The translations under genes were made by a program, and so were the position numbers. From the IMG/VR virus record IMGVR_UViG_3300028654_000025, positions 1-48,377 of that record: a DNA stretch of 48,377 nt, one strand, 5' to 3'. Each line of letters starts with the position of its first letter. Position 1 is the stretch's first letter. The stretch is from a virus. Shown here piece by piece: positions 1 through 48,377 of the stretch. The notes beneath the pieces are model-generated. The model made no database searches, was not told where the DNA came from, and saw only the letters and a list, made by a program, of their open reading frames with translations.

Positions 1-30
1 GCTGCGCCGCTGCGCCGCTGCGCCGCTGCT
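1..30. repeat. 8-bp tandem repeat at window edge
   Basis: The unit gctgcgcc is repeated about 3.5 times at the extreme left end. An 8-bp period is not a multiple of three, so it is unlikely to be coding. Its position at the edge may mean an assembly break in a repeat or a genuine terminal repeat; the window alone cannot decide. Confidence 0.7.
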
Positions 31-61
31 GTCGCGACGCAGTGGACACGTGCGCCAGGCG

Positions 62-110
62 ACCACCCCCGGCGGTGGGGGTGTACCCCCCGGCGCGCGG
101 GCGGGGGGAC
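62..110. other. Two consecutive GC-rich inverted repeats, non-coding left end
   Basis: The first hairpin pairs accccc with gggggt around a short loop. The second pairs cccccc with gggggg, and neither has a T-run after it. Positions 1-307 hold no convincing gene. The open frame running upstream of the terminase small subunit here is arginine/glycine-rich and looks like an artefact of high GC. Confidence 0.45.
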
Positions 111-143
111 GATTTCAAGTACCCCGCGCACATGATAGAGGGG

Positions 144-176
144 TCAAATCGATATGCGGGTTCAAATCAATATGCG
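144..176. repeat. Tandem direct repeat, possible protein-binding site
   Basis: tcaaatcgatatgcg (144-158) recurs as tcaaatcaatatgcg (162-176), 14 of 15 bases identical at an 18-bp period. It lies about 130 bp upstream of the terminase-small-subunit candidate. Iterons of this kind can bind a terminase, a repressor or an initiator. The function is inferred only from position. Confidence 0.5.
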
Positions 177-307
177 CTTTTTCCCCAGATCGCTCCGGGC
201 TTGCCACCCGTGCATCTTTGCCCCACCCTTTAGCCGTGAGATCCATCTTCGCCCGCAAGCCAGTGCGTCATCATCCGCGCCCTCCGACCCAGAAGTCGGT
301 CCTGATC

Positions 308-865
308 ATGGAGGAGGCGTGGCCGCTGGAGGTGCGTCAACGCCTTCAGGTTCTCTACCTCGTCCACAACAAGAAGCCCCAGGAGATCGCCTCCACCCTG
401 CAACTTCCCAAAGCCCTGGTGCAGCACTGGATCGTGAAACACGGACTGCCGGCCATGCGGCGGCGCACGCGCGAGGAGATCACCGAGGAGATCGCGGTTA
501 TCGCCCGGCGCCGGGCGCTGGAGGTGGTGGACGCCTGCGGCGAGTTGGCCGAACAGGGAGCCGTCCAAGCCCTCCAGCGCGCCAACGAGATGGCTGCCGA
601 CATCGCCTGCAAGGACAACGCCTCCGCCACCTCCTCCTACGCCGCCGCGGGGAAGACGCTGGTGAGCATAGCGCGCCAAGCCCGCGGACTGGACCCCGGA
701 GGCGGTGCCTCCCAGTTCAACCCCGACCCCGGGCAGCAGATTAACTTGTCCCTCTTCGTACTGCCGCGTGACGGACCGCAACCGATCCCGCTCACTGTCG
801 CGAGGCGGATGAAACAGGTTCAACCGCTTGCGACTGAGCCGGAGGAAGTGGACATGCTGGGGTGA
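308..865 (+). CDS. Putative terminase small subunit (HTH protein)
   Basis: A 185-residue protein. Residues 9-47 look like a helix-turn-helix, with a KPQEIASTLQL core followed by a recognition-like helix ending VKHGL, as in DNA-binding domains of phage small terminases. A long charged helical stretch follows (about 55-125), suited to oligomerisation, then a flexible tail ending VDMLG. Small terminases bind the packaging site and recruit the large subunit. The large subunit is here but lies 18 kb away, which is unusual. I chose ATG 308 because the upstream extension is low-complexity. A DNA-binding regulator is the main alternative. Confidence 0.55.
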   Translation: MEEAWPLEVRQRLQVLYLVHNKKPQEIASTLQLPKALVQHWIVKHGLPAMRRRTREEITEEIAVIARRRALEVVDACGELAEQGAVQALQRANEMAADIACKDNASATSSYAAAGKTLVSIARQARGLDPGGGASQFNPDPGQQINLSLFVLPRDGPQPIPLTVARRMKQVQPLATEPEEVDMLG

Positions 866-904
866 ACGGGGTTGACATGGTAAAGTGAATACGTCATCTT
901 CTGG

Positions 905-1135
905 TCATGCGCCGAGCATCGCCAGCACCCGCCGGAGGGTCTCGACCCTCTGTCCGTGATACCACACCCCTCCGGGCTGGCGTCGTGCCAACGCCTTGGC
1001 CTGGAGACGGCCCTCCTCTCGCAGCATGTTCGCGACGATCCGCGCGTCCAGCGCCGCACTGGCCGACGCCAGCCCACTGGCGCCGGTTCGCGGACGATCT
1101 GTCGGCAATGGAGGACTGCTGACGGTGGTGGTCAT
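905..1135 (-). CDS. Hypothetical protein, last gene of minus-strand islet
   Basis: A 76-residue protein of unknown family. The N-terminal 25 residues are Ser/Thr/Pro-rich and probably disordered. The rest is helical and basic, with AALDARIVANMLREEG and a C-terminal VETLRRVLAMLGA helix. It starts 3 bp after the stop of the preceding minus-strand gene. That tight packing is the main evidence that it is expressed. Confidence 0.55.
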   Translation of the reverse strand: MTTTVSSPPLPTDRPRTGASGLASASAALDARIVANMLREEGRLQAKALARRQPGGVWYHGQRVETLRRVLAMLGA

Positions 1136-1137
1136 GG

Positions 1138-1302
1138 CTACGGGGAACGCAGGGTGATGCGAACAGCGAGGACGTTGCCGTATGGGTCGCCAATCCAGCG
1201 GGACAGAGCCCGCGCGTACTCCCACAGTTTGTCCGGGGGCAGGACAGTCTCGGAAACAAACCAGCTTCCGTCGCGTCGTTGGATCTCAAGGACCGGGTTC
1301 AT
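1138..1302 (-). CDS. Hypothetical 54-residue protein
   Basis: Too short to classify. It contains a DGSWFVSETVLPPDKLWEYA segment that looks like a small mixed alpha/beta fold. The start is fixed by a 4-bp ATGA overlap with the upstream gene (1299-1302), which implies coupled translation. Confidence 0.6.
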   Translation of the reverse strand: MNPVLEIQRRDGSWFVSETVLPPDKLWEYARALSRWIGDPYGNVLAVRITLRSP

Positions 1303-1499
1303 CTGAGCTTGCCTCCCGCGCGGTAGATCCGCGCCCGGATGGCCTCGATGCTCTGCGAATGGCCCCAGGGCGTGCTGCCCTTGGGAGGCCCGTCCGAGTT
1401 CAGCTCCCGTGCGCTGGCCCCGCCCGTGGGCGGATGCGCCAGGCGATAACGTTGGGCCGCGGCTACGCAGTCTGCGCGTTCCTTGGGGGTGAGGCTCAT
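1299..1499 (-). CDS. Hypothetical 66-residue protein
   Basis: A basic protein beginning MSLTPKERADCVAAAQRYRL, probably helical at the N-terminus with a Pro/Gly-rich middle. It has ATGA overlaps with the genes on both sides (1496-1499 and 1299-1302). An ATG seven codons further upstream is possible, but the overlap favours this start. No family recognised. Confidence 0.65.
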   Translation of the reverse strand: MSLTPKERADCVAAAQRYRLAHPPTGGASARELNSDGPPKGSTPWGHSQSIEAIRARIYRAGGKLR

Positions 1500-1726
1500 G
1501 AGCGGCGGAATCGAATCCACGAATCGGCCTTCTCGGGGTACGCCCGGTCAAACCCTCGGGATTGAATTGCGTACAACCCGCCGTCCACGGTGAGATCGAG
1601 GACCGTGGATAACTCCCGGTCCCGGGTCCCCCGATGGATGGTGATGGTAGCACCCTCGTCGATTTTCCAGCCACGTCGACAGATATAGATTTCGTCACCG
1701 ACCTTGGTGTCGTGGGGAGGGATCAT
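1496..1726 (-). CDS. Hypothetical 76-residue protein, first gene of minus-strand islet
   Basis: Predominantly beta, with segments such as VGDEIYICRRGWKIDEGATITI and STVLDLTVDGGLYAIQS, resembling a small SH3- or OB-like barrel. ATG 1726 is preferred over an upstream GTG at 1750. The start codon lies inside the first of four contiguous palindromes in the divergent intergenic region, so autoregulation is possible but unproven. Confidence 0.6.
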   Translation of the reverse strand: MIPPHDTKVGDEIYICRRGWKIDEGATITIHRGTRDRELSTVLDLTVDGGLYAIQSRGFDRAYPEKADSWIRFRRS

Positions 1727-1770
1727 GCCGGCATCATATGATTGCCCCACGATGGGGCAAGATAAATCTT
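1725..1770. promoter_or_regulatory. Four abutting palindromes between divergent genes
   Basis: Perfect palindromes occur end to end: atgccggcat (1725-1734), atcatatgat (1733-1742), ttgcccc-acgat-ggggcaa (1742-1760) and aagat-aa-atctt (1759-1770). They separate the minus-strand islet from the GroES-like gene and would suit operators for dimeric regulators. No clear promoter boxes were identified. Confidence 0.5.
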
Positions 1771-1805
1771 GACCTACACGTCCCTTCCTCCAACGTCACA
1801 GCACC

Positions 1806-2090
1806 ATGAGAGAAGAAAAATCTGCCAAGCTCGTCTATCAACCCGTGGGGGACAACATCCAGATCGACTTCGACGCCGGCCCGGCGCAGATCGGAGGGAT
1901 CTTCCTGCCCGACAACGCCAAGAAGGCACCGACCATCCTCGTGCGCGTGATCGCCGTGGGACCGCTCTGCAAGCAGATCAAGGCCGGGCAGCGGGCGGTC
2001 GTGACGATCCCGCAGGTGCTCGTCCTCAAGCTGAACGGCGAGGAGGTGGCCTTCACCAAGGAGGATCGGGTGCTCGCGGTGCTGGATTGA
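1806..2090 (+). CDS. GroES-like (Cpn10) co-chaperonin
   Basis: A 94-residue protein, close to the 95-100 of GroES. The mobile-loop signature is visible at residues 26-41, where GGIFLPDNAKK corresponds to the GGIVLP-x-x-AKEK region that docks onto GroEL. Other Cpn10 hallmarks are a VIAVGP strand (48-53), the IKAGQRAVV turn, and a C-terminal GEEV...ED-x-VLAVL. Phage co-chaperonins such as T4 gp31 replace host GroES so that large capsid proteins can fold. No GroEL is encoded here, so it must use the host chaperonin. It stands at the head of the plus-strand virion module. Confidence 0.85.
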   Translation: MREEKSAKLVYQPVGDNIQIDFDAGPAQIGGIFLPDNAKKAPTILVRVIAVGPLCKQIKAGQRAVVTIPQVLVLKLNGEEVAFTKEDRVLAVLD

Positions 2091-2124
2091 CTTCCACCCC
2101 CGGTTCTGTCATGGACCATCGCTC

Positions 2125-3174
2125 ATGATTCTCCGAACCTTGGCAGATGTACGGGAACCCATCTCCCGGGTGGCCGGAAACACCGGCCTGCCTGTGACCG
2201 ATGACTTAGTGGTGGAGTACGTCAACAAGGCGATCGAGGAACTCAAGGACAAGGGCGACTGGCCTGGGGTGGTGGATCGTTGGTACTTGCGCTTTGACGA
2301 GACGACCGGCCTGGTGGCCCTGCCGCCGCACCTTGAACGCCTGATCAGTGTAACCGTAGACGACGCCCCGCTGGAGATCCGTTCGCCATGGTTCGAGTTC
2401 GTGCAGTACGGCCCCGGAGTCCTCCGCGACGAAGAGACTGACTCTCAGGGCAACACCCGCTCGCGCCGGGTCGATTGGATTCATGTGGTGGCCGACCGCG
2501 GGGAGAGCCCCACGCGGTACGACATGCCGGTGGACGGCGGCCCCTACACCTTGCGCGTCACCGCGCTGAGGGCAGAGACGGCAGATCGCAGCATCTCGGT
2601 CTTCGGCACAGACCCGGATGGACACATCCTGCGCACGATGGGCAGTGGAGTTTGGCAGGACGGTGAGACGCTCACGATCACCGCCGGCACAGGCGCAGAG
2701 GTGGTGAACGGATCGACCGAGTTCGGCTCTGTGACCGCGGTGGTCAAGGACGCCTCGGATGGGCCGATCCAGTTGGACGCCATCGGCCCGACCGGAACGA
2801 TCGTCAACCTGTCCACCTTCGAGCACTACGAGACCAACCCCACCTACCGCCGGTACTTCATCCCCGCCCTGTACCGATCCACGAGCGGTCAACGCGACCG
2901 CATCCTGCTTGCACGATGCCGCAGGCGGTTCATTCCGCTCGTCAACGGTGACGAGCGTCAGACTTTGATGATCGGCAACCTGACAGCCCTGGAGGCCATG
3001 GTGATCAGCCAGTACAAGGCATCCATCGGCGCCTTCGATGAGGCCATCGCCCAGGTGCAGCGCGCGGTCCAGATCATGAAGGAGGACGCCCTTGGTCATT
3101 CTGGCAGAACTCGCGTCCCGTCCATGACCTTCCAACGGGGGTTCTCAATTGGCCGCTTTCCGGCCCTGCGATGA
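2125..3174 (+). CDS. Putative neck/tail tubular protein A-like virion protein
   Basis: A 349-residue protein. The N-terminal 60 residues form a helical segment (VVEYVNKAIEELKDKGDWP) followed by LRFDETTGLVALPPHLERL, the pattern of head-tail adaptor (tail tubular A-like) proteins of short-tailed phages. The middle is beta-rich, and the C-terminus returns to a long amphipathic helix rich in Gln/Ala. It overlaps the next gene by ATGA (3171-3174). Its place before the very large tail protein fits a neck role. The assignment is by pattern and position, not a firm family match. Confidence 0.55.
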   Translation: MILRTLADVREPISRVAGNTGLPVTDDLVVEYVNKAIEELKDKGDWPGVVDRWYLRFDETTGLVALPPHLERLISVTVDDAPLEIRSPWFEFVQYGPGVLRDEETDSQGNTRSRRVDWIHVVADRGESPTRYDMPVDGGPYTLRVTALRAETADRSISVFGTDPDGHILRTMGSGVWQDGETLTITAGTGAEVVNGSTEFGSVTAVVKDASDGPIQLDAIGPTGTIVNLSTFEHYETNPTYRRYFIPALYRSTSGQRDRILLARCRRRFIPLVNGDERQTLMIGNLTALEAMVISQYKASIGAFDEAIAQVQRAVQIMKEDALGHSGRTRVPSMTFQRGFSIGRFPALR

Positions 3175-3566
3175 ATCGCGTCCCCCGGGCGGACTCAGCG
3201 CTGACGGTCCCGTGGACGGGGGTCCAGGGCCGCCCTGACACGATCGCTGCCGCGGCACCCACCGTCGTCGAGAGAATCATCGTCCAGACTGCGCCTGCCG
3301 CCCCGTCGGCAGCCGCCGGCACGACGTACATCTTCACCTGGGTACCGGGCACCCTGAGAGCCCTGGAGACCGCTACCGTGGACTTCAGTGTGATCGTGGC
3401 CAACCCGGGGGACCAGATTGCCGTGGGGGCGCCATACGCCCTCACCGCGGGGCAGATCAGCGCGGCAGTGGTTGCCATGCAGACTGTGCGCCTGAGTGTG
3501 ACCAACATGGACTTTACGACCGTGGTACTACCTAGTGGCGTTTGGAAGTTGCGTCTGTTCAAGTAA
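3171..3566 (+). CDS. Hypothetical virion-module protein
   Basis: A 131-residue protein. The first 45 residues are Ala/Pro-rich. The remainder is almost all beta-strand (TTYIFTWVPGTLRALETATVDFSVIV and RLSVTNMDFTTVVLPSGVWKL), suggesting a small beta-sandwich. It is coupled to the upstream neck gene and lies just before the 1006-residue tail protein, so a structural or decoration role is likely. No family recognised. Confidence 0.6.
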   Translation: MNRVPRADSALTVPWTGVQGRPDTIAAAAPTVVERIIVQTAPAAPSAAAGTTYIFTWVPGTLRALETATVDFSVIVANPGDQIAVGAPYALTAGQISAAVVAMQTVRLSVTNMDFTTVVLPSGVWKLRLFK

Positions 3567-3586
3567 TCTGCTAGGCCACCAACACG

Positions 3587-6500
3587 ATGCCCGCCCAATG
3601 GATTCCCGAGTTGTTTGCCAACGCCATGGGGGGCGTATCGTCGGCGGTGTCACCGGAGATGATCCAGCCGGCGCAGGTGGCCTGGGCCATGAACTGCTCG
3701 TTCCGGGGCGGGAAGCCGTCCACGCGCCCCGCGTTGCGCTACCGCACGGGCCTGCCGAACGGCTTGGTGCAGGGGGCCGGGTACTTCGGGGTGCAGCAGG
3801 GCATGGGGGTCCTCTCGATCATGGGCCGGCTCTACCGGATTCGGGCGAATCCCAACAACTGCACCTGGGAGGAGATTACACTCCCGTGGCGCAACAGTGC
3901 GGTTCTCAAGCAGGTTTGGATGTGTCAGACAGTCGAGAACCTAGTCATTCAGGATTTCGAGAGCGACCCCATTATCTACGACGGTTCTACGGCACGGCGG
4001 GCGGACTCCTACGGGTTGAACGGAGACCCCGAGGTACCGCGCGGCCGACAGATGGCCTACGGCAACGGGCGGCTCTGGGTGGCCGTCAATGACCAGGAGA
4101 TCGCCGCCGGGGACATCCGCACCAAGGATGCAGGCAGCGAACTGAAGTTCACGGAGATCAACTACATGTTCAACGGCGGGCGACTGATAATCTCCAACGG
4201 GATCAGCGGCCTGGCCTTCATCGCTACCAACGGTTCGACCGACTACGGCCCCTTGGTGGTCTACGGTCGTCGATCAACGGAGTCGATTCGCGCGGACATC
4301 ACGTCTCGCGACCAATGGGGTGGGCCTGGGTTCGTGACCAACGTGCTGCGCAACACCGGCTGCGCATCCCAGTGGAGTCTCTGCGCGGTCAATCAGGATC
4401 TCTACTGGCGTGACAGCGATGGGGGGTTGCGTTCGATCTACCAGTCGGCGGCGGATGAGAACGGGGGCGGGTCGTCTCCGATCAGCCGGGAAGTTTCCCG
4501 GTTGACTGACTACGACTCGGCGCAACTGCTGGAGTTCTGTTCGGCCATCTACTTCGACAACCGGCTGCTTGTGACGAGCAGTCCGCGTCTCAACGAGGCG
4601 GGAGGCGTGTCATGGGGTGACCTGATCGCGCTCAACTTCGCCCCGAGCTCGACGATGCAGGGGAAAACTTCCCCGGCCTACGAGGGCCAGTGGAACGGGA
4701 TATACTTCACCCATCTCTTTACCGGGCGGTTCGGCGGCAGGCCACGGGCCTTCGCGGTGGAGCATCGGGAGGATGGCACTAACCACCTCTGGGAGATCAT
4801 GGCTGAGACCGCCGGGGTGCGCGACGACGAGTCAATCGAGTGCACGCCAACGGCCTTGCAGTCAGTCGCCAACCCCGTCAAAGGGTACATCGAGACGGCC
4901 AAGAGGCCGTTCGGCAACCCTGTCGCGCGCAAGCGTCTGGAGCGGGCCGACCTGTACCTGGAGGAGATCGACGGTCAGGTGGACGCGATGGTCTACTGGC
5001 GCCGGGACAACGACCGCAAGTGGCAACTCTGGGACTCGTTCACGGTCAATTCCAAGTTGACCACCCCAGCGGGACCGACTCCACGGGTGCCCAAGAATCT
5101 GATGCCGCAGGCCCGCAGTCAGGTGAAGACCCTCACGATCCCCTCGGATCGGTACGGTCCTGACGGGTATGCGTTCCAGACCGGGTTCGAGTTCCAGCTT
5201 CGGATCGCCTGGACCGGAAGGTGCCGGATCTACAAGGCCGTGCTGCACGCCTCCCCGTTGGCCGAGGCACCGTTCGCTCGCCGGGATCTGGTCAGCGCCT
5301 CGGCGCTTACGGACGACACGACCGGCAACGAGCTCGGCTACCTGATCCCGTTGACCACCAGCCAACCGGACTTCTCGATCCAGCCGCCGTCGGTTACAGT
5401 CACCAATGGCACCGGGGCGTCGTTCATCGCTACTGCCACCGGACAGGGGACGATCAGTTACCAGTGGCAGGTCTCGACCGATCTGGGAACCAACTGGATC
5501 GACGTGGTGAACGGCGCGCAGTACACTGGAGTCACCACGACCACTCTGCACGTTGTCACGACCACGATGGTAATGAACGGCTACCGCTATCGCTGCGCGG
5601 TCAGCAACGGCTGGAGTCCGGACGGCTGCACGGGCGGCCCCGGGGCGCGGGTCTACAGCGATGCAGCCATCCTGACAGTGAATATGGCCAATCCGTCGTG
5701 GTCAGCCTGGACGAACCCAGCAGGAGGTAACTGGATGTCCGTGGCCTATGGTGGGGGTGTGTACGTTGCGGTGGGAGATTCATCACCGTACATAATGACC
5801 AGTCCGAATGGCCAGGAATGGACTGCGCACAACCCTGGTGGCGGGGCACACCAGTTTCTATCGGTGGCTTACCGACTTGTGGCTAAGGTGCCAACCTTCG
5901 TGGCCGCTGACTACAACAACGGCAAGATTTACTATTCAACGGATTTAGGACTGAATTGGACAGGCGTGGTTGTGCAGACCGGAAGTTTGCTTGGGGCCGT
6001 AATAGCCGGCCCAGACAAATTCGTAATTGTTGGAGAGGATAAACCCCTTCCAGGTGATGACGTAGGATATAGATCTGCGTTTATCAGCTATGACGGACAA
6101 ACAAATTGGACAATCCATGATGTGGCCGGACAAGGCGGCATGATACACTCAGGGACCTATGGAGGCGGACAGTATGTTGCCCTGGATACTGGTTGCTGCT
6201 TTACTAGCGAAGACGCAGTGAGTTGGGTAGCACGTTCAATACCCGGTAGATCTTGGACCGGAGTCGCGCATGGGTCTGGTGTTTACGTGGCCGTTGGGGG
6301 GTACAACGAGACTACTGGGGTAGCAAACAGCTCCAATGCAATAGACTGGAACCAACAGTACACACCCGCCCCAGCGTACCTTGTTGGAGCGGCCTACGGA
6401 TTCGGTTTGTTCGTCGCAGTCGGGGATGGATTACCAGGACCCGGTATTCGGAACACGATTATGACGAGTTCCGATGGGGTAAATTGGGTGGCTGGCAATA

Positions 6501-6607
6501 ACCCTACCGATACGACTCAATGGAAATCCGTTTGCGCCGGCCCGGACAGGTTCGTGGCCGTGGCCTTCGGAGGAGGAACAAACAACGTGATGACAACCAA
6601 CCCCTAA
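3587..6607 (+). CDS. Large tail protein with Ig-like domain and beta-propeller-like C-terminus
   Basis: A 1006-residue protein. Residues 1-590 resemble tail tubular protein B-type proteins: the N-terminus mentions paired Arg/Pro around SFRGGKPSTRPALRY, then come many short beta-hairpins. About 600-700 is an Ig-like domain with the strand core ISYQWQVS and YRYRCAVSNG. From about 703 to the end there are repeated W-x-S/G-V-A-Y/H-G-x-G-x-Y/F-V-A-V-G segments followed by MTSPNG- or SSDGVNW-type turns, typical of Asp-box/sialidase-like propellers. It is probably a tail or host-contact protein. DNA for the propeller is much less GC-rich (line 6061-6120 is 40%) than the N-terminal part (line 4981-5040 is 63%), suggesting domain acquisition. 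Confidence 0.7.
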   Translation: MPAQWIPELFANAMGGVSSAVSPEMIQPAQVAWAMNCSFRGGKPSTRPALRYRTGLPNGLVQGAGYFGVQQGMGVLSIMGRLYRIRANPNNCTWEEITLPWRNSAVLKQVWMCQTVENLVIQDFESDPIIYDGSTARRADSYGLNGDPEVPRGRQMAYGNGRLWVAVNDQEIAAGDIRTKDAGSELKFTEINYMFNGGRLIISNGISGLAFIATNGSTDYGPLVVYGRRSTESIRADITSRDQWGGPGFVTNVLRNTGCASQWSLCAVNQDLYWRDSDGGLRSIYQSAADENGGGSSPISREVSRLTDYDSAQLLEFCSAIYFDNRLLVTSSPRLNEAGGVSWGDLIALNFAPSSTMQGKTSPAYEGQWNGIYFTHLFTGRFGGRPRAFAVEHREDGTNHLWEIMAETAGVRDDESIECTPTALQSVANPVKGYIETAKRPFGNPVARKRLERADLYLEEIDGQVDAMVYWRRDNDRKWQLWDSFTVNSKLTTPAGPTPRVPKNLMPQARSQVKTLTIPSDRYGPDGYAFQTGFEFQLRIAWTGRCRIYKAVLHASPLAEAPFARRDLVSASALTDDTTGNELGYLIPLTTSQPDFSIQPPSVTVTNGTGASFIATATGQGTISYQWQVSTDLGTNWIDVVNGAQYTGVTTTTLHVVTTTMVMNGYRYRCAVSNGWSPDGCTGGPGARVYSDAAILTVNMANPSWSAWTNPAGGNWMSVAYGGGVYVAVGDSSPYIMTSPNGQEWTAHNPGGGAHQFLSVAYRLVAKVPTFVAADYNNGKIYYSTDLGLNWTGVVVQTGSLLGAVIAGPDKFVIVGEDKPLPGDDVGYRSAFISYDGQTNWTIHDVAGQGGMIHSGTYGGGQYVALDTGCCFTSEDAVSWVARSIPGRSWTGVAHGSGVYVAVGGYNETTGVANSSNAIDWNQQYTPAPAYLVGAAYGFGLFVAVGDGLPGPGIRNTIMTSSDGVNWVAGNNPTDTTQWKSVCAGPDRFVAVAFGGGTNNVMTTNP

Positions 6608-6608
6608 C

Positions 6609-7388
6609 ATGTCTCTCAATCTACAACTTACCGCTCTGACGCTCCCGGCCAACACCGAGTTCGAGGGCACGCCGCAGGGCGATCTGAACCAGAAGGCGCA
6701 ATACCTCCAGATCACCGGCCAGGACTCGTTCAACGGGGTCAACTACGGCCCGACGACCCCGGACGAGGACAACCGCGACAAACCGTGGTTCAAGACCGAC
6801 TCCGGGTACAACCCACTCGGCTGGTACAGTTGGAACGGCTCCTCGTGGACGCCGATCCCGATGGTCACGCCGCAGGGCACGACCACCGAGCGTAATGCGC
6901 TAGTCCCGGTGGCCGGGCAACTGTTCTTCGACACAACGATCAACGTGCAGTTGATCTATGAGCGCAGTCAGTGGCGCACTCTGGACGGCAGTCCGGGTGA
7001 CACGAAGTTCGTGCGAGCCGCTGATCTGGCAACGGCGCTGGTCAACAATCCCGGCTGGGCGGAGGACACAGACTGCTCGGGCCGGGTCATCGCCGGGGCG
7101 ATCACGGACGGCACGGGCACCGGATACAATGCCACGGTAGGGGTGGACGAGGTGACACTTGCCCACGACAATCTGCCGCCGTTCTACCTGAATTTCCCGA
7201 CTGGAGTCGATGCCTACGGTGGACAGCACCAGAACGGTGCCCAACCGGCGGGGGTCTATCCGGTCGTCACAGGACTTTCGACCACCTTAAAGACTGCGAA
7301 CTTCGTGTATGATGATGCGACTACGGGACAGATTCCGGTCGATGTCCGACAGCAAACCATCTACAGGTGGTGTATCTATAAACTCTGA
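6609..7388 (+). CDS. Tail fibre-like protein with collar-like C-terminal domain
   Basis: A 259-residue protein starting one base after the large tail protein. Gly/Asn/Tyr-rich beta segments occupy residues 1-150. At about 155-200, GWAEDTDCSGRVIAGAITDG and VDEVTLAHDNLPPFYLN recall the Phage_Collar domain (W-x-x-x-D/C-G ... G-x-x-x-VTLT-x-x-x-LP), here with divergent residues. Such domains occur at tips of short tail fibres. A tail fibre or fibre-attachment role is likely. Confidence 0.6.
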   Translation: MSLNLQLTALTLPANTEFEGTPQGDLNQKAQYLQITGQDSFNGVNYGPTTPDEDNRDKPWFKTDSGYNPLGWYSWNGSSWTPIPMVTPQGTTTERNALVPVAGQLFFDTTINVQLIYERSQWRTLDGSPGDTKFVRAADLATALVNNPGWAEDTDCSGRVIAGAITDGTGTGYNATVGVDEVTLAHDNLPPFYLNFPTGVDAYGGQHQNGAQPAGVYPVVTGLSTTLKTANFVYDDATTGQIPVDVRQQTIYRWCIYKL

Positions 7389-7392
7389 AATC

Positions 7393-7833
7393 ATGCCTGT
7401 TGAAATCACAGATACGTTTTCGGCTAACCAGGCCATCGAACAGGTGGAGGAGAGGTTGCTGGATTTCCCGCAACTCGAAATGCCCCTCACCCATCGGTTC
7501 GCTCCGGGGGTGTATCTGCGCGAGATATTCATGCCCGCCGGCAGCATTGTGATTGGACATCGGCACAAGACTGAGCACTTCAACCTGGTTCTGACGGGGC
7601 AGCTGAACGTGATGATCAACGGAGTAGTGGAGCATCTCACGGCTCCCTGCGTGTTCAAGTCCGGGGTGGACGTGAGAAAGGTGCTGTTTATCATCGAAGA
7701 TACCCGTTGGGTGACGGTTCATCCGACGGATGAAACGGATTTGGGAAAACTGGAGGATCTGCTCATTATTAAGAGTCCAACCTTCATGAACCGTTTGGCA
7801 GAAGCAAAAGTCGGAAAACAAATCGAACAATGA
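7393..7833 (+). CDS. Cupin-fold protein
   Basis: A 146-residue protein. A single cupin barrel is suggested by PAGSIVIGHRHKTEHFNLVL (residues 48-67), followed by TGQLNVMI and GVVEHLTAP. His56, His58, Glu61/His62 and His110 could be the metal ligands, although the spacing departs from the textbook motif. The substrate is unknown. Small cupin proteins recur among phage fibre genes and may act in assembly or capsule recognition. The ATG five bases after the fibre stop is chosen over an upstream overlapping start. The stop overlaps the next gene's ATG. Confidence 0.65.
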   Translation: MPVEITDTFSANQAIEQVEERLLDFPQLEMPLTHRFAPGVYLREIFMPAGSIVIGHRHKTEHFNLVLTGQLNVMINGVVEHLTAPCVFKSGVDVRKVLFIIEDTRWVTVHPTDETDLGKLEDLLIIKSPTFMNRLAEAKVGKQIEQ

Positions 7834-8621
7834 TCTTCAACATCGTCTTTTGGGCGGTAGGCGGGTGGTTCACTTGGGTTGCAGTCGGGGTGGGCGTCGT
7901 GGGGGCCGTTGGCAGCTATGCGGCGTCCTCGCGGGTGAGAGCCCCTGGAGCGGTCCAGTATCAGCCGGTGGACCCAGGAGCTGTTGCGAGTCAGACGATT
8001 GACTCCGACAGCGCTAACCTGGCGAAAGCGAACCAACTTACCAGCGGGATCAACCAGTTTTCACAGGGGCAGGCCAACTCTATGATGGAACAGGCGCTCC
8101 CCGGTTGGGGGAAGTTGCAGTCCTCGATGACCAGTACGACGGAGGATCTGTTGAAGAATCCCTACGACCTGCCGCCCGACGTGCAGCAGAACCTTGAGCG
8201 CCTCTCTGCTGAGAAGGGGATCAGCGCGGGCACTCGCGGGCAGTTCAACGATTTCTCGCTCATGCGTGACTTCGGGGTGAACGAACTTCAGTACGGTCAG
8301 AGCCGGATTAATCAAGCGTCCGGACTCTATCAGCTTCTCGCTTCCACGGCCCCGAGGGTCAACCCGGTGTCACCGATGGCTTTCATGGTCACCCCTTCCG
8401 AGGCGATCCAGCAGCAGCAGCACACGAACGACCAGAATCAGGCGATCAATCAGGGCAACCAGAACGCGATCGCAGCCGCGAACAACTACCGGATGCAGGC
8501 GTTGTCGAACTCGTTCGCACAAATCGGCAGTATGGGCTCGCTGTTCAGCGGGGCTGTGGGAGGCGGTAGCAGAGGTGGAGGCGGTAGCGGAGGTGGAGGA
8601 GGACTGTTCGGGGGAGGATAA
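7830..8621 (+). CDS. Membrane-anchored internal virion/ejection-type protein
   Basis: A 263-residue protein with a hydrophobic N-terminus (residues 1-34, WAVGGWFTWVAVGVGVVGAVG), a long Gln/Asn/Ser-rich helical body and a pure Gly/Ser-rich tail (about 245-263). The NQAINQGNQNAIAAANNYRMQ region is typical of internal core proteins of short-tailed phages that are injected with the DNA. It overlaps the cupin gene by ATGA and precedes two further internal-protein candidates. Confidence 0.55.
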   Translation: MIFNIVFWAVGGWFTWVAVGVGVVGAVGSYAASSRVRAPGAVQYQPVDPGAVASQTIDSDSANLAKANQLTSGINQFSQGQANSMMEQALPGWGKLQSSMTSTTEDLLKNPYDLPPDVQQNLERLSAEKGISAGTRGQFNDFSLMRDFGVNELQYGQSRINQASGLYQLLASTAPRVNPVSPMAFMVTPSEAIQQQQHTNDQNQAINQGNQNAIAAANNYRMQALSNSFAQIGSMGSLFSGAVGGGSRGGGGSGGGGGLFGGG

Positions 8622-8624
8622 AAC

Positions 8625-9671
8625 ATGGCCGTACTACCAACATTCGATCCGCAGGGGAGGGCAACGGACGCCAGCCAGGTCGCCAATACGACCCGAGACA
8701 GTATGTCGTCCATGATGGAGCGGGCCGCCGAGTCGCGCCGGCAGGACCAGCAACTTGCGATGCAGAAGGAGCAGTGGGACTTCCAGAAGCCCATCATGCA
8801 GGCTAAGGCGAACGCCGACATGCAGGAGTTCGGGGCAAAGATGTACGCGGTTAAACAGACGCAGGATCTCCGGGCGCAGTTCAATGCTTCCGTCCCACAG
8901 ATCATGGCGGAGATAGCACAGGTTGACAGATCGGCTTATGTCCCACCGAATCAGCAGACGCCAACTACCGAAGGACCGGCGGGCGCAGACGAATTCCGTA
9001 CTCCATTACCGAATACACCAGGGAACAAGGTGGCTCCCCAGCAGAATACCATGGGCGATACGGACTGGGCTGGACAAGCACAGCGGTATGACACTCTCGC
9101 AGCGAAGTTGTCTCCTTTTGCCGGTTTACGCGAAGGCAAGGCACTTATTGATACGCTTCAAGCGCAGGGGCTTCAGGCACACGCTCGCTTTCTTGCTTCA
9201 GCGCAACAGAAGTTCTTGACCACCCAGAAGGGTCTTGAGTTAGACTCACTAGAGCAACGGAAACTCTGGGATATCCAGGCTAGTGCGAATCTGGACAAGC
9301 AGAACAACGACGCTAAGATTCTGATCGAGCAGAGTCGGACCAACACGATTGCGCAGATGCACGTTCAAGCGGCGCTCGAAAGCGATCCGCAGGTGCGATT
9401 GCAGAAGGCGAAAAGTCTGGACACCCAGGCGAGTCAACTCGAAGCTACGGGCGGCGACCCCGAAGCGGTGAAACTCTTGCGCGAGTCTGCGCAGGCGTGG
9501 CGGATCATGACCAAAGTCGAGCCGGCTCCAACGGTCAGTGACGCCCAGTTGAACGCTCTGATCACCAAGGGTTCCACCGGAACGTCCCCCGCACCGGTAC
9601 CGGTACCGACACCCGCGAAAAAGAACCCCGACGTGGTTCCAACAATCGATTTGGGCAAAAAACTATTCTGA
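8625..9671 (+). CDS. Putative internal virion protein, Gln-rich coiled coil
   Basis: A 348-residue protein. Residues 25-90 form an alpha-helix rich in Gln, Met, Glu and Arg (MMERAAESRRQDQQLAMQKE), and 150-290 is again helical. A Pro/Thr linker and a short basic C-terminus follow. No signal peptide or enzyme motif. Its stop TGA shares one base with the next gene's ATG (9671). Composition and order suggest an ejected internal protein, but no family was recognised. Confidence 0.55.
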   Translation: MAVLPTFDPQGRATDASQVANTTRDSMSSMMERAAESRRQDQQLAMQKEQWDFQKPIMQAKANADMQEFGAKMYAVKQTQDLRAQFNASVPQIMAEIAQVDRSAYVPPNQQTPTTEGPAGADEFRTPLPNTPGNKVAPQQNTMGDTDWAGQAQRYDTLAAKLSPFAGLREGKALIDTLQAQGLQAHARFLASAQQKFLTTQKGLELDSLEQRKLWDIQASANLDKQNNDAKILIEQSRTNTIAQMHVQAALESDPQVRLQKAKSLDTQASQLEATGGDPEAVKLLRESAQAWRIMTKVEPAPTVSDAQLNALITKGSTGTSPAPVPVPTPAKKNPDVVPTIDLGKKLF

Positions 9672-12600
9672 TGGGCAAGATCCAAGAGATCGTTGACTCG
9701 CCCGAATTTGACCAGAAGACCCCGCTGGAAAAAGCGCAGTCCCGGTACATGTTGTTCGGGATCATGCTGGATCAGAACCCGGATGTGGCGAAACAGTTTG
9801 CCGAGACGGATGATGCCGGCAAGAAGTCCTTGGCAGATGCGTTTACAGCGGAGTTGACCAGGCGGTTTCCGAAGCAGTTCACAGTCTCAGGGAACAGATA
9901 CTGGTTGGATGACCAGGGGAATTATATCCGCAGCGATCGAGGAGGCGGTTGGTTATTGGATAACAAGAGTACCCAAGGGACTCAGGTGTATGCCCCTGTC
10001 GAAGGTTCTGATGTGCGTACTCCTATCTACGATACCGCGACGGAGACGGTGTTAGAGAACCTTCACAAACCCGAGTTCGCGCAGGCCGCGGGTACACTAA
10101 CTCCCGAGGAGCGCAAGAGTATCGCACCACTCGCTTACGAGCGATTTGGGCCAAACACGGACGCAAACTACTTCGGAAACCTGACGGACCTGATGCCCAG
10201 ACCGGAAGGAGTTGTTTCGCAGATTCTTCCAACTGCAGCCCGGGTGGGGATGCCGATCATTGCGGCCATCGGAACTGGTGGTGACGTGCCATCCATGGCG
10301 AAGGCGGGGGCTGCTGGAGAGATTACCGCACAAGCGATTGAGCGGTATCAGGGTACCAGACGCGATTACAGTCCTGAAGCCGTGGCATTGAACACAGTCC
10401 TGTCGATTATCCCCGGAAGTAAACTGGCCGCCTTCGAGAACCCCATCGCTAAGGTGGCAGTTGGGATGGCGCAGCGCGGGTTGGAGGGTGCCGCGATCGG
10501 TGCCGGGGCACAGGGGGCCAGCCAACTTTACGGGAACGAGCCGTTCAGTTTGAGTCAGATCGGAGAGGCCGCGAAGTACGGGATGGGTTTGGGTGCGGTC
10601 CTCGGCGGTCTGGAGGGTGGACTCGCCGCCAAACTGGCGGGAAAGAATTTGGCTGAACAAGCGGATATCCTCGCTCGGGCAAAAGAGTCTGCGACCAAGG
10701 AGCAGACGGCGGCTATCGAGACGGTTCAGGAGCAGATTAATCAACAACTTGGGATCGGGCAGGAGGTTAAGCCAGCGGCCGAGTCCGCCGCAGTGATTGA
10801 TCAAGGATTGAACGCTGCCGGGGATATGGTTCCGCCGCACAACGCGCAAGAGTCAATGGGGGTGATTCAAGGGGCCATCGCGGAGAAGCGTGCTGCTTGG
10901 CGGGCCGCGGCGGCTGATCAGGTTGAGAATGCCGGGGTCCGAGCGGAAGGACTCAACGCCGCAAGGGCTGAGGAACTGCAGCAGGGAATTACAGAGAATC
11001 AGTTGACAGCACCGGAGACGGTCGCAACGACCACTGGAGCTGATGTGCCGCCGGTCGTTGATCTCACCCGGCATCTCAACGACCTTGACGCGCAGCACGG
11101 GGCGGGCGTCGGTGCCGCGCGGGAGCGTGCTCGGGTGAACGAAGGACTGGACGCTCTGGAACCGCCGACTCCCGAGATGTCCTCGCAGGCGGCGCGGATG
11201 CTGGAGACGTATGGTCGGGTTAGCCCGCAGGTCATGGCAGGCATGGCCGGCGGTGGCGCCGGGGCCGTGGTCGGTAGTGCGCAAGGCATGGCGACTGAGG
11301 GCACCCCGGAGGAGCGTCTGAAGCGCGCAGTGGCCGGAGCTACCCGGGATGCGGTCATCGGCTTCTCGTTGGGTTACACTGGAGTTGGGATGCTCAAGTA
11401 CGCTCGCGATCCGGCTGCGTACACGGCGAATGTTCGGGGGATGCTCTACCACATGGCGACCGGGACAGAGGACATGCCCGACTGGTATCTCAAATTCCGC
11501 TCAACCCCAGTTATGCAGAACTTGCGTGAAGGCTGGTACAACAGCCGGTCAATCGTGAAGGACCAGGTGGCGAAGGTTGCCTCGAAACTGACGGAGACGG
11601 GGCAAGCCTTGGCTGCTGGTAGCAATCCATTCCTTGCGGGTAAACTATATCCCCGCGTTTCCTCGGTGCTTGAGCAGGTGGTGAAGCGTGACGTGAACGC
11701 TTCGGCAACCGCCATCGGTGAAGCGGCCAAGGCGTCTCCACTTGGACACGACAAGTTCGTTCAGGAGTTCAATCTGTGGATGGAGGCGCGGCACACTCCC
11801 GACTATAACGCGGCCCGTGTGGCGGTCGGCGAACCACTCAATCGGATGGACGATGCCGCGGCGGCATTGATCATGGACAGGGCTCGGCAGACGGGATTGG
11901 AACCGGTGTTCGAGGACCTGGCGAAGAAGTACGTTCAGCCGTTGATCCAGGAGGACCGGAGAATCCGGGTTCAGTCGGGGTTGCTCGACCCAGAACATGT
12001 GACCCAGTGGGAGACGGAGTTTCCGAACTATGTTCCGCTCAACCGCGAGATTCCCGAAGAGGGACTCACGGTCCATGGCGGAGGTGGAGGGCCAGGGATC
12101 AGTGTTCTCAGTTCCGGCATCAAGGGGGCTCATGGTTCGGATCTCCCGGTGGCGGATATCCTTGGCAGCGTCTACGCTAACTATACAGATTCCGTACAGC
12201 GCGCGGCGCGCAACGAGGTGGCACAGTCGGCGATCAACTTCTTCCGCGAAGCGGAGACGGTGGGAGAGCCGATCCCCGGAGTTGAAGTCCGCAAACCCAA
12301 GGTCATCGGCAACCGGGGCAAAGTTCCGCTCTACGAAACGTTCGACCCGACGCAGGCTATCGAGGCCAGATTCGACGGCAAACCGGTGCGGGCGTATTTC
12401 ACCGATCCCCGGATGGCTCTGGCCTACGGGAACTTGAACGCTGACGAGCTGATGTGGGGGGTTCGGCACATTGCTGAAATGAGTCGGATGGTGGCGGGGA
12501 TGAAGACCCGGCTATCGGTGGATTTCATTCTGCGTAACGTGCCACGGGATCGGATGGATGCAGCCGCAGAAGCCGCCTCGCGCGGGGATGCTCGGGGGGC

Positions 12601-14182
12601 GTTTGACCTGATGAATCCTTGGGCAGCGGCCAAAGGCGACTTCATGCCCGCGATTGACGCGGCGCTCGGTAGAAGTACCCCGAGAGCAGACGAGTTTAAT
12701 CGGATGGTGATGGCTGGAGGATTGCCGGGAGGCTGGGCGTCTTCGACCAAGGAGGAGTTTTATAACTTTGTGAAAGTGTGGGAGAAAGAGCGGCAGAATC
12801 CCTTGTTCTGGACTAAGGACAAGGTAATGCAGATATATGACATGTTAGGGGAAGTCTCCGAAGGGTCTACCAGGTTCGCCGCATGGCGCCGCGCATTGGA
12901 TGTGGGGGCTACGGAAAAAGAAGCAGCCCTGGCGGCGAGAGACTCATCTCTGGATTTCAACATGCGCGGGACTCACACGCCCCTCGCCGGGGCGCTCTAC
13001 AACTTCTTCAATCCGGCAGTTCAGTCAGTCGTCAAGGCCGGGAAATGGGGCATTCGAAATCCGGGAGTGGTACCGGCGATGATCTCTACGGCATACGCGA
13101 TTTCCAAGACTACAGACGCAATTAATTCCAGTTGGGACCCGGACTGGAAGAAGAACCCACAGGTAAACTATGGGAGGATGAACGGCTATCCGGTGATCTA
13201 CGGCAAGGACAAGAAGACCGGGGAGTACCTCACGATCACACTCCCAGTAGCGCAGTCGATGCGCCCGGCAAAGGCTCTCATGGACTTCTCGCAGGATTTG
13301 GCGGACGGAACGATCAACAGTGATTCGATTCCGAATCAGTTGGCGCGAGTCGCGGTGATCTCCTTGGACGCTGCGAATCCTCTGGGGAACAGCAACTCGG
13401 TACTCGGGTCACTCACACCGAGCGTTGTTCGACCCGCGTTCGACGCGACGTACAACCGGGATTGGAATAATAAGCCGATTGTGCCTCTTCGGCAGGAAGA
13501 GAACCCGCTTATTCAGGAGTATGGGAAGTACGCGCCGGGAATGCTGAATAGTCCGCAAGGACGCATTGCTATTGCGGTTACGAACACCCTGCACAACGAA
13601 CTCGGGGTCAGCATCTCTCCGGGCAAACTGCGTTACACGGTAGCCCAGTACGGTGCCGGGCCGGCGAAGACGGCTGCACAGTTGACCCAACTGGTTGAGG
13701 ACATGATGCAGGGGTCGGTCAAGGCGACGGATATTCCCGGTATCGCGGGAGTGACCGGACGGTACTCGGGAGACAACCGTCAGGTGGTCCAGCCCGGAGC
13801 GCAGAAGGGGATGAACGATCTCTCGGATACGTACACAGACTGGACGATGCAACAGACCGCGCGAACAGCGCAGGTCAACAAGGCCGCGCAGGAGTGGGAT
13901 GCTCAGACTCCTGATCAACGCCGGCAAGTTCTAATGTCTGCGGACGCGGATCTTCGGAATAAGATCATCGCCAGGTTGAAGAAACAGGACGACGACCCCA
14001 TGGAGGTACAGATCAAGTCTGCTCCGGTGGCTGTTCGAGCCGGATACATCTTGAAGCAACTTGACGAGGCACAGACTGCGGAAGATCAGCGGGCCAAACT
14101 TCTACTCTGGAAGGGGCAGGGGCTTTTGACTCCCGACGTTCTCCGGGCCATCCAATTGCAGCGGGCTACTGGGAAGAACTGA
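9671..14182 (+). CDS. Very large internal virion protein with LPD38-like region
   Basis: A 1503-residue protein, the longest gene here. The N-terminal 100 residues are helical. Hydrophobic Gly/Ala-rich segments near 195-290 and 520-570 could insert in membranes. The segment around 935-960 (MSRMVAGMKTRLSVDFILRNVPRD) resembles LPD38, a large-polyvalent-protein-associated domain found in huge proteins of short-tailed phages. The C-terminal third is helical and Gln-rich. Such proteins are packed inside the capsid and delivered with the DNA. No lytic transglycosylase motif was seen. It ends 2 bp from the convergent glycan operon with no terminator. Confidence 0.65.
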   Translation: MGKIQEIVDSPEFDQKTPLEKAQSRYMLFGIMLDQNPDVAKQFAETDDAGKKSLADAFTAELTRRFPKQFTVSGNRYWLDDQGNYIRSDRGGGWLLDNKSTQGTQVYAPVEGSDVRTPIYDTATETVLENLHKPEFAQAAGTLTPEERKSIAPLAYERFGPNTDANYFGNLTDLMPRPEGVVSQILPTAARVGMPIIAAIGTGGDVPSMAKAGAAGEITAQAIERYQGTRRDYSPEAVALNTVLSIIPGSKLAAFENPIAKVAVGMAQRGLEGAAIGAGAQGASQLYGNEPFSLSQIGEAAKYGMGLGAVLGGLEGGLAAKLAGKNLAEQADILARAKESATKEQTAAIETVQEQINQQLGIGQEVKPAAESAAVIDQGLNAAGDMVPPHNAQESMGVIQGAIAEKRAAWRAAAADQVENAGVRAEGLNAARAEELQQGITENQLTAPETVATTTGADVPPVVDLTRHLNDLDAQHGAGVGAARERARVNEGLDALEPPTPEMSSQAARMLETYGRVSPQVMAGMAGGGAGAVVGSAQGMATEGTPEERLKRAVAGATRDAVIGFSLGYTGVGMLKYARDPAAYTANVRGMLYHMATGTEDMPDWYLKFRSTPVMQNLREGWYNSRSIVKDQVAKVASKLTETGQALAAGSNPFLAGKLYPRVSSVLEQVVKRDVNASATAIGEAAKASPLGHDKFVQEFNLWMEARHTPDYNAARVAVGEPLNRMDDAAAALIMDRARQTGLEPVFEDLAKKYVQPLIQEDRRIRVQSGLLDPEHVTQWETEFPNYVPLNREIPEEGLTVHGGGGGPGISVLSSGIKGAHGSDLPVADILGSVYANYTDSVQRAARNEVAQSAINFFREAETVGEPIPGVEVRKPKVIGNRGKVPLYETFDPTQAIEARFDGKPVRAYFTDPRMALAYGNLNADELMWGVRHIAEMSRMVAGMKTRLSVDFILRNVPRDRMDAAAEAASRGDARGAFDLMNPWAAAKGDFMPAIDAALGRSTPRADEFNRMVMAGGLPGGWASSTKEEFYNFVKVWEKERQNPLFWTKDKVMQIYDMLGEVSEGSTRFAAWRRALDVGATEKEAALAARDSSLDFNMRGTHTPLAGALYNFFNPAVQSVVKAGKWGIRNPGVVPAMISTAYAISKTTDAINSSWDPDWKKNPQVNYGRMNGYPVIYGKDKKTGEYLTITLPVAQSMRPAKALMDFSQDLADGTINSDSIPNQLARVAVISLDAANPLGNSNSVLGSLTPSVVRPAFDATYNRDWNNKPIVPLRQEENPLIQEYGKYAPGMLNSPQGRIAIAVTNTLHNELGVSISPGKLRYTVAQYGAGPAKTAAQLTQLVEDMMQGSVKATDIPGIAGVTGRYSGDNRQVVQPGAQKGMNDLSDTYTDWTMQQTARTAQVNKAAQEWDAQTPDQRRQVLMSADADLRNKIIARLKKQDDDPMEVQIKSAPVAVRAGYILKQLDEAQTAEDQRAKLLLWKGQGLLTPDVLRAIQLQRATGKN

Positions 14183-14184
14183 CT

Positions 14185-14841
14185 TCAGCCAGCAAACTGA
14201 TCAGCCGCGTTGGGATGGCGCAGGTGGGGTGCCCACGATCCAGACCACCAGTGGACGCCAATCGTGCGGTCGGTGATGCGTGAGCGATCAGGCTTCTCGA
14301 ACCAAGCCCACGGGTACAGCACTTCCTTGGCGTACACCGTGATCCCGCAAACGGTCTGTTCCGTGCCGTCCATCCGCAGTCCGTAGGCCCGAAGGATGTC
14401 GGTGAATAGGACGGGAGCGGGTGCCGTGGGGTCGCAGTCCGGGGGCATTTGCGAGATCCGGCGCATACACTCGAAATTGAGCTGGTGACCCTTGGAACTG
14501 CCTATGGCTGCACAGTTGACCGATGCCAATTTGGCATCGTCCGTCTGCCAGCCGGTGAAGTATTTGAGCGACGTGTCCGGGGCTTTCAGCAGCTCCATGT
14601 CGTTGTCCAGGTAAACGCCGCCGTACTTCCACAGCGCCCACACGCGGAGGTAGTTTGAGGCGTTGACCGGGCGCTGTTTCACAGCTTGCCGGAACCAAGG
14701 GGTGTCAGGGCTGTTGGTGTCGTTCCACTCCATGAACTCCCAGTCGGGGAGCACGCGGCGCCATGACTCGAAGCATCGCTTGTTGAGGGCCGAGGGCTTC
14801 TGTCCGCCGAAGAAACCGAAATGGAGGATCTTGTTGATCAT
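14185..14841 (-). CDS. Glycosyltransferase, DXD-type (GT32/OCH1-like)
   Basis: A 218-residue protein starting MINKILHFGFFGG. The signature SNYLRVWALWKYGGVYLDND (residues 62-81) is the sugar-nucleotide/metal-binding region of Gly_transf_sug enzymes, with Asp79-Asn80-Asp81 as the DXD motif. A WWSGSW segment near the C-terminus fits the family. It transfers a sugar from a nucleotide donor; donor and acceptor cannot be read from sequence. It is the last gene of the operon, with an ATGA overlap to the methyltransferase at 14838-14841. Confidence 0.85.
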   Translation of the reverse strand: MINKILHFGFFGGQKPSALNKRCFESWRRVLPDWEFMEWNDTNSPDTPWFRQAVKQRPVNASNYLRVWALWKYGGVYLDNDMELLKAPDTSLKYFTGWQTDDAKLASVNCAAIGSSKGHQLNFECMRRISQMPPDCDPTAPAPVLFTDILRAYGLRMDGTEQTVCGITVYAKEVLYPWAWFEKPDRSRITDRTIGVHWWSGSWAPHLRHPNAADQFAG

Positions 14842-15380
14842 CGGCGTTTGAGGCAGAACGACGGCCAGTCTCCCTCGCAGGTGACGACTTCCAGTTCCCA
14901 TGGGTAGTGAGAGCAGAACTCCGCTACCGCTTTTATCGTGCCGAAGTTGAGCGCTTCGTAGGTGGTGTAGTCGTGGCCCATCAGGATGCCAGTCGGCTTC
15001 AGACGTTTCTCCCAGAGGATCAGGTCTTGCAGTACGAACTGGAAGCGATGGTTGGAGTCGATGAACACAGCATCGAGAGGCGGTATGTCTGTGTTTTCCA
15101 ATGCCACATCGTCTGAGAAACCCCGGATGACGGTAACTCGCTCCCCCGCGAATCGCTCCTTCACCACGCGCATGTTGTCGTCGTGGTTCAGGTCGTTGCA
15201 GGTGTCTGTATAGACCCGTGGGTTCTGTTTCACCCAGGCGTCGATCAGGTACAGTCTGGCGACGTTGGGACAGGTGAGGATCTCGGCGGAGAAGTCTCCG
15301 CGCAGGACGCCAACCTCGGCGACGATGGAGCCAGCGGGGAGGCGTTTGATCAGATCGATGCGAGCAGGAAGACGGATCAT
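14838..15380 (-). CDS. SAM-dependent methyltransferase (class I)
   Basis: A 180-residue protein. Motif I VAEVGVLRGDFSAEIL (about 20-35) binds SAM. LYLIDAW supplies the acidic residue after strand 2. LDAVFIDSNHRFQFVLQDL is the motif IV region of Methyltransf_24-type enzymes, followed by LKPTGILMGHDY. Embedded in a glycosyltransferase operon, it most likely O-methylates a sugar, perhaps as a chain cap. ATGA overlaps occur on both sides (14838 and 15377). Confidence 0.85.
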   Translation of the reverse strand: MIRLPARIDLIKRLPAGSIVAEVGVLRGDFSAEILTCPNVARLYLIDAWVKQNPRVYTDTCNDLNHDDNMRVVKERFAGERVTVIRGFSDDVALENTDIPPLDAVFIDSNHRFQFVLQDLILWEKRLKPTGILMGHDYTTYEALNFGTIKAVAEFCSHYPWELEVVTCEGDWPSFCLKRR

Positions 15381-16126
15381 GGGTTGATGATTTGTCGGAT
15401 GTTGCGGCGGATCTGGTTGAGCTTCTTCAAAGCGTGGGTGGCACCGTCGATCTGGCAGCCCCAGTTGTGCGCCTTGTTGACGGCGGACATGCGGGCGCGG
15501 TGCGCGTCGTAGCGCGCGGCGATGTCCTTGGTGGGGCCGATGTGATGGTAGTGCAGCAGCCAGGTCGGCGGCAGGGTCGGGACGGACGGGGAAACGAACT
15601 GAGTGCCGTCGTGCAGTTCGGCGGTGCAGTCGTGCGCCCCGGCGCCGAAACCGATGGACTTCACCAGATGCGGGGTGAAGAGTGCCGGCTTGCTGCCGTA
15701 CTGAGGTTCCGGGGAGCCCATGAAAACCTCATCGTAGATTTGTCCCTCGGTGGTGGGGTACTTCAGGCTCAGCATCTCGAACCCGTGCAGCTTCACAACC
15801 GGGATCTGGTGGTCGATGTAGGTCTGGAGCACCATGTCACCCTCGGGGAGAAACACGAGTTCGTCAGCGTCCACCACGATCACCCAATCTGCCTGGGTGC
15901 CGAGCCAGCAGATGTTCTTTTCCTTCATCAGCAGTTCGTCATTGATCTCGCCCTTGGTATCCCAGTCCACGATCTCGGCGCCAGCGGTTTCGGCGAGGGC
16001 GCGGCTGCCGTCGGTGGAGAAGGCGTCGTGCAGCACCATGCGCGAACAGAACGTGGCGTAGTGCCGGAACGCATACTTGAGAATGCGTTCCTCGTTGAAA
16101 CCGAAGATATGAACGTCAATGGTCAC
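15377..16126 (-). CDS. Glycosyltransferase, GT2-like
   Basis: A 249-residue protein. The opening IFGFNEERILKYAFRHY is the nucleotide-sugar-binding start seen in Glyco_tranf_2_4/GT92-like enzymes. WVIVVDADELVF (81-92) gives the DXD-like Asp86-x-Asp88. A C-terminal LLHYHHIGPTKDIAARYDAHR stretch is also characteristic. It probably uses a soluble nucleotide sugar in the cytoplasm. It overlaps both neighbours by four bases. Confidence 0.8.
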   Translation of the reverse strand: MTIDVHIFGFNEERILKYAFRHYATFCSRMVLHDAFSTDGSRALAETAGAEIVDWDTKGEINDELLMKEKNICWLGTQADWVIVVDADELVFLPEGDMVLQTYIDHQIPVVKLHGFEMLSLKYPTTEGQIYDEVFMGSPEPQYGSKPALFTPHLVKSIGFGAGAHDCTAELHDGTQFVSPSVPTLPPTWLLHYHHIGPTKDIAARYDAHRARMSAVNKAHNWGCQIDGATHALKKLNQIRRNIRQIINP

Positions 16127-17613
16127 CGCGGGGGAGACTTCTGTCCTGCGGTTGAAAACCCGGCGTACAGAGCCGCGTCAGGACCGAGGAACTCGGTCAG
16201 TTTCTTCAGTTCCGAGTCTTTCTTCCCGCCCCGGTCCACGGTGTTGTGGCCGGTGCCGTAACCCTTGCGTCCGGGCATCCCCTTGATGCCGATGGACAGG
16301 CGAGTTCGACCGTCGGTGGTCGGGTCGATCAAGGTCTGCTTGATGCCTGGGTGCCGCCAGATGCGGTTATCGAGGTAGGGGTCAATCGAGAGATCGACCA
16401 GTCGTTGGAGGATGGGGAAGAACTTCCGGCTGACGGCAGTCTCGCACAGACTGGCGTGGTCCATGTTGCCGTGGTCGTGCCACCAACGTCCCTTGACGTT
16501 GTAGTAGATCGCCCGGCCCTCGCCCACCACGTCGCCGGTCTTCAGGGCTCCCGTGATCATCGCCAGCCATGTCGGGGCGTACCAGTCGTCGTCTTCCCAG
16601 AAGACCAACCCGGAACCGAGGACTAGGTTGTTGTCCAGAATGTACTTTAGTTTGCGAATCATGCTTCCGGGGCCGGCGAAGTTGGGAAGGTAATAGTAAT
16701 ACTTGTGCAGGTCCCCGAGGAGCGGCTTGGTGCCGTCGTCCAGCACGAGCCACTGCGCGGGTTTGACGGTTTGTCGGGCCATGTACTTCTCGGCCAGGGC
16801 GAACGCCTCCGGGCGGTCTCCGGTGCAGGTGACCACGGTCAAACCGTCAAGGAAGACCGGGGGAGTCGGCTTGGCTGGCTCGGGCTCGACCGCGGGAGCG
16901 GTCGGCGTAGACGGCTTCACCACCGGGTCGAATCGGCGCGTGCGCAGGTAAGTTGACCATTTCTGAGCGCAGTAGAGTTGGTTCGCCATTCGGTTCTCGA
17001 AGACGCCGGGAACGTATCGGGAGGTAGCGCCGCGCTTGTGTTGGATGTCCAGCGGAACCGTAGTGATCTGGTAGCCGGCCTGCCGCACGCGCAGGGATAG
17101 ATCAGCATCCTCGCAGTAGGCGAAACGCAGCATCGGATCGAACAGGCCCAGCTTCTTGACCACCTCGGTGCGGCACATGAGGCAGGCGCCTTCGACGTAT
17201 TCCAGCTTCGGTCCGTACTGACCCTCAAACGCTTCGTCGAGTTGGCAGCACCCGCCGGCGGTGCCGACTAGGGCCATGTCCGGGTTGCCGTTGAAGGGTT
17301 CCAGCAGCGTTTGCAGACCACGGGGCGAAAGCTGTGTGTCGTCGTTGAGCAGGAGAAAGAACGGAGTCTCCACCATAGAGAGAGCCTTGACGCTGGGGCG
17401 GATGAAGCCCTCGTTGGTCTCGTTCTCCACCACGCGCACTCGACCGGGGTTCGCCCGTTCAACGTCGTGGAAGAAGGCAGCGGCCGGCGGGCTGCCGTTG
17501 GCCGTCAGGATCAGATCGAAGGTAACCCCCTTCTGCTCTAGCAGTGCCTTGATGCACTTGCGGGCGTGCGGAACGGCGACGTAGGTAACGATCGAAACGC
17601 TTATTGAATTCAT
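16123..17613 (-). CDS. Two-domain glycosyltransferase (GT2-GT2 fusion)
   Basis: A 496-residue protein. Domain 1 (1-225) is a GT2 of the rhamnosyltransferase type, with VSIVTY at the start, LLLNDDTQLS at 87-96, and the C-terminal FAYCEDADLSLRVRQAGY acceptor-site motif. A Pro-rich linker (about 232-253) follows. Domain 2 (255-496) starts LTVVTCTGDRPEAFALAEKY and has an acidic FWEDDDWY near 342, also GT2-like. Two active sites in one chain suggest sequential or alternating sugar addition. It overlaps neighbours at 17610-17613 and 16123-16126. Confidence 0.8.
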   Translation of the reverse strand: MNSISVSIVTYVAVPHARKCIKALLEQKGVTFDLILTANGSPPAAAFFHDVERANPGRVRVVENETNEGFIRPSVKALSMVETPFFLLLNDDTQLSPRGLQTLLEPFNGNPDMALVGTAGGCCQLDEAFEGQYGPKLEYVEGACLMCRTEVVKKLGLFDPMLRFAYCEDADLSLRVRQAGYQITTVPLDIQHKRGATSRYVPGVFENRMANQLYCAQKWSTYLRTRRFDPVVKPSTPTAPAVEPEPAKPTPPVFLDGLTVVTCTGDRPEAFALAEKYMARQTVKPAQWLVLDDGTKPLLGDLHKYYYYLPNFAGPGSMIRKLKYILDNNLVLGSGLVFWEDDDWYAPTWLAMITGALKTGDVVGEGRAIYYNVKGRWWHDHGNMDHASLCETAVSRKFFPILQRLVDLSIDPYLDNRIWRHPGIKQTLIDPTTDGRTRLSIGIKGMPGRKGYGTGHNTVDRGGKKDSELKKLTEFLGPDAALYAGFSTAGQKSPPR

Positions 17614-18656
17614 TGGGGTCTGAGTTGATCAACCTTGGCGATGATGCGTTCCGGTGGGATCGAGGCGAGGACGACGCAGACGCCCTCCTTGCTGCATGGC
17701 TTGTTCGGCGGGAAGTGCCGGCCGGCGTGGATGTGCCAGTAGCAAGGCGCACACTCTCCCGAGCCTGATAGGGCGTGGGTTAGCGGGGCCTTGCTGGTGC
17801 GCTCCTCCCACGGGAACGGGCCGTACAGCCCAACCGCCGGCACGTCGAGAGCGTGACACATGTGCAGCCACGCCGAATCGACCCCGCAGAAGGCGTTGCA
17901 GGTCTGCAGCACTGCGGCGGACTGGCGGAAGGTGAGGTTGTCGATGGTCAGATTGTGCAAGGCATTCGGCTGATGCTTTAGCATCGGGAACTGCCCCGGA
18001 TGACCGAAGACGAAAATCTCCCAGCCACGGCGCACGAGTCCGTTGATGACCTGCGTCCACTGTCCCATCGGGTAGTTGCGGTTGGCGACCGAGGCAACCA
18101 TCTGGATGCCCAGACGCGGGCGCTCTGTGCGTGGGTACGTCGTGTCCGCCCACGCGGTTTCCTCGGGCAATACGACATAGGCCGGTTTGAGGTCCATCAA
18201 CCCGTCGGACTCCAGCGCGCGGGCCAGAGCAACGGTGGCGTGGACGCCCCGAGACAGTTCCAGCACGTTCTCCAGCGAAACGATCCGGTCGAAATCCACG
18301 GCGGCCTGATGGTTCACCGGGTAGTTGATCAGGTCATCGAAGAGATCGGTGCCAACGAAGAGGGAGTGATGAACTGGGAAGCAGGCCAGTGTTACCTTAA
18401 CATCCTTCAGCCGGGCGCGGATGTCGCGCAGGACGGGGGTGAGAAAGAGCAGATCGCCCTTGGCCCCGTTAGCGATGATCAGGACGTTCTTCGGCTCTCC
18501 AGCCACGTCCCAGTTGATCGGCTCCAGTTTGACGCTGCCGCGCTCCGCGTGCAGGGCGATCTCGAAGGCGTTCTGGTCGGTGGCGATCCACGAGCCGGGG
18601 GTCAACCGGCCGAAGCCGCCCATGTCGATTTCAAAGCTGTTTGTGATCAGGTGCAT
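17610..18656 (-). CDS. Glycosyltransferase, GT9 (heptosyltransferase-like)
   Basis: A 348-residue protein. Residues 58-80 carry GAKGDLLFLTPVLRDIRARL, the GT9 N-terminal signature (G-D-x-L-x-TP-x-L). The C-terminal Rossmann half has AAVLQTCNAFCGVDSAWLHM and VPAVGLYGPFPWEERTS, the donor-binding region. GT9 enzymes usually add heptoses to lipopolysaccharide core. Here the acceptor might be host surface glycan or a virion protein. An unusual extra ~50 residues precede the signature. It overlaps the upstream gene by 26 bp. Confidence 0.85.
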   Translation of the reverse strand: MHLITNSFEIDMGGFGRLTPGSWIATDQNAFEIALHAERGSVKLEPINWDVAGEPKNVLIIANGAKGDLLFLTPVLRDIRARLKDVKVTLACFPVHHSLFVGTDLFDDLINYPVNHQAAVDFDRIVSLENVLELSRGVHATVALARALESDGLMDLKPAYVVLPEETAWADTTYPRTERPRLGIQMVASVANRNYPMGQWTQVINGLVRRGWEIFVFGHPGQFPMLKHQPNALHNLTIDNLTFRQSAAVLQTCNAFCGVDSAWLHMCHALDVPAVGLYGPFPWEERTSKAPLTHALSGSGECAPCYWHIHAGRHFPPNKPCSKEGVCVVLASIPPERIIAKVDQLRPQ

Positions 18657-18861
18657 TGCAGAGAATCTTGATGCTGTTGGCTCGACACCAGAAATCGCAG
18701 TTTGGATGACCCGGCCATTCGGAGACGACGTGCCAGAAAGAGCCGTCGGGGGAGGTCTCCGTTATGACTCCTGTGTTGATCGTCCCGCGGTCGTCTTCGT
18801 ACAGAAAACCGGCAGGGCACCGGGTGAAAAAGCCGTCATGACTGGTGATTATAAGGTTCAT
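18631..18861 (-). CDS. Hypothetical 76-residue protein in glycan operon
   Basis: A short, mostly beta protein with four cysteines, HPNCDFWCRANSIKILC near the C-terminus possibly binding metal. No family recognised. Its start overlaps the small upstream gene by ATGA (18858-18861), and its end overlaps the GT9 gene by 26 bp. It therefore belongs to the same transcript. Confidence 0.65.
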   Translation of the reverse strand: MNLIITSHDGFFTRCPAGFLYEDDRGTINTGVITETSPDGSFWHVVSEWPGHPNCDFWCRANSIKILCNAPDHKQL

Positions 18862-19028
18862 TTGTGATCAGGTGTATTCGGGATGGGGGTGGCCGTGATC
18901 GTCTGGAACCCGTAGTGGTTGTCGATGATCTGAGTCGCCTCCTGGGAGGATGACCGGCGGTTTTTCCGGGCCGCGGTGCGGAGCTTCCGGGCCGCGACCC
19001 CGTAGATGCGGACCTGGATGTACTTCAT
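18858..19028 (-). CDS. Small ribbon-helix-helix-like protein heading the glycan operon
   Basis: A 56-residue ORF beginning MKYIQVRIYGVAARKLRTAA. A short beta-strand (YIQVRIYG), a basic helix and a second helix (SQEATQIIDNHYG) match the layout of Arc/MetJ-type ribbon-helix-helix DNA-binding proteins. Its TGA overlaps the next start codon by ATGA (18858-18861), strong evidence for expression with the glycosyltransferases. It lies divergently beside the large terminase, so it could repress both directions from 19029-19092. Function is inferred from fold pattern only. Confidence 0.6.
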   Translation of the reverse strand: MKYIQVRIYGVAARKLRTAARKNRRSSSQEATQIIDNHYGFQTITATPIPNTPDHK

Positions 19029-19057
19029 GAGAGTGGGTCAATATGGGGCATCCGGGG

Positions 19058-19086
19058 TTGACACAAGCACAATCTTTCGGTTTGAT
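19058..19086 (+). promoter_or_regulatory. Possible promoter upstream of large terminase
   Basis: TTGACA (19058-19063) is followed after 17 bp by tttgat (19081-19086, 4 of 6 to the -10 consensus). It lies in the 64-bp divergent gap. The predicted transcript would begin almost at the terminase ATG, implying a leaderless mRNA. That makes this a tentative call. Confidence 0.25.
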
Positions 19087-19092
19087 CGGGCG

Positions 19093-20829
19093 ATGGCTTC
19101 TGAAATCGAACGCTACGACATGCTCTGGCCCAAGGGGTCCAACGACCTGTCGATTGAGCTGGCCTGCTACGCAGAACCGGAGAAGTTCGTCACAGGCCAG
19201 TCCAAGGAGTTCCATTTCACGAACGCCTGGAGGATCATGTGGCCTAAGTTCGAGTGGAACGAGTGGGCGGAGATGACCCGCTGGGCTTGGTGCAAGTACC
19301 GAATCATCTCGGTCATCGGCCACACATCCTCTGGGAAATCGCACGTAACTGCCCACTGCGCGCTGCTGGACTACATCGCGCTGCCGCTCAGCACGTCCAC
19401 CACGGTCACCACGACCAAGTTTGATTCCCTGCGCACGCGCATCTGGGGAGACGTGATGGGGGCTCTGGAAACCTCGGCGTTGCGCGACTCGTTGATGGTG
19501 TTGTTCAAGCCGACGACGACCAGCAACGCGCTGACCTTCGGCCTGCGCTCGCGGGAGCGCGTGGACTCGGACAAGTTTCAGATCCAGGGCATCGCCACCG
19601 ACTCCGCGGACACGACCGCCGGCAAGATCCGCGGGCAGCACACCGACCGGCGCCGGATCGTGGGTGACGAGTGCGAAGACATGGGGGCGGCGATCTATTC
19701 GGCCATCACCAACGCCCGCGTGGCCCCAGACTTCATCGCGGCGCTGCTCACCAATCCAGCGCTGAAGCAGTCCCTCTTCGGCTCGAAGTGGGCCTGCCCA
19801 CTCAACGGCTGGGGATCGGTGAGCGAGAACGACAAGTTCTGGGAGACCGTGCAGCCCGAAGGAGTTTGTCTCCACTTCAACGGGCTTCAGTCGCCCAACA
19901 TCAAAGCCAAGACAACGGTCCACCCGTACCTGCTGACGCAGAAATACATTGATGAAGTGCGCACGGTCCACGGAGAGAACTCGATTGAGTGGTGGATGTT
20001 TGTGCTGGGGTTCCCCGCTCCCGATGGGCTGGTCGGATTGATCTGGTCAACTACCACGATTGAGAAAGCCAAGCAGACTGTTACGTTCGACTACACACCC
20101 AAACCATTCGGCACACTGGACCCGGCGTTCGAGTACGACGACTGTGTGCTGCATCTGGGCGAGTACGGTCTCCTGCGTGACGGACGGCCCTGTGCTCAAG
20201 CCAAGCGGACGGTCAAGATCCAGATCGAGGTAGGCGAAGGGCGGCTGGAGAAGGAGCAGCAGGTGGCGAACGAAGTGAAACGTGTTTGTCAGTTGGAGGG
20301 AGTAGCGCCCGAGGACTTTATCATGGATGCGACCGGAGTTGGCCGGGGCACATACGCGCTCCTGCGCACCACTTGGAGTCCCAAGGTTCAGGCGCTTTAC
20401 TACGGTGGCGCGGCAACCAACCGGCCGCTGCGACTCAACGATCCTATGACCGCGGAGGAACAGGTGAAGTGGTTCGTCACGGAGCTGTGGTTCCGCGCGT
20501 CCTTCCTTGCTCGCGAGGGGGTCATCTGTGGCTTGGGCAATCTCCATCCCAACACAGTCGAGGATCTGGCCGGCAGACGGTACATAGTGAAACAGGCGGG
20601 GGACCGGAAACTGGCTATTGCGGAGTCGAAGACCGAATACAAGATCCGCCTCGGACGCTCCCCGGACTTCGGCGATCCGTTCTGCCAGATCGGAGAGTTG
20701 CTGGTGCGCAAGGGTCTGCTCAAGAGCATCGAGAACGTCGCTGGAGCAAGCGGCTGGGGCGCGTACCGTGCTCTCGCTCTCAAAGCACAGAAACGATTCA
20801 CCAACGAGTTCGCCCATGGCCAAACTTAA
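19093..20829 (+). CDS. terL: Terminase large subunit
   Basis: A 578-residue protein. The ATPase has Walker A GHTSSGKS (76-83) and Walker B-like RRIVGDECEDM. The nuclease half carries three acidic segments, TLDPAFEYDD, IMDATGVGRG and SPDFGDPF, of the RNase H-like terminase nuclease. It cuts concatemeric DNA and pumps it through the portal. ATG 19093 is chosen over 19006, because the earlier ATG would overlap the opposite-strand ribbon-helix-helix gene and encode an unlikely extension. The stop overlaps the next gene by 14 bp. Confidence 0.9.
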   Translation: MASEIERYDMLWPKGSNDLSIELACYAEPEKFVTGQSKEFHFTNAWRIMWPKFEWNEWAEMTRWAWCKYRIISVIGHTSSGKSHVTAHCALLDYIALPLSTSTTVTTTKFDSLRTRIWGDVMGALETSALRDSLMVLFKPTTTSNALTFGLRSRERVDSDKFQIQGIATDSADTTAGKIRGQHTDRRRIVGDECEDMGAAIYSAITNARVAPDFIAALLTNPALKQSLFGSKWACPLNGWGSVSENDKFWETVQPEGVCLHFNGLQSPNIKAKTTVHPYLLTQKYIDEVRTVHGENSIEWWMFVLGFPAPDGLVGLIWSTTTIEKAKQTVTFDYTPKPFGTLDPAFEYDDCVLHLGEYGLLRDGRPCAQAKRTVKIQIEVGEGRLEKEQQVANEVKRVCQLEGVAPEDFIMDATGVGRGTYALLRTTWSPKVQALYYGGAATNRPLRLNDPMTAEEQVKWFVTELWFRASFLAREGVICGLGNLHPNTVEDLAGRRYIVKQAGDRKLAIAESKTEYKIRLGRSPDFGDPFCQIGELLVRKGLLKSIENVAGASGWGAYRALALKAQKRFTNEFAHGQT

Positions 20830-21445
20830 GTTCGGATCGGTTATGCCCCCTCGCGGTTGGATATATCTCCAGCCGGAGACACGTCTACGCATCACTTCGG
20901 ACAATCTTGACTCTCTGGCGGACAAGGTGATCGCGCATCGCCGGCAGAAGGGCATCCCGTCCGCCGGCAAGGCAGAGGTGGTCATGGAGATCCAGCGACA
21001 GATATGCACTCGACTGACTACAGCGGAGTGCCGCAAGGAGTCTCCCGATGACCCGTGGCAGCCGCTCAAGGGTCTGTCGGAGACCCTCACGCTGACATCG
21101 GTGCTCAACACCTCCAAGGCACTGTTCACTTGGATCACCTCTGGGCGGCCGGTGGTCCCGCTGGAGGAGAACGAGCGGCGCCGGCAGATATGTCTCTCCT
21201 GCCCGCTCAACGAACGGTTGAACGGCTGCCGGTGCGCGGCGCTCTACCGGGCGGTGGCGGAGTCGGTCCCAGCGGAGCGGCAGTTTGACGATCTGCATGT
21301 CTGCCTCGCCTGCAAGTGTTCGCTCAAAGCCAAGTGCGCGGTGCCCGCGGAACTGATCGAACTGTCAGAGCGTGGACGGGGGGTTGAGTATCCGATTCAT
21401 TGCTGGGTGCCTGAAATCCTTGACACGCGCAGTCGCCAAGTGTAG
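20816..21445 (+). CDS. Cysteine-rich (zinc-binding-like) phage protein
   Basis: A 209-residue protein. The N-terminal half includes GWIYLQPETRLRI. The C-terminal half has clustered cysteines, CLSCPLN, CRCAALYR and VCLACKCSLKAKC, then HCW, consistent with two zinc-binding knuckles. It starts inside the terminase stop region, so it is translationally linked to terminase. Found between terminase and portal, it may act in packaging or head assembly, but the family's function is unknown to me. Confidence 0.65.
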   Translation: MAKLKFGSVMPPRGWIYLQPETRLRITSDNLDSLADKVIAHRRQKGIPSAGKAEVVMEIQRQICTRLTTAECRKESPDDPWQPLKGLSETLTLTSVLNTSKALFTWITSGRPVVPLEENERRRQICLSCPLNERLNGCRCAALYRAVAESVPAERQFDDLHVCLACKCSLKAKCAVPAELIELSERGRGVEYPIHCWVPEILDTRSRQV

Positions 21446-21631
21446 ATGCTGAACATGCCCAAGTACACGATGCAGACCATGTTCCCCCCGGTCAAGAATC
21501 AGCAGTCGTTAGTTCCTCAGGGCAAGGACGTGACAGGTCCTCCGGACGTGCAACCGAAGGGCAAGCCCAAGAGTGTCTATACCCCCCAGTGCGGGCTCAA
21601 CATGGGGATGGACATCAAACGCCGTTTCTAA
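21446..21631 (+). CDS. Hypothetical 61-residue protein
   Basis: A Pro/Lys/Gln-rich, probably disordered protein. The start codon abuts the previous stop, and a second ATG lies three codons in. Expression is supported by tight packing only. No family recognised. Confidence 0.5.
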   Translation: MLNMPKYTMQTMFPPVKNQQSLVPQGKDVTGPPDVQPKGKPKSVYTPQCGLNMGMDIKRRF

Positions 21632-21632
21632 C

Positions 21633-21758
21633 ATGCAAGCTCGACCCACATCTACACCCAAGAAGGTGACCCCGGTGAAGGGCTTCCCCCTTCAGCCGAC
21701 TACGACCACGCGCTGCACCCCGACCGCCAAGACCAAAGCCGATGGCAAGCACGGGTAG
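21633..21758 (+). CDS. Hypothetical 41-residue basic protein
   Basis: A Thr/Pro/Lys-rich peptide beginning MQARPTSTPKKVTPVKGFP. It starts one base after the previous stop, and its end overlaps the portal start by 17 bp. Composition resembles the preceding small protein. Moderately supported by the gapless arrangement. Confidence 0.4.
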   Translation: MQARPTSTPKKVTPVKGFPLQPTTTTRCTPTAKTKADGKHG

Positions 21759-23859
21759 ATCGGCGGCCACGCTGCCTCCGGGTTCCCAGCCCACGCCGGT
21801 CGCGGGTACGGACCCCAACGGGTTCCATCTAGCCGAGGACCAGCGCCGGGTACGGGACGTTGAGTCAGCCAGGTCCATTTTCAACCGGTTCGTGCAGGAT
21901 TCCGTGGTCCGTAGTTCGACGATGGCGCAGACGCGCAACCAGCTCGAAGGCGGGCGACCGTTCGACCCGAAGGATCTGGAGGAGCAGGGCACGGCCTGGC
22001 AGACCAACGTCAATTTCGGTGACGCGCAGGCGGCGCGCGACCGCACGCTGATCCCGTACTGGTCGATGGTGAACGACGTGCCGCACCGGATCGCGGTCAC
22101 GATCGACATAGAGTCTCCGAAAAAGGAAAACTGGGAGATCGCGCACGCCGAGGCGTTCGATGAGTTCCTGAAGGACTGGGGCGCGGACTACTTCATAGAA
22201 TTCATGAACACGGCGTCGAACTTCGTGAACTTCGGTCCCGGCGTGGTTCATTGGGACAGTCCGGATTCGCCGCGGTACGATGCAGTCAACACTCAGCGAC
22301 TCTATTTCCCGAAGAACGCCCGCATGTCTCCCGACTCATGGGACGTGGTGTGTATGGTGCGCGACGTGTCGGCGTCGGAGCTGTACCTCAAGATCAAGGA
22401 CGACAAATCCAAGCAGACGAGCAAGGACATCGGCTGGAACCTGGACGCCGTGGAAGCTGCCATTGTCCAGACGATGTACGGCAATTCCAACCGCGATCCG
22501 CGCGACATGACGCGCTGGCAGGATGATCTGGTGCAGAACGACATCACGGTCGCCTCGATCTTCGAGCCTTTGCAACTGGTGTGGATGTTCGTGCGTCAGT
22601 TCGACGGCAAGATCACGGCCCACGTCTTCACCCGTCAGGGCGGAGTAAGCGATTTTCTTTTCGAGTCTCAGGACTACGCGGAGTCGTTCAGGCAGATCCT
22701 CGGATGCATCTGGTATGATGTGGGTGTGGACTCGCTGGTTCACTCGATAAAGGGATTCGGGATCAAGAACTATCACTTTGCGGTGATGCTGAACCGGATG
22801 AAGTCGCGCATGGTGGATGGAGCCACCATGTCGTTCGGACTCAATCTGCGGCGCACAGGAGACGGAGTTCCTGATGAGGAGCCCCCGGTATCGAACTTTG
22901 GCCCGTACACGGTCTTCCCTCCGGGCCTTGACCAGTTTCAGTATTACCCGCAGTTGCAGCAGGGGATGGCGGTTCTCGATGTTTTGGAGCAGAATCGGGC
23001 CGAGAACTCGTCGATGTACCGGCAGCAACAGCAGAAGCAGATCGAGAACTCCGATACCGCGACCCAGGCCAACATCCTCGCCACGATGTCTGGACAGATG
23101 TCCGAGGCGTCAGCGTCGGTCTTTCTGGCTCAGGTGGGGGAGAACATTTTCGCCGAGCAGGTACGCCGACTCTCCATACCCGGCAGTACAGACGCCGACG
23201 CGAAGAAGTTCGTGGAGCGGTTGGTGCGCCGCGGGGTGCCCAAGAAGATGATCGGTAAGTTTGACATGCGTGTGCAGACCGGGGCCAACTCAGGGTTGGC
23301 GAATCCGGTGGCACGAGTCCAGAAGTACCAGCAACTTCTCGGGTTGATGAACACCCCGGGCGTCAATGCCCGGTACATCTTGGAACAGTATTTCGCCAAC
23401 ATGCTCGGGTCGGACGGCGCCAGCCGCGCGCTGTTGCCCGAGGGTGCCGACTCCCAGCCGCAGCAGCGCCGCGAGGCGATGATCGAGAACAGCATGTTTG
23501 GGCAGGGAATGGATCTCCCGATTGACCCGAACGATGCACATTTTGAGCACTCGCAGGAACACTTGAAGGTGATCGGCCCGATGGCCGCGCAGTTCAAGCA
23601 GACCGGGCAGTTGAAGCCTGAGCAGATCGCCACCATGATCATGACCCTGGAGCACACCGGACGGCATCTGACGCTGCTCAACCAGGACGAAACCATGAAG
23701 GCACAATATCAGCAGGTGTGGCCGGTCTTCTCGCAGATCCAGTCCATCGCCCGCGGCATCCTGACCAATCTCTCGAAACAGCAATCGCAGCAAACCCCCC
23801 TACCCAATGGCTCTCAAGCGCAAGTCCCCTCAGCGCAGCCTCAGGCTGCCGCTGCCTAA
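21742..23859 (+). CDS. Portal protein
   Basis: A 705-residue protein, the size of podovirus head-tail connectors. It has a Q-rich helical N-terminus and a middle with FNFGPGVVHWDSPDSPRYDAV and PYTVFPPGLDQFQYYPQLQQG. Next is a long helix with the MYRQQQQKQIENSDTATQANIL segment expected of the crown/barrel, and the tail end is Gln/Ala-rich. It forms the dodecameric DNA-entry ring at the capsid vertex. Location between large terminase and scaffold/capsid supports the call. The stop lies 53 bp inside the next gene. Confidence 0.8.
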   Translation: MASTGRSAATLPPGSQPTPVAGTDPNGFHLAEDQRRVRDVESARSIFNRFVQDSVVRSSTMAQTRNQLEGGRPFDPKDLEEQGTAWQTNVNFGDAQAARDRTLIPYWSMVNDVPHRIAVTIDIESPKKENWEIAHAEAFDEFLKDWGADYFIEFMNTASNFVNFGPGVVHWDSPDSPRYDAVNTQRLYFPKNARMSPDSWDVVCMVRDVSASELYLKIKDDKSKQTSKDIGWNLDAVEAAIVQTMYGNSNRDPRDMTRWQDDLVQNDITVASIFEPLQLVWMFVRQFDGKITAHVFTRQGGVSDFLFESQDYAESFRQILGCIWYDVGVDSLVHSIKGFGIKNYHFAVMLNRMKSRMVDGATMSFGLNLRRTGDGVPDEEPPVSNFGPYTVFPPGLDQFQYYPQLQQGMAVLDVLEQNRAENSSMYRQQQQKQIENSDTATQANILATMSGQMSEASASVFLAQVGENIFAEQVRRLSIPGSTDADAKKFVERLVRRGVPKKMIGKFDMRVQTGANSGLANPVARVQKYQQLLGLMNTPGVNARYILEQYFANMLGSDGASRALLPEGADSQPQQRREAMIENSMFGQGMDLPIDPNDAHFEHSQEHLKVIGPMAAQFKQTGQLKPEQIATMIMTLEHTGRHLTLLNQDETMKAQYQQVWPVFSQIQSIARGILTNLSKQQSQQTPLPNGSQAQVPSAQPQAAAA

Positions 23860-24163
23860 AGTTCTTCAGCAGAAGTCGAAGGTCCCCGAGTACGTCCCGC
23901 TCGCACTGCCGCAGCGCACCGAGTTGCTGGGGATGTTCAACAGTCCGGTCTTCCAGATCGCTTGGAACAATGCCTCGCTGGCGAAACCCTCCGTCTTCCC
24001 GTCTGGTCTGAATACACCTCTTGGCGGTGTGATCGCTGTCAACCGGCTGCATGAGCTACGTGGGTGGGAACTGTTTGCCGTGGCGCTCCTGACCCAGACA
24101 AACGATCCGAAGCCTCCGCGCAAGATGCTTCAGGAGACGTTCCCTGACGAAGCCAGATCGTAA
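23807..24163 (+). CDS. Hypothetical head-module protein
   Basis: A 118-residue protein with a basic N-terminus (MALKRKSPQRSLRLPLPK). Its core runs LLGMFNSPVFQIAWNNASLAKPSVF to GVIAVNRLHELRGWELFAVALL. It overlaps the portal stop by 53 bp in another frame. The folded-looking core and position between portal and scaffold favour a real gene. No family recognised. Confidence 0.65.
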   Translation: MALKRKSPQRSLRLPLPKVLQQKSKVPEYVPLALPQRTELLGMFNSPVFQIAWNNASLAKPSVFPSGLNTPLGGVIAVNRLHELRGWELFAVALLTQTNDPKPPRKMLQETFPDEARS

Positions 24164-24169
24164 TTTCCC

Positions 24170-25402
24170 ATGGATACCAAACCCGCTCCCGACCAGTCGC
24201 AGGCTGGTTCGACCGTTGTTACACCTGCGTCCGCCGACCCCCTCGCCGGGGACGCGCCGCCGCTCAAAACGTCCCTCCGCGAGATCATCGCGAAGACCTA
24301 TGCAGACAAGCCTGTGGTAGAGCCGGCCAAGCCCGCTGCTGCCTCACCGGCTGTTGAACCTGCGGCTGTTCCCGTTAAGCCGCAGAGTCTTCTCTCGCGC
24401 AGGGCTCCTGCGGCTGCGCCGCCGGCCGCCGCTCCAGTGACGGATGAACTGCCTGCGGAGTTGCCCGCAGACACACCCGAGCCCACCAAGGTCAACTGGA
24501 AGAAGGCCCGTGAGGTGGAGCGCAAACTGAAGGCCGATCTGACGGCCAAGCAGGCCGAGATCGAAGCTCTCCGTGTGCAGACGAAATCTCTTCCAGCGGA
24601 CACCGCCGAATTGCAGCAGTTGAAGACTGAGCGACAGGCGATGCTCGATCGGCTGGCGGTGGTGGATCTCCAGAGCCACCCCGATTTCGTAAACCAGTAC
24701 GTCAAGCCGCAGCAGTCCGCGCTGGCAGCAGCAAAGGAGGTTCTCGACTACAGCGGCAAGGAGGGAGTGGATCTCTCCGGGCTCCTGGGCAAGTCGGTCA
24801 AGGACTTCAACGCCGAGGTGTCCAAACTGACCGAGGGGCTCAACTCGATGGACGCCACCACGGTCCAAACGTCGCTGCGTACCGCATATACCGCGAGCCG
24901 GGGCGCCAGCGAGGCGCTCAAGAGTTCATCGCAACTAGGTCAGGCTCTCGTCGCCAAGCAGGCGCAGGAAGCCAAGCAGGCGTTCGAGACCGTGTTCAAC
25001 AAGGTGAACGAGTTCTTGGTCACTGTTGAGCCGGAAGCCAACGCCTCTGAAGAGGACCGGGCTTCCGCAATCGCGCACAACAAGGCCGTGACCGACTTCC
25101 GAGCTGCCGCCGAACACAACGCCTTTGGGAAGATCAGCCACACCGGGGCCGCAGAGTTGTCAGTTAAAGCCGCTCTTGCAGACCTTCTCATGAACCATGG
25201 GTTGCCACGCGCTGAGGCGGAGTACACGCGAGTATCCGCACAACTCAAGGCCGCGCAGGCTGAACTGTCCGCACTTAAGGGGTCGCGCAAGGTGGGCTCC
25301 GTAGTTGGGGACCCGTCTGCGGCAGTGGCCGGCGGAGTCAAGGGCAACGGCAAACAGTCTTTACACGATCTCGTGCAGAACGTGTATTCCCGTCGGACCT
25401 AG
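24170..25402 (+). CDS. Capsid scaffolding-type protein
   Basis: A 410-residue protein. The first 115 residues are Ala/Pro-rich and disordered. Residues 115-175 form a charged coiled coil (WKKAREVERKLKADLTAKQAEIEAL), and more helices reach a basic C-terminus. This is the profile of phage scaffolds, which guide coat assembly and leave the prohead. Immediate placement before the major capsid gene supports it. A strong terminator follows 30 bp downstream. Confidence 0.7.
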   Translation: MDTKPAPDQSQAGSTVVTPASADPLAGDAPPLKTSLREIIAKTYADKPVVEPAKPAAASPAVEPAAVPVKPQSLLSRRAPAAAPPAAAPVTDELPAELPADTPEPTKVNWKKAREVERKLKADLTAKQAEIEALRVQTKSLPADTAELQQLKTERQAMLDRLAVVDLQSHPDFVNQYVKPQQSALAAAKEVLDYSGKEGVDLSGLLGKSVKDFNAEVSKLTEGLNSMDATTVQTSLRTAYTASRGASEALKSSSQLGQALVAKQAQEAKQAFETVFNKVNEFLVTVEPEANASEEDRASAIAHNKAVTDFRAAAEHNAFGKISHTGAAELSVKAALADLLMNHGLPRAEAEYTRVSAQLKAAQAELSALKGSRKVGSVVGDPSAAVAGGVKGNGKQSLHDLVQNVYSRRT

Positions 25403-25431
25403 GGGTAGGGGCGACGGGGTTGATAGGGTGA

Positions 25432-25466
25432 CCGGGGGTGGTGCCTAGCACTGCCCTCGGTTTTTT
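25432..25466 (+). terminator. Rho-independent terminator after scaffold gene
   Basis: Thirteen paired bases (three wobble) join ccgggggtggtgc (25432-25444) and gcactgccctcgg (25448-25460) around a cta loop, followed directly by tttttt (25461-25466). It should end or attenuate the terminase-portal-scaffold transcript before the capsid gene. Confidence 0.85.
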
Positions 25467-25505
25467 GTTGACCTCAGCCGGAGCGGGTGCAGTCTGATTG
25501 CGACT

Positions 25506-25553
25506 TGGTTGCGTATTCATAGCTCCTCCAGAGGAGCCCTCCGCTCGCAACCA
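25506..25553 (+). promoter_or_regulatory. Structured leader upstream of major capsid gene
   Basis: tggttgcg (25506-25513) pairs perfectly with cgcaacca (25546-25553). Inside, gctcct...aggagc (25522-25537) forms a second hairpin. The 214-bp non-coding gap between terminator and capsid ATG contains this element. A TTGACC at 25468-25473 could be a -35 box, but no good -10 follows. The nested stem may stabilise the very abundant capsid mRNA. Confidence 0.5.
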
Positions 25554-25680
25554 GGGGATGCGGAGGAACGGGGTAATTTGCCTACTCCCCGACGGGCGAC
25601 GACGCAGAAGGTATCTTTTCGGCGTGTTGCCCCCTGCGTTGAAGTCCCGCGCTACGCGCCCTTTTGACCGCATTCCTTCC

Positions 25681-26856
25681 ATGGCAACGACTCCCAATCT
25701 TTCGGACCTGAACAACATGATGATTCAGGCCATCAACCAATACCAAGATCCTCTCTACAACTGGATCTGGCGCACCAACCCTTACATCTCCCTGTTCAGC
25801 CGCAAAGAGTTCGACCCGACCGAGGGTCTAATTCCGCAGGTCATCACGACCACGAGTGAGCTGCCCACCTCGTACCCGTTCAATCTTGCCTCGCTGACGC
25901 TCAGCGACGGCACCGGAAGCTCCTGCGACGTGGAGGCCACGGTTGTTCAGAACGGCTCGATCATCCGCAACTACACGTTGGAGGTGGACGCTGCCGAGAC
26001 GAACGCCATCTGTCTCACGGATCTGCAATTCGGCCACGCCGCCGAACAGCAGATCGCCAATTACCAGGCCAATTTGGGGCAGCGCACCACCGTCCGCTGG
26101 TCGGACTGGTATCGCGTCAAGAACATCGGCATGATCAACACCAAGATCGCCACCATGGCGAGCGGTGCGTATGACATCGACGAGAACTCGGACTACAACC
26201 TGACCGGGGTCAGCGTCCCGACCACGAATCTGAGCTGGGATCACCTGAACGCGATCTACGATCAAGAAATGCAGCTCGGCGCCGAGCTGAACGCGGTCGG
26301 TTACAGTGAAGGCCAACCTCTTCTCGCCCTATGCTGCGGCCCGGGGATCAAACGTCGGTTGTACCAGACCGACACGAAGACGCGCGACACGGTGAACTGG
26401 GGTGACGCATTCCAGAACTTCACCGCCCGCGGCATCAACACGTCGATCAACGGGTACATCCCCAACGTGGATCTGTACATTCCGCGGCTGGCGGCCAACG
26501 GCACGACGTTCATTTACCCGACGCGCAACACCAACGCCACGCACGGGCGCAAGTTCGAGCGCAACCCGGACTACCGCACGGTGGCGAACGGCGGCTTGGC
26601 GGTGTACGAGCTGGCGTATGTCCTCTGCCGGGACATCTACGAAGTTCGTCCGCGCCCGACTGGCCCGACGCAGTTCGGCATGGTGAGTTTCGATTCGCAG
26701 AACTACGTCGGTGACCTGCGTTGGATCAACAACGCCGATATGGGATCAAACAAACTTGGCAACAAGGGCTTCTTCAGGATCGACATGCAGATGGCCGCGA
26801 AGCCTGTCCGTCCTGAGGTTGGAGCGGTGATCATCACCCTGGCGGTTGACGCTTGA
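25681..26856 (+). CDS. Major capsid protein
   Basis: A 391-residue protein. It starts MATTPNLSDLNNMMIQAINQ, then WRTNPYISLFSRKEFDPTEGL, and is rich in beta-hairpins with many Asn, Asp and Arg, typical of HK97-fold coat proteins. It has its own leader, is preceded by a scaffold gene and a terminator, and is followed by another hairpin. All this fits the most highly expressed virion gene. ATG 25681 is used because the region upstream is a structured non-coding leader. HK97 assignment is by context and composition. Confidence 0.8.
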   Translation: MATTPNLSDLNNMMIQAINQYQDPLYNWIWRTNPYISLFSRKEFDPTEGLIPQVITTTSELPTSYPFNLASLTLSDGTGSSCDVEATVVQNGSIIRNYTLEVDAAETNAICLTDLQFGHAAEQQIANYQANLGQRTTVRWSDWYRVKNIGMINTKIATMASGAYDIDENSDYNLTGVSVPTTNLSWDHLNAIYDQEMQLGAELNAVGYSEGQPLLALCCGPGIKRRLYQTDTKTRDTVNWGDAFQNFTARGINTSINGYIPNVDLYIPRLAANGTTFIYPTRNTNATHGRKFERNPDYRTVANGGLAVYELAYVLCRDIYEVRPRPTGPTQFGMVSFDSQNYVGDLRWINNADMGSNKLGNKGFFRIDMQMAAKPVRPEVGAVIITLAVDA

Positions 26857-26870
26857 TAGTGTGGCTGTTC

Positions 26871-26903
26871 GGGGGTGGGCCGCTGATGCGGTCCACCCCC
26901 TTT
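26871..26903 (+). terminator. Hairpin after major capsid gene, weak terminator
   Basis: gggggtgggccgc (26871-26883) pairs with gcggtccaccccc (26888-26900), one wobble, around tgat. Only ttt follows before a C-run, so it may be a partial terminator or an mRNA-protecting 3' stem that lets some transcription reach the fibre genes. Confidence 0.65.
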
Positions 26904-26911
26904 CCCCCATC

Positions 26912-27124
26912 ATGTTCGCCTCTGTCACACCTGAACCCAATGCCATCCCGATCACGGACGGCAGCGGGGTGCTTGATCCGGGGTTCATCCCCGACCTGTC
27001 CGCTTTGTATGAGCCGGTCGAGACGCGGGTCACCCAGAGCATTTCTGTGGTGACTGCCGTCGGCCCTCCCCCGGTCATCGCCACCCTCCACTTTACCAAT
27101 GGTTTCCTCACGTCTGTAACCTGA
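26912..27124 (+). CDS. Hypothetical 70-residue protein
   Basis: Starts MFASVTPEPNAIPITDGSG. The pattern of short beta-strands and the ending LHFTNGFLTSVT suggest a small virion component, perhaps a capsid decoration or fibre fragment. The start is the first ATG after the capsid hairpin. Not assigned to a family. Confidence 0.55.
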   Translation: MFASVTPEPNAIPITDGSGVLDPGFIPDLSALYEPVETRVTQSISVVTAVGPPPVIATLHFTNGFLTSVT

Positions 27125-27130
27125 TTCCCA

Positions 27131-28036
27131 ATGTCCAAAGCACCACCTGATCGCATGACCGTGGGGTCCGTCGAAGAGGCGAACGCCCTCAATCTGTACG
27201 CCATCGCTACCAATTCTCCCGCTAAAGGTGCCGCTGCTACTGCGGCCTCCACCCCTGTCAACATCGCCTCTGACCAGGTAGTTCCTGTCAAGGAAGCCGA
27301 CGGCGCAAACGCAACGCTGGGCAGCAAGTCCGACACTGCCGGCGCAAACGCAGCCGTGGCGAACCAGACCGCGCAGAGCCGCCTCGCCGGTATCTGGACC
27401 GTCCTGGGCAGCCTCACCGACGCCGCAGCGGCCGTCTGGGACAACACAAGCAACTCGATTTCGAGTCTGCTGAGGGGAATTGGCGGGCTGTTGAGCTCGT
27501 GTGTCTCCACACTTGGGACTCTTGCTGCCAAAGCCGTGACTGTGCAGTTCCGCAAAGAGCGCATCGTGGTCTGCGAACTGACGCGCACGGCAGACGCCTA
27601 CACCTATGCGCCGACACAGATATGGCGGGCAGCTGCTTCCGGTTTCGACTCGTTCAATACTCCTGTCGGCTTGGTCAACGGTGACGCCGTGACGATTGTG
27701 CGGGCTCGACTCATCAAGAGCACCAATGTCGTAGCTGGCGCTGCGTTCTCGTGCTACTTGCACACGACTGCAATTAACGCGGCTGACAAGGCGGTCATGA
27801 ATCTTGCCTATGCGAATAATGCTTTGCGTGCTGCGAAGATAGACTTCCCGTTTATGCAAATCGAAGGCGCGGCTTCCGATTGTTGCATGGGCTGGGGTTT
27901 CTTTCCGCAGCAAACGGAAGTGACGCACGCAATCTGCGATCCTGCCGACACGATGCTGTACCCTCGGATTGTTGTTGAGGGACCGTACGTGGCAACGGCT
28001 TCCGAGAAACTTTACCTTGAGTTGACGGTTCGCTAA
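27131..28036 (+). CDS. Virion-associated protein, possible fibre/decoration
   Basis: A 301-residue protein. The N-terminal 90 residues are Ala-rich. A helical stretch follows (IWTVLGSLTDAAAAVWDNTS, then SISSLLRGIGGLLSS). Residues about 140-301 are beta-rich (ITVQFRKERIVVCELTR and PRIVVEGPYVATASEKLYLEL). It stands between the capsid gene and the receptor-binding protein. Probably structural, family not recognised. Confidence 0.55.
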   Translation: MSKAPPDRMTVGSVEEANALNLYAIATNSPAKGAAATAASTPVNIASDQVVPVKEADGANATLGSKSDTAGANAAVANQTAQSRLAGIWTVLGSLTDAAAAVWDNTSNSISSLLRGIGGLLSSCVSTLGTLAAKAVTVQFRKERIVVCELTRTADAYTYAPTQIWRAAASGFDSFNTPVGLVNGDAVTIVRARLIKSTNVVAGAAFSCYLHTTAINAADKAVMNLAYANNALRAAKIDFPFMQIEGAASDCCMGWGFFPQQTEVTHAICDPADTMLYPRIVVEGPYVATASEKLYLELTVR

Positions 28037-28047
28037 ATGCAAAACCC

Positions 28048-29559
28048 ATGATCTCCTATCCTTATCCAACACGGGCAATTGGCCCGTATGCACAGTTTGG
28101 AATCGTGCGCAAGCCGAGCATGTTTGCTCCATGCTTTGCGGCTGCCGATGCGAGCAACCAGGCCGTCGTTTGCAAGGCCGGGACTCAGTTCGTTTTCAAT
28201 AATCGGCTCATCACGGTTGACGGCGACACGCTGATCCCGATCGACACAGGATCGTTGGCGAGCGCCACGGATTACGCGATCTACGTTACGTCTTACGGGA
28301 CGCTGATTTTCTCAGCAAACTTTACAGCACCCACCGGGTACTCAACAGCGAACAGTCTGCTCGTCGGCGGTTTTCATTTCGCTCCCGGTGGCATCGGTCA
28401 AGTTGTCGCGGCGGTCGGCTACGGCGACGGCACGAACCTGAGTATCGGCTCGAATACCAAGGTCGCCAGCACGGCGTTCTACTTCTCAATTGGGGTTACG
28501 ACCGCTGCCCTCACCCTGAAGGCAGCGGTTGCAGCAGGAACGTCGCTGCCCACGCAGACCGTTCCAGCGAACACATGGGCGCTCTACCTGCTCTCAATCA
28601 TCGCCAATGGCACGATCACCGTGACGCCAGCCGCCGCGAACGCAACGACCGGATATGCGTCGGAGGCGCTTGCCATCGCTGCATTGCCCGCACTCCCAGC
28701 CAACTCCGCTTCGATGGGATATGTCACTGTGCAGACAGCAGCAGGGCAGACATTCGTGGCCGGAACCGATGCACTCGCCGGAGGTACAGGTGGCCACGTT
28801 GCAACGACCACCAACTATTATCCGCAGTCATCCACCTTTCCGCAGATCAACCCATATACGATCTGGGACCTCAAATTCCGACCCAAGTGCCAAGATCCCC
28901 GTGGCATGTTTCTCGATCTCGACGGGTACTGGAAAGACATCTACCTCTGCGGCACGAACACCGATGTCGACGGTACTTCGAAATATGGCGCGCAGATCGC
29001 CGATGGCTCAAGTCCTCCGAAGATCCCGGCTGCATTTGGAGGAAATGGGTCCACGACCTATTCCGGCGCATTCACGCGCTACAATGCCGCAGAAGTGGGC
29101 GCCGCCTACGGCAAGCAACTGATGTCCGCGACGGAGTTTGAGTGCGGGGCATTTGGAATCCAGGAAGCGACATCCCTTCAATTCGATCCTGTCATTGTCC
29201 GGGGCAGTGGCCCCCGAACGTCGCAGCGCGGCATGATGCAAAGCGCGGGAGAGATGTATGTATGGGGCCGCGAAATGAGCTTCATCCCTCACACGACTGC
29301 ACTGACGGGAGCGCCTCCGGCCGATGCGGATGAGAACACCTGGATCAACGCCACAATGGCGGCTTCTTGGAAAGCAGCCGGTCGCGGCCAGGCGTATACA
29401 TACGGCAGCAATGGGCTAGCGGCCGCTCTACTTGGCGGCACCTGGAGCGCCGGCAGCTACGCTGGTTCCCGCTGTTCGAATTGGAACACCGCGCCGTGGC
29501 TCTCGGCCAACTCCTTCATCGGCGCGCGCTTCCGCAGTGACCACTTGTGCCTGCCATGA
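28048..29559 (+). CDS. Receptor-binding protein with Mtd-like C-type-lectin domain
   Basis: A 503-residue protein. The N-terminal two thirds are beta-rich. The C-terminal ~200 residues end with a GGTWSAGSYAGSR segment followed by GARFRSDHLCLP, closely paralleling the end of the Bordetella phage major tropism determinant (GG-x-W ... GSR ... GARG-x-x-DHL). That fold displays a surface recognising host receptors and is the target domain of diversity-generating retroelements. No reverse transcriptase or template repeat is recognised in this window, so diversification is not shown. A small gene follows, as expected of a fibre chaperone. Confidence 0.75.
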   Translation: MISYPYPTRAIGPYAQFGIVRKPSMFAPCFAAADASNQAVVCKAGTQFVFNNRLITVDGDTLIPIDTGSLASATDYAIYVTSYGTLIFSANFTAPTGYSTANSLLVGGFHFAPGGIGQVVAAVGYGDGTNLSIGSNTKVASTAFYFSIGVTTAALTLKAAVAAGTSLPTQTVPANTWALYLLSIIANGTITVTPAAANATTGYASEALAIAALPALPANSASMGYVTVQTAAGQTFVAGTDALAGGTGGHVATTTNYYPQSSTFPQINPYTIWDLKFRPKCQDPRGMFLDLDGYWKDIYLCGTNTDVDGTSKYGAQIADGSSPPKIPAAFGGNGSTTYSGAFTRYNAAEVGAAYGKQLMSATEFECGAFGIQEATSLQFDPVIVRGSGPRTSQRGMMQSAGEMYVWGREMSFIPHTTALTGAPPADADENTWINATMAASWKAAGRGQAYTYGSNGLAAALLGGTWSAGSYAGSRCSNWNTAPWLSANSFIGARFRSDHLCLP

Positions 29560-29593
29560 GCGGAGCGCCCAACCTCCAACCAGCCCCCTCTTA

Positions 29594-29848
29594 ATGACAC
29601 CCATCATCGCCACGCGCTCCGACCTCGATGCCCTTAAAGGGACATCCGCCTATGATCAATTCCTCGCTTTTTTGCGAGGTACTTTGACGACGAGGGTCAA
29701 TGCCCAGGCCTATCCGGATGGCTATGACTCGCAGCTTCAGCCCGGCGACGCCGGCTACTTGCCGCCGCTCTGGCAGGATATACCCAACTCTTCCGTGGCA
29801 GCGCGGTTCGGGTTCACGCCTGAGGAGCTATTGTATAATGCCCCGTAG
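29594..29848 (+). CDS. Hypothetical protein after receptor-binding gene
   Basis: An 84-residue acidic protein starting MTPIIATRSDLDALKGTSAY. It contains PGDAGYLPPLWQDIPNSSVAARFGF, and its end overlaps the next gene by 11 bp. Being immediately downstream of the receptor-binding protein, a tail-fibre assembly chaperone is plausible but not shown by sequence. Confidence 0.55.
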   Translation: MTPIIATRSDLDALKGTSAYDQFLAFLRGTLTTRVNAQAYPDGYDSQLQPGDAGYLPPLWQDIPNSSVAARFGFTPEELLYNAP

Positions 29849-30356
29849 CCACCAACTCCTGCTCGCCCTCACGTTCCTCGCGCTCGGCATCGCCTGCCTC
29901 GTGCTCATTGTCGGTTGCGGCCGGCAGGAGAAGGCGCTTTCCACCGGCAAAGTGATGACCTCGACCGAGGTCCGCGCCACCCTGCCGGGCTACGTCGGCG
30001 ACACTGCTTACGCGGTCGTGCAGTCGAGCGCATTGCCGAGTCTCTACGACAACTTCCAGACCGAGCTATCCCGCGAGGGGCTTGTCAAATGGGACGCCAG
30101 GTTCGACTGCAACCATTTCGCCGCGCTCTACGTCGCCCTCGCGCAGGCCCGGTATGCCGTCGCCGCGTGGCAATCGAGCACACCGGCACAGAGCCTCGCT
30201 CTGGCAGAAGTCTGGTATCACCGGGACGATGGTAAGGGTCATGCAATCGTGGCCGCAATCACCGAGCACGGGCTGCAATTCATCGAGCCGCAGACCGGGG
30301 CTGTGATAACACCTTCCGAATCTGAACGGTCCAGTATCTATTTTTGCAGATGGTAA
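29838..30356 (+). CDS. Lipoprotein with transglutaminase/papain-like catalytic core
   Basis: A 172-residue protein. The N-terminus has a hydrophobic stretch ending in a lipobox (LIVGC, Cys27). A Cys-His-acid triad is suggested by FDCNHFAALYVALAQ, KGHAIVAAITEHG and LQFIEPQTG, which is the arrangement of small papain-like/transglutaminase-fold proteins seen in phages. As an exported, membrane-anchored cysteine enzyme it might hydrolyse cell wall or alter the envelope. No classical endolysin was found nearby. Start ATG 29838 overlaps the previous gene by 11 bp. Confidence 0.6.
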   Translation: MPRSHQLLLALTFLALGIACLVLIVGCGRQEKALSTGKVMTSTEVRATLPGYVGDTAYAVVQSSALPSLYDNFQTELSREGLVKWDARFDCNHFAALYVALAQARYAVAAWQSSTPAQSLALAEVWYHRDDGKGHAIVAAITEHGLQFIEPQTGAVITPSESERSSIYFCRW

Positions 30357-30360
30357 CACC

Positions 30361-31377
30361 ATGAAACGCTTCATCATCCTCGGTCTCTTGCTCGCATCCT
30401 GCACGCCGCCCAAGCCGGTCCCGCCTGTCGTGGCCCCGGTCGGCCCGGCGACCCAAGCTGTTGTGCCGGCCACCGCCGATGTTATCGAGACCAAAGACTC
30501 TATCCTGTCAAAGGTCTCGGCCTCTGCAGGTGTCATTCGGGTATTCACTTCCTTGCAGCCTACCCCGGTCATGCAGGGTGTCACAAACGAGGCGACGCTC
30601 ATCCAGACCCTGGCCGGGGTGCCTCGTGCCGTGGACGACGCGGAGGCACTGAAGCGCAAATTGGTCATTCAGGCCGGCGACTTGAATCAGATCTCAGCAG
30701 CCTACGACACCGCCCAGACCGCCGCACAGGCTGCGAATGGTCGCGCTGATAAAGCAGAGGCTGACCTCAAAGCTGCGCAGGCCGCTGCGACAGTTGAACA
30801 GGGCAAACTGCAGGCCAAGTTTCAGAAGGCTTTCGACGATCAACAGGCTGCGGCAGACGCCCGCGTAGCCAAGGTCCAGGACGACGCGCGCAAGGCATGG
30901 ATGAACAAGGTCAACTACGTCCTGCTCGGGCTCGGCGCGCTGCTCATTCTCGCGGCCGTGGCTAATGCGTGGCTGACCGACGGTGCTCAACTCGCAAAGT
31001 CAGGCATCCTCGCTGTCGGCGCTGCGGTATGCTTCGGAATCGATTACACGATCAACCAGCCGTGGTTTGAATGGGTGGCCATCGGCGCGATTGTTTTGAC
31101 GGTATCTGGCGCCGCACTTTGGGCTTACCTCCAGTGGAAAGAGCACAAGGCGGTCAAGGCTGCCGCTGTCGTCGCTACCACCGCGCAGAAGGTCGTCACC
31201 GCGCTCGATGCGCACTACGAAGCCGCAACTACCGAAGTCAAGGCGGTGCTAGATCCAGTTTTTGCCTCGCTTGGAAATGCCATGGACGCCAAGGAGAAGG
31301 ACGCCGTGAAGCTCCTGCGATACCAAGGCACAGTCAGTCAGCCGAGCCTGCCAATTCCAACACCCGCATCCGGATAG
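30361..31377 (+). CDS. Lipoprotein with coiled coil and transmembrane segments
   Basis: A 338-residue protein. The signal peptide ends in lipobox LASC (Cys14). A Pro-rich stretch is followed by Ala-rich coiled coil (about 100-180, TAAQAANGRADKAEADLKAA). Three hydrophobic segments then occur (YVLLGLGALLILAAVANAWL, ILAVGAAVCFGIDYTI and WVAIGAIVLTVSGAALWAYL), with a Gly/Pro tail. Lipid anchor plus membrane spans plus coiled coil suggests a lysis or envelope protein, perhaps holin- or spanin-related. The combination is odd and no family was recognised. Confidence 0.55.
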   Translation: MKRFIILGLLLASCTPPKPVPPVVAPVGPATQAVVPATADVIETKDSILSKVSASAGVIRVFTSLQPTPVMQGVTNEATLIQTLAGVPRAVDDAEALKRKLVIQAGDLNQISAAYDTAQTAAQAANGRADKAEADLKAAQAAATVEQGKLQAKFQKAFDDQQAAADARVAKVQDDARKAWMNKVNYVLLGLGALLILAAVANAWLTDGAQLAKSGILAVGAAVCFGIDYTINQPWFEWVAIGAIVLTVSGAALWAYLQWKEHKAVKAAAVVATTAQKVVTALDAHYEAATTEVKAVLDPVFASLGNAMDAKEKDAVKLLRYQGTVSQPSLPIPTPASG

Positions 31378-31452
31378 AAAGCCGACTCCAATGCCTCCCG
31401 AAGCCGACGCAGCAAAACTTGAAGCCGTGAAACAACAGCTTAGACTGTGACC

Positions 31453-31815
31453 ATGAAAAAGCTTTTCCTGCTCGCCGCTCTCATCCTCCCGTTCACCGCC
31501 GCCGCTTCCACTGACACAGAGCTAACCGGCGGCTCGGTCACGATCAACGTTACGGTCGGGACAGGCACTCCGCCGTTCACCTACCAGTGGATGAAAAACG
31601 GGGCTCAGATCATCGGCGCGACCAACGCGCTTATCACGCTGCCGTCGTTGACCACGAACGACAGTGCGACCTACACTTGCAAGGTGACAAATGCAGCCGG
31701 CGCGACCACGAGCGACAACGCGGTCCTGACGGTTACCCCGCCGCCGGTCGTCGCACCAGCCAACGTTATCACGAGTTTCTCCAACAAGACATCAAGCCTT
31801 GCCAAACCCAAGTAG
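31453..31815 (+). CDS. Exported Ig-like domain protein
   Basis: A 120-residue protein. Signal peptide residues 1-19 (MKKLFLLAALILPFTAAAS) are followed by one Ig-like domain with TYQWMKNGAQIIGATNA and SATYTCKVTNAAGATTSDN, and a Pro-rich tail. This exact Ig flavour is abundant in Verrucomicrobiota secreted proteins. In phages, Ig domains bind surfaces weakly; an exported single-domain protein could mask receptors or tether to the cell surface. ATG 31453 is favoured over GTG 31447. Confidence 0.65.
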   Translation: MKKLFLLAALILPFTAAASTDTELTGGSVTINVTVGTGTPPFTYQWMKNGAQIIGATNALITLPSLTTNDSATYTCKVTNAAGATTSDNAVLTVTPPPVVAPANVITSFSNKTSSLAKPK

Positions 31816-31824
31816 ACTACAACC

Positions 31825-32301
31825 ATGCTCCTCGCCGAAGTTACTTTCCAGTTCCCCCCGCTGACAATCGGGGAAATCGCCGAGTTGGCGACGATCGCCA
31901 CCTGCGTTCTGGCCGCGGCCGCATGGCTTTTGAATTTGGCTATCGGCTCCAAATTCGTGAAATCAGGTCAATGCGCCGCGATGCATTTGGCGAGTGATAC
32001 AACTCGGACTTCTGCGCTGGTTCGTGTGGCAAACCTGGAAGTCGATTCGGCGTTGACGAAGACCCACCTTGAGCAGATCGAGGAACACCTTAAGTCGGTG
32101 GACAGGATAGCGGAAGCACAGAGCGTCCTGGAGACCAAGATAGCTCTGTCGCAACAGCCGATTACTGAGTTCGCGGCATGGATGAAAGACGTGAAGGACA
32201 TGCTGCGGGAGTATATCGAGAAGACTGAGGTCCGTGCCTTGGACCACGAGAAACGTCTGACCGTAGTTGAGACACAACTTGCTGCCAAGCATACACCCTA
32301 G
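31825..32301 (+). CDS. Membrane protein with coiled coil, spanin-like
   Basis: A 158-residue protein. An N-terminal hydrophobic segment (ELATIATCVLAAAAWLLNLA, about 19-38) is followed by a long charged helix to the end, including HLEQIEEHLKSVDRIAEAQ and VRALDHEKRLTVVETQLAAK. Single-span plus periplasmic coiled coil is the design of inner-membrane spanins, with the lipoprotein upstream as possible partner. Placement in the lysis-like cassette agrees. Unconfirmed. Confidence 0.55.
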   Translation: MLLAEVTFQFPPLTIGEIAELATIATCVLAAAAWLLNLAIGSKFVKSGQCAAMHLASDTTRTSALVRVANLEVDSALTKTHLEQIEEHLKSVDRIAEAQSVLETKIALSQQPITEFAAWMKDVKDMLREYIEKTEVRALDHEKRLTVVETQLAAKHTP

Positions 32302-32513
32302 TGAAATTAGCTAGCAAGACCCACATAACGCAGCCCGGTGAACGAGTGTTTATCTGTCGCGATGGCAAGAAGTGCAGAGCACCGGACCCAACCCGTTTGC
32401 CATCATACCGTGTGGAGTTCGTGAACGACGACGGAACGATCTGCGTGCGCAATTACCGGCAGCAAGAGAACGGCATCAGGAGTTGGATTCAGGTAAGGAA
32501 ATCAGCATTGTGA
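32301..32513 (+). CDS. Hypothetical 70-residue protein
   Basis: A basic, Cys-containing protein (FICRDGKKCRAP). The GTG start shares its first base with the upstream TAG, which supports coupled translation. It is the last plus-strand gene; the convergent minus-strand gene's stop is 1 bp away. No family recognised. Confidence 0.55.
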   Translation: MKLASKTHITQPGERVFICRDGKKCRAPDPTRLPSYRVEFVNDDGTICVRNYRQQENGIRSWIQVRKSAL

Positions 32514-32514
32514 C

Positions 32515-32760
32515 TCACAGCGCAGAGCCCCGCACTTGATCGATTGCGGCGCGGGTTGCGTCACGGAACCCACGTCGCAGCATTGCATGGTCGGACTCAG
32601 CCACCGCGGGAGTCGGGACCGCACGAAGGTTTTGATTCTCCTTCTCAAGCCTCGCTCGTTCCGCCTCGCAGGCCGCGAGCTGTTCGCCTATCGCAGCGCA
32701 AAACGGTTGGTCAGGCAGCTCGGCAATCAGCCGAGCGGTTCTTGCAGGGTCGTAGTTCAT
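32515..32760 (-). CDS. Hypothetical 81-residue protein
   Basis: Helical, with ACEAERARLEKENQNLRAV forming a short coiled coil. The start is set by ATGA overlap with the upstream gene (32757-32760). It is the terminal gene of the long minus-strand replication transcript. No family recognised. Confidence 0.6.
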   Translation of the reverse strand: MNYDPARTARLIAELPDQPFCAAIGEQLAACEAERARLEKENQNLRAVPTPAVAESDHAMLRRGFRDATRAAIDQVRGSAL

Positions 32761-33032
32761 GATTTTAAGTCTTGACTTTCGGGAGTTTGTGGGTTCGTAG
32801 CGGAGCATGGTTGTCGAAGTACAAACATCACCCGGGACAGGGCCGCAGCACGTCGGGCGTGCCGTGCGGCTCCTTGAGCGTGTTTGTGTAACTCGGCCTT
32901 GCGCTGCAGGCGCCCAGCCTCGTGTCGTATCTCGGCAAGGATCTGCAGATCCTCGGCCTCGATTCGCGCATTGGCCAGCGCAGATGCGCTTTCACGAGGA
33001 GCTGGCGTTGATCGATGATTGCTAGGGCTCAT
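32757..33032 (-). CDS. Hypothetical 91-residue helical protein
   Basis: Contains IEAEDLQILAEIRHEAGRLQ and a His/Ala/Arg-rich middle, so it may be a basic helical hairpin. ATGA overlaps on both sides (33029-33032 and 32757-32760) place it in the helicase transcript. Confidence 0.6.
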   Translation of the reverse strand: MSPSNHRSTPAPRESASALANARIEAEDLQILAEIRHEAGRLQRKAELHKHAQGAARHARRAAALSRVMFVLRQPCSATNPQTPESQDLKS

Positions 33033-34351
33033 GCTGCTTGTAAGAGTCTGAGGTTATTGAGAGCTGACAAAAGTGCTGTCTGTTCGTCGCCTTTCTCGCG
33101 CAGAGTTTCCACCACGGCGTCGTCGATCGTGCCGGGGCACAGCAAGCGCACAATGCGGGTGATCCATTTCTGACCGAACCGGGCCACGCGCCCGTTCAAC
33201 TGGTCGTACAGTTCCCGGCTCCAGATGGGGCTGAACCAGACAACCGTGGACCCGCCTTCCTGAAGGTTGAGTCCGTGCCCGACCGACTGGGGATGCACCA
33301 GCAGGCGTTGGATCTTCCCGGCGTTCCAGCGCCGCTCGATCTCAGCTTGCGCTGCCGCCGTCCGGGCGTCCTCGAACGCCACCGCGTCAGGTAGCGCCGC
33401 GCGCAGGCGTCCCAGCTCGTGCCGGTAGTTGTAGGCGATCAGGAGCGGCTCAGGGTGGTGCCGGATGTACTCCTGGAGCGCCTCCAGCTTGGCGTTATGG
33501 ATCGGAACCACCTCGCCTGTCTCGCTGTACGCTGATCCTCCGGTGAACTGAAGCAGCTTGTTGACCAAGACCGCGGCGTTGGGGGCCACCACGACCTGCT
33601 CGGCATCCCCGATCTTGACCAGCAGTTCCTTCTCCAGTTCGTCGTAGTGCGCCCGGGCGGCCGGAGGCATCATCACCTCGATGTCCTCCACCACCGTGTC
33701 TGGGATGTGCAGGTACTCGCTGGAGAGCAGCGTCAAGGTGATGTCCTTGATCCGATCCTGGATCTTCTCCCGCGCTCCGGGGAGCAACTCCCAGTTGTAC
33801 TCCATGTAATCGGTCGGGTGGAAGTAGGTGCGCTGGAACAGATCGAACGACTTGCCCAGCCGCTCCCCGCCGTCCAGCAGCCGGAACTGGCCGAAGAGTT
33901 CCAGCAGGCTGTTGGGTGTCGGAGTGCCGGTGAGCCCCCAGCGCCGGGTAGACGGTCGGATCGTGTCACGAATGGCCTTGATTCGTTTGCTGCGATGGTT
34001 CTTCGCCCGGGTCAGTTCGTCGAACACCACCACGTCCTGGCTGATCTGATTCAGCTTGGGCAGCATCTCGTAGTTGCACAGGTACACATCCGCTTTCTCG
34101 CTGCCCTTCTGCCGCAGGTTGCGCACCTTCAGGTGCGGCGCCCACTTCGCCAGCTCGTTGGGCCAGGTCAGATTGCAGACCCGCAGCGGTGCCACAACCA
34201 GCATCGACTCAGCCAACCCGAGGGAGCGCAGGCCGTCGAACGCCGCGATCGTGGCGAAGCTCTTCCCCATACCTAGGCCACAGAAAAGCGCCGCACGCTG
34301 ATGGGTCATCAGGTGCTCGATCATCATCTGACGGTAGAGGGGAAGGGTCAT
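33029..34351 (-). CDS. SNF2/superfamily II DNA helicase
   Basis: A 440-residue protein. Motif I is GLGMGKS (25-31). Motif II is FDELT (around 110). Motif III is GLTGTPTPN. Motif VI is QLNGRVARFGQK near residue 400. These are the Swi2/Snf2-like hallmarks that phages use in replication and DNA remodelling. It would use ATP to translocate on double-stranded DNA. The start overlaps the VRR-NUC gene by ATGA, linking a translocase to a nuclease. Compact compared with cellular SNF2 proteins, as usual for phages. Confidence 0.9.
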   Translation of the reverse strand: MTLPLYRQMMIEHLMTHQRAALFCGLGMGKSFATIAAFDGLRSLGLAESMLVVAPLRVCNLTWPNELAKWAPHLKVRNLRQKGSEKADVYLCNYEMLPKLNQISQDVVVFDELTRAKNHRSKRIKAIRDTIRPSTRRWGLTGTPTPNSLLELFGQFRLLDGGERLGKSFDLFQRTYFHPTDYMEYNWELLPGAREKIQDRIKDITLTLLSSEYLHIPDTVVEDIEVMMPPAARAHYDELEKELLVKIGDAEQVVVAPNAAVLVNKLLQFTGGSAYSETGEVVPIHNAKLEALQEYIRHHPEPLLIAYNYRHELGRLRAALPDAVAFEDARTAAAQAEIERRWNAGKIQRLLVHPQSVGHGLNLQEGGSTVVWFSPIWSRELYDQLNGRVARFGQKWITRIVRLLCPGTIDDAVVETLREKGDEQTALLSALNNLRLLQAA

Positions 34352-34635
34352 CGAGTAAGACCGAGACGGTAGTGAAACCACCGAATAAAATCTTCGTAAC
34401 TGTAGCAGATCCCGATGTCCATACCATGGGATGACAGTTTGTTGAATTCGTGTCTCTGCAACGCGGATAGTCTCCCCAATCGGGATTTGAACTCCGCGAA
34501 GGCGACTCGCCCGTTGGGGAACACCAGAATCCGATCCGGTACGCCACGTCTCTGCGGTGAGACGAACTTATAGTGCAGAACGTGATGCTTCTCGCACAGA
34601 TCACACGCCTTTCGCTCTATTTCGCTTTCACGCAT
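34348..34635 (-). CDS. VRR-NUC domain nuclease
   Basis: A 95-residue protein, the whole being a minimal VRR-NUC domain. VPDRILVFPNGRVAFAEFKS (32-51) supplies Asp34, Glu48-x-Lys50, and Gln60 follows in the SALQRHEF helix. These fit the PD-(D/E)XK core of structure-specific nucleases. An N-terminal CDLC pair with His17/His18 may add metal binding. It probably processes replication or recombination intermediates with the adjacent helicase. Confidence 0.88.
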   Translation of the reverse strand: MRESEIERKACDLCEKHHVLHYKFVSPQRRGVPDRILVFPNGRVAFAEFKSRLGRLSALQRHEFNKLSSHGMDIGICYSYEDFIRWFHYRLGLTR

Positions 34636-34892
34636 CGGAGGATCTCCTTCCAGAGTGTTTTCTGCTGCCGGCCATAGACACGGGACACGAGCGCCAGCAG
34701 GATGCGGCGCCGGGCCTTGCCGGCCAGTTCCAGCACGATCAGCCGGCGCAGGTCGTCGGTAGACACCTGCTCGCCCAGCAGCAGGATCTCGTTCAGGTGG
34801 TTCCAGTTGGTGATGTGGCCCCGCAGACGGATCAGATCCTTCTTCGAGACCGTCACCGCGAGGGTGGCGAGGACTTTGTGGATGGGGGTCAT
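34617..34892 (-). CDS. Hypothetical 91-residue protein
   Basis: All-helical and basic, including VSKKDLIRLRGHITNWNHL and LRRLIVLELAGKARRRIL. It overlaps the VRR-NUC gene by 19 bp and the upstream gene by ATGA (34889-34892). Positioned in a replication cluster; possibly DNA- or protein-binding. No family recognised. Confidence 0.65.
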   Translation of the reverse strand: MTPIHKVLATLAVTVSKKDLIRLRGHITNWNHLNEILLLGEQVSTDDLRRLIVLELAGKARRRILLALVSRVYGRQQKTLWKEILRCVKAK

Positions 34893-35077
34893 TGGAGAGC
34901 GAGTTCGATAGACTTCTTCGCTGGAGCAAGGTGGATGTAAGCCAGCTTCAGAGCTTCCTCCAGGACGGTGATCCGTCTTTTCAACTGCTCGCATTCCAGT
35001 TCCGACTTGTTAAGCCTATCAAGGAATCCTTGAGTCGCGTATTCTGGAACTCCGTTCGGGTCGTAGTTTGTGGTCAT
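34889..35077 (-). CDS. Hypothetical 62-residue coiled-coil protein
   Basis: Residues 18-50 form a heptad coiled coil (FLDRLNKSELECEQLKRRIT onward). ATGA overlaps with the polymerase C-terminal fragment (35074-35077) and the downstream gene hold it in the operon. Confidence 0.6.
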   Translation of the reverse strand: MTTNYDPNGVPEYATQGFLDRLNKSELECEQLKRRITVLEEALKLAYIHLAPAKKSIELALQ

Positions 35078-35379
35078 ACCTTCTGGTAGTAGGGGGTGAT
35101 GCGGCCTTCCGCCTTGATCGGCAGTCCCGCCGCCCAGGGCGGCAGCTCGGTCAGTGCGGCAACGAAATCGTCCAGCTTACCCTTCGCTTGCGCGAGAGCC
35201 TGGTCGTGGATCAGTCCCCAGATGGTGAAACCCTTCCGCTCGGCGTTCACCGCTCCATGGGCCATGATGTCGGCGGCAACTGCTTGCGTGCAGTTCGATA
35301 CGAGTAACTGCTGACCTTTGGAATTGCGGATCAAGAACCGATGATTCGGTCCAGCGTTTTGAATATCGTACACTTTCAT
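35074..35379 (-). CDS. polA: DNA polymerase family A, C-terminal fragment with C-intein
   Basis: A 101-residue product. Residues 1-29 are a C-intein: MKVYDIQNAGPNHRFLIRN is block F (His13-x-Phe15) and LLVSN the block G end, with Asn29. Cys30 is the +1 nucleophile. Residues 30-101 are the polymerase end, CTQAVAADIMAHG and IHDQ (motif C), joining seamlessly after the KAAEN end of the other fragment. Its ATG overlaps the HNH gene's stop by ATGA (35376-35379), so it is made by coupled translation. Penultimate residue Ser rather than His is tolerated in some phage inteins. Trans-splicing is inferred, not shown. Confidence 0.92.
   Translation of the reverse strand: MKVYDIQNAGPNHRFLIRNSKGQQLLVSNCTQAVAADIMAHGAVNAERKGFTIWGLIHDQALAQAKGKLDDFVAALTELPPWAAGLPIKAEGRITPYYQKV
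35293..35379 (-). other. C-intein (29 residues)
   Basis: Block F VYDIQNAGPNHRF and block G LLVSN are followed directly by the extein Cys (codon 35290-35292). Together with the 91-residue N-intein it makes a 120-residue mini-intein without a fused endonuclease. Confidence 0.9.
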
Positions 35380-36023
35380 CGTGGAAACCGGTTTCTGAAA
35401 TTTGGCTTGTCGAAGAGGCGGGCCTGCGGAACTTTGTGAGCGATTCGATACAGCAGACAGGTTACACCGACACCACTCAATCGAGACGCTTCCGACACTG
35501 TGCACAGACCCCAAGGGGTTTCGATGTGCGTGTTGTTTCTTTTGTTGTTACACTGTACTCGCCGCGTGGTCCAACGGCAGTTTGTTCGGTTGTAGTCGCC
35601 ATTGTTGTCTCGTCGATCGAGCGTCAAGCCTGGACGATAGGCCCCGCCCATGTCGTTCCAAAAAGCCATGAACGAGTTATTCCAAACAGCACACACTTTA
35701 ATCCCGCGAGCACCGTAGTTGTGCCACGCTTGATGTGTCGGAAGCCTGCATCGATCACACATCGAACGCCACACGGCGTAAGCGGGGTGATTGGTCATCC
35801 CGTGAGTTCGGACTGCCGCGGCTATGGTCTTGTAGCGCATGCACCCGCAGCTCTGGTTTTGGTACTTCGGGCGACAGAAATTCTGAGCCTGCTGAACGCG
35901 GATCTTACCGCAGACACACTGAGTTTTCCAGAGAGCTTTCTGGTTTGAATCGACTCCAGCAAATTCGAGCACTTTCAAATACCCGAATTGAAGACCTTCT
36001 AATTGTTTGTGAGGGCGTCCCAT
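35376..36023 (-). CDS. Free-standing HNH homing endonuclease inside the fractured polymerase gene
   Basis: A 215-residue protein. Cys36-x-Cys38 and Cys59-x-Cys61 form the zinc knuckle seen at the N-terminus of phage HNH enzymes. His74, RGIKVCAVWN and the core LTLDRRDNNGDYNRTNCRW (133-151) give the HNH/AP2-type endonuclease signature. It starts 25 bp inside the end of the N-fragment ORF, and its TGA overlaps the C-fragment ATG. The DNA is less GC-rich (sampled lines 48-57%) than the flanking polymerase (about 65%), as expected of an invader. It probably cuts intein-less alleles and spreads the intein by homing. Confidence 0.88.
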   Translation of the reverse strand: MGRPHKQLEGLQFGYLKVLEFAGVDSNQKALWKTQCVCGKIRVQQAQNFCRPKYQNQSCGCMRYKTIAAAVRTHGMTNHPAYAVWRSMCDRCRLPTHQAWHNYGARGIKVCAVWNNSFMAFWNDMGGAYRPGLTLDRRDNNGDYNRTNCRWTTRRVQCNNKRNNTHIETPWGLCTVSEASRLSGVGVTCLLYRIAHKVPQARLFDKPNFRNRFPR

Positions 36024-38092
36024 GATTCAGATCCTCGGGCTAGAGCTTTTTCTACGCAAGCCTTTTCGGCGGAGAGGCAACCGATTTGTTCAAACACCCT
36101 ATGGTCTGGGGTCATCTGCACCCCTGCAAAGTCGATGGTCTGCTGATCCCCTTGGCACACAACACCGTCGTGACAGACCCAGCTCTCTCCGTCCCATACT
36201 TGATCCTCGATCAACACGTCCTCGATCTTCTTCCAACCGTCAGACGTAAGAACTTCGGTCCCTTCGCCAATGCAGTTCTCCGCGGCCTTGCCCGGCCACA
36301 GCTTGATCCGCCCCCACTTGGTCGTGCCGAGGAGCTGCCCGTAGTAGGTCACGTTCTCGCGGTCGTCGTCAGGCAGGGTCTCGACCTTGGGGTGCGGGTA
36401 CGCCACCACGCGCTTCGAGGGCAGGTGCATCAGCAGATACGGCAACCCGGAGACCGTGCGGAACTCGTAGGCAAGGTGCGCCCCGGCCTTGAACTTCTCG
36501 TTGGGCTGGAGGAGCGCCTTGCGCATTGCTTGATCGCAGTCGTCCCAGAACTGCACCACGCGCTCGTGGGAGTTGCGGTATGCAATGACGCCGCGCTCCG
36601 CCAGGTCGTCACTGACCCGGACCCGGTAGAGATCCCAGCAGGTGCGTTGGAAGTTCGTCCACCACATGCCGAACCCGCAGCCAAGCTCCAACCGCTTGCC
36701 CAGATCGCGTTGCTCGCTGGTTGTGCAACTGCCATAGACGTGCTTCGCCATCGTCTTGTAAACGTCAGGCTTCAGTTCCTTCGCACCCTTCCAGGCATCT
36801 GCGGCCCGGTGGATCGCCAGGATGTCTTCCTGCCCTGCCAACCAGCAGATGATCCGGGCCTCGATCGCGGCGTAGTCGGCGTCGAACATCGGCCCCGCCG
36901 GGTCGTGGATGAAGTTGCGAATACAGTTGGCGATGGCCTCCAGCGGGTTGCCGTAGAGACTGTCGATGTCGTCCTCTGTTCGTCCCGAACAGAGCATGGC
37001 GTAGACGCCATCCGCATCGCGGATGGTCGGCTTCTTGAAGTTCTGCGGCTGGAGCTTCACCCCGCTCCAGCGACCGGTGCCTGCGCCGTGGTAGAGGAAC
37101 ATCCCGCGGGCCTGACCATCGGGGCAGGCGCAGGCCAGCATGGTCTTGACCTTCTTCACCGCGGCGTAGCTGACCTGCTTGTAGAGCGCGAGAGCCTTGA
37201 GGGCGATGTCGGTTGGGTTCTCTCCGGGCTCGAACAGCATGTCCTCACCATCGTCCTTCTCGTCATGTTCACTGATCATGTCGTCAGTCGTCTTCGACTG
37301 CATGTTCGCCAGCTTGAGGCCCAGACCCTCCAGGTACGCCTTCACCTTGTTGCGCTGGGTCGGGTTGAGTCCGGTCAACTTCTGAAACTCCGCGGTGACG
37401 CGGGCCTGCACCCGGTCAATCATGGCGTCGGCGTGGCGCAGAGCGGCCATGTTGAGCGGGAGCCCGCGGTCGTTCATCCGAGCGTCGAAGAGGAACGTCT
37501 CCAAGGCACCCGTCTTCAGCTCGAACGGCTTCAACCGCTGGTGAACCTCACGCTCCGAACGCACGTCCTGGAGGCAGTAGTCGCCGAACCGGGAGAACTT
37601 GGCTGCCTCGGTCAAAGGGTCGGTGAACTCGCCGGTCTTCTTCTGCGGAGTGGAGAACAGCCGGATCAACTGATACCCCTCGCCCCACTTTTTCTGCCCG
37701 AGGTTCAGATCCTCCGCGACGTTCGCCAGCGAGGCGCGGAGCCCTGCCTTGCGGGCCAGGGCGGCGGTGCAGCGCCAACGTTCCGTTGGCGGAGGGTCGA
37801 ATCCGATGTCCAGCTTCATCCGGTAGCGGCTGACCGCCCGCTCGAACTCGGCGTTGTGCGCCCAGAGGAGCGCCTCCGGGTCCGCAAGAGCTTCGTCCAG
37901 CAGAACGAGCGCACGAGGGTCACTGATCAGATCGGCGTCGAACTCCGGGTTCATCCACAGGACCGGCTCCTCGTCGCCGCGGGCGATGGCGAACATCAAC
38001 ACTCGTGTTGATGGATCGCAGGCGTAGCGGTACGCGCCGACCTTCTTCAGATCAGCCCTGCTGCGGGTTTCGAAATCGACCGTGTAGTCCAT
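35999..38092 (-). CDS. polA: DNA polymerase family A, N-terminal fragment with N-intein
   Basis: A 697-residue product. The 3'-5' exonuclease has VDFET (exo I), AHNAEFE (exo II) and YCLQD (exo III). Polymerase motif A is DADYAAIEAR, and motif B is RDLGKRLELGCGFGM with Lys466, Leu470 and Phe474, equivalent to E. coli K758, F762 and Y766. After KAAEN the reading frame becomes an N-intein from Cys607 to the stop: block A CIGEGTEVLTSDG and block B MTPDH (TxxH). Motif C is absent and resides in the other fragment. N-extein 606 plus C-extein 72 gives a 678-residue polymerase. Its ATG follows a terminator-like stem. Confidence 0.93.
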   Translation of the reverse strand: MDYTVDFETRSRADLKKVGAYRYACDPSTRVLMFAIARGDEEPVLWMNPEFDADLISDPRALVLLDEALADPEALLWAHNAEFERAVSRYRMKLDIGFDPPPTERWRCTAALARKAGLRASLANVAEDLNLGQKKWGEGYQLIRLFSTPQKKTGEFTDPLTEAAKFSRFGDYCLQDVRSEREVHQRLKPFELKTGALETFLFDARMNDRGLPLNMAALRHADAMIDRVQARVTAEFQKLTGLNPTQRNKVKAYLEGLGLKLANMQSKTTDDMISEHDEKDDGEDMLFEPGENPTDIALKALALYKQVSYAAVKKVKTMLACACPDGQARGMFLYHGAGTGRWSGVKLQPQNFKKPTIRDADGVYAMLCSGRTEDDIDSLYGNPLEAIANCIRNFIHDPAGPMFDADYAAIEARIICWLAGQEDILAIHRAADAWKGAKELKPDVYKTMAKHVYGSCTTSEQRDLGKRLELGCGFGMWWTNFQRTCWDLYRVRVSDDLAERGVIAYRNSHERVVQFWDDCDQAMRKALLQPNEKFKAGAHLAYEFRTVSGLPYLLMHLPSKRVVAYPHPKVETLPDDDRENVTYYGQLLGTTKWGRIKLWPGKAAENCIGEGTEVLTSDGWKKIEDVLIEDQVWDGESWVCHDGVVCQGDQQTIDFAGVQMTPDHRVFEQIGCLSAEKACVEKALARGSESWDALTNN
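36002..36274 (-). other. N-intein (91 residues)
   Basis: Starts at Cys607 of the ORF (codon 36272-36274). Block A includes CIGEGTEVLTSDGWKKIEDV, and block B has the catalytic TxxH as TPDH. It ends LTNN followed by TAG, without an endonuclease domain. Split intein position is directly after the GK-x-AEN conserved motif of family A polymerases. Confidence 0.92.
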
Positions 38093-38097
38093 GATTG

Positions 38098-38178
38098 AAA
38101 AAGGCTCCCCGCACCAGTCCGAGGTGGCCTGCGAGCCGGAGTCCTTTGCCCTTGCGGGCGAACCGGAGTGCAGGGAGC
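38098..38178 (-). promoter_or_regulatory. Terminator-like structured leader of DNA polymerase
   Basis: On the sense (minus) strand gctccctgcac (38178-38168) pairs in all 11 positions, one wobble, with gtgcggggagc (38114-38104), followed by c and ttttt (38102-38098). The polymerase ATG is 5 bases further. The 53-nt interior includes a gccc-gcaa-gggc hairpin with a GNRA loop and ccgg/ccgg pairing. It could act as an attenuator and would also bury the only Shine-Dalgarno-like ggggag. On the opposite strand one pair is lost, supporting the sense-strand reading. Confidence 0.6.
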
Positions 38179-38194
38179 TAATAAGGGTTTATGC

Positions 38195-38425
38195 TCAGTT
38201 CTCCAGTGGCAACAGTGTGGCGTCTGACGGTTGAATGCGGTTGATCGCGTTGTACATGCCGCCCTCACGTGCCCAGTAGCCGCAGCTGTCGATGAACTCG
38301 ATCCGCACCGTCTGCCCCACCTTGCCGGCGTACCAGCAAAGCGAGTCATGACAGCGGTCGATGCGGGCCATGCGCGGGCAAGTGTCCAAGCGCGGCGGGC
38401 GAGGGGTTGAGACGTGGGCGAACAT
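38195..38425 (-). CDS. Hypothetical 76-residue protein
   Basis: Mixed alpha/beta with four cysteines (CPRMARIDRCHDSLCWYAGK, then DSCGYWA). The segment VGQTVRIEFIDSCGYWA looks like a beta-barrel strand pair. It precedes the polymerase leader and belongs to the replication transcript. No family recognised. Confidence 0.65.
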   Translation of the reverse strand: MFAHVSTPRPPRLDTCPRMARIDRCHDSLCWYAGKVGQTVRIEFIDSCGYWAREGGMYNAINRIQPSDATLLPLEN

Positions 38426-38428
38426 GGG

Positions 38429-38788
38429 TCAAATCCTGATGGTCTCTTGACCGTTCAGCTCGTCCTCCCGGTTGGCCACGGCTTCTTCCCGGTCCTCCAG
38501 TTCTTCCTCTCGGGCGTCCAAGTCTCGTTTGCGGATGTCCAGATCCTGATCGCGCTTGAGCACGTTCACGTCGATCTTGGCGGGCTCCGGGCGAGTCGCC
38601 CCGAGCGAATAGAACGGAGCCACGTCGAGCGACAGGGCGCGGGCAAGGGCACGGCGGTTGATGTTGAACTCGAACAGGCGGTCATGACGAGCGGCACCGA
38701 ACAGCGTGCCGTAGATGGCCACCTCGTCGTTGTCAGAGGCTCCGCGGGGCGCGGAACTCTCGATGTACAGATTGATCTGCTGCTTCAT
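38429..38788 (-). CDS. Hypothetical 119-residue protein with C-terminal coiled coil
   Basis: Begins MKQQINLYIESSAPRGASDN. The N-terminal 75 residues are beta-rich and the C-terminal 45 form a strongly charged coiled coil (DLDIRKRDLDAREEELEDRE). ATG 38788 is chosen because the in-frame extension runs into the large inverted repeat at 38806-38889. Lying next to an ssDNA-binding protein gene, a replication accessory role is possible. Confidence 0.65.
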   Translation of the reverse strand: MKQQINLYIESSAPRGASDNDEVAIYGTLFGAARHDRLFEFNINRRALARALSLDVAPFYSLGATRPEPAKIDVNVLKRDQDLDIRKRDLDAREEELEDREEAVANREDELNGQETIRI

Positions 38789-38805
38789 GTGTAGGGGGTT
38801 GAGTT

Positions 38806-38904
38806 GAGGGTGAAAAGAGGGGGCGGGCGTCGCCGCGTTGTGCGGCATGGGCCAGAGGCCGTAGTTGCCCGTCCGCTCTTTTCACCCTCCCCGCCGAGGC
38901 GGGG
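38806..38904. repeat. 23-bp inverted repeat enclosing two hairpins, plus adjacent hairpin
   Basis: Arms 38806-38828 and 38867-38889 are complementary at 21 of 23 positions. The 38-bp interior contains gccgc-gttgt-gcggc (38832-38846) and ggcc-aga-ggcc (38850-38860), so the whole can fold as a three-way junction. Next to it ccccgcc-ga-ggcgggg (38889-38904) forms another stem. It fills the 129-bp gap between the DUF2815 gene and the 119-residue gene. It is not a tRNA; it could be a small RNA, a processing element or a miniature mobile element. Confidence 0.6.
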
Positions 38905-38917
38905 AAGGCGTTTGGGT

Positions 38918-39469
38918 TCAATCGAGCGAGCTGCCCTCGTCATCGATCGGCTTCAGTTCCTTCTCAATGTTGACCGCCCCCTCGCCGAAGGGCTCGCCAT
39001 CCTTGGCGAACTGGACGACGCGCAGGGCGGCGTTGACCCGCTTGCCGAACTGGTTGTCCTGCGCCCAGAGGCGGATCAGCATGACAACGTAGCAGCCGGC
39101 GTAGGGCTTGCCGGAAGCTTCGGACAGGGCGGACAGGTCACGGTCCACGACCGGGACGGGCTTGTCCGAGGAGGCGTTCAGGAACATGATCCCGTCGCCG
39201 TAGCCGTCAGTGTCGTCCTTCTCCGAGCCATCGCGCAGACAATACTTGACGGCCTTGGGCACCTTGCCCACGCCCCATTTCTCCTCGGCGACGGACTTCT
39301 GTCCGTCCTGGACCAGCTTGATCAGGCCGGCCTGGGTCTTCTTGTCGATGAGCGCGACGGCGCTGAACTTGGGTTTCGATGCCGGCTGGCCCGGCTGGGG
39401 AGCGGAAAACGCCTTGGCCCGAAACAGGTTCGGGTAGGAAAGGCGGACATTTGGGAGTGTGATATTCAT
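38918..39469 (-). CDS. DUF2815 single-stranded DNA-binding protein
   Basis: A 183-residue protein. The family pattern is clear: VRLSYPNLF near the start, KPKFSAVALIDKKT, EKDDTDGYGDGIMFLNASS, the VVDRD turn, YAGCYVVMLIRLWAQDN, and GKRVNAALRVVQFAKDGEPFG. DUF2815 proteins have the OB fold of T7 gp2.5-type ssDNA-binding proteins and coat displaced strands during replication. The tail is acidic. ATG 39469 is preferred over GTG 39523. It shares the operon with polymerase and primase-helicase. Confidence 0.9.
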   Translation of the reverse strand: MNITLPNVRLSYPNLFRAKAFSAPQPGQPASKPKFSAVALIDKKTQAGLIKLVQDGQKSVAEEKWGVGKVPKAVKYCLRDGSEKDDTDGYGDGIMFLNASSDKPVPVVDRDLSALSEASGKPYAGCYVVMLIRLWAQDNQFGKRVNAALRVVQFAKDGEPFGEGAVNIEKELKPIDDEGSSLD

Positions 39470-39518
39470 TGGCGGGTTGGGTTCTTTGTACCAGTTTGGC
39501 AGTTTGTAGTTTTCAGGA

Positions 39519-39536
39519 TTCACGGGTTCACGGGTT
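39519..39536. repeat. Short tandem repeat in DUF2815 leader
   Basis: ttcacgggttcacgggtt is two 9-bp copies in the 89-bp gap 39470-39558. The same gap also holds ttcgagcatgttgg, a motif seen at other gene ends in this operon. Function unknown. Confidence 0.45.
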
Positions 39537-39558
39537 GGCTCTATTCGAGCATGTTGGT

Positions 39559-39807
39559 TTAACGGAGAGACATTGCAGTTTTGAAGGGTACGAGAAGGGC
39601 TCTGTCACCGTAGACCAGTGGTAAGACCTTCGGATTCCTGTTGGTGAGCACCAAGTCGGTTTTACGATGCCGGGCACCACCCGGGCACTCTTCCATCTCG
39701 ACGACTCGGCGTTTGCGGAACACCCCGCGCAGATACTCAGCGTTGCGGGTCTTCCCGCAACCTTGAGGGCCGAACACGACGACTGCTTTGGGATACATGG
39801 CTTTCAT
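39559..39807 (-). CDS. Small P-loop NTPase-like protein
   Basis: An 82-residue protein. VVVFGPQGCGKTRNAEYL (residues 9-26) is a Walker A motif. The rest is too short for a full AAA or kinase fold, although NPKVLPLVYGDRALLVPF may form the following strands. It could be a reduced ATPase or a nucleotide-binding accessory of the replisome. ATGA overlap (39804-39807) couples it to the DUF2800 nuclease gene. Confidence 0.7.
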   Translation of the reverse strand: MKAMYPKAVVVFGPQGCGKTRNAEYLRGVFRKRRVVEMEECPGGARHRKTDLVLTNRNPKVLPLVYGDRALLVPFKTAMSLR

Positions 39808-41024
39808 TCGAGCATATTGGGTTCGCTGATGTTGCTGAGTTCGCTGACAGGATTGAGATCGAAGGCGGGACGAGGATCGTCCGCCGAGACGAGGGTGGGT
39901 TCACCTGGGGGTTTGGTGATGAGCTTGCTCATGAGGTTCTTGAACCGGGTGGAGACTTCCTGACCTTTCAGGAGCTTCTCCGCCCCGGCCGGGCTGACGA
40001 AGGAGCGCGGGGCCACCTCGTCCACCGAGAACTTCTGCCGCAGAAGCTCCTCCGCCCGGAGCAGGTCAACCCAGACGCGATTGCTCTTGCCCTCCACCAG
40101 CTTGCAGCCGGGGACAGCGGTCCCTGCATTCGCAAGAGCGAATGCACGGTCGCGGCAGCCGTCGATGAACTTCTTCAGCGCCCCGCCGGCCCGGACGATG
40201 CGCCCGAGCTGCTCAGGGGTGAACGTGTTCACGTCGGGCATGACCGGCTTCTCCGTCTGCACGGTCTGGAGCGCGGTCACGGCGTCCGGGGGCAGCTCGC
40301 CAAGCAATTGCTTCGTGCGGTGCGGGCACAAGCCCGGCACCCGGCTGGCAGGGCAGAACCGACAGTTGTCGTCCGAGGGAGCGAACGGCTGATCGTCGGG
40401 GTATGCCTGGATGCTGACAGCCACCAGGTCGATTGCATCACAGAAGATTACCAGATCCTTCAGCGTCAGCGCCCACAGCCGCACCGTGCGCTTGTCGCGT
40501 GCCCGCGGCTGGTAGATCGCCAACGTGACCAGCGTGGTGCCGGGGAACGTCTCGTACAGACCAGACTCCTCCAGCCAGGCGACGAAGGACCGGCCGTAGA
40601 TGGCGAGCTGGCTGTTCTCCTTGGCCTCCACGCTAACACCCTCGCCGTTCTTGTAGTCGGCGATGTAGATGCCCTGCGAGTTGACGATCCCGGCGTCGAT
40701 GTAGCCGTGCCGGTCGGGCATGTAGAAAAGCGGCACCTTCTGCTCCACCATGAGCGCCCCGTCACCGATTTTATCGGTGACGAACTTGACGTACTCCATG
40801 ACGTTCGAAGCCAGAACGATGTCGGTGTCCTCGGGAAGCGGCTGGCCGCGCAGGAGTGCGGCTGCGAGTTCGTGGGCCTCGATGCCTTCCTGCGTCCAGG
40901 ACGCAGGCGGCTCGTCGGGGATCTCCGCCGCGTGGGCGAGGAGGAAGCCCGGTGAACCCCGGCACGAGAGCCACCGCTTTGAAGCGGAGGGCTGGAGGTC
41001 AAGCCTTGGGGGTGAGGAGTTCAT
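39804..41024 (-). CDS. DUF2800 nuclease (Cas4/RecB-like)
   Basis: A 406-residue protein. The PD-(D/E)XK core is RHGYIDAGIVNSQGIYIADYKNGEG (about residues 104-128; Asp, then Asp-x-Lys), followed by the NSQLAIYGR helix. A Cys cluster, CRFCPASRVPGLCPHR, near 220-235 matches the metal- or Fe-S-binding part of this Cas4/RecB-like family. The N-terminal PSASKRWLSCRGSP is the classic DUF2800 opening. It probably trims or recombines DNA ends. The C-terminus is PNMLE. It overlaps the upstream gene by 26 bp. Confidence 0.9.
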   Translation of the reverse strand: MNSSPPRLDLQPSASKRWLSCRGSPGFLLAHAAEIPDEPPASWTQEGIEAHELAAALLRGQPLPEDTDIVLASNVMEYVKFVTDKIGDGALMVEQKVPLFYMPDRHGYIDAGIVNSQGIYIADYKNGEGVSVEAKENSQLAIYGRSFVAWLEESGLYETFPGTTLVTLAIYQPRARDKRTVRLWALTLKDLVIFCDAIDLVAVSIQAYPDDQPFAPSDDNCRFCPASRVPGLCPHRTKQLLGELPPDAVTALQTVQTEKPVMPDVNTFTPEQLGRIVRAGGALKKFIDGCRDRAFALANAGTAVPGCKLVEGKSNRVWVDLLRAEELLRQKFSVDEVAPRSFVSPAGAEKLLKGQEVSTRFKNLMSKLITKPPGEPTLVSADDPRPAFDLNPVSELSNISEPNMLE

Positions 41025-41370
41025 TGAGAGCCTTGAGAACGTCAGGATAGACGGTGACGGGCAGGGTGGTCAGCTTGCCGCCGGCCTTGGCGAAGCAGGC
41101 GTCCATCTCCTTCTTCTTGCCCATGGTGATCAGCTTCTGCCCGACGGCGCGGATCTGTTCAATCGTGACGGTCGCGATGGCGGGGGTCGGCTCCGGCGCT
41201 GGCGTCGGAGGCGGCAGCACGGGCTGCGTGACCGTGACGGAAGCCGGATCGGCGGCGGGGGCGGGCTTCTGTTTCTTCTGCGAGGGCTCTGCCGCGGGGG
41301 CGGAACCGAGTTTCTGGGCGATCAGCTCAAGAGCTGTCGCGATGCGATCGAATGACTGTTCGAGTGACAT
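40999..41370 (-). CDS. Hypothetical 123-residue protein with Pro-rich linker
   Basis: The N-terminal 22 residues form a helix (SFDRIATALELIAQKLGS). A Lys/Ala/Pro-rich linker spans about 25-65, and the C-terminal 55 residues are helical (TIEQIRAVGQKLITMGKKKE and YPDVLKALNELLT). The two-part design suits a protein that tethers another factor. Located directly upstream of the DUF2800 nuclease, with which it overlaps. Confidence 0.65.
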   Translation of the reverse strand: MSLEQSFDRIATALELIAQKLGSAPAAEPSQKKQKPAPAADPASVTVTQPVLPPPTPAPEPTPAIATVTIEQIRAVGQKLITMGKKKEMDACFAKAGGKLTTLPVTVYPDVLKALNELLTPKA

Positions 41371-41381
41371 GTTGTTGTGGG

Positions 41382-41546
41382 TTAATCGAGCATGTTGACG
41401 CCCTCAACCGGATCGACCGTCTTGACGACGGCGTTCAGGCCGGGGTGAAAGTAATCGAGGAACTTCTGGAGCCACTCGATCGCGGCGGCGTCACCGCTCT
41501 GCGGCAGCGTGGCCTCGATGGTAAAGAGTCGGCGGGTAGGAGCCAT
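41382..41546 (-). CDS. Hypothetical 54-residue protein
   Basis: Begins MAPTRRLFTIEATLPQSG and ends VNMLD. It starts 3 bp after the stop of the next upstream gene. It has a folded-looking IEWLQKFLDYFHPGLNAVV helix. No family recognised. Its C-terminal four residues match those of other phage proteins here. Confidence 0.6.
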   Translation of the reverse strand: MAPTRRLFTIEATLPQSGDAAAIEWLQKFLDYFHPGLNAVVKTVDPVEGVNMLD

Positions 41547-41548
41547 GG

Positions 41549-41728
41549 TCAGTCCTCCTCGATCTCTGAATAGTAATCGCCACACAAGACCAGCACGGTT
41601 ACTGCATGGCTGCGGGTCGTCTGGATCTCTTCTATCACGAGGAGATCCGATGTATGGGCATCTCGGATACCGATTTCCGTATTAGCGTCGAACACCGAGA
41701 GCCTGTCAATGAGTTGTTGGGTAGTCAT
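41549..41728 (-). CDS. Hypothetical 59-residue protein
   Basis: A small acidic alpha/beta protein starting MTTQQLIDRLSVFDANTEIG and ending in Glu/Asp. Similar phage proteins with a TTQELIDRL-type start are common near replication genes, function unknown. It is separated from the upstream methylase stop by 40 bp. Confidence 0.65.
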   Translation of the reverse strand: MTTQQLIDRLSVFDANTEIGIRDAHTSDLLVIEEIQTTRSHAVTVLVLCGDYYSEIEED

Positions 41729-41768
41729 GGGAGTAAAGTTGAACGGTTTATTTCTAAAGTCAAGCCCT

Positions 41769-42749
41769 TTATCCCAACATATCGTCAGATGCGCGGATCG
41801 ACGGCGAGAGCCACAGTTTTTCGGTGCCGCGCAGATCCGTGTCAGAGTACCCGCGCCGGGCAGACCAACTCTCGGTCGCCCACCCGAGGCTGTCGTGTTC
41901 AGTTCCGCGGCCAGCGAGAATAATCCGCAGTTTCGGATTGTTCGCGTTCTGCGAACACCACTGGTTGACCCTGGTAGCCACCGGAACTTTCGTCCCATAG
42001 ACATACTCGGTGTCAGAGTATGGGGGATCAAGGAACACAGCAGTCAAACCATGTTTTATTGTGCAGCTATCCCCAAGCACCCGCTCGAAGTCGCCGCAGG
42101 CGATGCGCACCCAGCAGAGCCGGTCCTGCAAAGCCTCCAGCCAGTCGGTCAACCAGTCAACGCGCTGCTGAAATTCACCCTTCCCGGCGTCGCCCAAGTG
42201 CGGGAGCTGGCGATTGACGCCCTTCCCGGCGTCGCCCAAGTGCGGGAGCTTGCGATTGACGCCCGTCCCGGCGTCGCCCAAGTGCGGGAGCTTGCGATTG
42301 ACGCCCTTAGCCCATCCGTTGGCCTTTGTCCAACTCCACGGGCCTTCACCGCCGGCCCAACCGCTGCCGATCCACTCGTTTGCACCTTTGATCCAGTAGG
42401 CCGCAAGTGTCAGGTCCGAATACCCCGGATCACCCAAAGCGTTGCGCAGTTCATCGGCCCGGCGCATGAGCCATGCGTGCTGCGCCTCCGTGTTCACTTC
42501 TGCGACTGGGGAGATCATCAATTCCGCCAGCCCAGCCGGATCTGCCCGAATGGCTCGCCAAGCGTTGACGAGGTGGCAAGACCAGTCGTTGACCGTTTCA
42601 GATCCATTGACCGGCGTCGGGCGTTCGAGCAGGACCGCAAGCGAACCGGAGAAGGGCTCCACATAGTTGCGAATGTCAGGACCGAATAAGGTCCAGACAC
42701 GGCTGGCCACTTGGGATTTACCGCCGAAGTATGGGAACGGGGCTTTCAT
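41769..42749 (-). CDS. DNA adenine methylase (D12 class)
   Basis: A 326-residue protein. Motif I KAPFPYFGGKSQVASRVW (FGGK at 8-11) binds SAM and motif IV is FLDPPYSDTEY (DPPY near 240). NYVEPFSGSLAVLLERP is the typical following motif. The enzyme methylates N6 of adenine, probably protecting phage DNA from host restriction; the target site is unknown. Between the motifs are three in-frame 14-residue repeats of VNRKLPHLGDAGKG type (42-bp DNA repeat). ATGA overlap with the primase gene (42746-42749). Confidence 0.9.
   Translation of the reverse strand: MKAPFPYFGGKSQVASRVWTLFGPDIRNYVEPFSGSLAVLLERPTPVNGSETVNDWSCHLVNAWRAIRADPAGLAELMISPVAEVNTEAQHAWLMRRADELRNALGDPGYSDLTLAAYWIKGANEWIGSGWAGGEGPWSWTKANGWAKGVNRKLPHLGDAGTGVNRKLPHLGDAGKGVNRQLPHLGDAGKGEFQQRVDWLTDWLEALQDRLCWVRIACGDFERVLGDSCTIKHGLTAVFLDPPYSDTEYVYGTKVPVATRVNQWCSQNANNPKLRIILAGRGTEHDSLGWATESWSARRGYSDTDLRGTEKLWLSPSIRASDDMLG
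42181..42306. repeat. 42-bp direct repeat, three copies, inside methylase
   Basis: ttcccggcgtcgcccaagtg begins near-identical units at 42181, 42223 and 42265. Each codes 14 residues in frame, so copy number could vary without breaking the gene. Confidence 0.85.
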
Positions 42750-45274
42750 GAGAGCATGTCGCAGAGGCGGCGATCCACCTCGGCCTGTAGGTCGGTGACG
42801 GCCAGATCGCGTCTGATCCAGACGCCGTGCCGTTCGCCATCCACCCGCGCCCGGCCGGCGTTCACCATGCCGTGCTCGCGCAGAATGGCGCAGATCGCCT
42901 GATCGGTGAATTGCAGCGGTTGTCGGACCTGGAGGGCCTGTTTCAGCACCGTCGTGCTGACCAGCTCGGCGGTCATCAGCGGGTTCAGCTCCTCGGTCAG
43001 CAGTTCGTCGATGGCCGCCGCCAGCGGGCTCGCCGCCGCACCCGCAAGCTCCTTCAGATACTTGGTCGCCGGGGCGTGGCCGTCCGGGTTGAAGTCGTCG
43101 GAGATATGCCATTGCTCCAGCCAGCTCCGCAGGGCGCCGCCCTGGGTGCGCACAACCGACCACAGGCGGTCGAAATACTCGGTCCCCATCGCAGCTACCT
43201 GTTCGGGCAGTTGCAGCGGAGAGTTCAGCACGAAGTATCGCCGGTCGCTGTCGGAGACGGCGATGGAATCGAAATGGTTCGTGAACAGCATGTAATTGGT
43301 GATGTTGAACGTCTGGTATGCTTTGATGTGCTTCTCGTTGATCGTTACGTTGTCGTTGGAGATAGCATCTTTAAGCTTGTTCATCACCTCGTACCGGTTC
43401 TGCCCAACGACCCGGATCTCCTCGATAGCGCAAAGCTGAGCCTGTCCTTTCCATCCGGTGAACTCCGTGAACAGTAGATCCGATCCGATTGATTTGACAT
43501 GCTCGGTGCCAAGCACTGAGCGCATGGCCTCGGCAATTACCGTCTTGCCGCATCCCATGGCCCCTTGAAGCAACACAGCCCAACGGATCTTGACTCCCGG
43601 TTGCTGGACGTGAAAAGCCATGAAGTCTACCAGAGTGCGCTGGTACTCCGATTCGGCGATCAGCCGGCGCATGTGTTCCATCCAGACAGTGCCCGCTTCC
43701 GCGGCGTGCTCCGGGTCGGGGGCGGGGTGCGTCGGGATGTAGGTGTTGACCGCGCGCTTGTGACCAAGGACCACGAAGGCGTCGGAGCCGTTCGCGGGGC
43801 TGTAAATGTAGTCGTCCACCCGCGGGCACTTCAGCACATTGAGCAGGTAGTCGCGGGGCCGCACGGGCGGCGCTCCGCTGTCCTCGTCTGACTTCCCCAT
43901 GAGTTGCACGCCGAAATAGTTGTCCACGACCTCGGGCTTGAAGGTCCGTCCGGTGTGGCGCTGAAAGAACTCGTTCTGTCCGGCAACGTAGCAGAGCCCC
44001 CGCGCCCAACGTGGCAGCTCGTTGTCCGGGGTAGCCGTCGGAGTCGCCTGGGCGGTCAGGGTGCGTTCCAGCTTGGCCAGGTTGCCCTTCAGCTCTGCCC
44101 GGGGGATCTTGACCTGCCGCGAGCCCAGCCCGGCGTGCAGGGCAGAGAGGAGCGAGCCCTTCTGCAAGGCTGTAACCAGCGGGGTGCCGGCGATGCGGGC
44201 GATCCCCTCCTGGAGCAGTTCGGGGGCCGTGCGCGCGTCGGCGCGCAACCAGTCATAAGTCTGCGCGTAGCAACGCTGCCCGACCGCACCAGCCCGGTCC
44301 CAGCCCGACTCCGCGGCAGAGCGCAGAACGGAGCGGATCGTCCGCGGGGCGCGCATCCGGGCGTGCGGCTTGAAGCTGTCCCACTTGGCTCTCGTATCCT
44401 CGGCGGTAGTGTACTTCTGGCCCTTGGCGCTCCAATGATCGAACACGGCGAATCCGTTGTCCGCCTCCTGCGGAAACTGGTGCCGCATCGCCGCCGCTGT
44501 CGCGATCCAATCGGCGTAGGAGCAGTCGGGGTCCAGATGCTCCAGGGCGGAGGCAACATCCTCCAGGGTGATCCCTTCAACCGTGGGTCGGATGAACTCC
44601 AGGGCCGAGGGGTCGGCATCCGGCTGCGCAGGCAAAGGGGTGTTACCCGAGGGCGCTACTCCTACCACGGAGGCCGTCGTGACGGCCGCGCCCTCGGGAA
44701 CCGCAACGATCAACGGGTGGTCAGCCACCGGGTCATCGCCGCGAAAGATTGTGGGCAAATACATCGGCTGCACCGCAACCTTGGACTCCGGTGTAACACG
44801 CGGCAGCCCCAGGAGGGTTTCTCCGGCCCAGCGCACCGCATCGGCGTAATGCGTCACCGGCAGGGCCGCGGCGTGGATCACCACGCGCAACCGGGGCGCG
44901 TCCTCCGTGGAGGAGGCGGTCAGGTAGGCGGCGAAGGCGTAGGGGTGCAGCCGGGCGGTCAGGATCTGCGGATCAGCCACGAGCGGCCGGGCCTGGTTGG
45001 CGTCGTCGATGTCGATACAGAGCAGGTTGCAGACGGTGGCGTCCTCATAGACCCGGTGATCAGACCGGAAGGCCGCCGGGGTGAAGAAGTTGACCCGCTT
45101 GTGGGCGTTGCGCTGTTCCTTGGGCATCGCGCGCAGCTCGCTGCGAGTGACTGACGCCACGACCGCGGGGTGGCCCAGCACCTCCTTCACGAACGACGCG
45201 AAGGAGGTGACGCCAAGCGGGTGAACGGCTCCGAGGTTGGCCCCGGAACCGCCCCAATATGGGGCAATTGCCAT
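42746..45274 (-). CDS. Primase-helicase (AEP-like, PriCT-2, SF3 helicase)
   Basis: An 842-residue protein. Residues 84-92 have LLCIDIDDA, the Asp-x-Asp-type metal site of AEP-like primases. About 245-310 is a PriCT-2 region (DVASALEHLDPDCSYADW and FAVFDHWSAKGQKY). The SF3/D5-like helicase has Walker A GAMGCGKTV near 570, an AIEEIR acidic motif and FTNHFDSIAV. It primes and unwinds at the replication fork. ATG 45274 is used because TTG 45316 would add an unlikely stretch. The C-terminus is DMLS. Confidence 0.9.
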   Translation of the reverse strand: MAIAPYWGGSGANLGAVHPLGVTSFASFVKEVLGHPAVVASVTRSELRAMPKEQRNAHKRVNFFTPAAFRSDHRVYEDATVCNLLCIDIDDANQARPLVADPQILTARLHPYAFAAYLTASSTEDAPRLRVVIHAAALPVTHYADAVRWAGETLLGLPRVTPESKVAVQPMYLPTIFRGDDPVADHPLIVAVPEGAAVTTASVVGVAPSGNTPLPAQPDADPSALEFIRPTVEGITLEDVASALEHLDPDCSYADWIATAAAMRHQFPQEADNGFAVFDHWSAKGQKYTTAEDTRAKWDSFKPHARMRAPRTIRSVLRSAAESGWDRAGAVGQRCYAQTYDWLRADARTAPELLQEGIARIAGTPLVTALQKGSLLSALHAGLGSRQVKIPRAELKGNLAKLERTLTAQATPTATPDNELPRWARGLCYVAGQNEFFQRHTGRTFKPEVVDNYFGVQLMGKSDEDSGAPPVRPRDYLLNVLKCPRVDDYIYSPANGSDAFVVLGHKRAVNTYIPTHPAPDPEHAAEAGTVWMEHMRRLIAESEYQRTLVDFMAFHVQQPGVKIRWAVLLQGAMGCGKTVIAEAMRSVLGTEHVKSIGSDLLFTEFTGWKGQAQLCAIEEIRVVGQNRYEVMNKLKDAISNDNVTINEKHIKAYQTFNITNYMLFTNHFDSIAVSDSDRRYFVLNSPLQLPEQVAAMGTEYFDRLWSVVRTQGGALRSWLEQWHISDDFNPDGHAPATKYLKELAGAAASPLAAAIDELLTEELNPLMTAELVSTTVLKQALQVRQPLQFTDQAICAILREHGMVNAGRARVDGERHGVWIRRDLAVTDLQAEVDRRLCDMLS

Positions 45275-45305
45275 GGTAGGAACCGGGAGTAGGCTCCCGG
45301 GTCGA

Positions 45306-45404
45306 TCAGAAGTCAAGCTCGTCCTCGTCGCGCGGCGTGACCTGTTGCCAGAGGTAGACGAGCAGGGTGAGAAAGAGGCAGAGGAGCCAGCCGAGGGTTT
45401 TCAT
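45306..45404 (-). CDS. Small membrane protein (32 residues)
   Basis: MKTLGWLLCLFLTLLVYLWQ is one transmembrane helix, followed by a very acidic tail ending DEDELDF. It has ATGA overlap with the upstream 112-residue gene (45401-45404). It sits 31 bp before the primase start. Confidence 0.6.
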   Translation of the reverse strand: MKTLGWLLCLFLTLLVYLWQQVTPRDEDELDF

Positions 45405-45739
45405 CTGTAGAACTTCGCGTTGGGGAACGTGCATCGGACTGCCTTCTTGGCCTCAACCCGGCTCTCGCAGCGGACGAAGCACCCGGCCTGCTCGGTCTCA
45501 GACTCACCATAGGCCCAATAGATGTAATCGCCCGACCCTCCGCCCCAGTAGGCCCCGCCCTGGTCGTAGTCGTAGTCCACCCAGCGCAAGCGGACGAGGC
45601 GCATCTTGGTGACGGTGAGAAGGTCGGATGGAATGCGGTTGGGGCGGCTCATCTGTGAGCCGGTGCAAACGAATTCGCCGTGTTCGTTCGTGAACCCGCA
45701 GCGCGGGTGTGAAAGAGTGCGTTTCGGAATGGTTGTCAT
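45401..45739 (-). CDS. Hypothetical 112-residue protein
   Basis: Cys-containing with a Trp/Tyr/Gly-rich middle (RWVDYDYDQGGAYWGGGSGD) and ESRVEAKKAVRCTFPNAKFYR at the end. An early gene of unknown family. Start chosen at ATG 45739 because its ATGA overlap with the preceding small gene is exact (45736-45739). Confidence 0.65.
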   Translation of the reverse strand: MTTIPKRTLSHPRCGFTNEHGEFVCTGSQMSRPNRIPSDLLTVTKMRLVRLRWVDYDYDQGGAYWGGGSGDYIYWAYGESETEQAGCFVRCESRVEAKKAVRCTFPNAKFYR

Positions 45740-45825
45740 AAGTAAGAGAGGAAAGCCCACGCCAGCGCGGCGCCCACCAGGGCGCACGCCAGCAGGGCAA
45801 GGGTTTCAGCGAGACGGTTTTTCAT
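45736..45825 (-). CDS. Small membrane protein (29 residues)
   Basis: MKNRLAETLALLACALVGAA is followed by AWAFLSYL, one hydrophobic helix covering most of the peptide. ATGA overlaps on both sides (45736-45739 and 45822-45825) make chance unlikely. Confidence 0.6.
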   Translation of the reverse strand: MKNRLAETLALLACALVGAALAWAFLSYL

Positions 45826-46520
45826 GTCCCCTCCAGTTTCGTGCCGTTCCACGCGCAGCCAGGCACCACGCTGCGAACATAAGCCAGCACCTCGGCGTCG
45901 ATCGCGGCGCGCTTGGCCCCGTAGTCGGCGTTGAGCGCGCCGCACTTGGCCCAGTGATCGGCGTTGAGCGCGACGCACTTGGCATCGTAGTCGGCGCCGA
46001 TCGCGGCGCACTTGGCATCGTAGTCGGCGTCGATCGCGGCGCGCTTGGCCCCGTAGTCGGCGTCGATCGCGGCGCGCTTGGCCCCGTAGTCGGCGTTGAG
46101 CGCGCCGCACTTGGCATCGTAGTCGGCGTTGAGCGCGCCGCACTTGGCCCCGTAGTCGGCGTCGATCGCGGCGCACTTGGCCCAGTGATCGGCGCCGGTC
46201 GCGGCGCGCTTGGCCCAGTAGTCGGCGCCGATCGCGGCGCGCTTGGCCCAGTAGTCGGCGCCGATCGCGGCGCGCTTGGCCCCGTAGTCGGCGTCGATCG
46301 CGGCGCGCGCGACGCATATGTCCGCAACGGCCCCGAGGTACACCATATTGTGCAGGCGCAAAGCCACCTCGTTCTCCGACTTGTTGCGCCGAACGTATGC
46401 GATACGTTCGTTCACGTTGTGCGACCGCTCGAACAGCGTGTCGTGGTGGAGCAGGGCAAACCAGCCGGCGGTGGGGCCGACGTAATCGGGCCGGCCGGGG
46501 AATAGTGTGTTTGGGGTCAT
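45822..46520 (-). CDS. Protein with twelve 11-residue repeats
   Basis: A 232-residue protein. Residues 1-72 are a globular-looking N-terminus (HNVNERIAYVRRN and NEVALRLHNMVYLG). From about 72 to 210 there are roughly twelve 11-residue repeats of the form A-A-I-D/G-A-D-Y-x-A-K-R/C, and then a short C-terminus with AYVRSVVPGCAWNG. Hendecad periodicity predicts a long straight right-handed coiled coil or helical rod. Several repeats end in Cys. The gene is early-region; function unknown. ATGA overlaps on both ends. Confidence 0.7.
   Translation of the reverse strand: MTPNTLFPGRPDYVGPTAGWFALLHHDTLFERSHNVNERIAYVRRNKSENEVALRLHNMVYLGAVADICVARAAIDADYGAKRAAIGADYWAKRAAIGADYWAKRAATGADHWAKCAAIDADYGAKCGALNADYDAKCGALNADYGAKRAAIDADYGAKRAAIDADYDAKCAAIGADYDAKCVALNADHWAKCGALNADYGAKRAAIDAEVLAYVRSVVPGCAWNGTKLEGT
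45898..46305. repeat. 33-bp tandem repeat array
   Basis: About twelve degenerate copies of a 33-bp unit, for example gatcgcggcgcgcttggccc continuing with cgtagtcggcgtc. It encodes the 11-residue repeats on the minus strand. Confidence 0.85.
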
Positions 46521-46729
46521 GGTGTGGCGATGATCAGGGTTTGATTGTTACGGTGGAACGTGAGGATGTGCAGGACCTGCTTGCGGTGAACGCTGCAGGT
46601 CCAGAAGAGGGCCATGATGGCAGCCCCGGCGAGGCAGGCGGCAAGGAGGCGCAGAGCTTCGGCACGGCGTGCACTGCGGCGCAGTCGAAGCCTGTCGGCT
46701 TCGGCCCAGTAGCGGGGGAACGGTTTCAT
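46517..46729 (-). CDS. Hypothetical 70-residue membrane protein
   Basis: A basic N-terminus (MKPFPRYWAEADRLRLRRSA) is followed by one hydrophobic helix, ALRLLAACLAGAAIMALFW, then CSVHRK and a short tail. ATGA overlap with the repeat-protein gene (46517-46520) and with the upstream gene (46726-46729). Confidence 0.65.
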   Translation of the reverse strand: MKPFPRYWAEADRLRLRRSARRAEALRLLAACLAGAAIMALFWTCSVHRKQVLHILTFHRNNQTLIIATP

Positions 46730-46917
46730 AGGTATCCGTCCCTCTCCGCCCACGCGGCTTGCACTTGGTTTGCCAGCTCGTGGCGGCGGGTGTGACAACG
46801 CTTCGACTCCACGGGCCAAGAGTTTTCGGTGTGGTGATCCAGCTTGCGGTCGATGCGGCGCAAGCGGGACTCCAGCCAGCGGATCGACTTACGGCGACGG
46901 GTTTGGCAGGGTTTCAT
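46726..46917 (-). CDS. Hypothetical 63-residue basic protein
   Basis: Starts MKPCQTRRRKSIRWLESRLR and ends AWAERDGYL. Strongly basic and helical, so nucleic-acid binding is possible. ATGA overlaps with both neighbours. Confidence 0.6.
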   Translation of the reverse strand: MKPCQTRRRKSIRWLESRLRRIDRKLDHHTENSWPVESKRCHTRRHELANQVQAAWAERDGYL

Positions 46918-47195
46918 GTTTTGATCTGTTGACGGAGTTTTCTGCGCACTTGCGCCGTGGCCTCTGAGAGATCGGCAACGGCTCCGGCGCGTTTGTCGCA
47001 CACGCTATCCGCGGCGCAACAAAGGGTGTGCAGCGCGACCACAAGCTCGGCAACGCGCACGACTAGCTCGACGCGGTCCACTTCGGCAATCGGGATGGTT
47101 CCGCAGTCTAGGCATATCGGCGTAAAGGCCATAAGCCTTTTGCATTTCGGGCATTCGACGGGGGTCAGCGTTACTGTGGGTGTGTGTTTGTTCAT
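46914..47195 (-). CDS. Zinc-ribbon-like hypothetical protein
   Basis: A 93-residue protein. CPKC (15-18) and CLDC (28-31) form a zinc ribbon, then two helices follow (VDRVELVVRVAELVVALHTL and LSEATAQVRRKLRQQIKT). Such early small zinc proteins often bind nucleic acids or host enzymes. The leader lacks a Shine-Dalgarno but has aacccctcaacac before ATG. Confidence 0.65.
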   Translation of the reverse strand: MNKHTPTVTLTPVECPKCKRLMAFTPICLDCGTIPIAEVDRVELVVRVAELVVALHTLCCAADSVCDKRAGAVADLSEATAQVRRKLRQQIKT

Positions 47196-47212
47196 TTGTG
47201 TTGAGGGGTTCA

Positions 47213-47245
47213 GACTGGCCGCGATCCTCCGGAGCGTGGCCAGTC
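47213..47245 (-). other. Intercistronic hairpin
   Basis: gactggcc (47213-47220) and ggccagtc (47238-47245) pair perfectly; inside lies ctccggag. Only 18 bases separate it from the zinc-ribbon gene's start, and there is no T-run. It may be an RNA processing or stability element. Confidence 0.5.
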
Positions 47246-47251
47246 ACACGA

Positions 47252-47431
47252 CTACCGTTTGACGGCTCCACCATTGGAGCCGCAGCGGCCGGCGATGTAA
47301 TCCAGCCACCGAGCGCGCAGAAAGCGCGGATTCTGTGCCTGGCAGAAGTCTGCCAGAGCGTCGATTTGCGGCACCGTGAACTGTTGCGAGCGGATAAGAT
47401 CCGCGAGGGCGATGAACTGTTTCTTGGACAT
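47252..47431 (-). CDS. Hypothetical 59-residue conserved-type phage protein
   Basis: Begins MSKKQFIALADLIRSQQ. It contains IDALADFCQAQNPRFLRARW, then LDYIAGRCGSNGG. Proteins with the NPRF-x-R-x-RWLDYIAG pattern recur in phages and prophages; function unknown. The last codon is followed by TAG at 47252-47254. No overlap, but closely packed. Confidence 0.75.
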   Translation of the reverse strand: MSKKQFIALADLIRSQQFTVPQIDALADFCQAQNPRFLRARWLDYIAGRCGSNGGAVKR

Positions 47432-47449
47432 GGTAAGGGGAGGGCAGGG

Positions 47450-47848
47450 TTAGGAGTTGAGAAACGCTATCGCAAAAGCGCGCGCTTTCGCTTCGTCGCG
47501 TGCCTTGCGGGCCGGGGCGACGGCTTCGTCGTATGCCTTGCAGGCCGGGGCGACGGCTTCGTCGCGTGCCTTGTAGGCCGTGGCGACGGCTTCGTCGTAT
47601 GCCTTGCAGGCCGGGGCGACGGCTTCGTCGCGTGCCTTGTAGGCCGGGGCGACGGCTTCGTAGTATGCCTTGTAGGCCGTGACAGATAAGAGTCTCTGTG
47701 CGGCCCAAGACCAGTCGAACTGTGCGGCATGCGCCACGCACAGCTCGACGGACACGATGCATCGATCGCCAAACAGCCGGTGGAAAAGCTCCACCTGTTG
47801 TGTGCATGCACCAAGGAGTTTCAGTTTGCGGAGGGATAGAGTTTTCAT
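47450..47848 (-). CDS. Second 11-residue-repeat protein
   Basis: A 132-residue protein. Residues 1-56 form a conserved-looking head (LKLLGACTQQVELFHRLFGD and AAQFDWSWAAQRLLSV). Residues 57-115 are about five 11-residue repeats of AYKARDEAVAP/ACKAYDEAVAP type, alternating in pairs. The C-terminus is KARAFAIAFLNS. Same hendecad logic as the 232-residue protein but a different repeat sequence. Early gene, function unknown. Confidence 0.7.
   Translation of the reverse strand: MKTLSLRKLKLLGACTQQVELFHRLFGDRCIVSVELCVAHAAQFDWSWAAQRLLSVTAYKAYYEAVAPAYKARDEAVAPACKAYDEAVATAYKARDEAVAPACKAYDEAVAPARKARDEAKARAFAIAFLNS
47511..47675. repeat. 33-bp repeat in alternating pairs (66-bp period)
   Basis: Five full copies of a 33-bp unit starting gccggggcgacggcttcgtc or gccgtggcgac. 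Odd and even copies differ mainly at gtatgccttgcag versus gcgtgccttgtag, giving a 66-bp higher-order period, with partial copies at both ends. Confidence 0.85.
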
Positions 47849-47878
47849 GTGTGGGGAGGGTGGGCAGAGTGCGAAAGG

Positions 47879-48310
47879 CTAACGGCTGACGGGTTCAACT
47901 TCCATGTCGGCAGGGATCTCGATTCCAAGAGCTTCCAGCTCCTTGCGCAGCTCGGCGAGCTGTTCCGTCTCGATCTCAGCGAGGTACGCCTCGCCGCTGT
48001 CGGATTCGATCCCTCCGATATACCCGGACGTAACCGTCTGGGCGATTCCGCGCTCCGAGTGAACGACCGCGGCCGCGTGAATCAGCAGATAACACCACTC
48101 TCCGCGGTTCAACGTTTCGCTGCGCTGGTAGTCCAGCTCTGCGGCTTCCGCGTTGGCCGGATTAAAATAGCGGTACTCGTTGTGCCCCATGTCGCCGCGC
48201 GCTTCGCGGTCGATTGCGTTGGCTCCAGCTTCGCTGGAGTATTCTCCGAGGTATGACGTATCGGGCGAAGTATCGACTTCGCGAATGACTCTGATGGATT
48301 CAAGTTTCAT
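47879..48310 (-). CDS. Hypothetical 143-residue conserved-type phage protein
   Basis: Starts MKLESIRVIREVDTSPDTSY. It includes YRYFNPANAEAAELDYQRSE and NRGEWCYLLIHAAAVVHSE, then SGYIGGIESDSGEAYLAEIE and a helical end, LAELRKELEALGIEIP. Similar proteins occur in many phages without known function. The leader has aacccaactcctacc before ATG. First complete gene of the minus-strand transcript in this window. Confidence 0.75.
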   Translation of the reverse strand: MKLESIRVIREVDTSPDTSYLGEYSSEAGANAIDREARGDMGHNEYRYFNPANAEAAELDYQRSETLNRGEWCYLLIHAAAVVHSERGIAQTVTSGYIGGIESDSGEAYLAEIETEQLAELRKELEALGIEIPADMEVEPVSR

Positions 48311-48324
48311 GGTAGGAGTTGGGT

Positions 48325-48377
48325 TCAACCTTGCGGGTGCCGGCGCAACTGCTCGGTCGCAGCCGGGCTGAAGGGTT
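48325..48377 (-). CDS. Possible truncated gene end at window edge
   Basis: The minus-strand frame reads PFSPAATEQLRRHPQG then TGA at 48325-48327. It could be the C-terminus of a gene cut by the window edge. Only 16 residues are visible, so support is weak. Confidence 0.3.
   Translation of the reverse strand, partial: PFSPAATEQLRRHPQG

What the first reader, a model, noticed from the sequence alone, without database searches (positions are those of the whole stretch)
35074..38092. DNA polymerase fractured by a split intein with an HNH endonuclease gene between the halves
Seen: ORF 35999-38092 ends in intein blocks A (CIGEGTEVLTSDG) and B (TPDH), then a stop. ORF 35074-35379 starts with blocks F and G, then Cys and the missing polymerase motif C. 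Removing both intein parts gives an uninterrupted ...GKAAEN-CTQAVA... junction. An HNH homing endonuclease (35376-36023) overlaps the first ORF by 25 bp and the second by ATGA. Known: fractured genes with split inteins and free-standing endonucleases have been described from marine metagenomes, there mostly with Vsr-like nucleases. Inferred: here an HNH-family enzyme may mobilise a split PolA intein, and a 678-residue polymerase is built by protein trans-splicing.
Basis: partly seen in the sequence, partly recalled or inferred. Interest (0 to 1): 0.93.

Follow-up and report, generated by a model that had tools for sequence, protein, structure and literature searches.

The report
Phage polymerase split by an intein
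In this bacteriophage the DNA polymerase gene is cut in two by a self-splicing protein element with a DNA-cutting enzyme gene between the halves; relatives suggest the pieces are rejoined as proteins and that the split arose from an unbroken element that hid the same enzyme gene in another reading frame.

Summary
On the minus strand, polA is broken into an N-half with an N-intein (38092-35999), an HNH endonuclease gene (36023-35376) and a C-half that starts with a C-intein (35379-35074), in three frames with 25-nt and 4-nt overlaps. The splicing residues are present except a penultimate Ser in place of His. The predicted spliced product is 678 aa. The nearest relative's polA (about 75% identical) has the empty site. 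Splicing itself is inferred, not shown.

Related loci explain the origin. HNH enzymes of the same family sit at the same polA site in 37 non-redundant viral or prophage loci, but inside one uninterrupted polA-intein ORF, hidden in its +1 frame. Counting other sites and genes, 76 such inteins have no stop in the intein frame over the HNH gene, against about 430 expected. In the window that frame has 5 stops and the N-side frame 7, so one indel cannot restore an unbroken gene. A tree places the window's element among the unbroken ones.

It is the only fractured case I found at this site, but 17 other non-redundant viral loci are fractured at another polA site with HNH between the halves. New variant of the known 'fractured gene' split-intein arrangement.

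The parts
35999..38092 (-). polA N-half: 606-aa N-extein (exonuclease part and polymerase motifs A and B) plus 91-aa N-intein, then stop
   Evidence: (PHROG 17 DNA polymerase, E 1.8e-62)
36002..36274 (-). N-intein coding part (CIGEGTEVLTSDGW...MTPDHRVF...DALTNN)
   Evidence: profile matches solved inteins
35376..36023 (-). HNH homing endonuclease gene, 215 aa; ATG 36023 preceded by GAGG; overlaps N-half by 25 nt
   Evidence: PHROG 374 HNH endonuclease E 9.8e-53; profile matches I-HmuI 1u3e (E 0.0098); model pLDDT 90
35293..35379 (-). C-intein (MKVYDIQNAGPNHRFLIRNSKGQQLLVSN)
35074..35379 (-). polA C-half: ATGA overlap with the HNH stop, 29-aa C-intein, 72-aa C-extein with motif C (IHDQ)

Best explanation
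A mobile intein-plus-HNH element sits in the phage polA gene just before polymerase motif C. The two intein fragments are made as parts of two separate proteins; they should associate into one Hint domain, splice in trans and release a 678-aa DNA polymerase. Neither half holds both catalytic aspartates (motif A is in the N-half, motif C in the C-half), so splicing, or at least assembly, should be required for polymerase activity. The HNH enzyme between the halves most likely cuts or nicks intein-free polA genes of co-infecting phages and so spreads the whole element. The element most likely descends from a contiguous intein that carried the same HNH gene out of frame; an indel near the HNH start broke the intein frame, and an ATG at the HNH stop (ATGA) now starts the C-half by coupled re-initiation. 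Shown here: gene anatomy, conserved splicing residues, empty site in a relative, purifying selection on both extein halves, homologous contiguous elements, closed alternate frames. Inferred: trans-splicing, nuclease activity, homing, translational coupling, direction of change.
For: Three ORFs in three frames with 25-nt and 4-nt overlaps. Splicing residues conserved; N-intein profile hits solved inteins. AlphaFold of a contiguous homologue (L014): residues 1-83 and 268-302 are confident (about 81-95 per 10-residue block), residues 84-267, the part overlapping the HNH gene, fall under pLDDT 50; the model matches solved inteins such as Spl DnaX and gp41-1. So the window's split falls inside a segment that is unstructured in its relatives. 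Empty site in the nearest relative; dN/dS about 0.22 (N-extein) and 0.14 (C-extein); exteins 63.6 and 63.5% G+C, element 53, 53 and 44%, as for an inserted element. The HNH falls in a site-A clade. Tree of N-intein+HNH+C-intein: window inside contiguous site-A elements (94/84 and 88/86; sister L046 93/80). The C-side frame relation to the HNH is the same as in all 37 contiguous site-A loci, and that frame has 5 stops against 10.2 expected (P 0.02). No group I intron found. Fractured polA with an HNH between the halves recurs at site C in 17 non-redundant loci.
Against: No expression, splicing or cleavage data. Penultimate His is Ser here, while nearly all contiguous relatives have His (two helicase inteins, L175 and L179, also read VSN). 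No second fractured site-A locus was found, and no second contig with this C-half start, so the arrangement at this site rests on one assembled contig. Tree supports are moderate, not starred. The residual stop depletion is one P of 0.02. The Shine-Dalgarno match before the C-half is weak (-2.4 kcal/mol).
Confidence: 0.82

Rival explanations
1. The halves are not spliced: they assemble non-covalently into a working polymerase and the intein pieces are relics, as in split ribonucleotide reductase genes broken by a free-standing endonuclease.
For: Penultimate Ser in place of His; split enzymes without splicing are known (Aeh1 NrdA, from memory).
Against: All other splicing residues are kept in both fragments; the junction sits directly before the motif C region, and intein tails left on both ends there would probably disturb the fold (inference).
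Confidence: 0.1
2. Two programmed frameshifts at the ORF overlaps make one long protein, polymerase N-half, Hint-N, HNH, Hint-C, polymerase C-half, i.e. a classical intein with an in-frame endonuclease.
For: The three ORFs do overlap, by 25 and 4 nt, so a double shift is possible on paper.
Against: It needs two efficient shifts. ATGA is a common re-initiation junction. Site-C fractured loci have a start codon with a Shine-Dalgarno match before nearly every C-half and a constant 20-nt overlap in 15 of 17, which points to separate initiation. No slippery site was searched for.
Confidence: 0.04
3. The polA of this phage is a decaying pseudogene or an assembly artefact.
For: Single metagenomic contig; a decayed site-A element exists in an Arsenophonus prophage (L126).
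Against: Both extein halves evolve under purifying selection, the HNH ORF is intact, 12 stops lie in the two alternate frames so a single sequencing error cannot explain it, and no second polA match lies in the record.
Confidence: 0.04

Closest known systems
Fractured genes with split inteins and a free-standing endonuclease (Dassa et al. 2009, NAR, doi 10.1093/nar/gkp095; known to me from memory, full text not held)
   Same: A conserved DNA-metabolism enzyme gene of a phage broken by a split intein with an endonuclease gene between the halves.
   Different: Here an HNH enzyme rather than a Vsr-like one, host gene polA, and contiguous relatives that carry the homologous HNH out of frame. Whether that survey included polA or HNH loci could not be checked.
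Hidden out-of-frame HNH inserts in phage methylase genes, the ShiLan domain (PMC11855218, 2025)
   Same: HNH endonuclease gene out of frame inside an insert that leaves the host reading frame open.
   Different: The ShiLan insert has no detectable splicing domain; here an intein carries the HNH, and in the window it is split. The same group cites an actinobacteriophage preprint on inteins of 'non-canonical architecture' (bioRxiv 10.1101/2025.01.02.630785), not held, which may describe related cases.
APSE-1 P45/P46 and Sodalis phage SO-1 gp38/gp39 (annotated phage records)
   Same: polA with an insert and an overlapping HNH gene; APSE-1 at the same site with a homologous HNH.
   Different: One uninterrupted polA ORF with the HNH in another frame. 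SO-1 is annotated as a type I self-splicing intron, but its polA frame is open through the insert and no Rfam intron match was found.
Aes123 PolB1 split intein (see PMC11923092)
   Same: Phage DNA polymerase broken by a natural split intein (from memory; the abstract of the paper names it a cysteine-less split intein).
   Different: Family B polymerase, cysteine-less intein.

Membership tests
Fractured gene with split intein | Conserved enzyme gene broken into two ORFs by intein N- and C-fragments | tested here: met
Fractured gene with split intein | Endonuclease gene between the two halves | tested here: met
Fractured gene with split intein | Intein-free homologue with intact site exists | tested here: met
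   L003
Fractured gene with split intein | Trans-splicing of the two products | not testable with these tools
   needs co-expression
Class 1 intein | Cys1, block B TxxH, terminal Asn, Cys/Ser/Thr at +1 | tested here: met
Class 1 intein | Penultimate His (usual, from general knowledge not universal in active inteins) | tested here: not met
   Ser here; VSN also occurs in L175 and L179
I-HmuI-like HNH homing endonuclease | Sequence similarity to the family | tested here: met
   PHROG 374 and 3377; 1u3e at E 0.0098, weak; Foldseek gave no significant PDB match
I-HmuI-like HNH homing endonuclease | Site-specific cleavage of the intein-free polA | not testable with these tools
   needs the purified enzyme

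The most novel reading that the evidence does not exclude
Phage polA inteins form an evolutionary series: a contiguous intein hides an HNH gene in another frame, the constraint of dual coding is lost, and the intein becomes a natural split intein with the HNH gene between the halves. polA built by trans-splicing would then be a recurrent trait of uncultivated phages, and out-of-frame nesting a general route to split inteins.
Probability: 0.5. Interest if true: 0.85.

Novelty: new variant of a known kind. Interest (0 to 1): 0.75.

Why it matters
How split inteins arise is an open question. Here the same element family is found in both states at one polA site, with a stop-codon record of dual coding. 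It gives testable natural pairs, new split-intein candidates with a 29-aa C-fragment (and another family with Ser+1), and suggests that some phages must splice their replicative polymerase in trans.

Tried and rejected
Group I intron: no Rfam intron match in the window region or in nine related loci. Single-indel assembly error: rejected by 7 and 5 stops in the two alternate frames. Pfam gave no HNH or intein domain; PHROGs, profile searches and structure were used instead. Foldseek of the HNH model against the PDB: nothing significant. phmmer of the relative L003's PolA against the PDB: no hit, so sites are described by motifs rather than by Klenow numbering. DNA pattern for the C-half start in IMG/VR: no second contig. 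Isolate phages with the site-C fractured arrangement: none seen among the best matches. First HNH alignment A1 used a wrong frame for SFCi1 and was replaced by A2. Key papers Dassa 2009, Gorbalenya 1998 and the 2025 bioRxiv preprint are not held.

Full report
Anatomy. The window is an IMG/VR virus record of 48,377 bases. On its minus strand lie, in order, the polA N-half 38092-35999, an HNH gene 36023-35376 and the polA C-half 35379-35074. The N-half is 606 aa of polymerase followed by a 91-aa N-intein; the C-half is a 29-aa C-intein followed by 72 aa of polymerase; joining the exteins gives 678 aa. The ORFs occupy three different frames and overlap by 25 nt and by ATGA. Motif A (DADYAAIEAR) is in the N-half and motif C (IHDQ) in the C-half, so neither half alone can be a complete polymerase. 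The neighbourhood is a replication cluster: helicase, an endonuclease, Gp2.5-like single-strand binding protein, exonuclease and primase.

Intein. Cys1, TPDH of block B, the final Asn and Cys+1 are present; the penultimate residue is Ser where the aligned relatives have His. A profile of the N-inteins matches solved inteins: Mtu RecA, Spl DnaX and NEQ068. A contiguous homologue, L014, models as a confident splicing domain (residues 1-83 and 268-302) with an unstructured middle, residues 84-267 with pLDDT below 50; the model matches Spl DnaX, Ssp DnaB, Mtu RecA and gp41-1 inteins. The window's break removes this unstructured middle.

HNH. The 215-aa protein is an HNH endonuclease by PHROGs; a profile of its family matches I-HmuI weakly; its own model has mean pLDDT 90 but no significant PDB match.

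Empty site and selection. The closest polA found (L003, 75.5% and 77.8% identical in the two extein parts) reads GKAAENITQAVA without interruption. dN and dS against it are 0.19 and 0.86 for the N-extein, 0.18 and 1.26 for the C-extein. G+C is 63.6 and 63.5% in the exteins but 53, 53 and 44% in N-intein, HNH and C-intein, as expected for an inserted element.

Contiguous relatives. APSE-1, Caulobacter phage RW and Shewanella phage SFCi1 have one uninterrupted polA ORF with an intein at this place, and a homologue of the window's HNH encoded in the +1 frame of that same intein. Homology searches with HNH proteins gave many more. [quoted passage not shown] In all 37 site-A cases the HNH is in the +1 frame. 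It usually begins near a conserved position just after intein block B; a start-codon motif was recognised in 22 of 37 (ATG, GTG, CTG or TTG), mostly behind a Shine-Dalgarno-like stretch that is part of the intein's own codons.

Dual coding test. When synonymous codons were permuted within each HNH gene, 430 stops were expected in the intein frame of the 76 contiguous cases; 0 occur. The third frame has 913 against 888 expected. Zero is partly built into the class 'contiguous', which requires both intein blocks in one ORF; the fair comparison is that 76 of 98 HNH genes flanked by intein blocks have such an open alternate frame, against 1 of 136 HNH genes of the same family without an intein signal. 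In the window the frame that continues the C-intein has 5 stops against 10.2 expected (P 0.02) and the N-side frame 7 against 4.4: the constraint is gone, with perhaps a trace left.

Origin. In an HNH tree the window lies with the site-A group (97% SH-aLRT). In a tree of N-intein, HNH and C-intein together, rooted on helicase inteins, it lies inside the contiguous site-A elements (94/84 and 88/86; nearest L046 at 93/80). The frame step from HNH to C-intein is the one seen in the contiguous loci; the step on the N side differs. I infer that an indel near the HNH start broke a contiguous intein, and that the C-part gained its own start at the HNH stop.

A second fractured site. A search with the HNH of L055 led to a family in which polA is broken at another place, GRWSG|C ... 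HN|SDxxNLQNLP (site C). All 17 non-redundant loci have N-half, HNH and C-half in three frames; 15 have a 20-nt overlap of the HNH stop with the C-half start, mostly behind a Shine-Dalgarno match. Their alternate frames show no depletion of stops (138 against 138.4 and 242 against 221). Those of their HNH genes that were long enough for the tree (16) form one group apart from the window's, so the window's fracture is most simply a separate event. Some of these polA genes also carry a contiguous site-A or site-B intein in the C-half ORF (L143, L145, L150, L151).

Known or new. Fractured genes with split inteins were described in 2009 (Dassa et al., from memory, not held); out-of-frame HNH inserts without a splicing domain were described in phage methylases in 2025 (PMC11855218). 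I found no held paper describing out-of-frame HNH genes within polA inteins or a fractured polA with HNH, but the most relevant preprint could not be read, so novelty is stated with caution.

Limits. The window's arrangement rests on one contig; no splicing, cleavage or expression was shown; tree supports are moderate.

Noticed in passing
L055, L142-L160, L218, L230: Seventeen non-redundant viral loci with polA fractured at another site (GRWSG|C...HN|S) by a split intein with an HNH gene between the halves; 15 have a 20-nt HNH/C-half overlap.
   Followed up: yes
L012, L019: polA genes with two inteins, each hiding an HNH gene out of frame.
   Followed up: partly
L060, L061, L062, L052 (4917-6611), L175, L179: Inteins in helicase-like genes also hide an out-of-frame HNH gene; L061 and L062 seem to hold a further, different intein.
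   Followed up: partly
[quoted passage not shown]
   Followed up: partly
L039, L036: Streptococcus phage Javan422 and Ruminococcus phage NatCom_23091 have shortened polA inteins; Javan422 keeps only an 88-aa remnant of the HNH frame.
   Followed up: no
L126: Site-A element in an Arsenophonus endosymbiont genome, HNH and polA frames both damaged.
   Followed up: no
42178-42308: 42-bp unit repeated 3.1 times inside ORF 41769-43163(-), coding (VNRKLPHLGDAGKG)n.
   Followed up: no
45892-46308 and 47490-47679: 33-bp tandem repeats, 12.6 and 5.8 copies.
   Followed up: no
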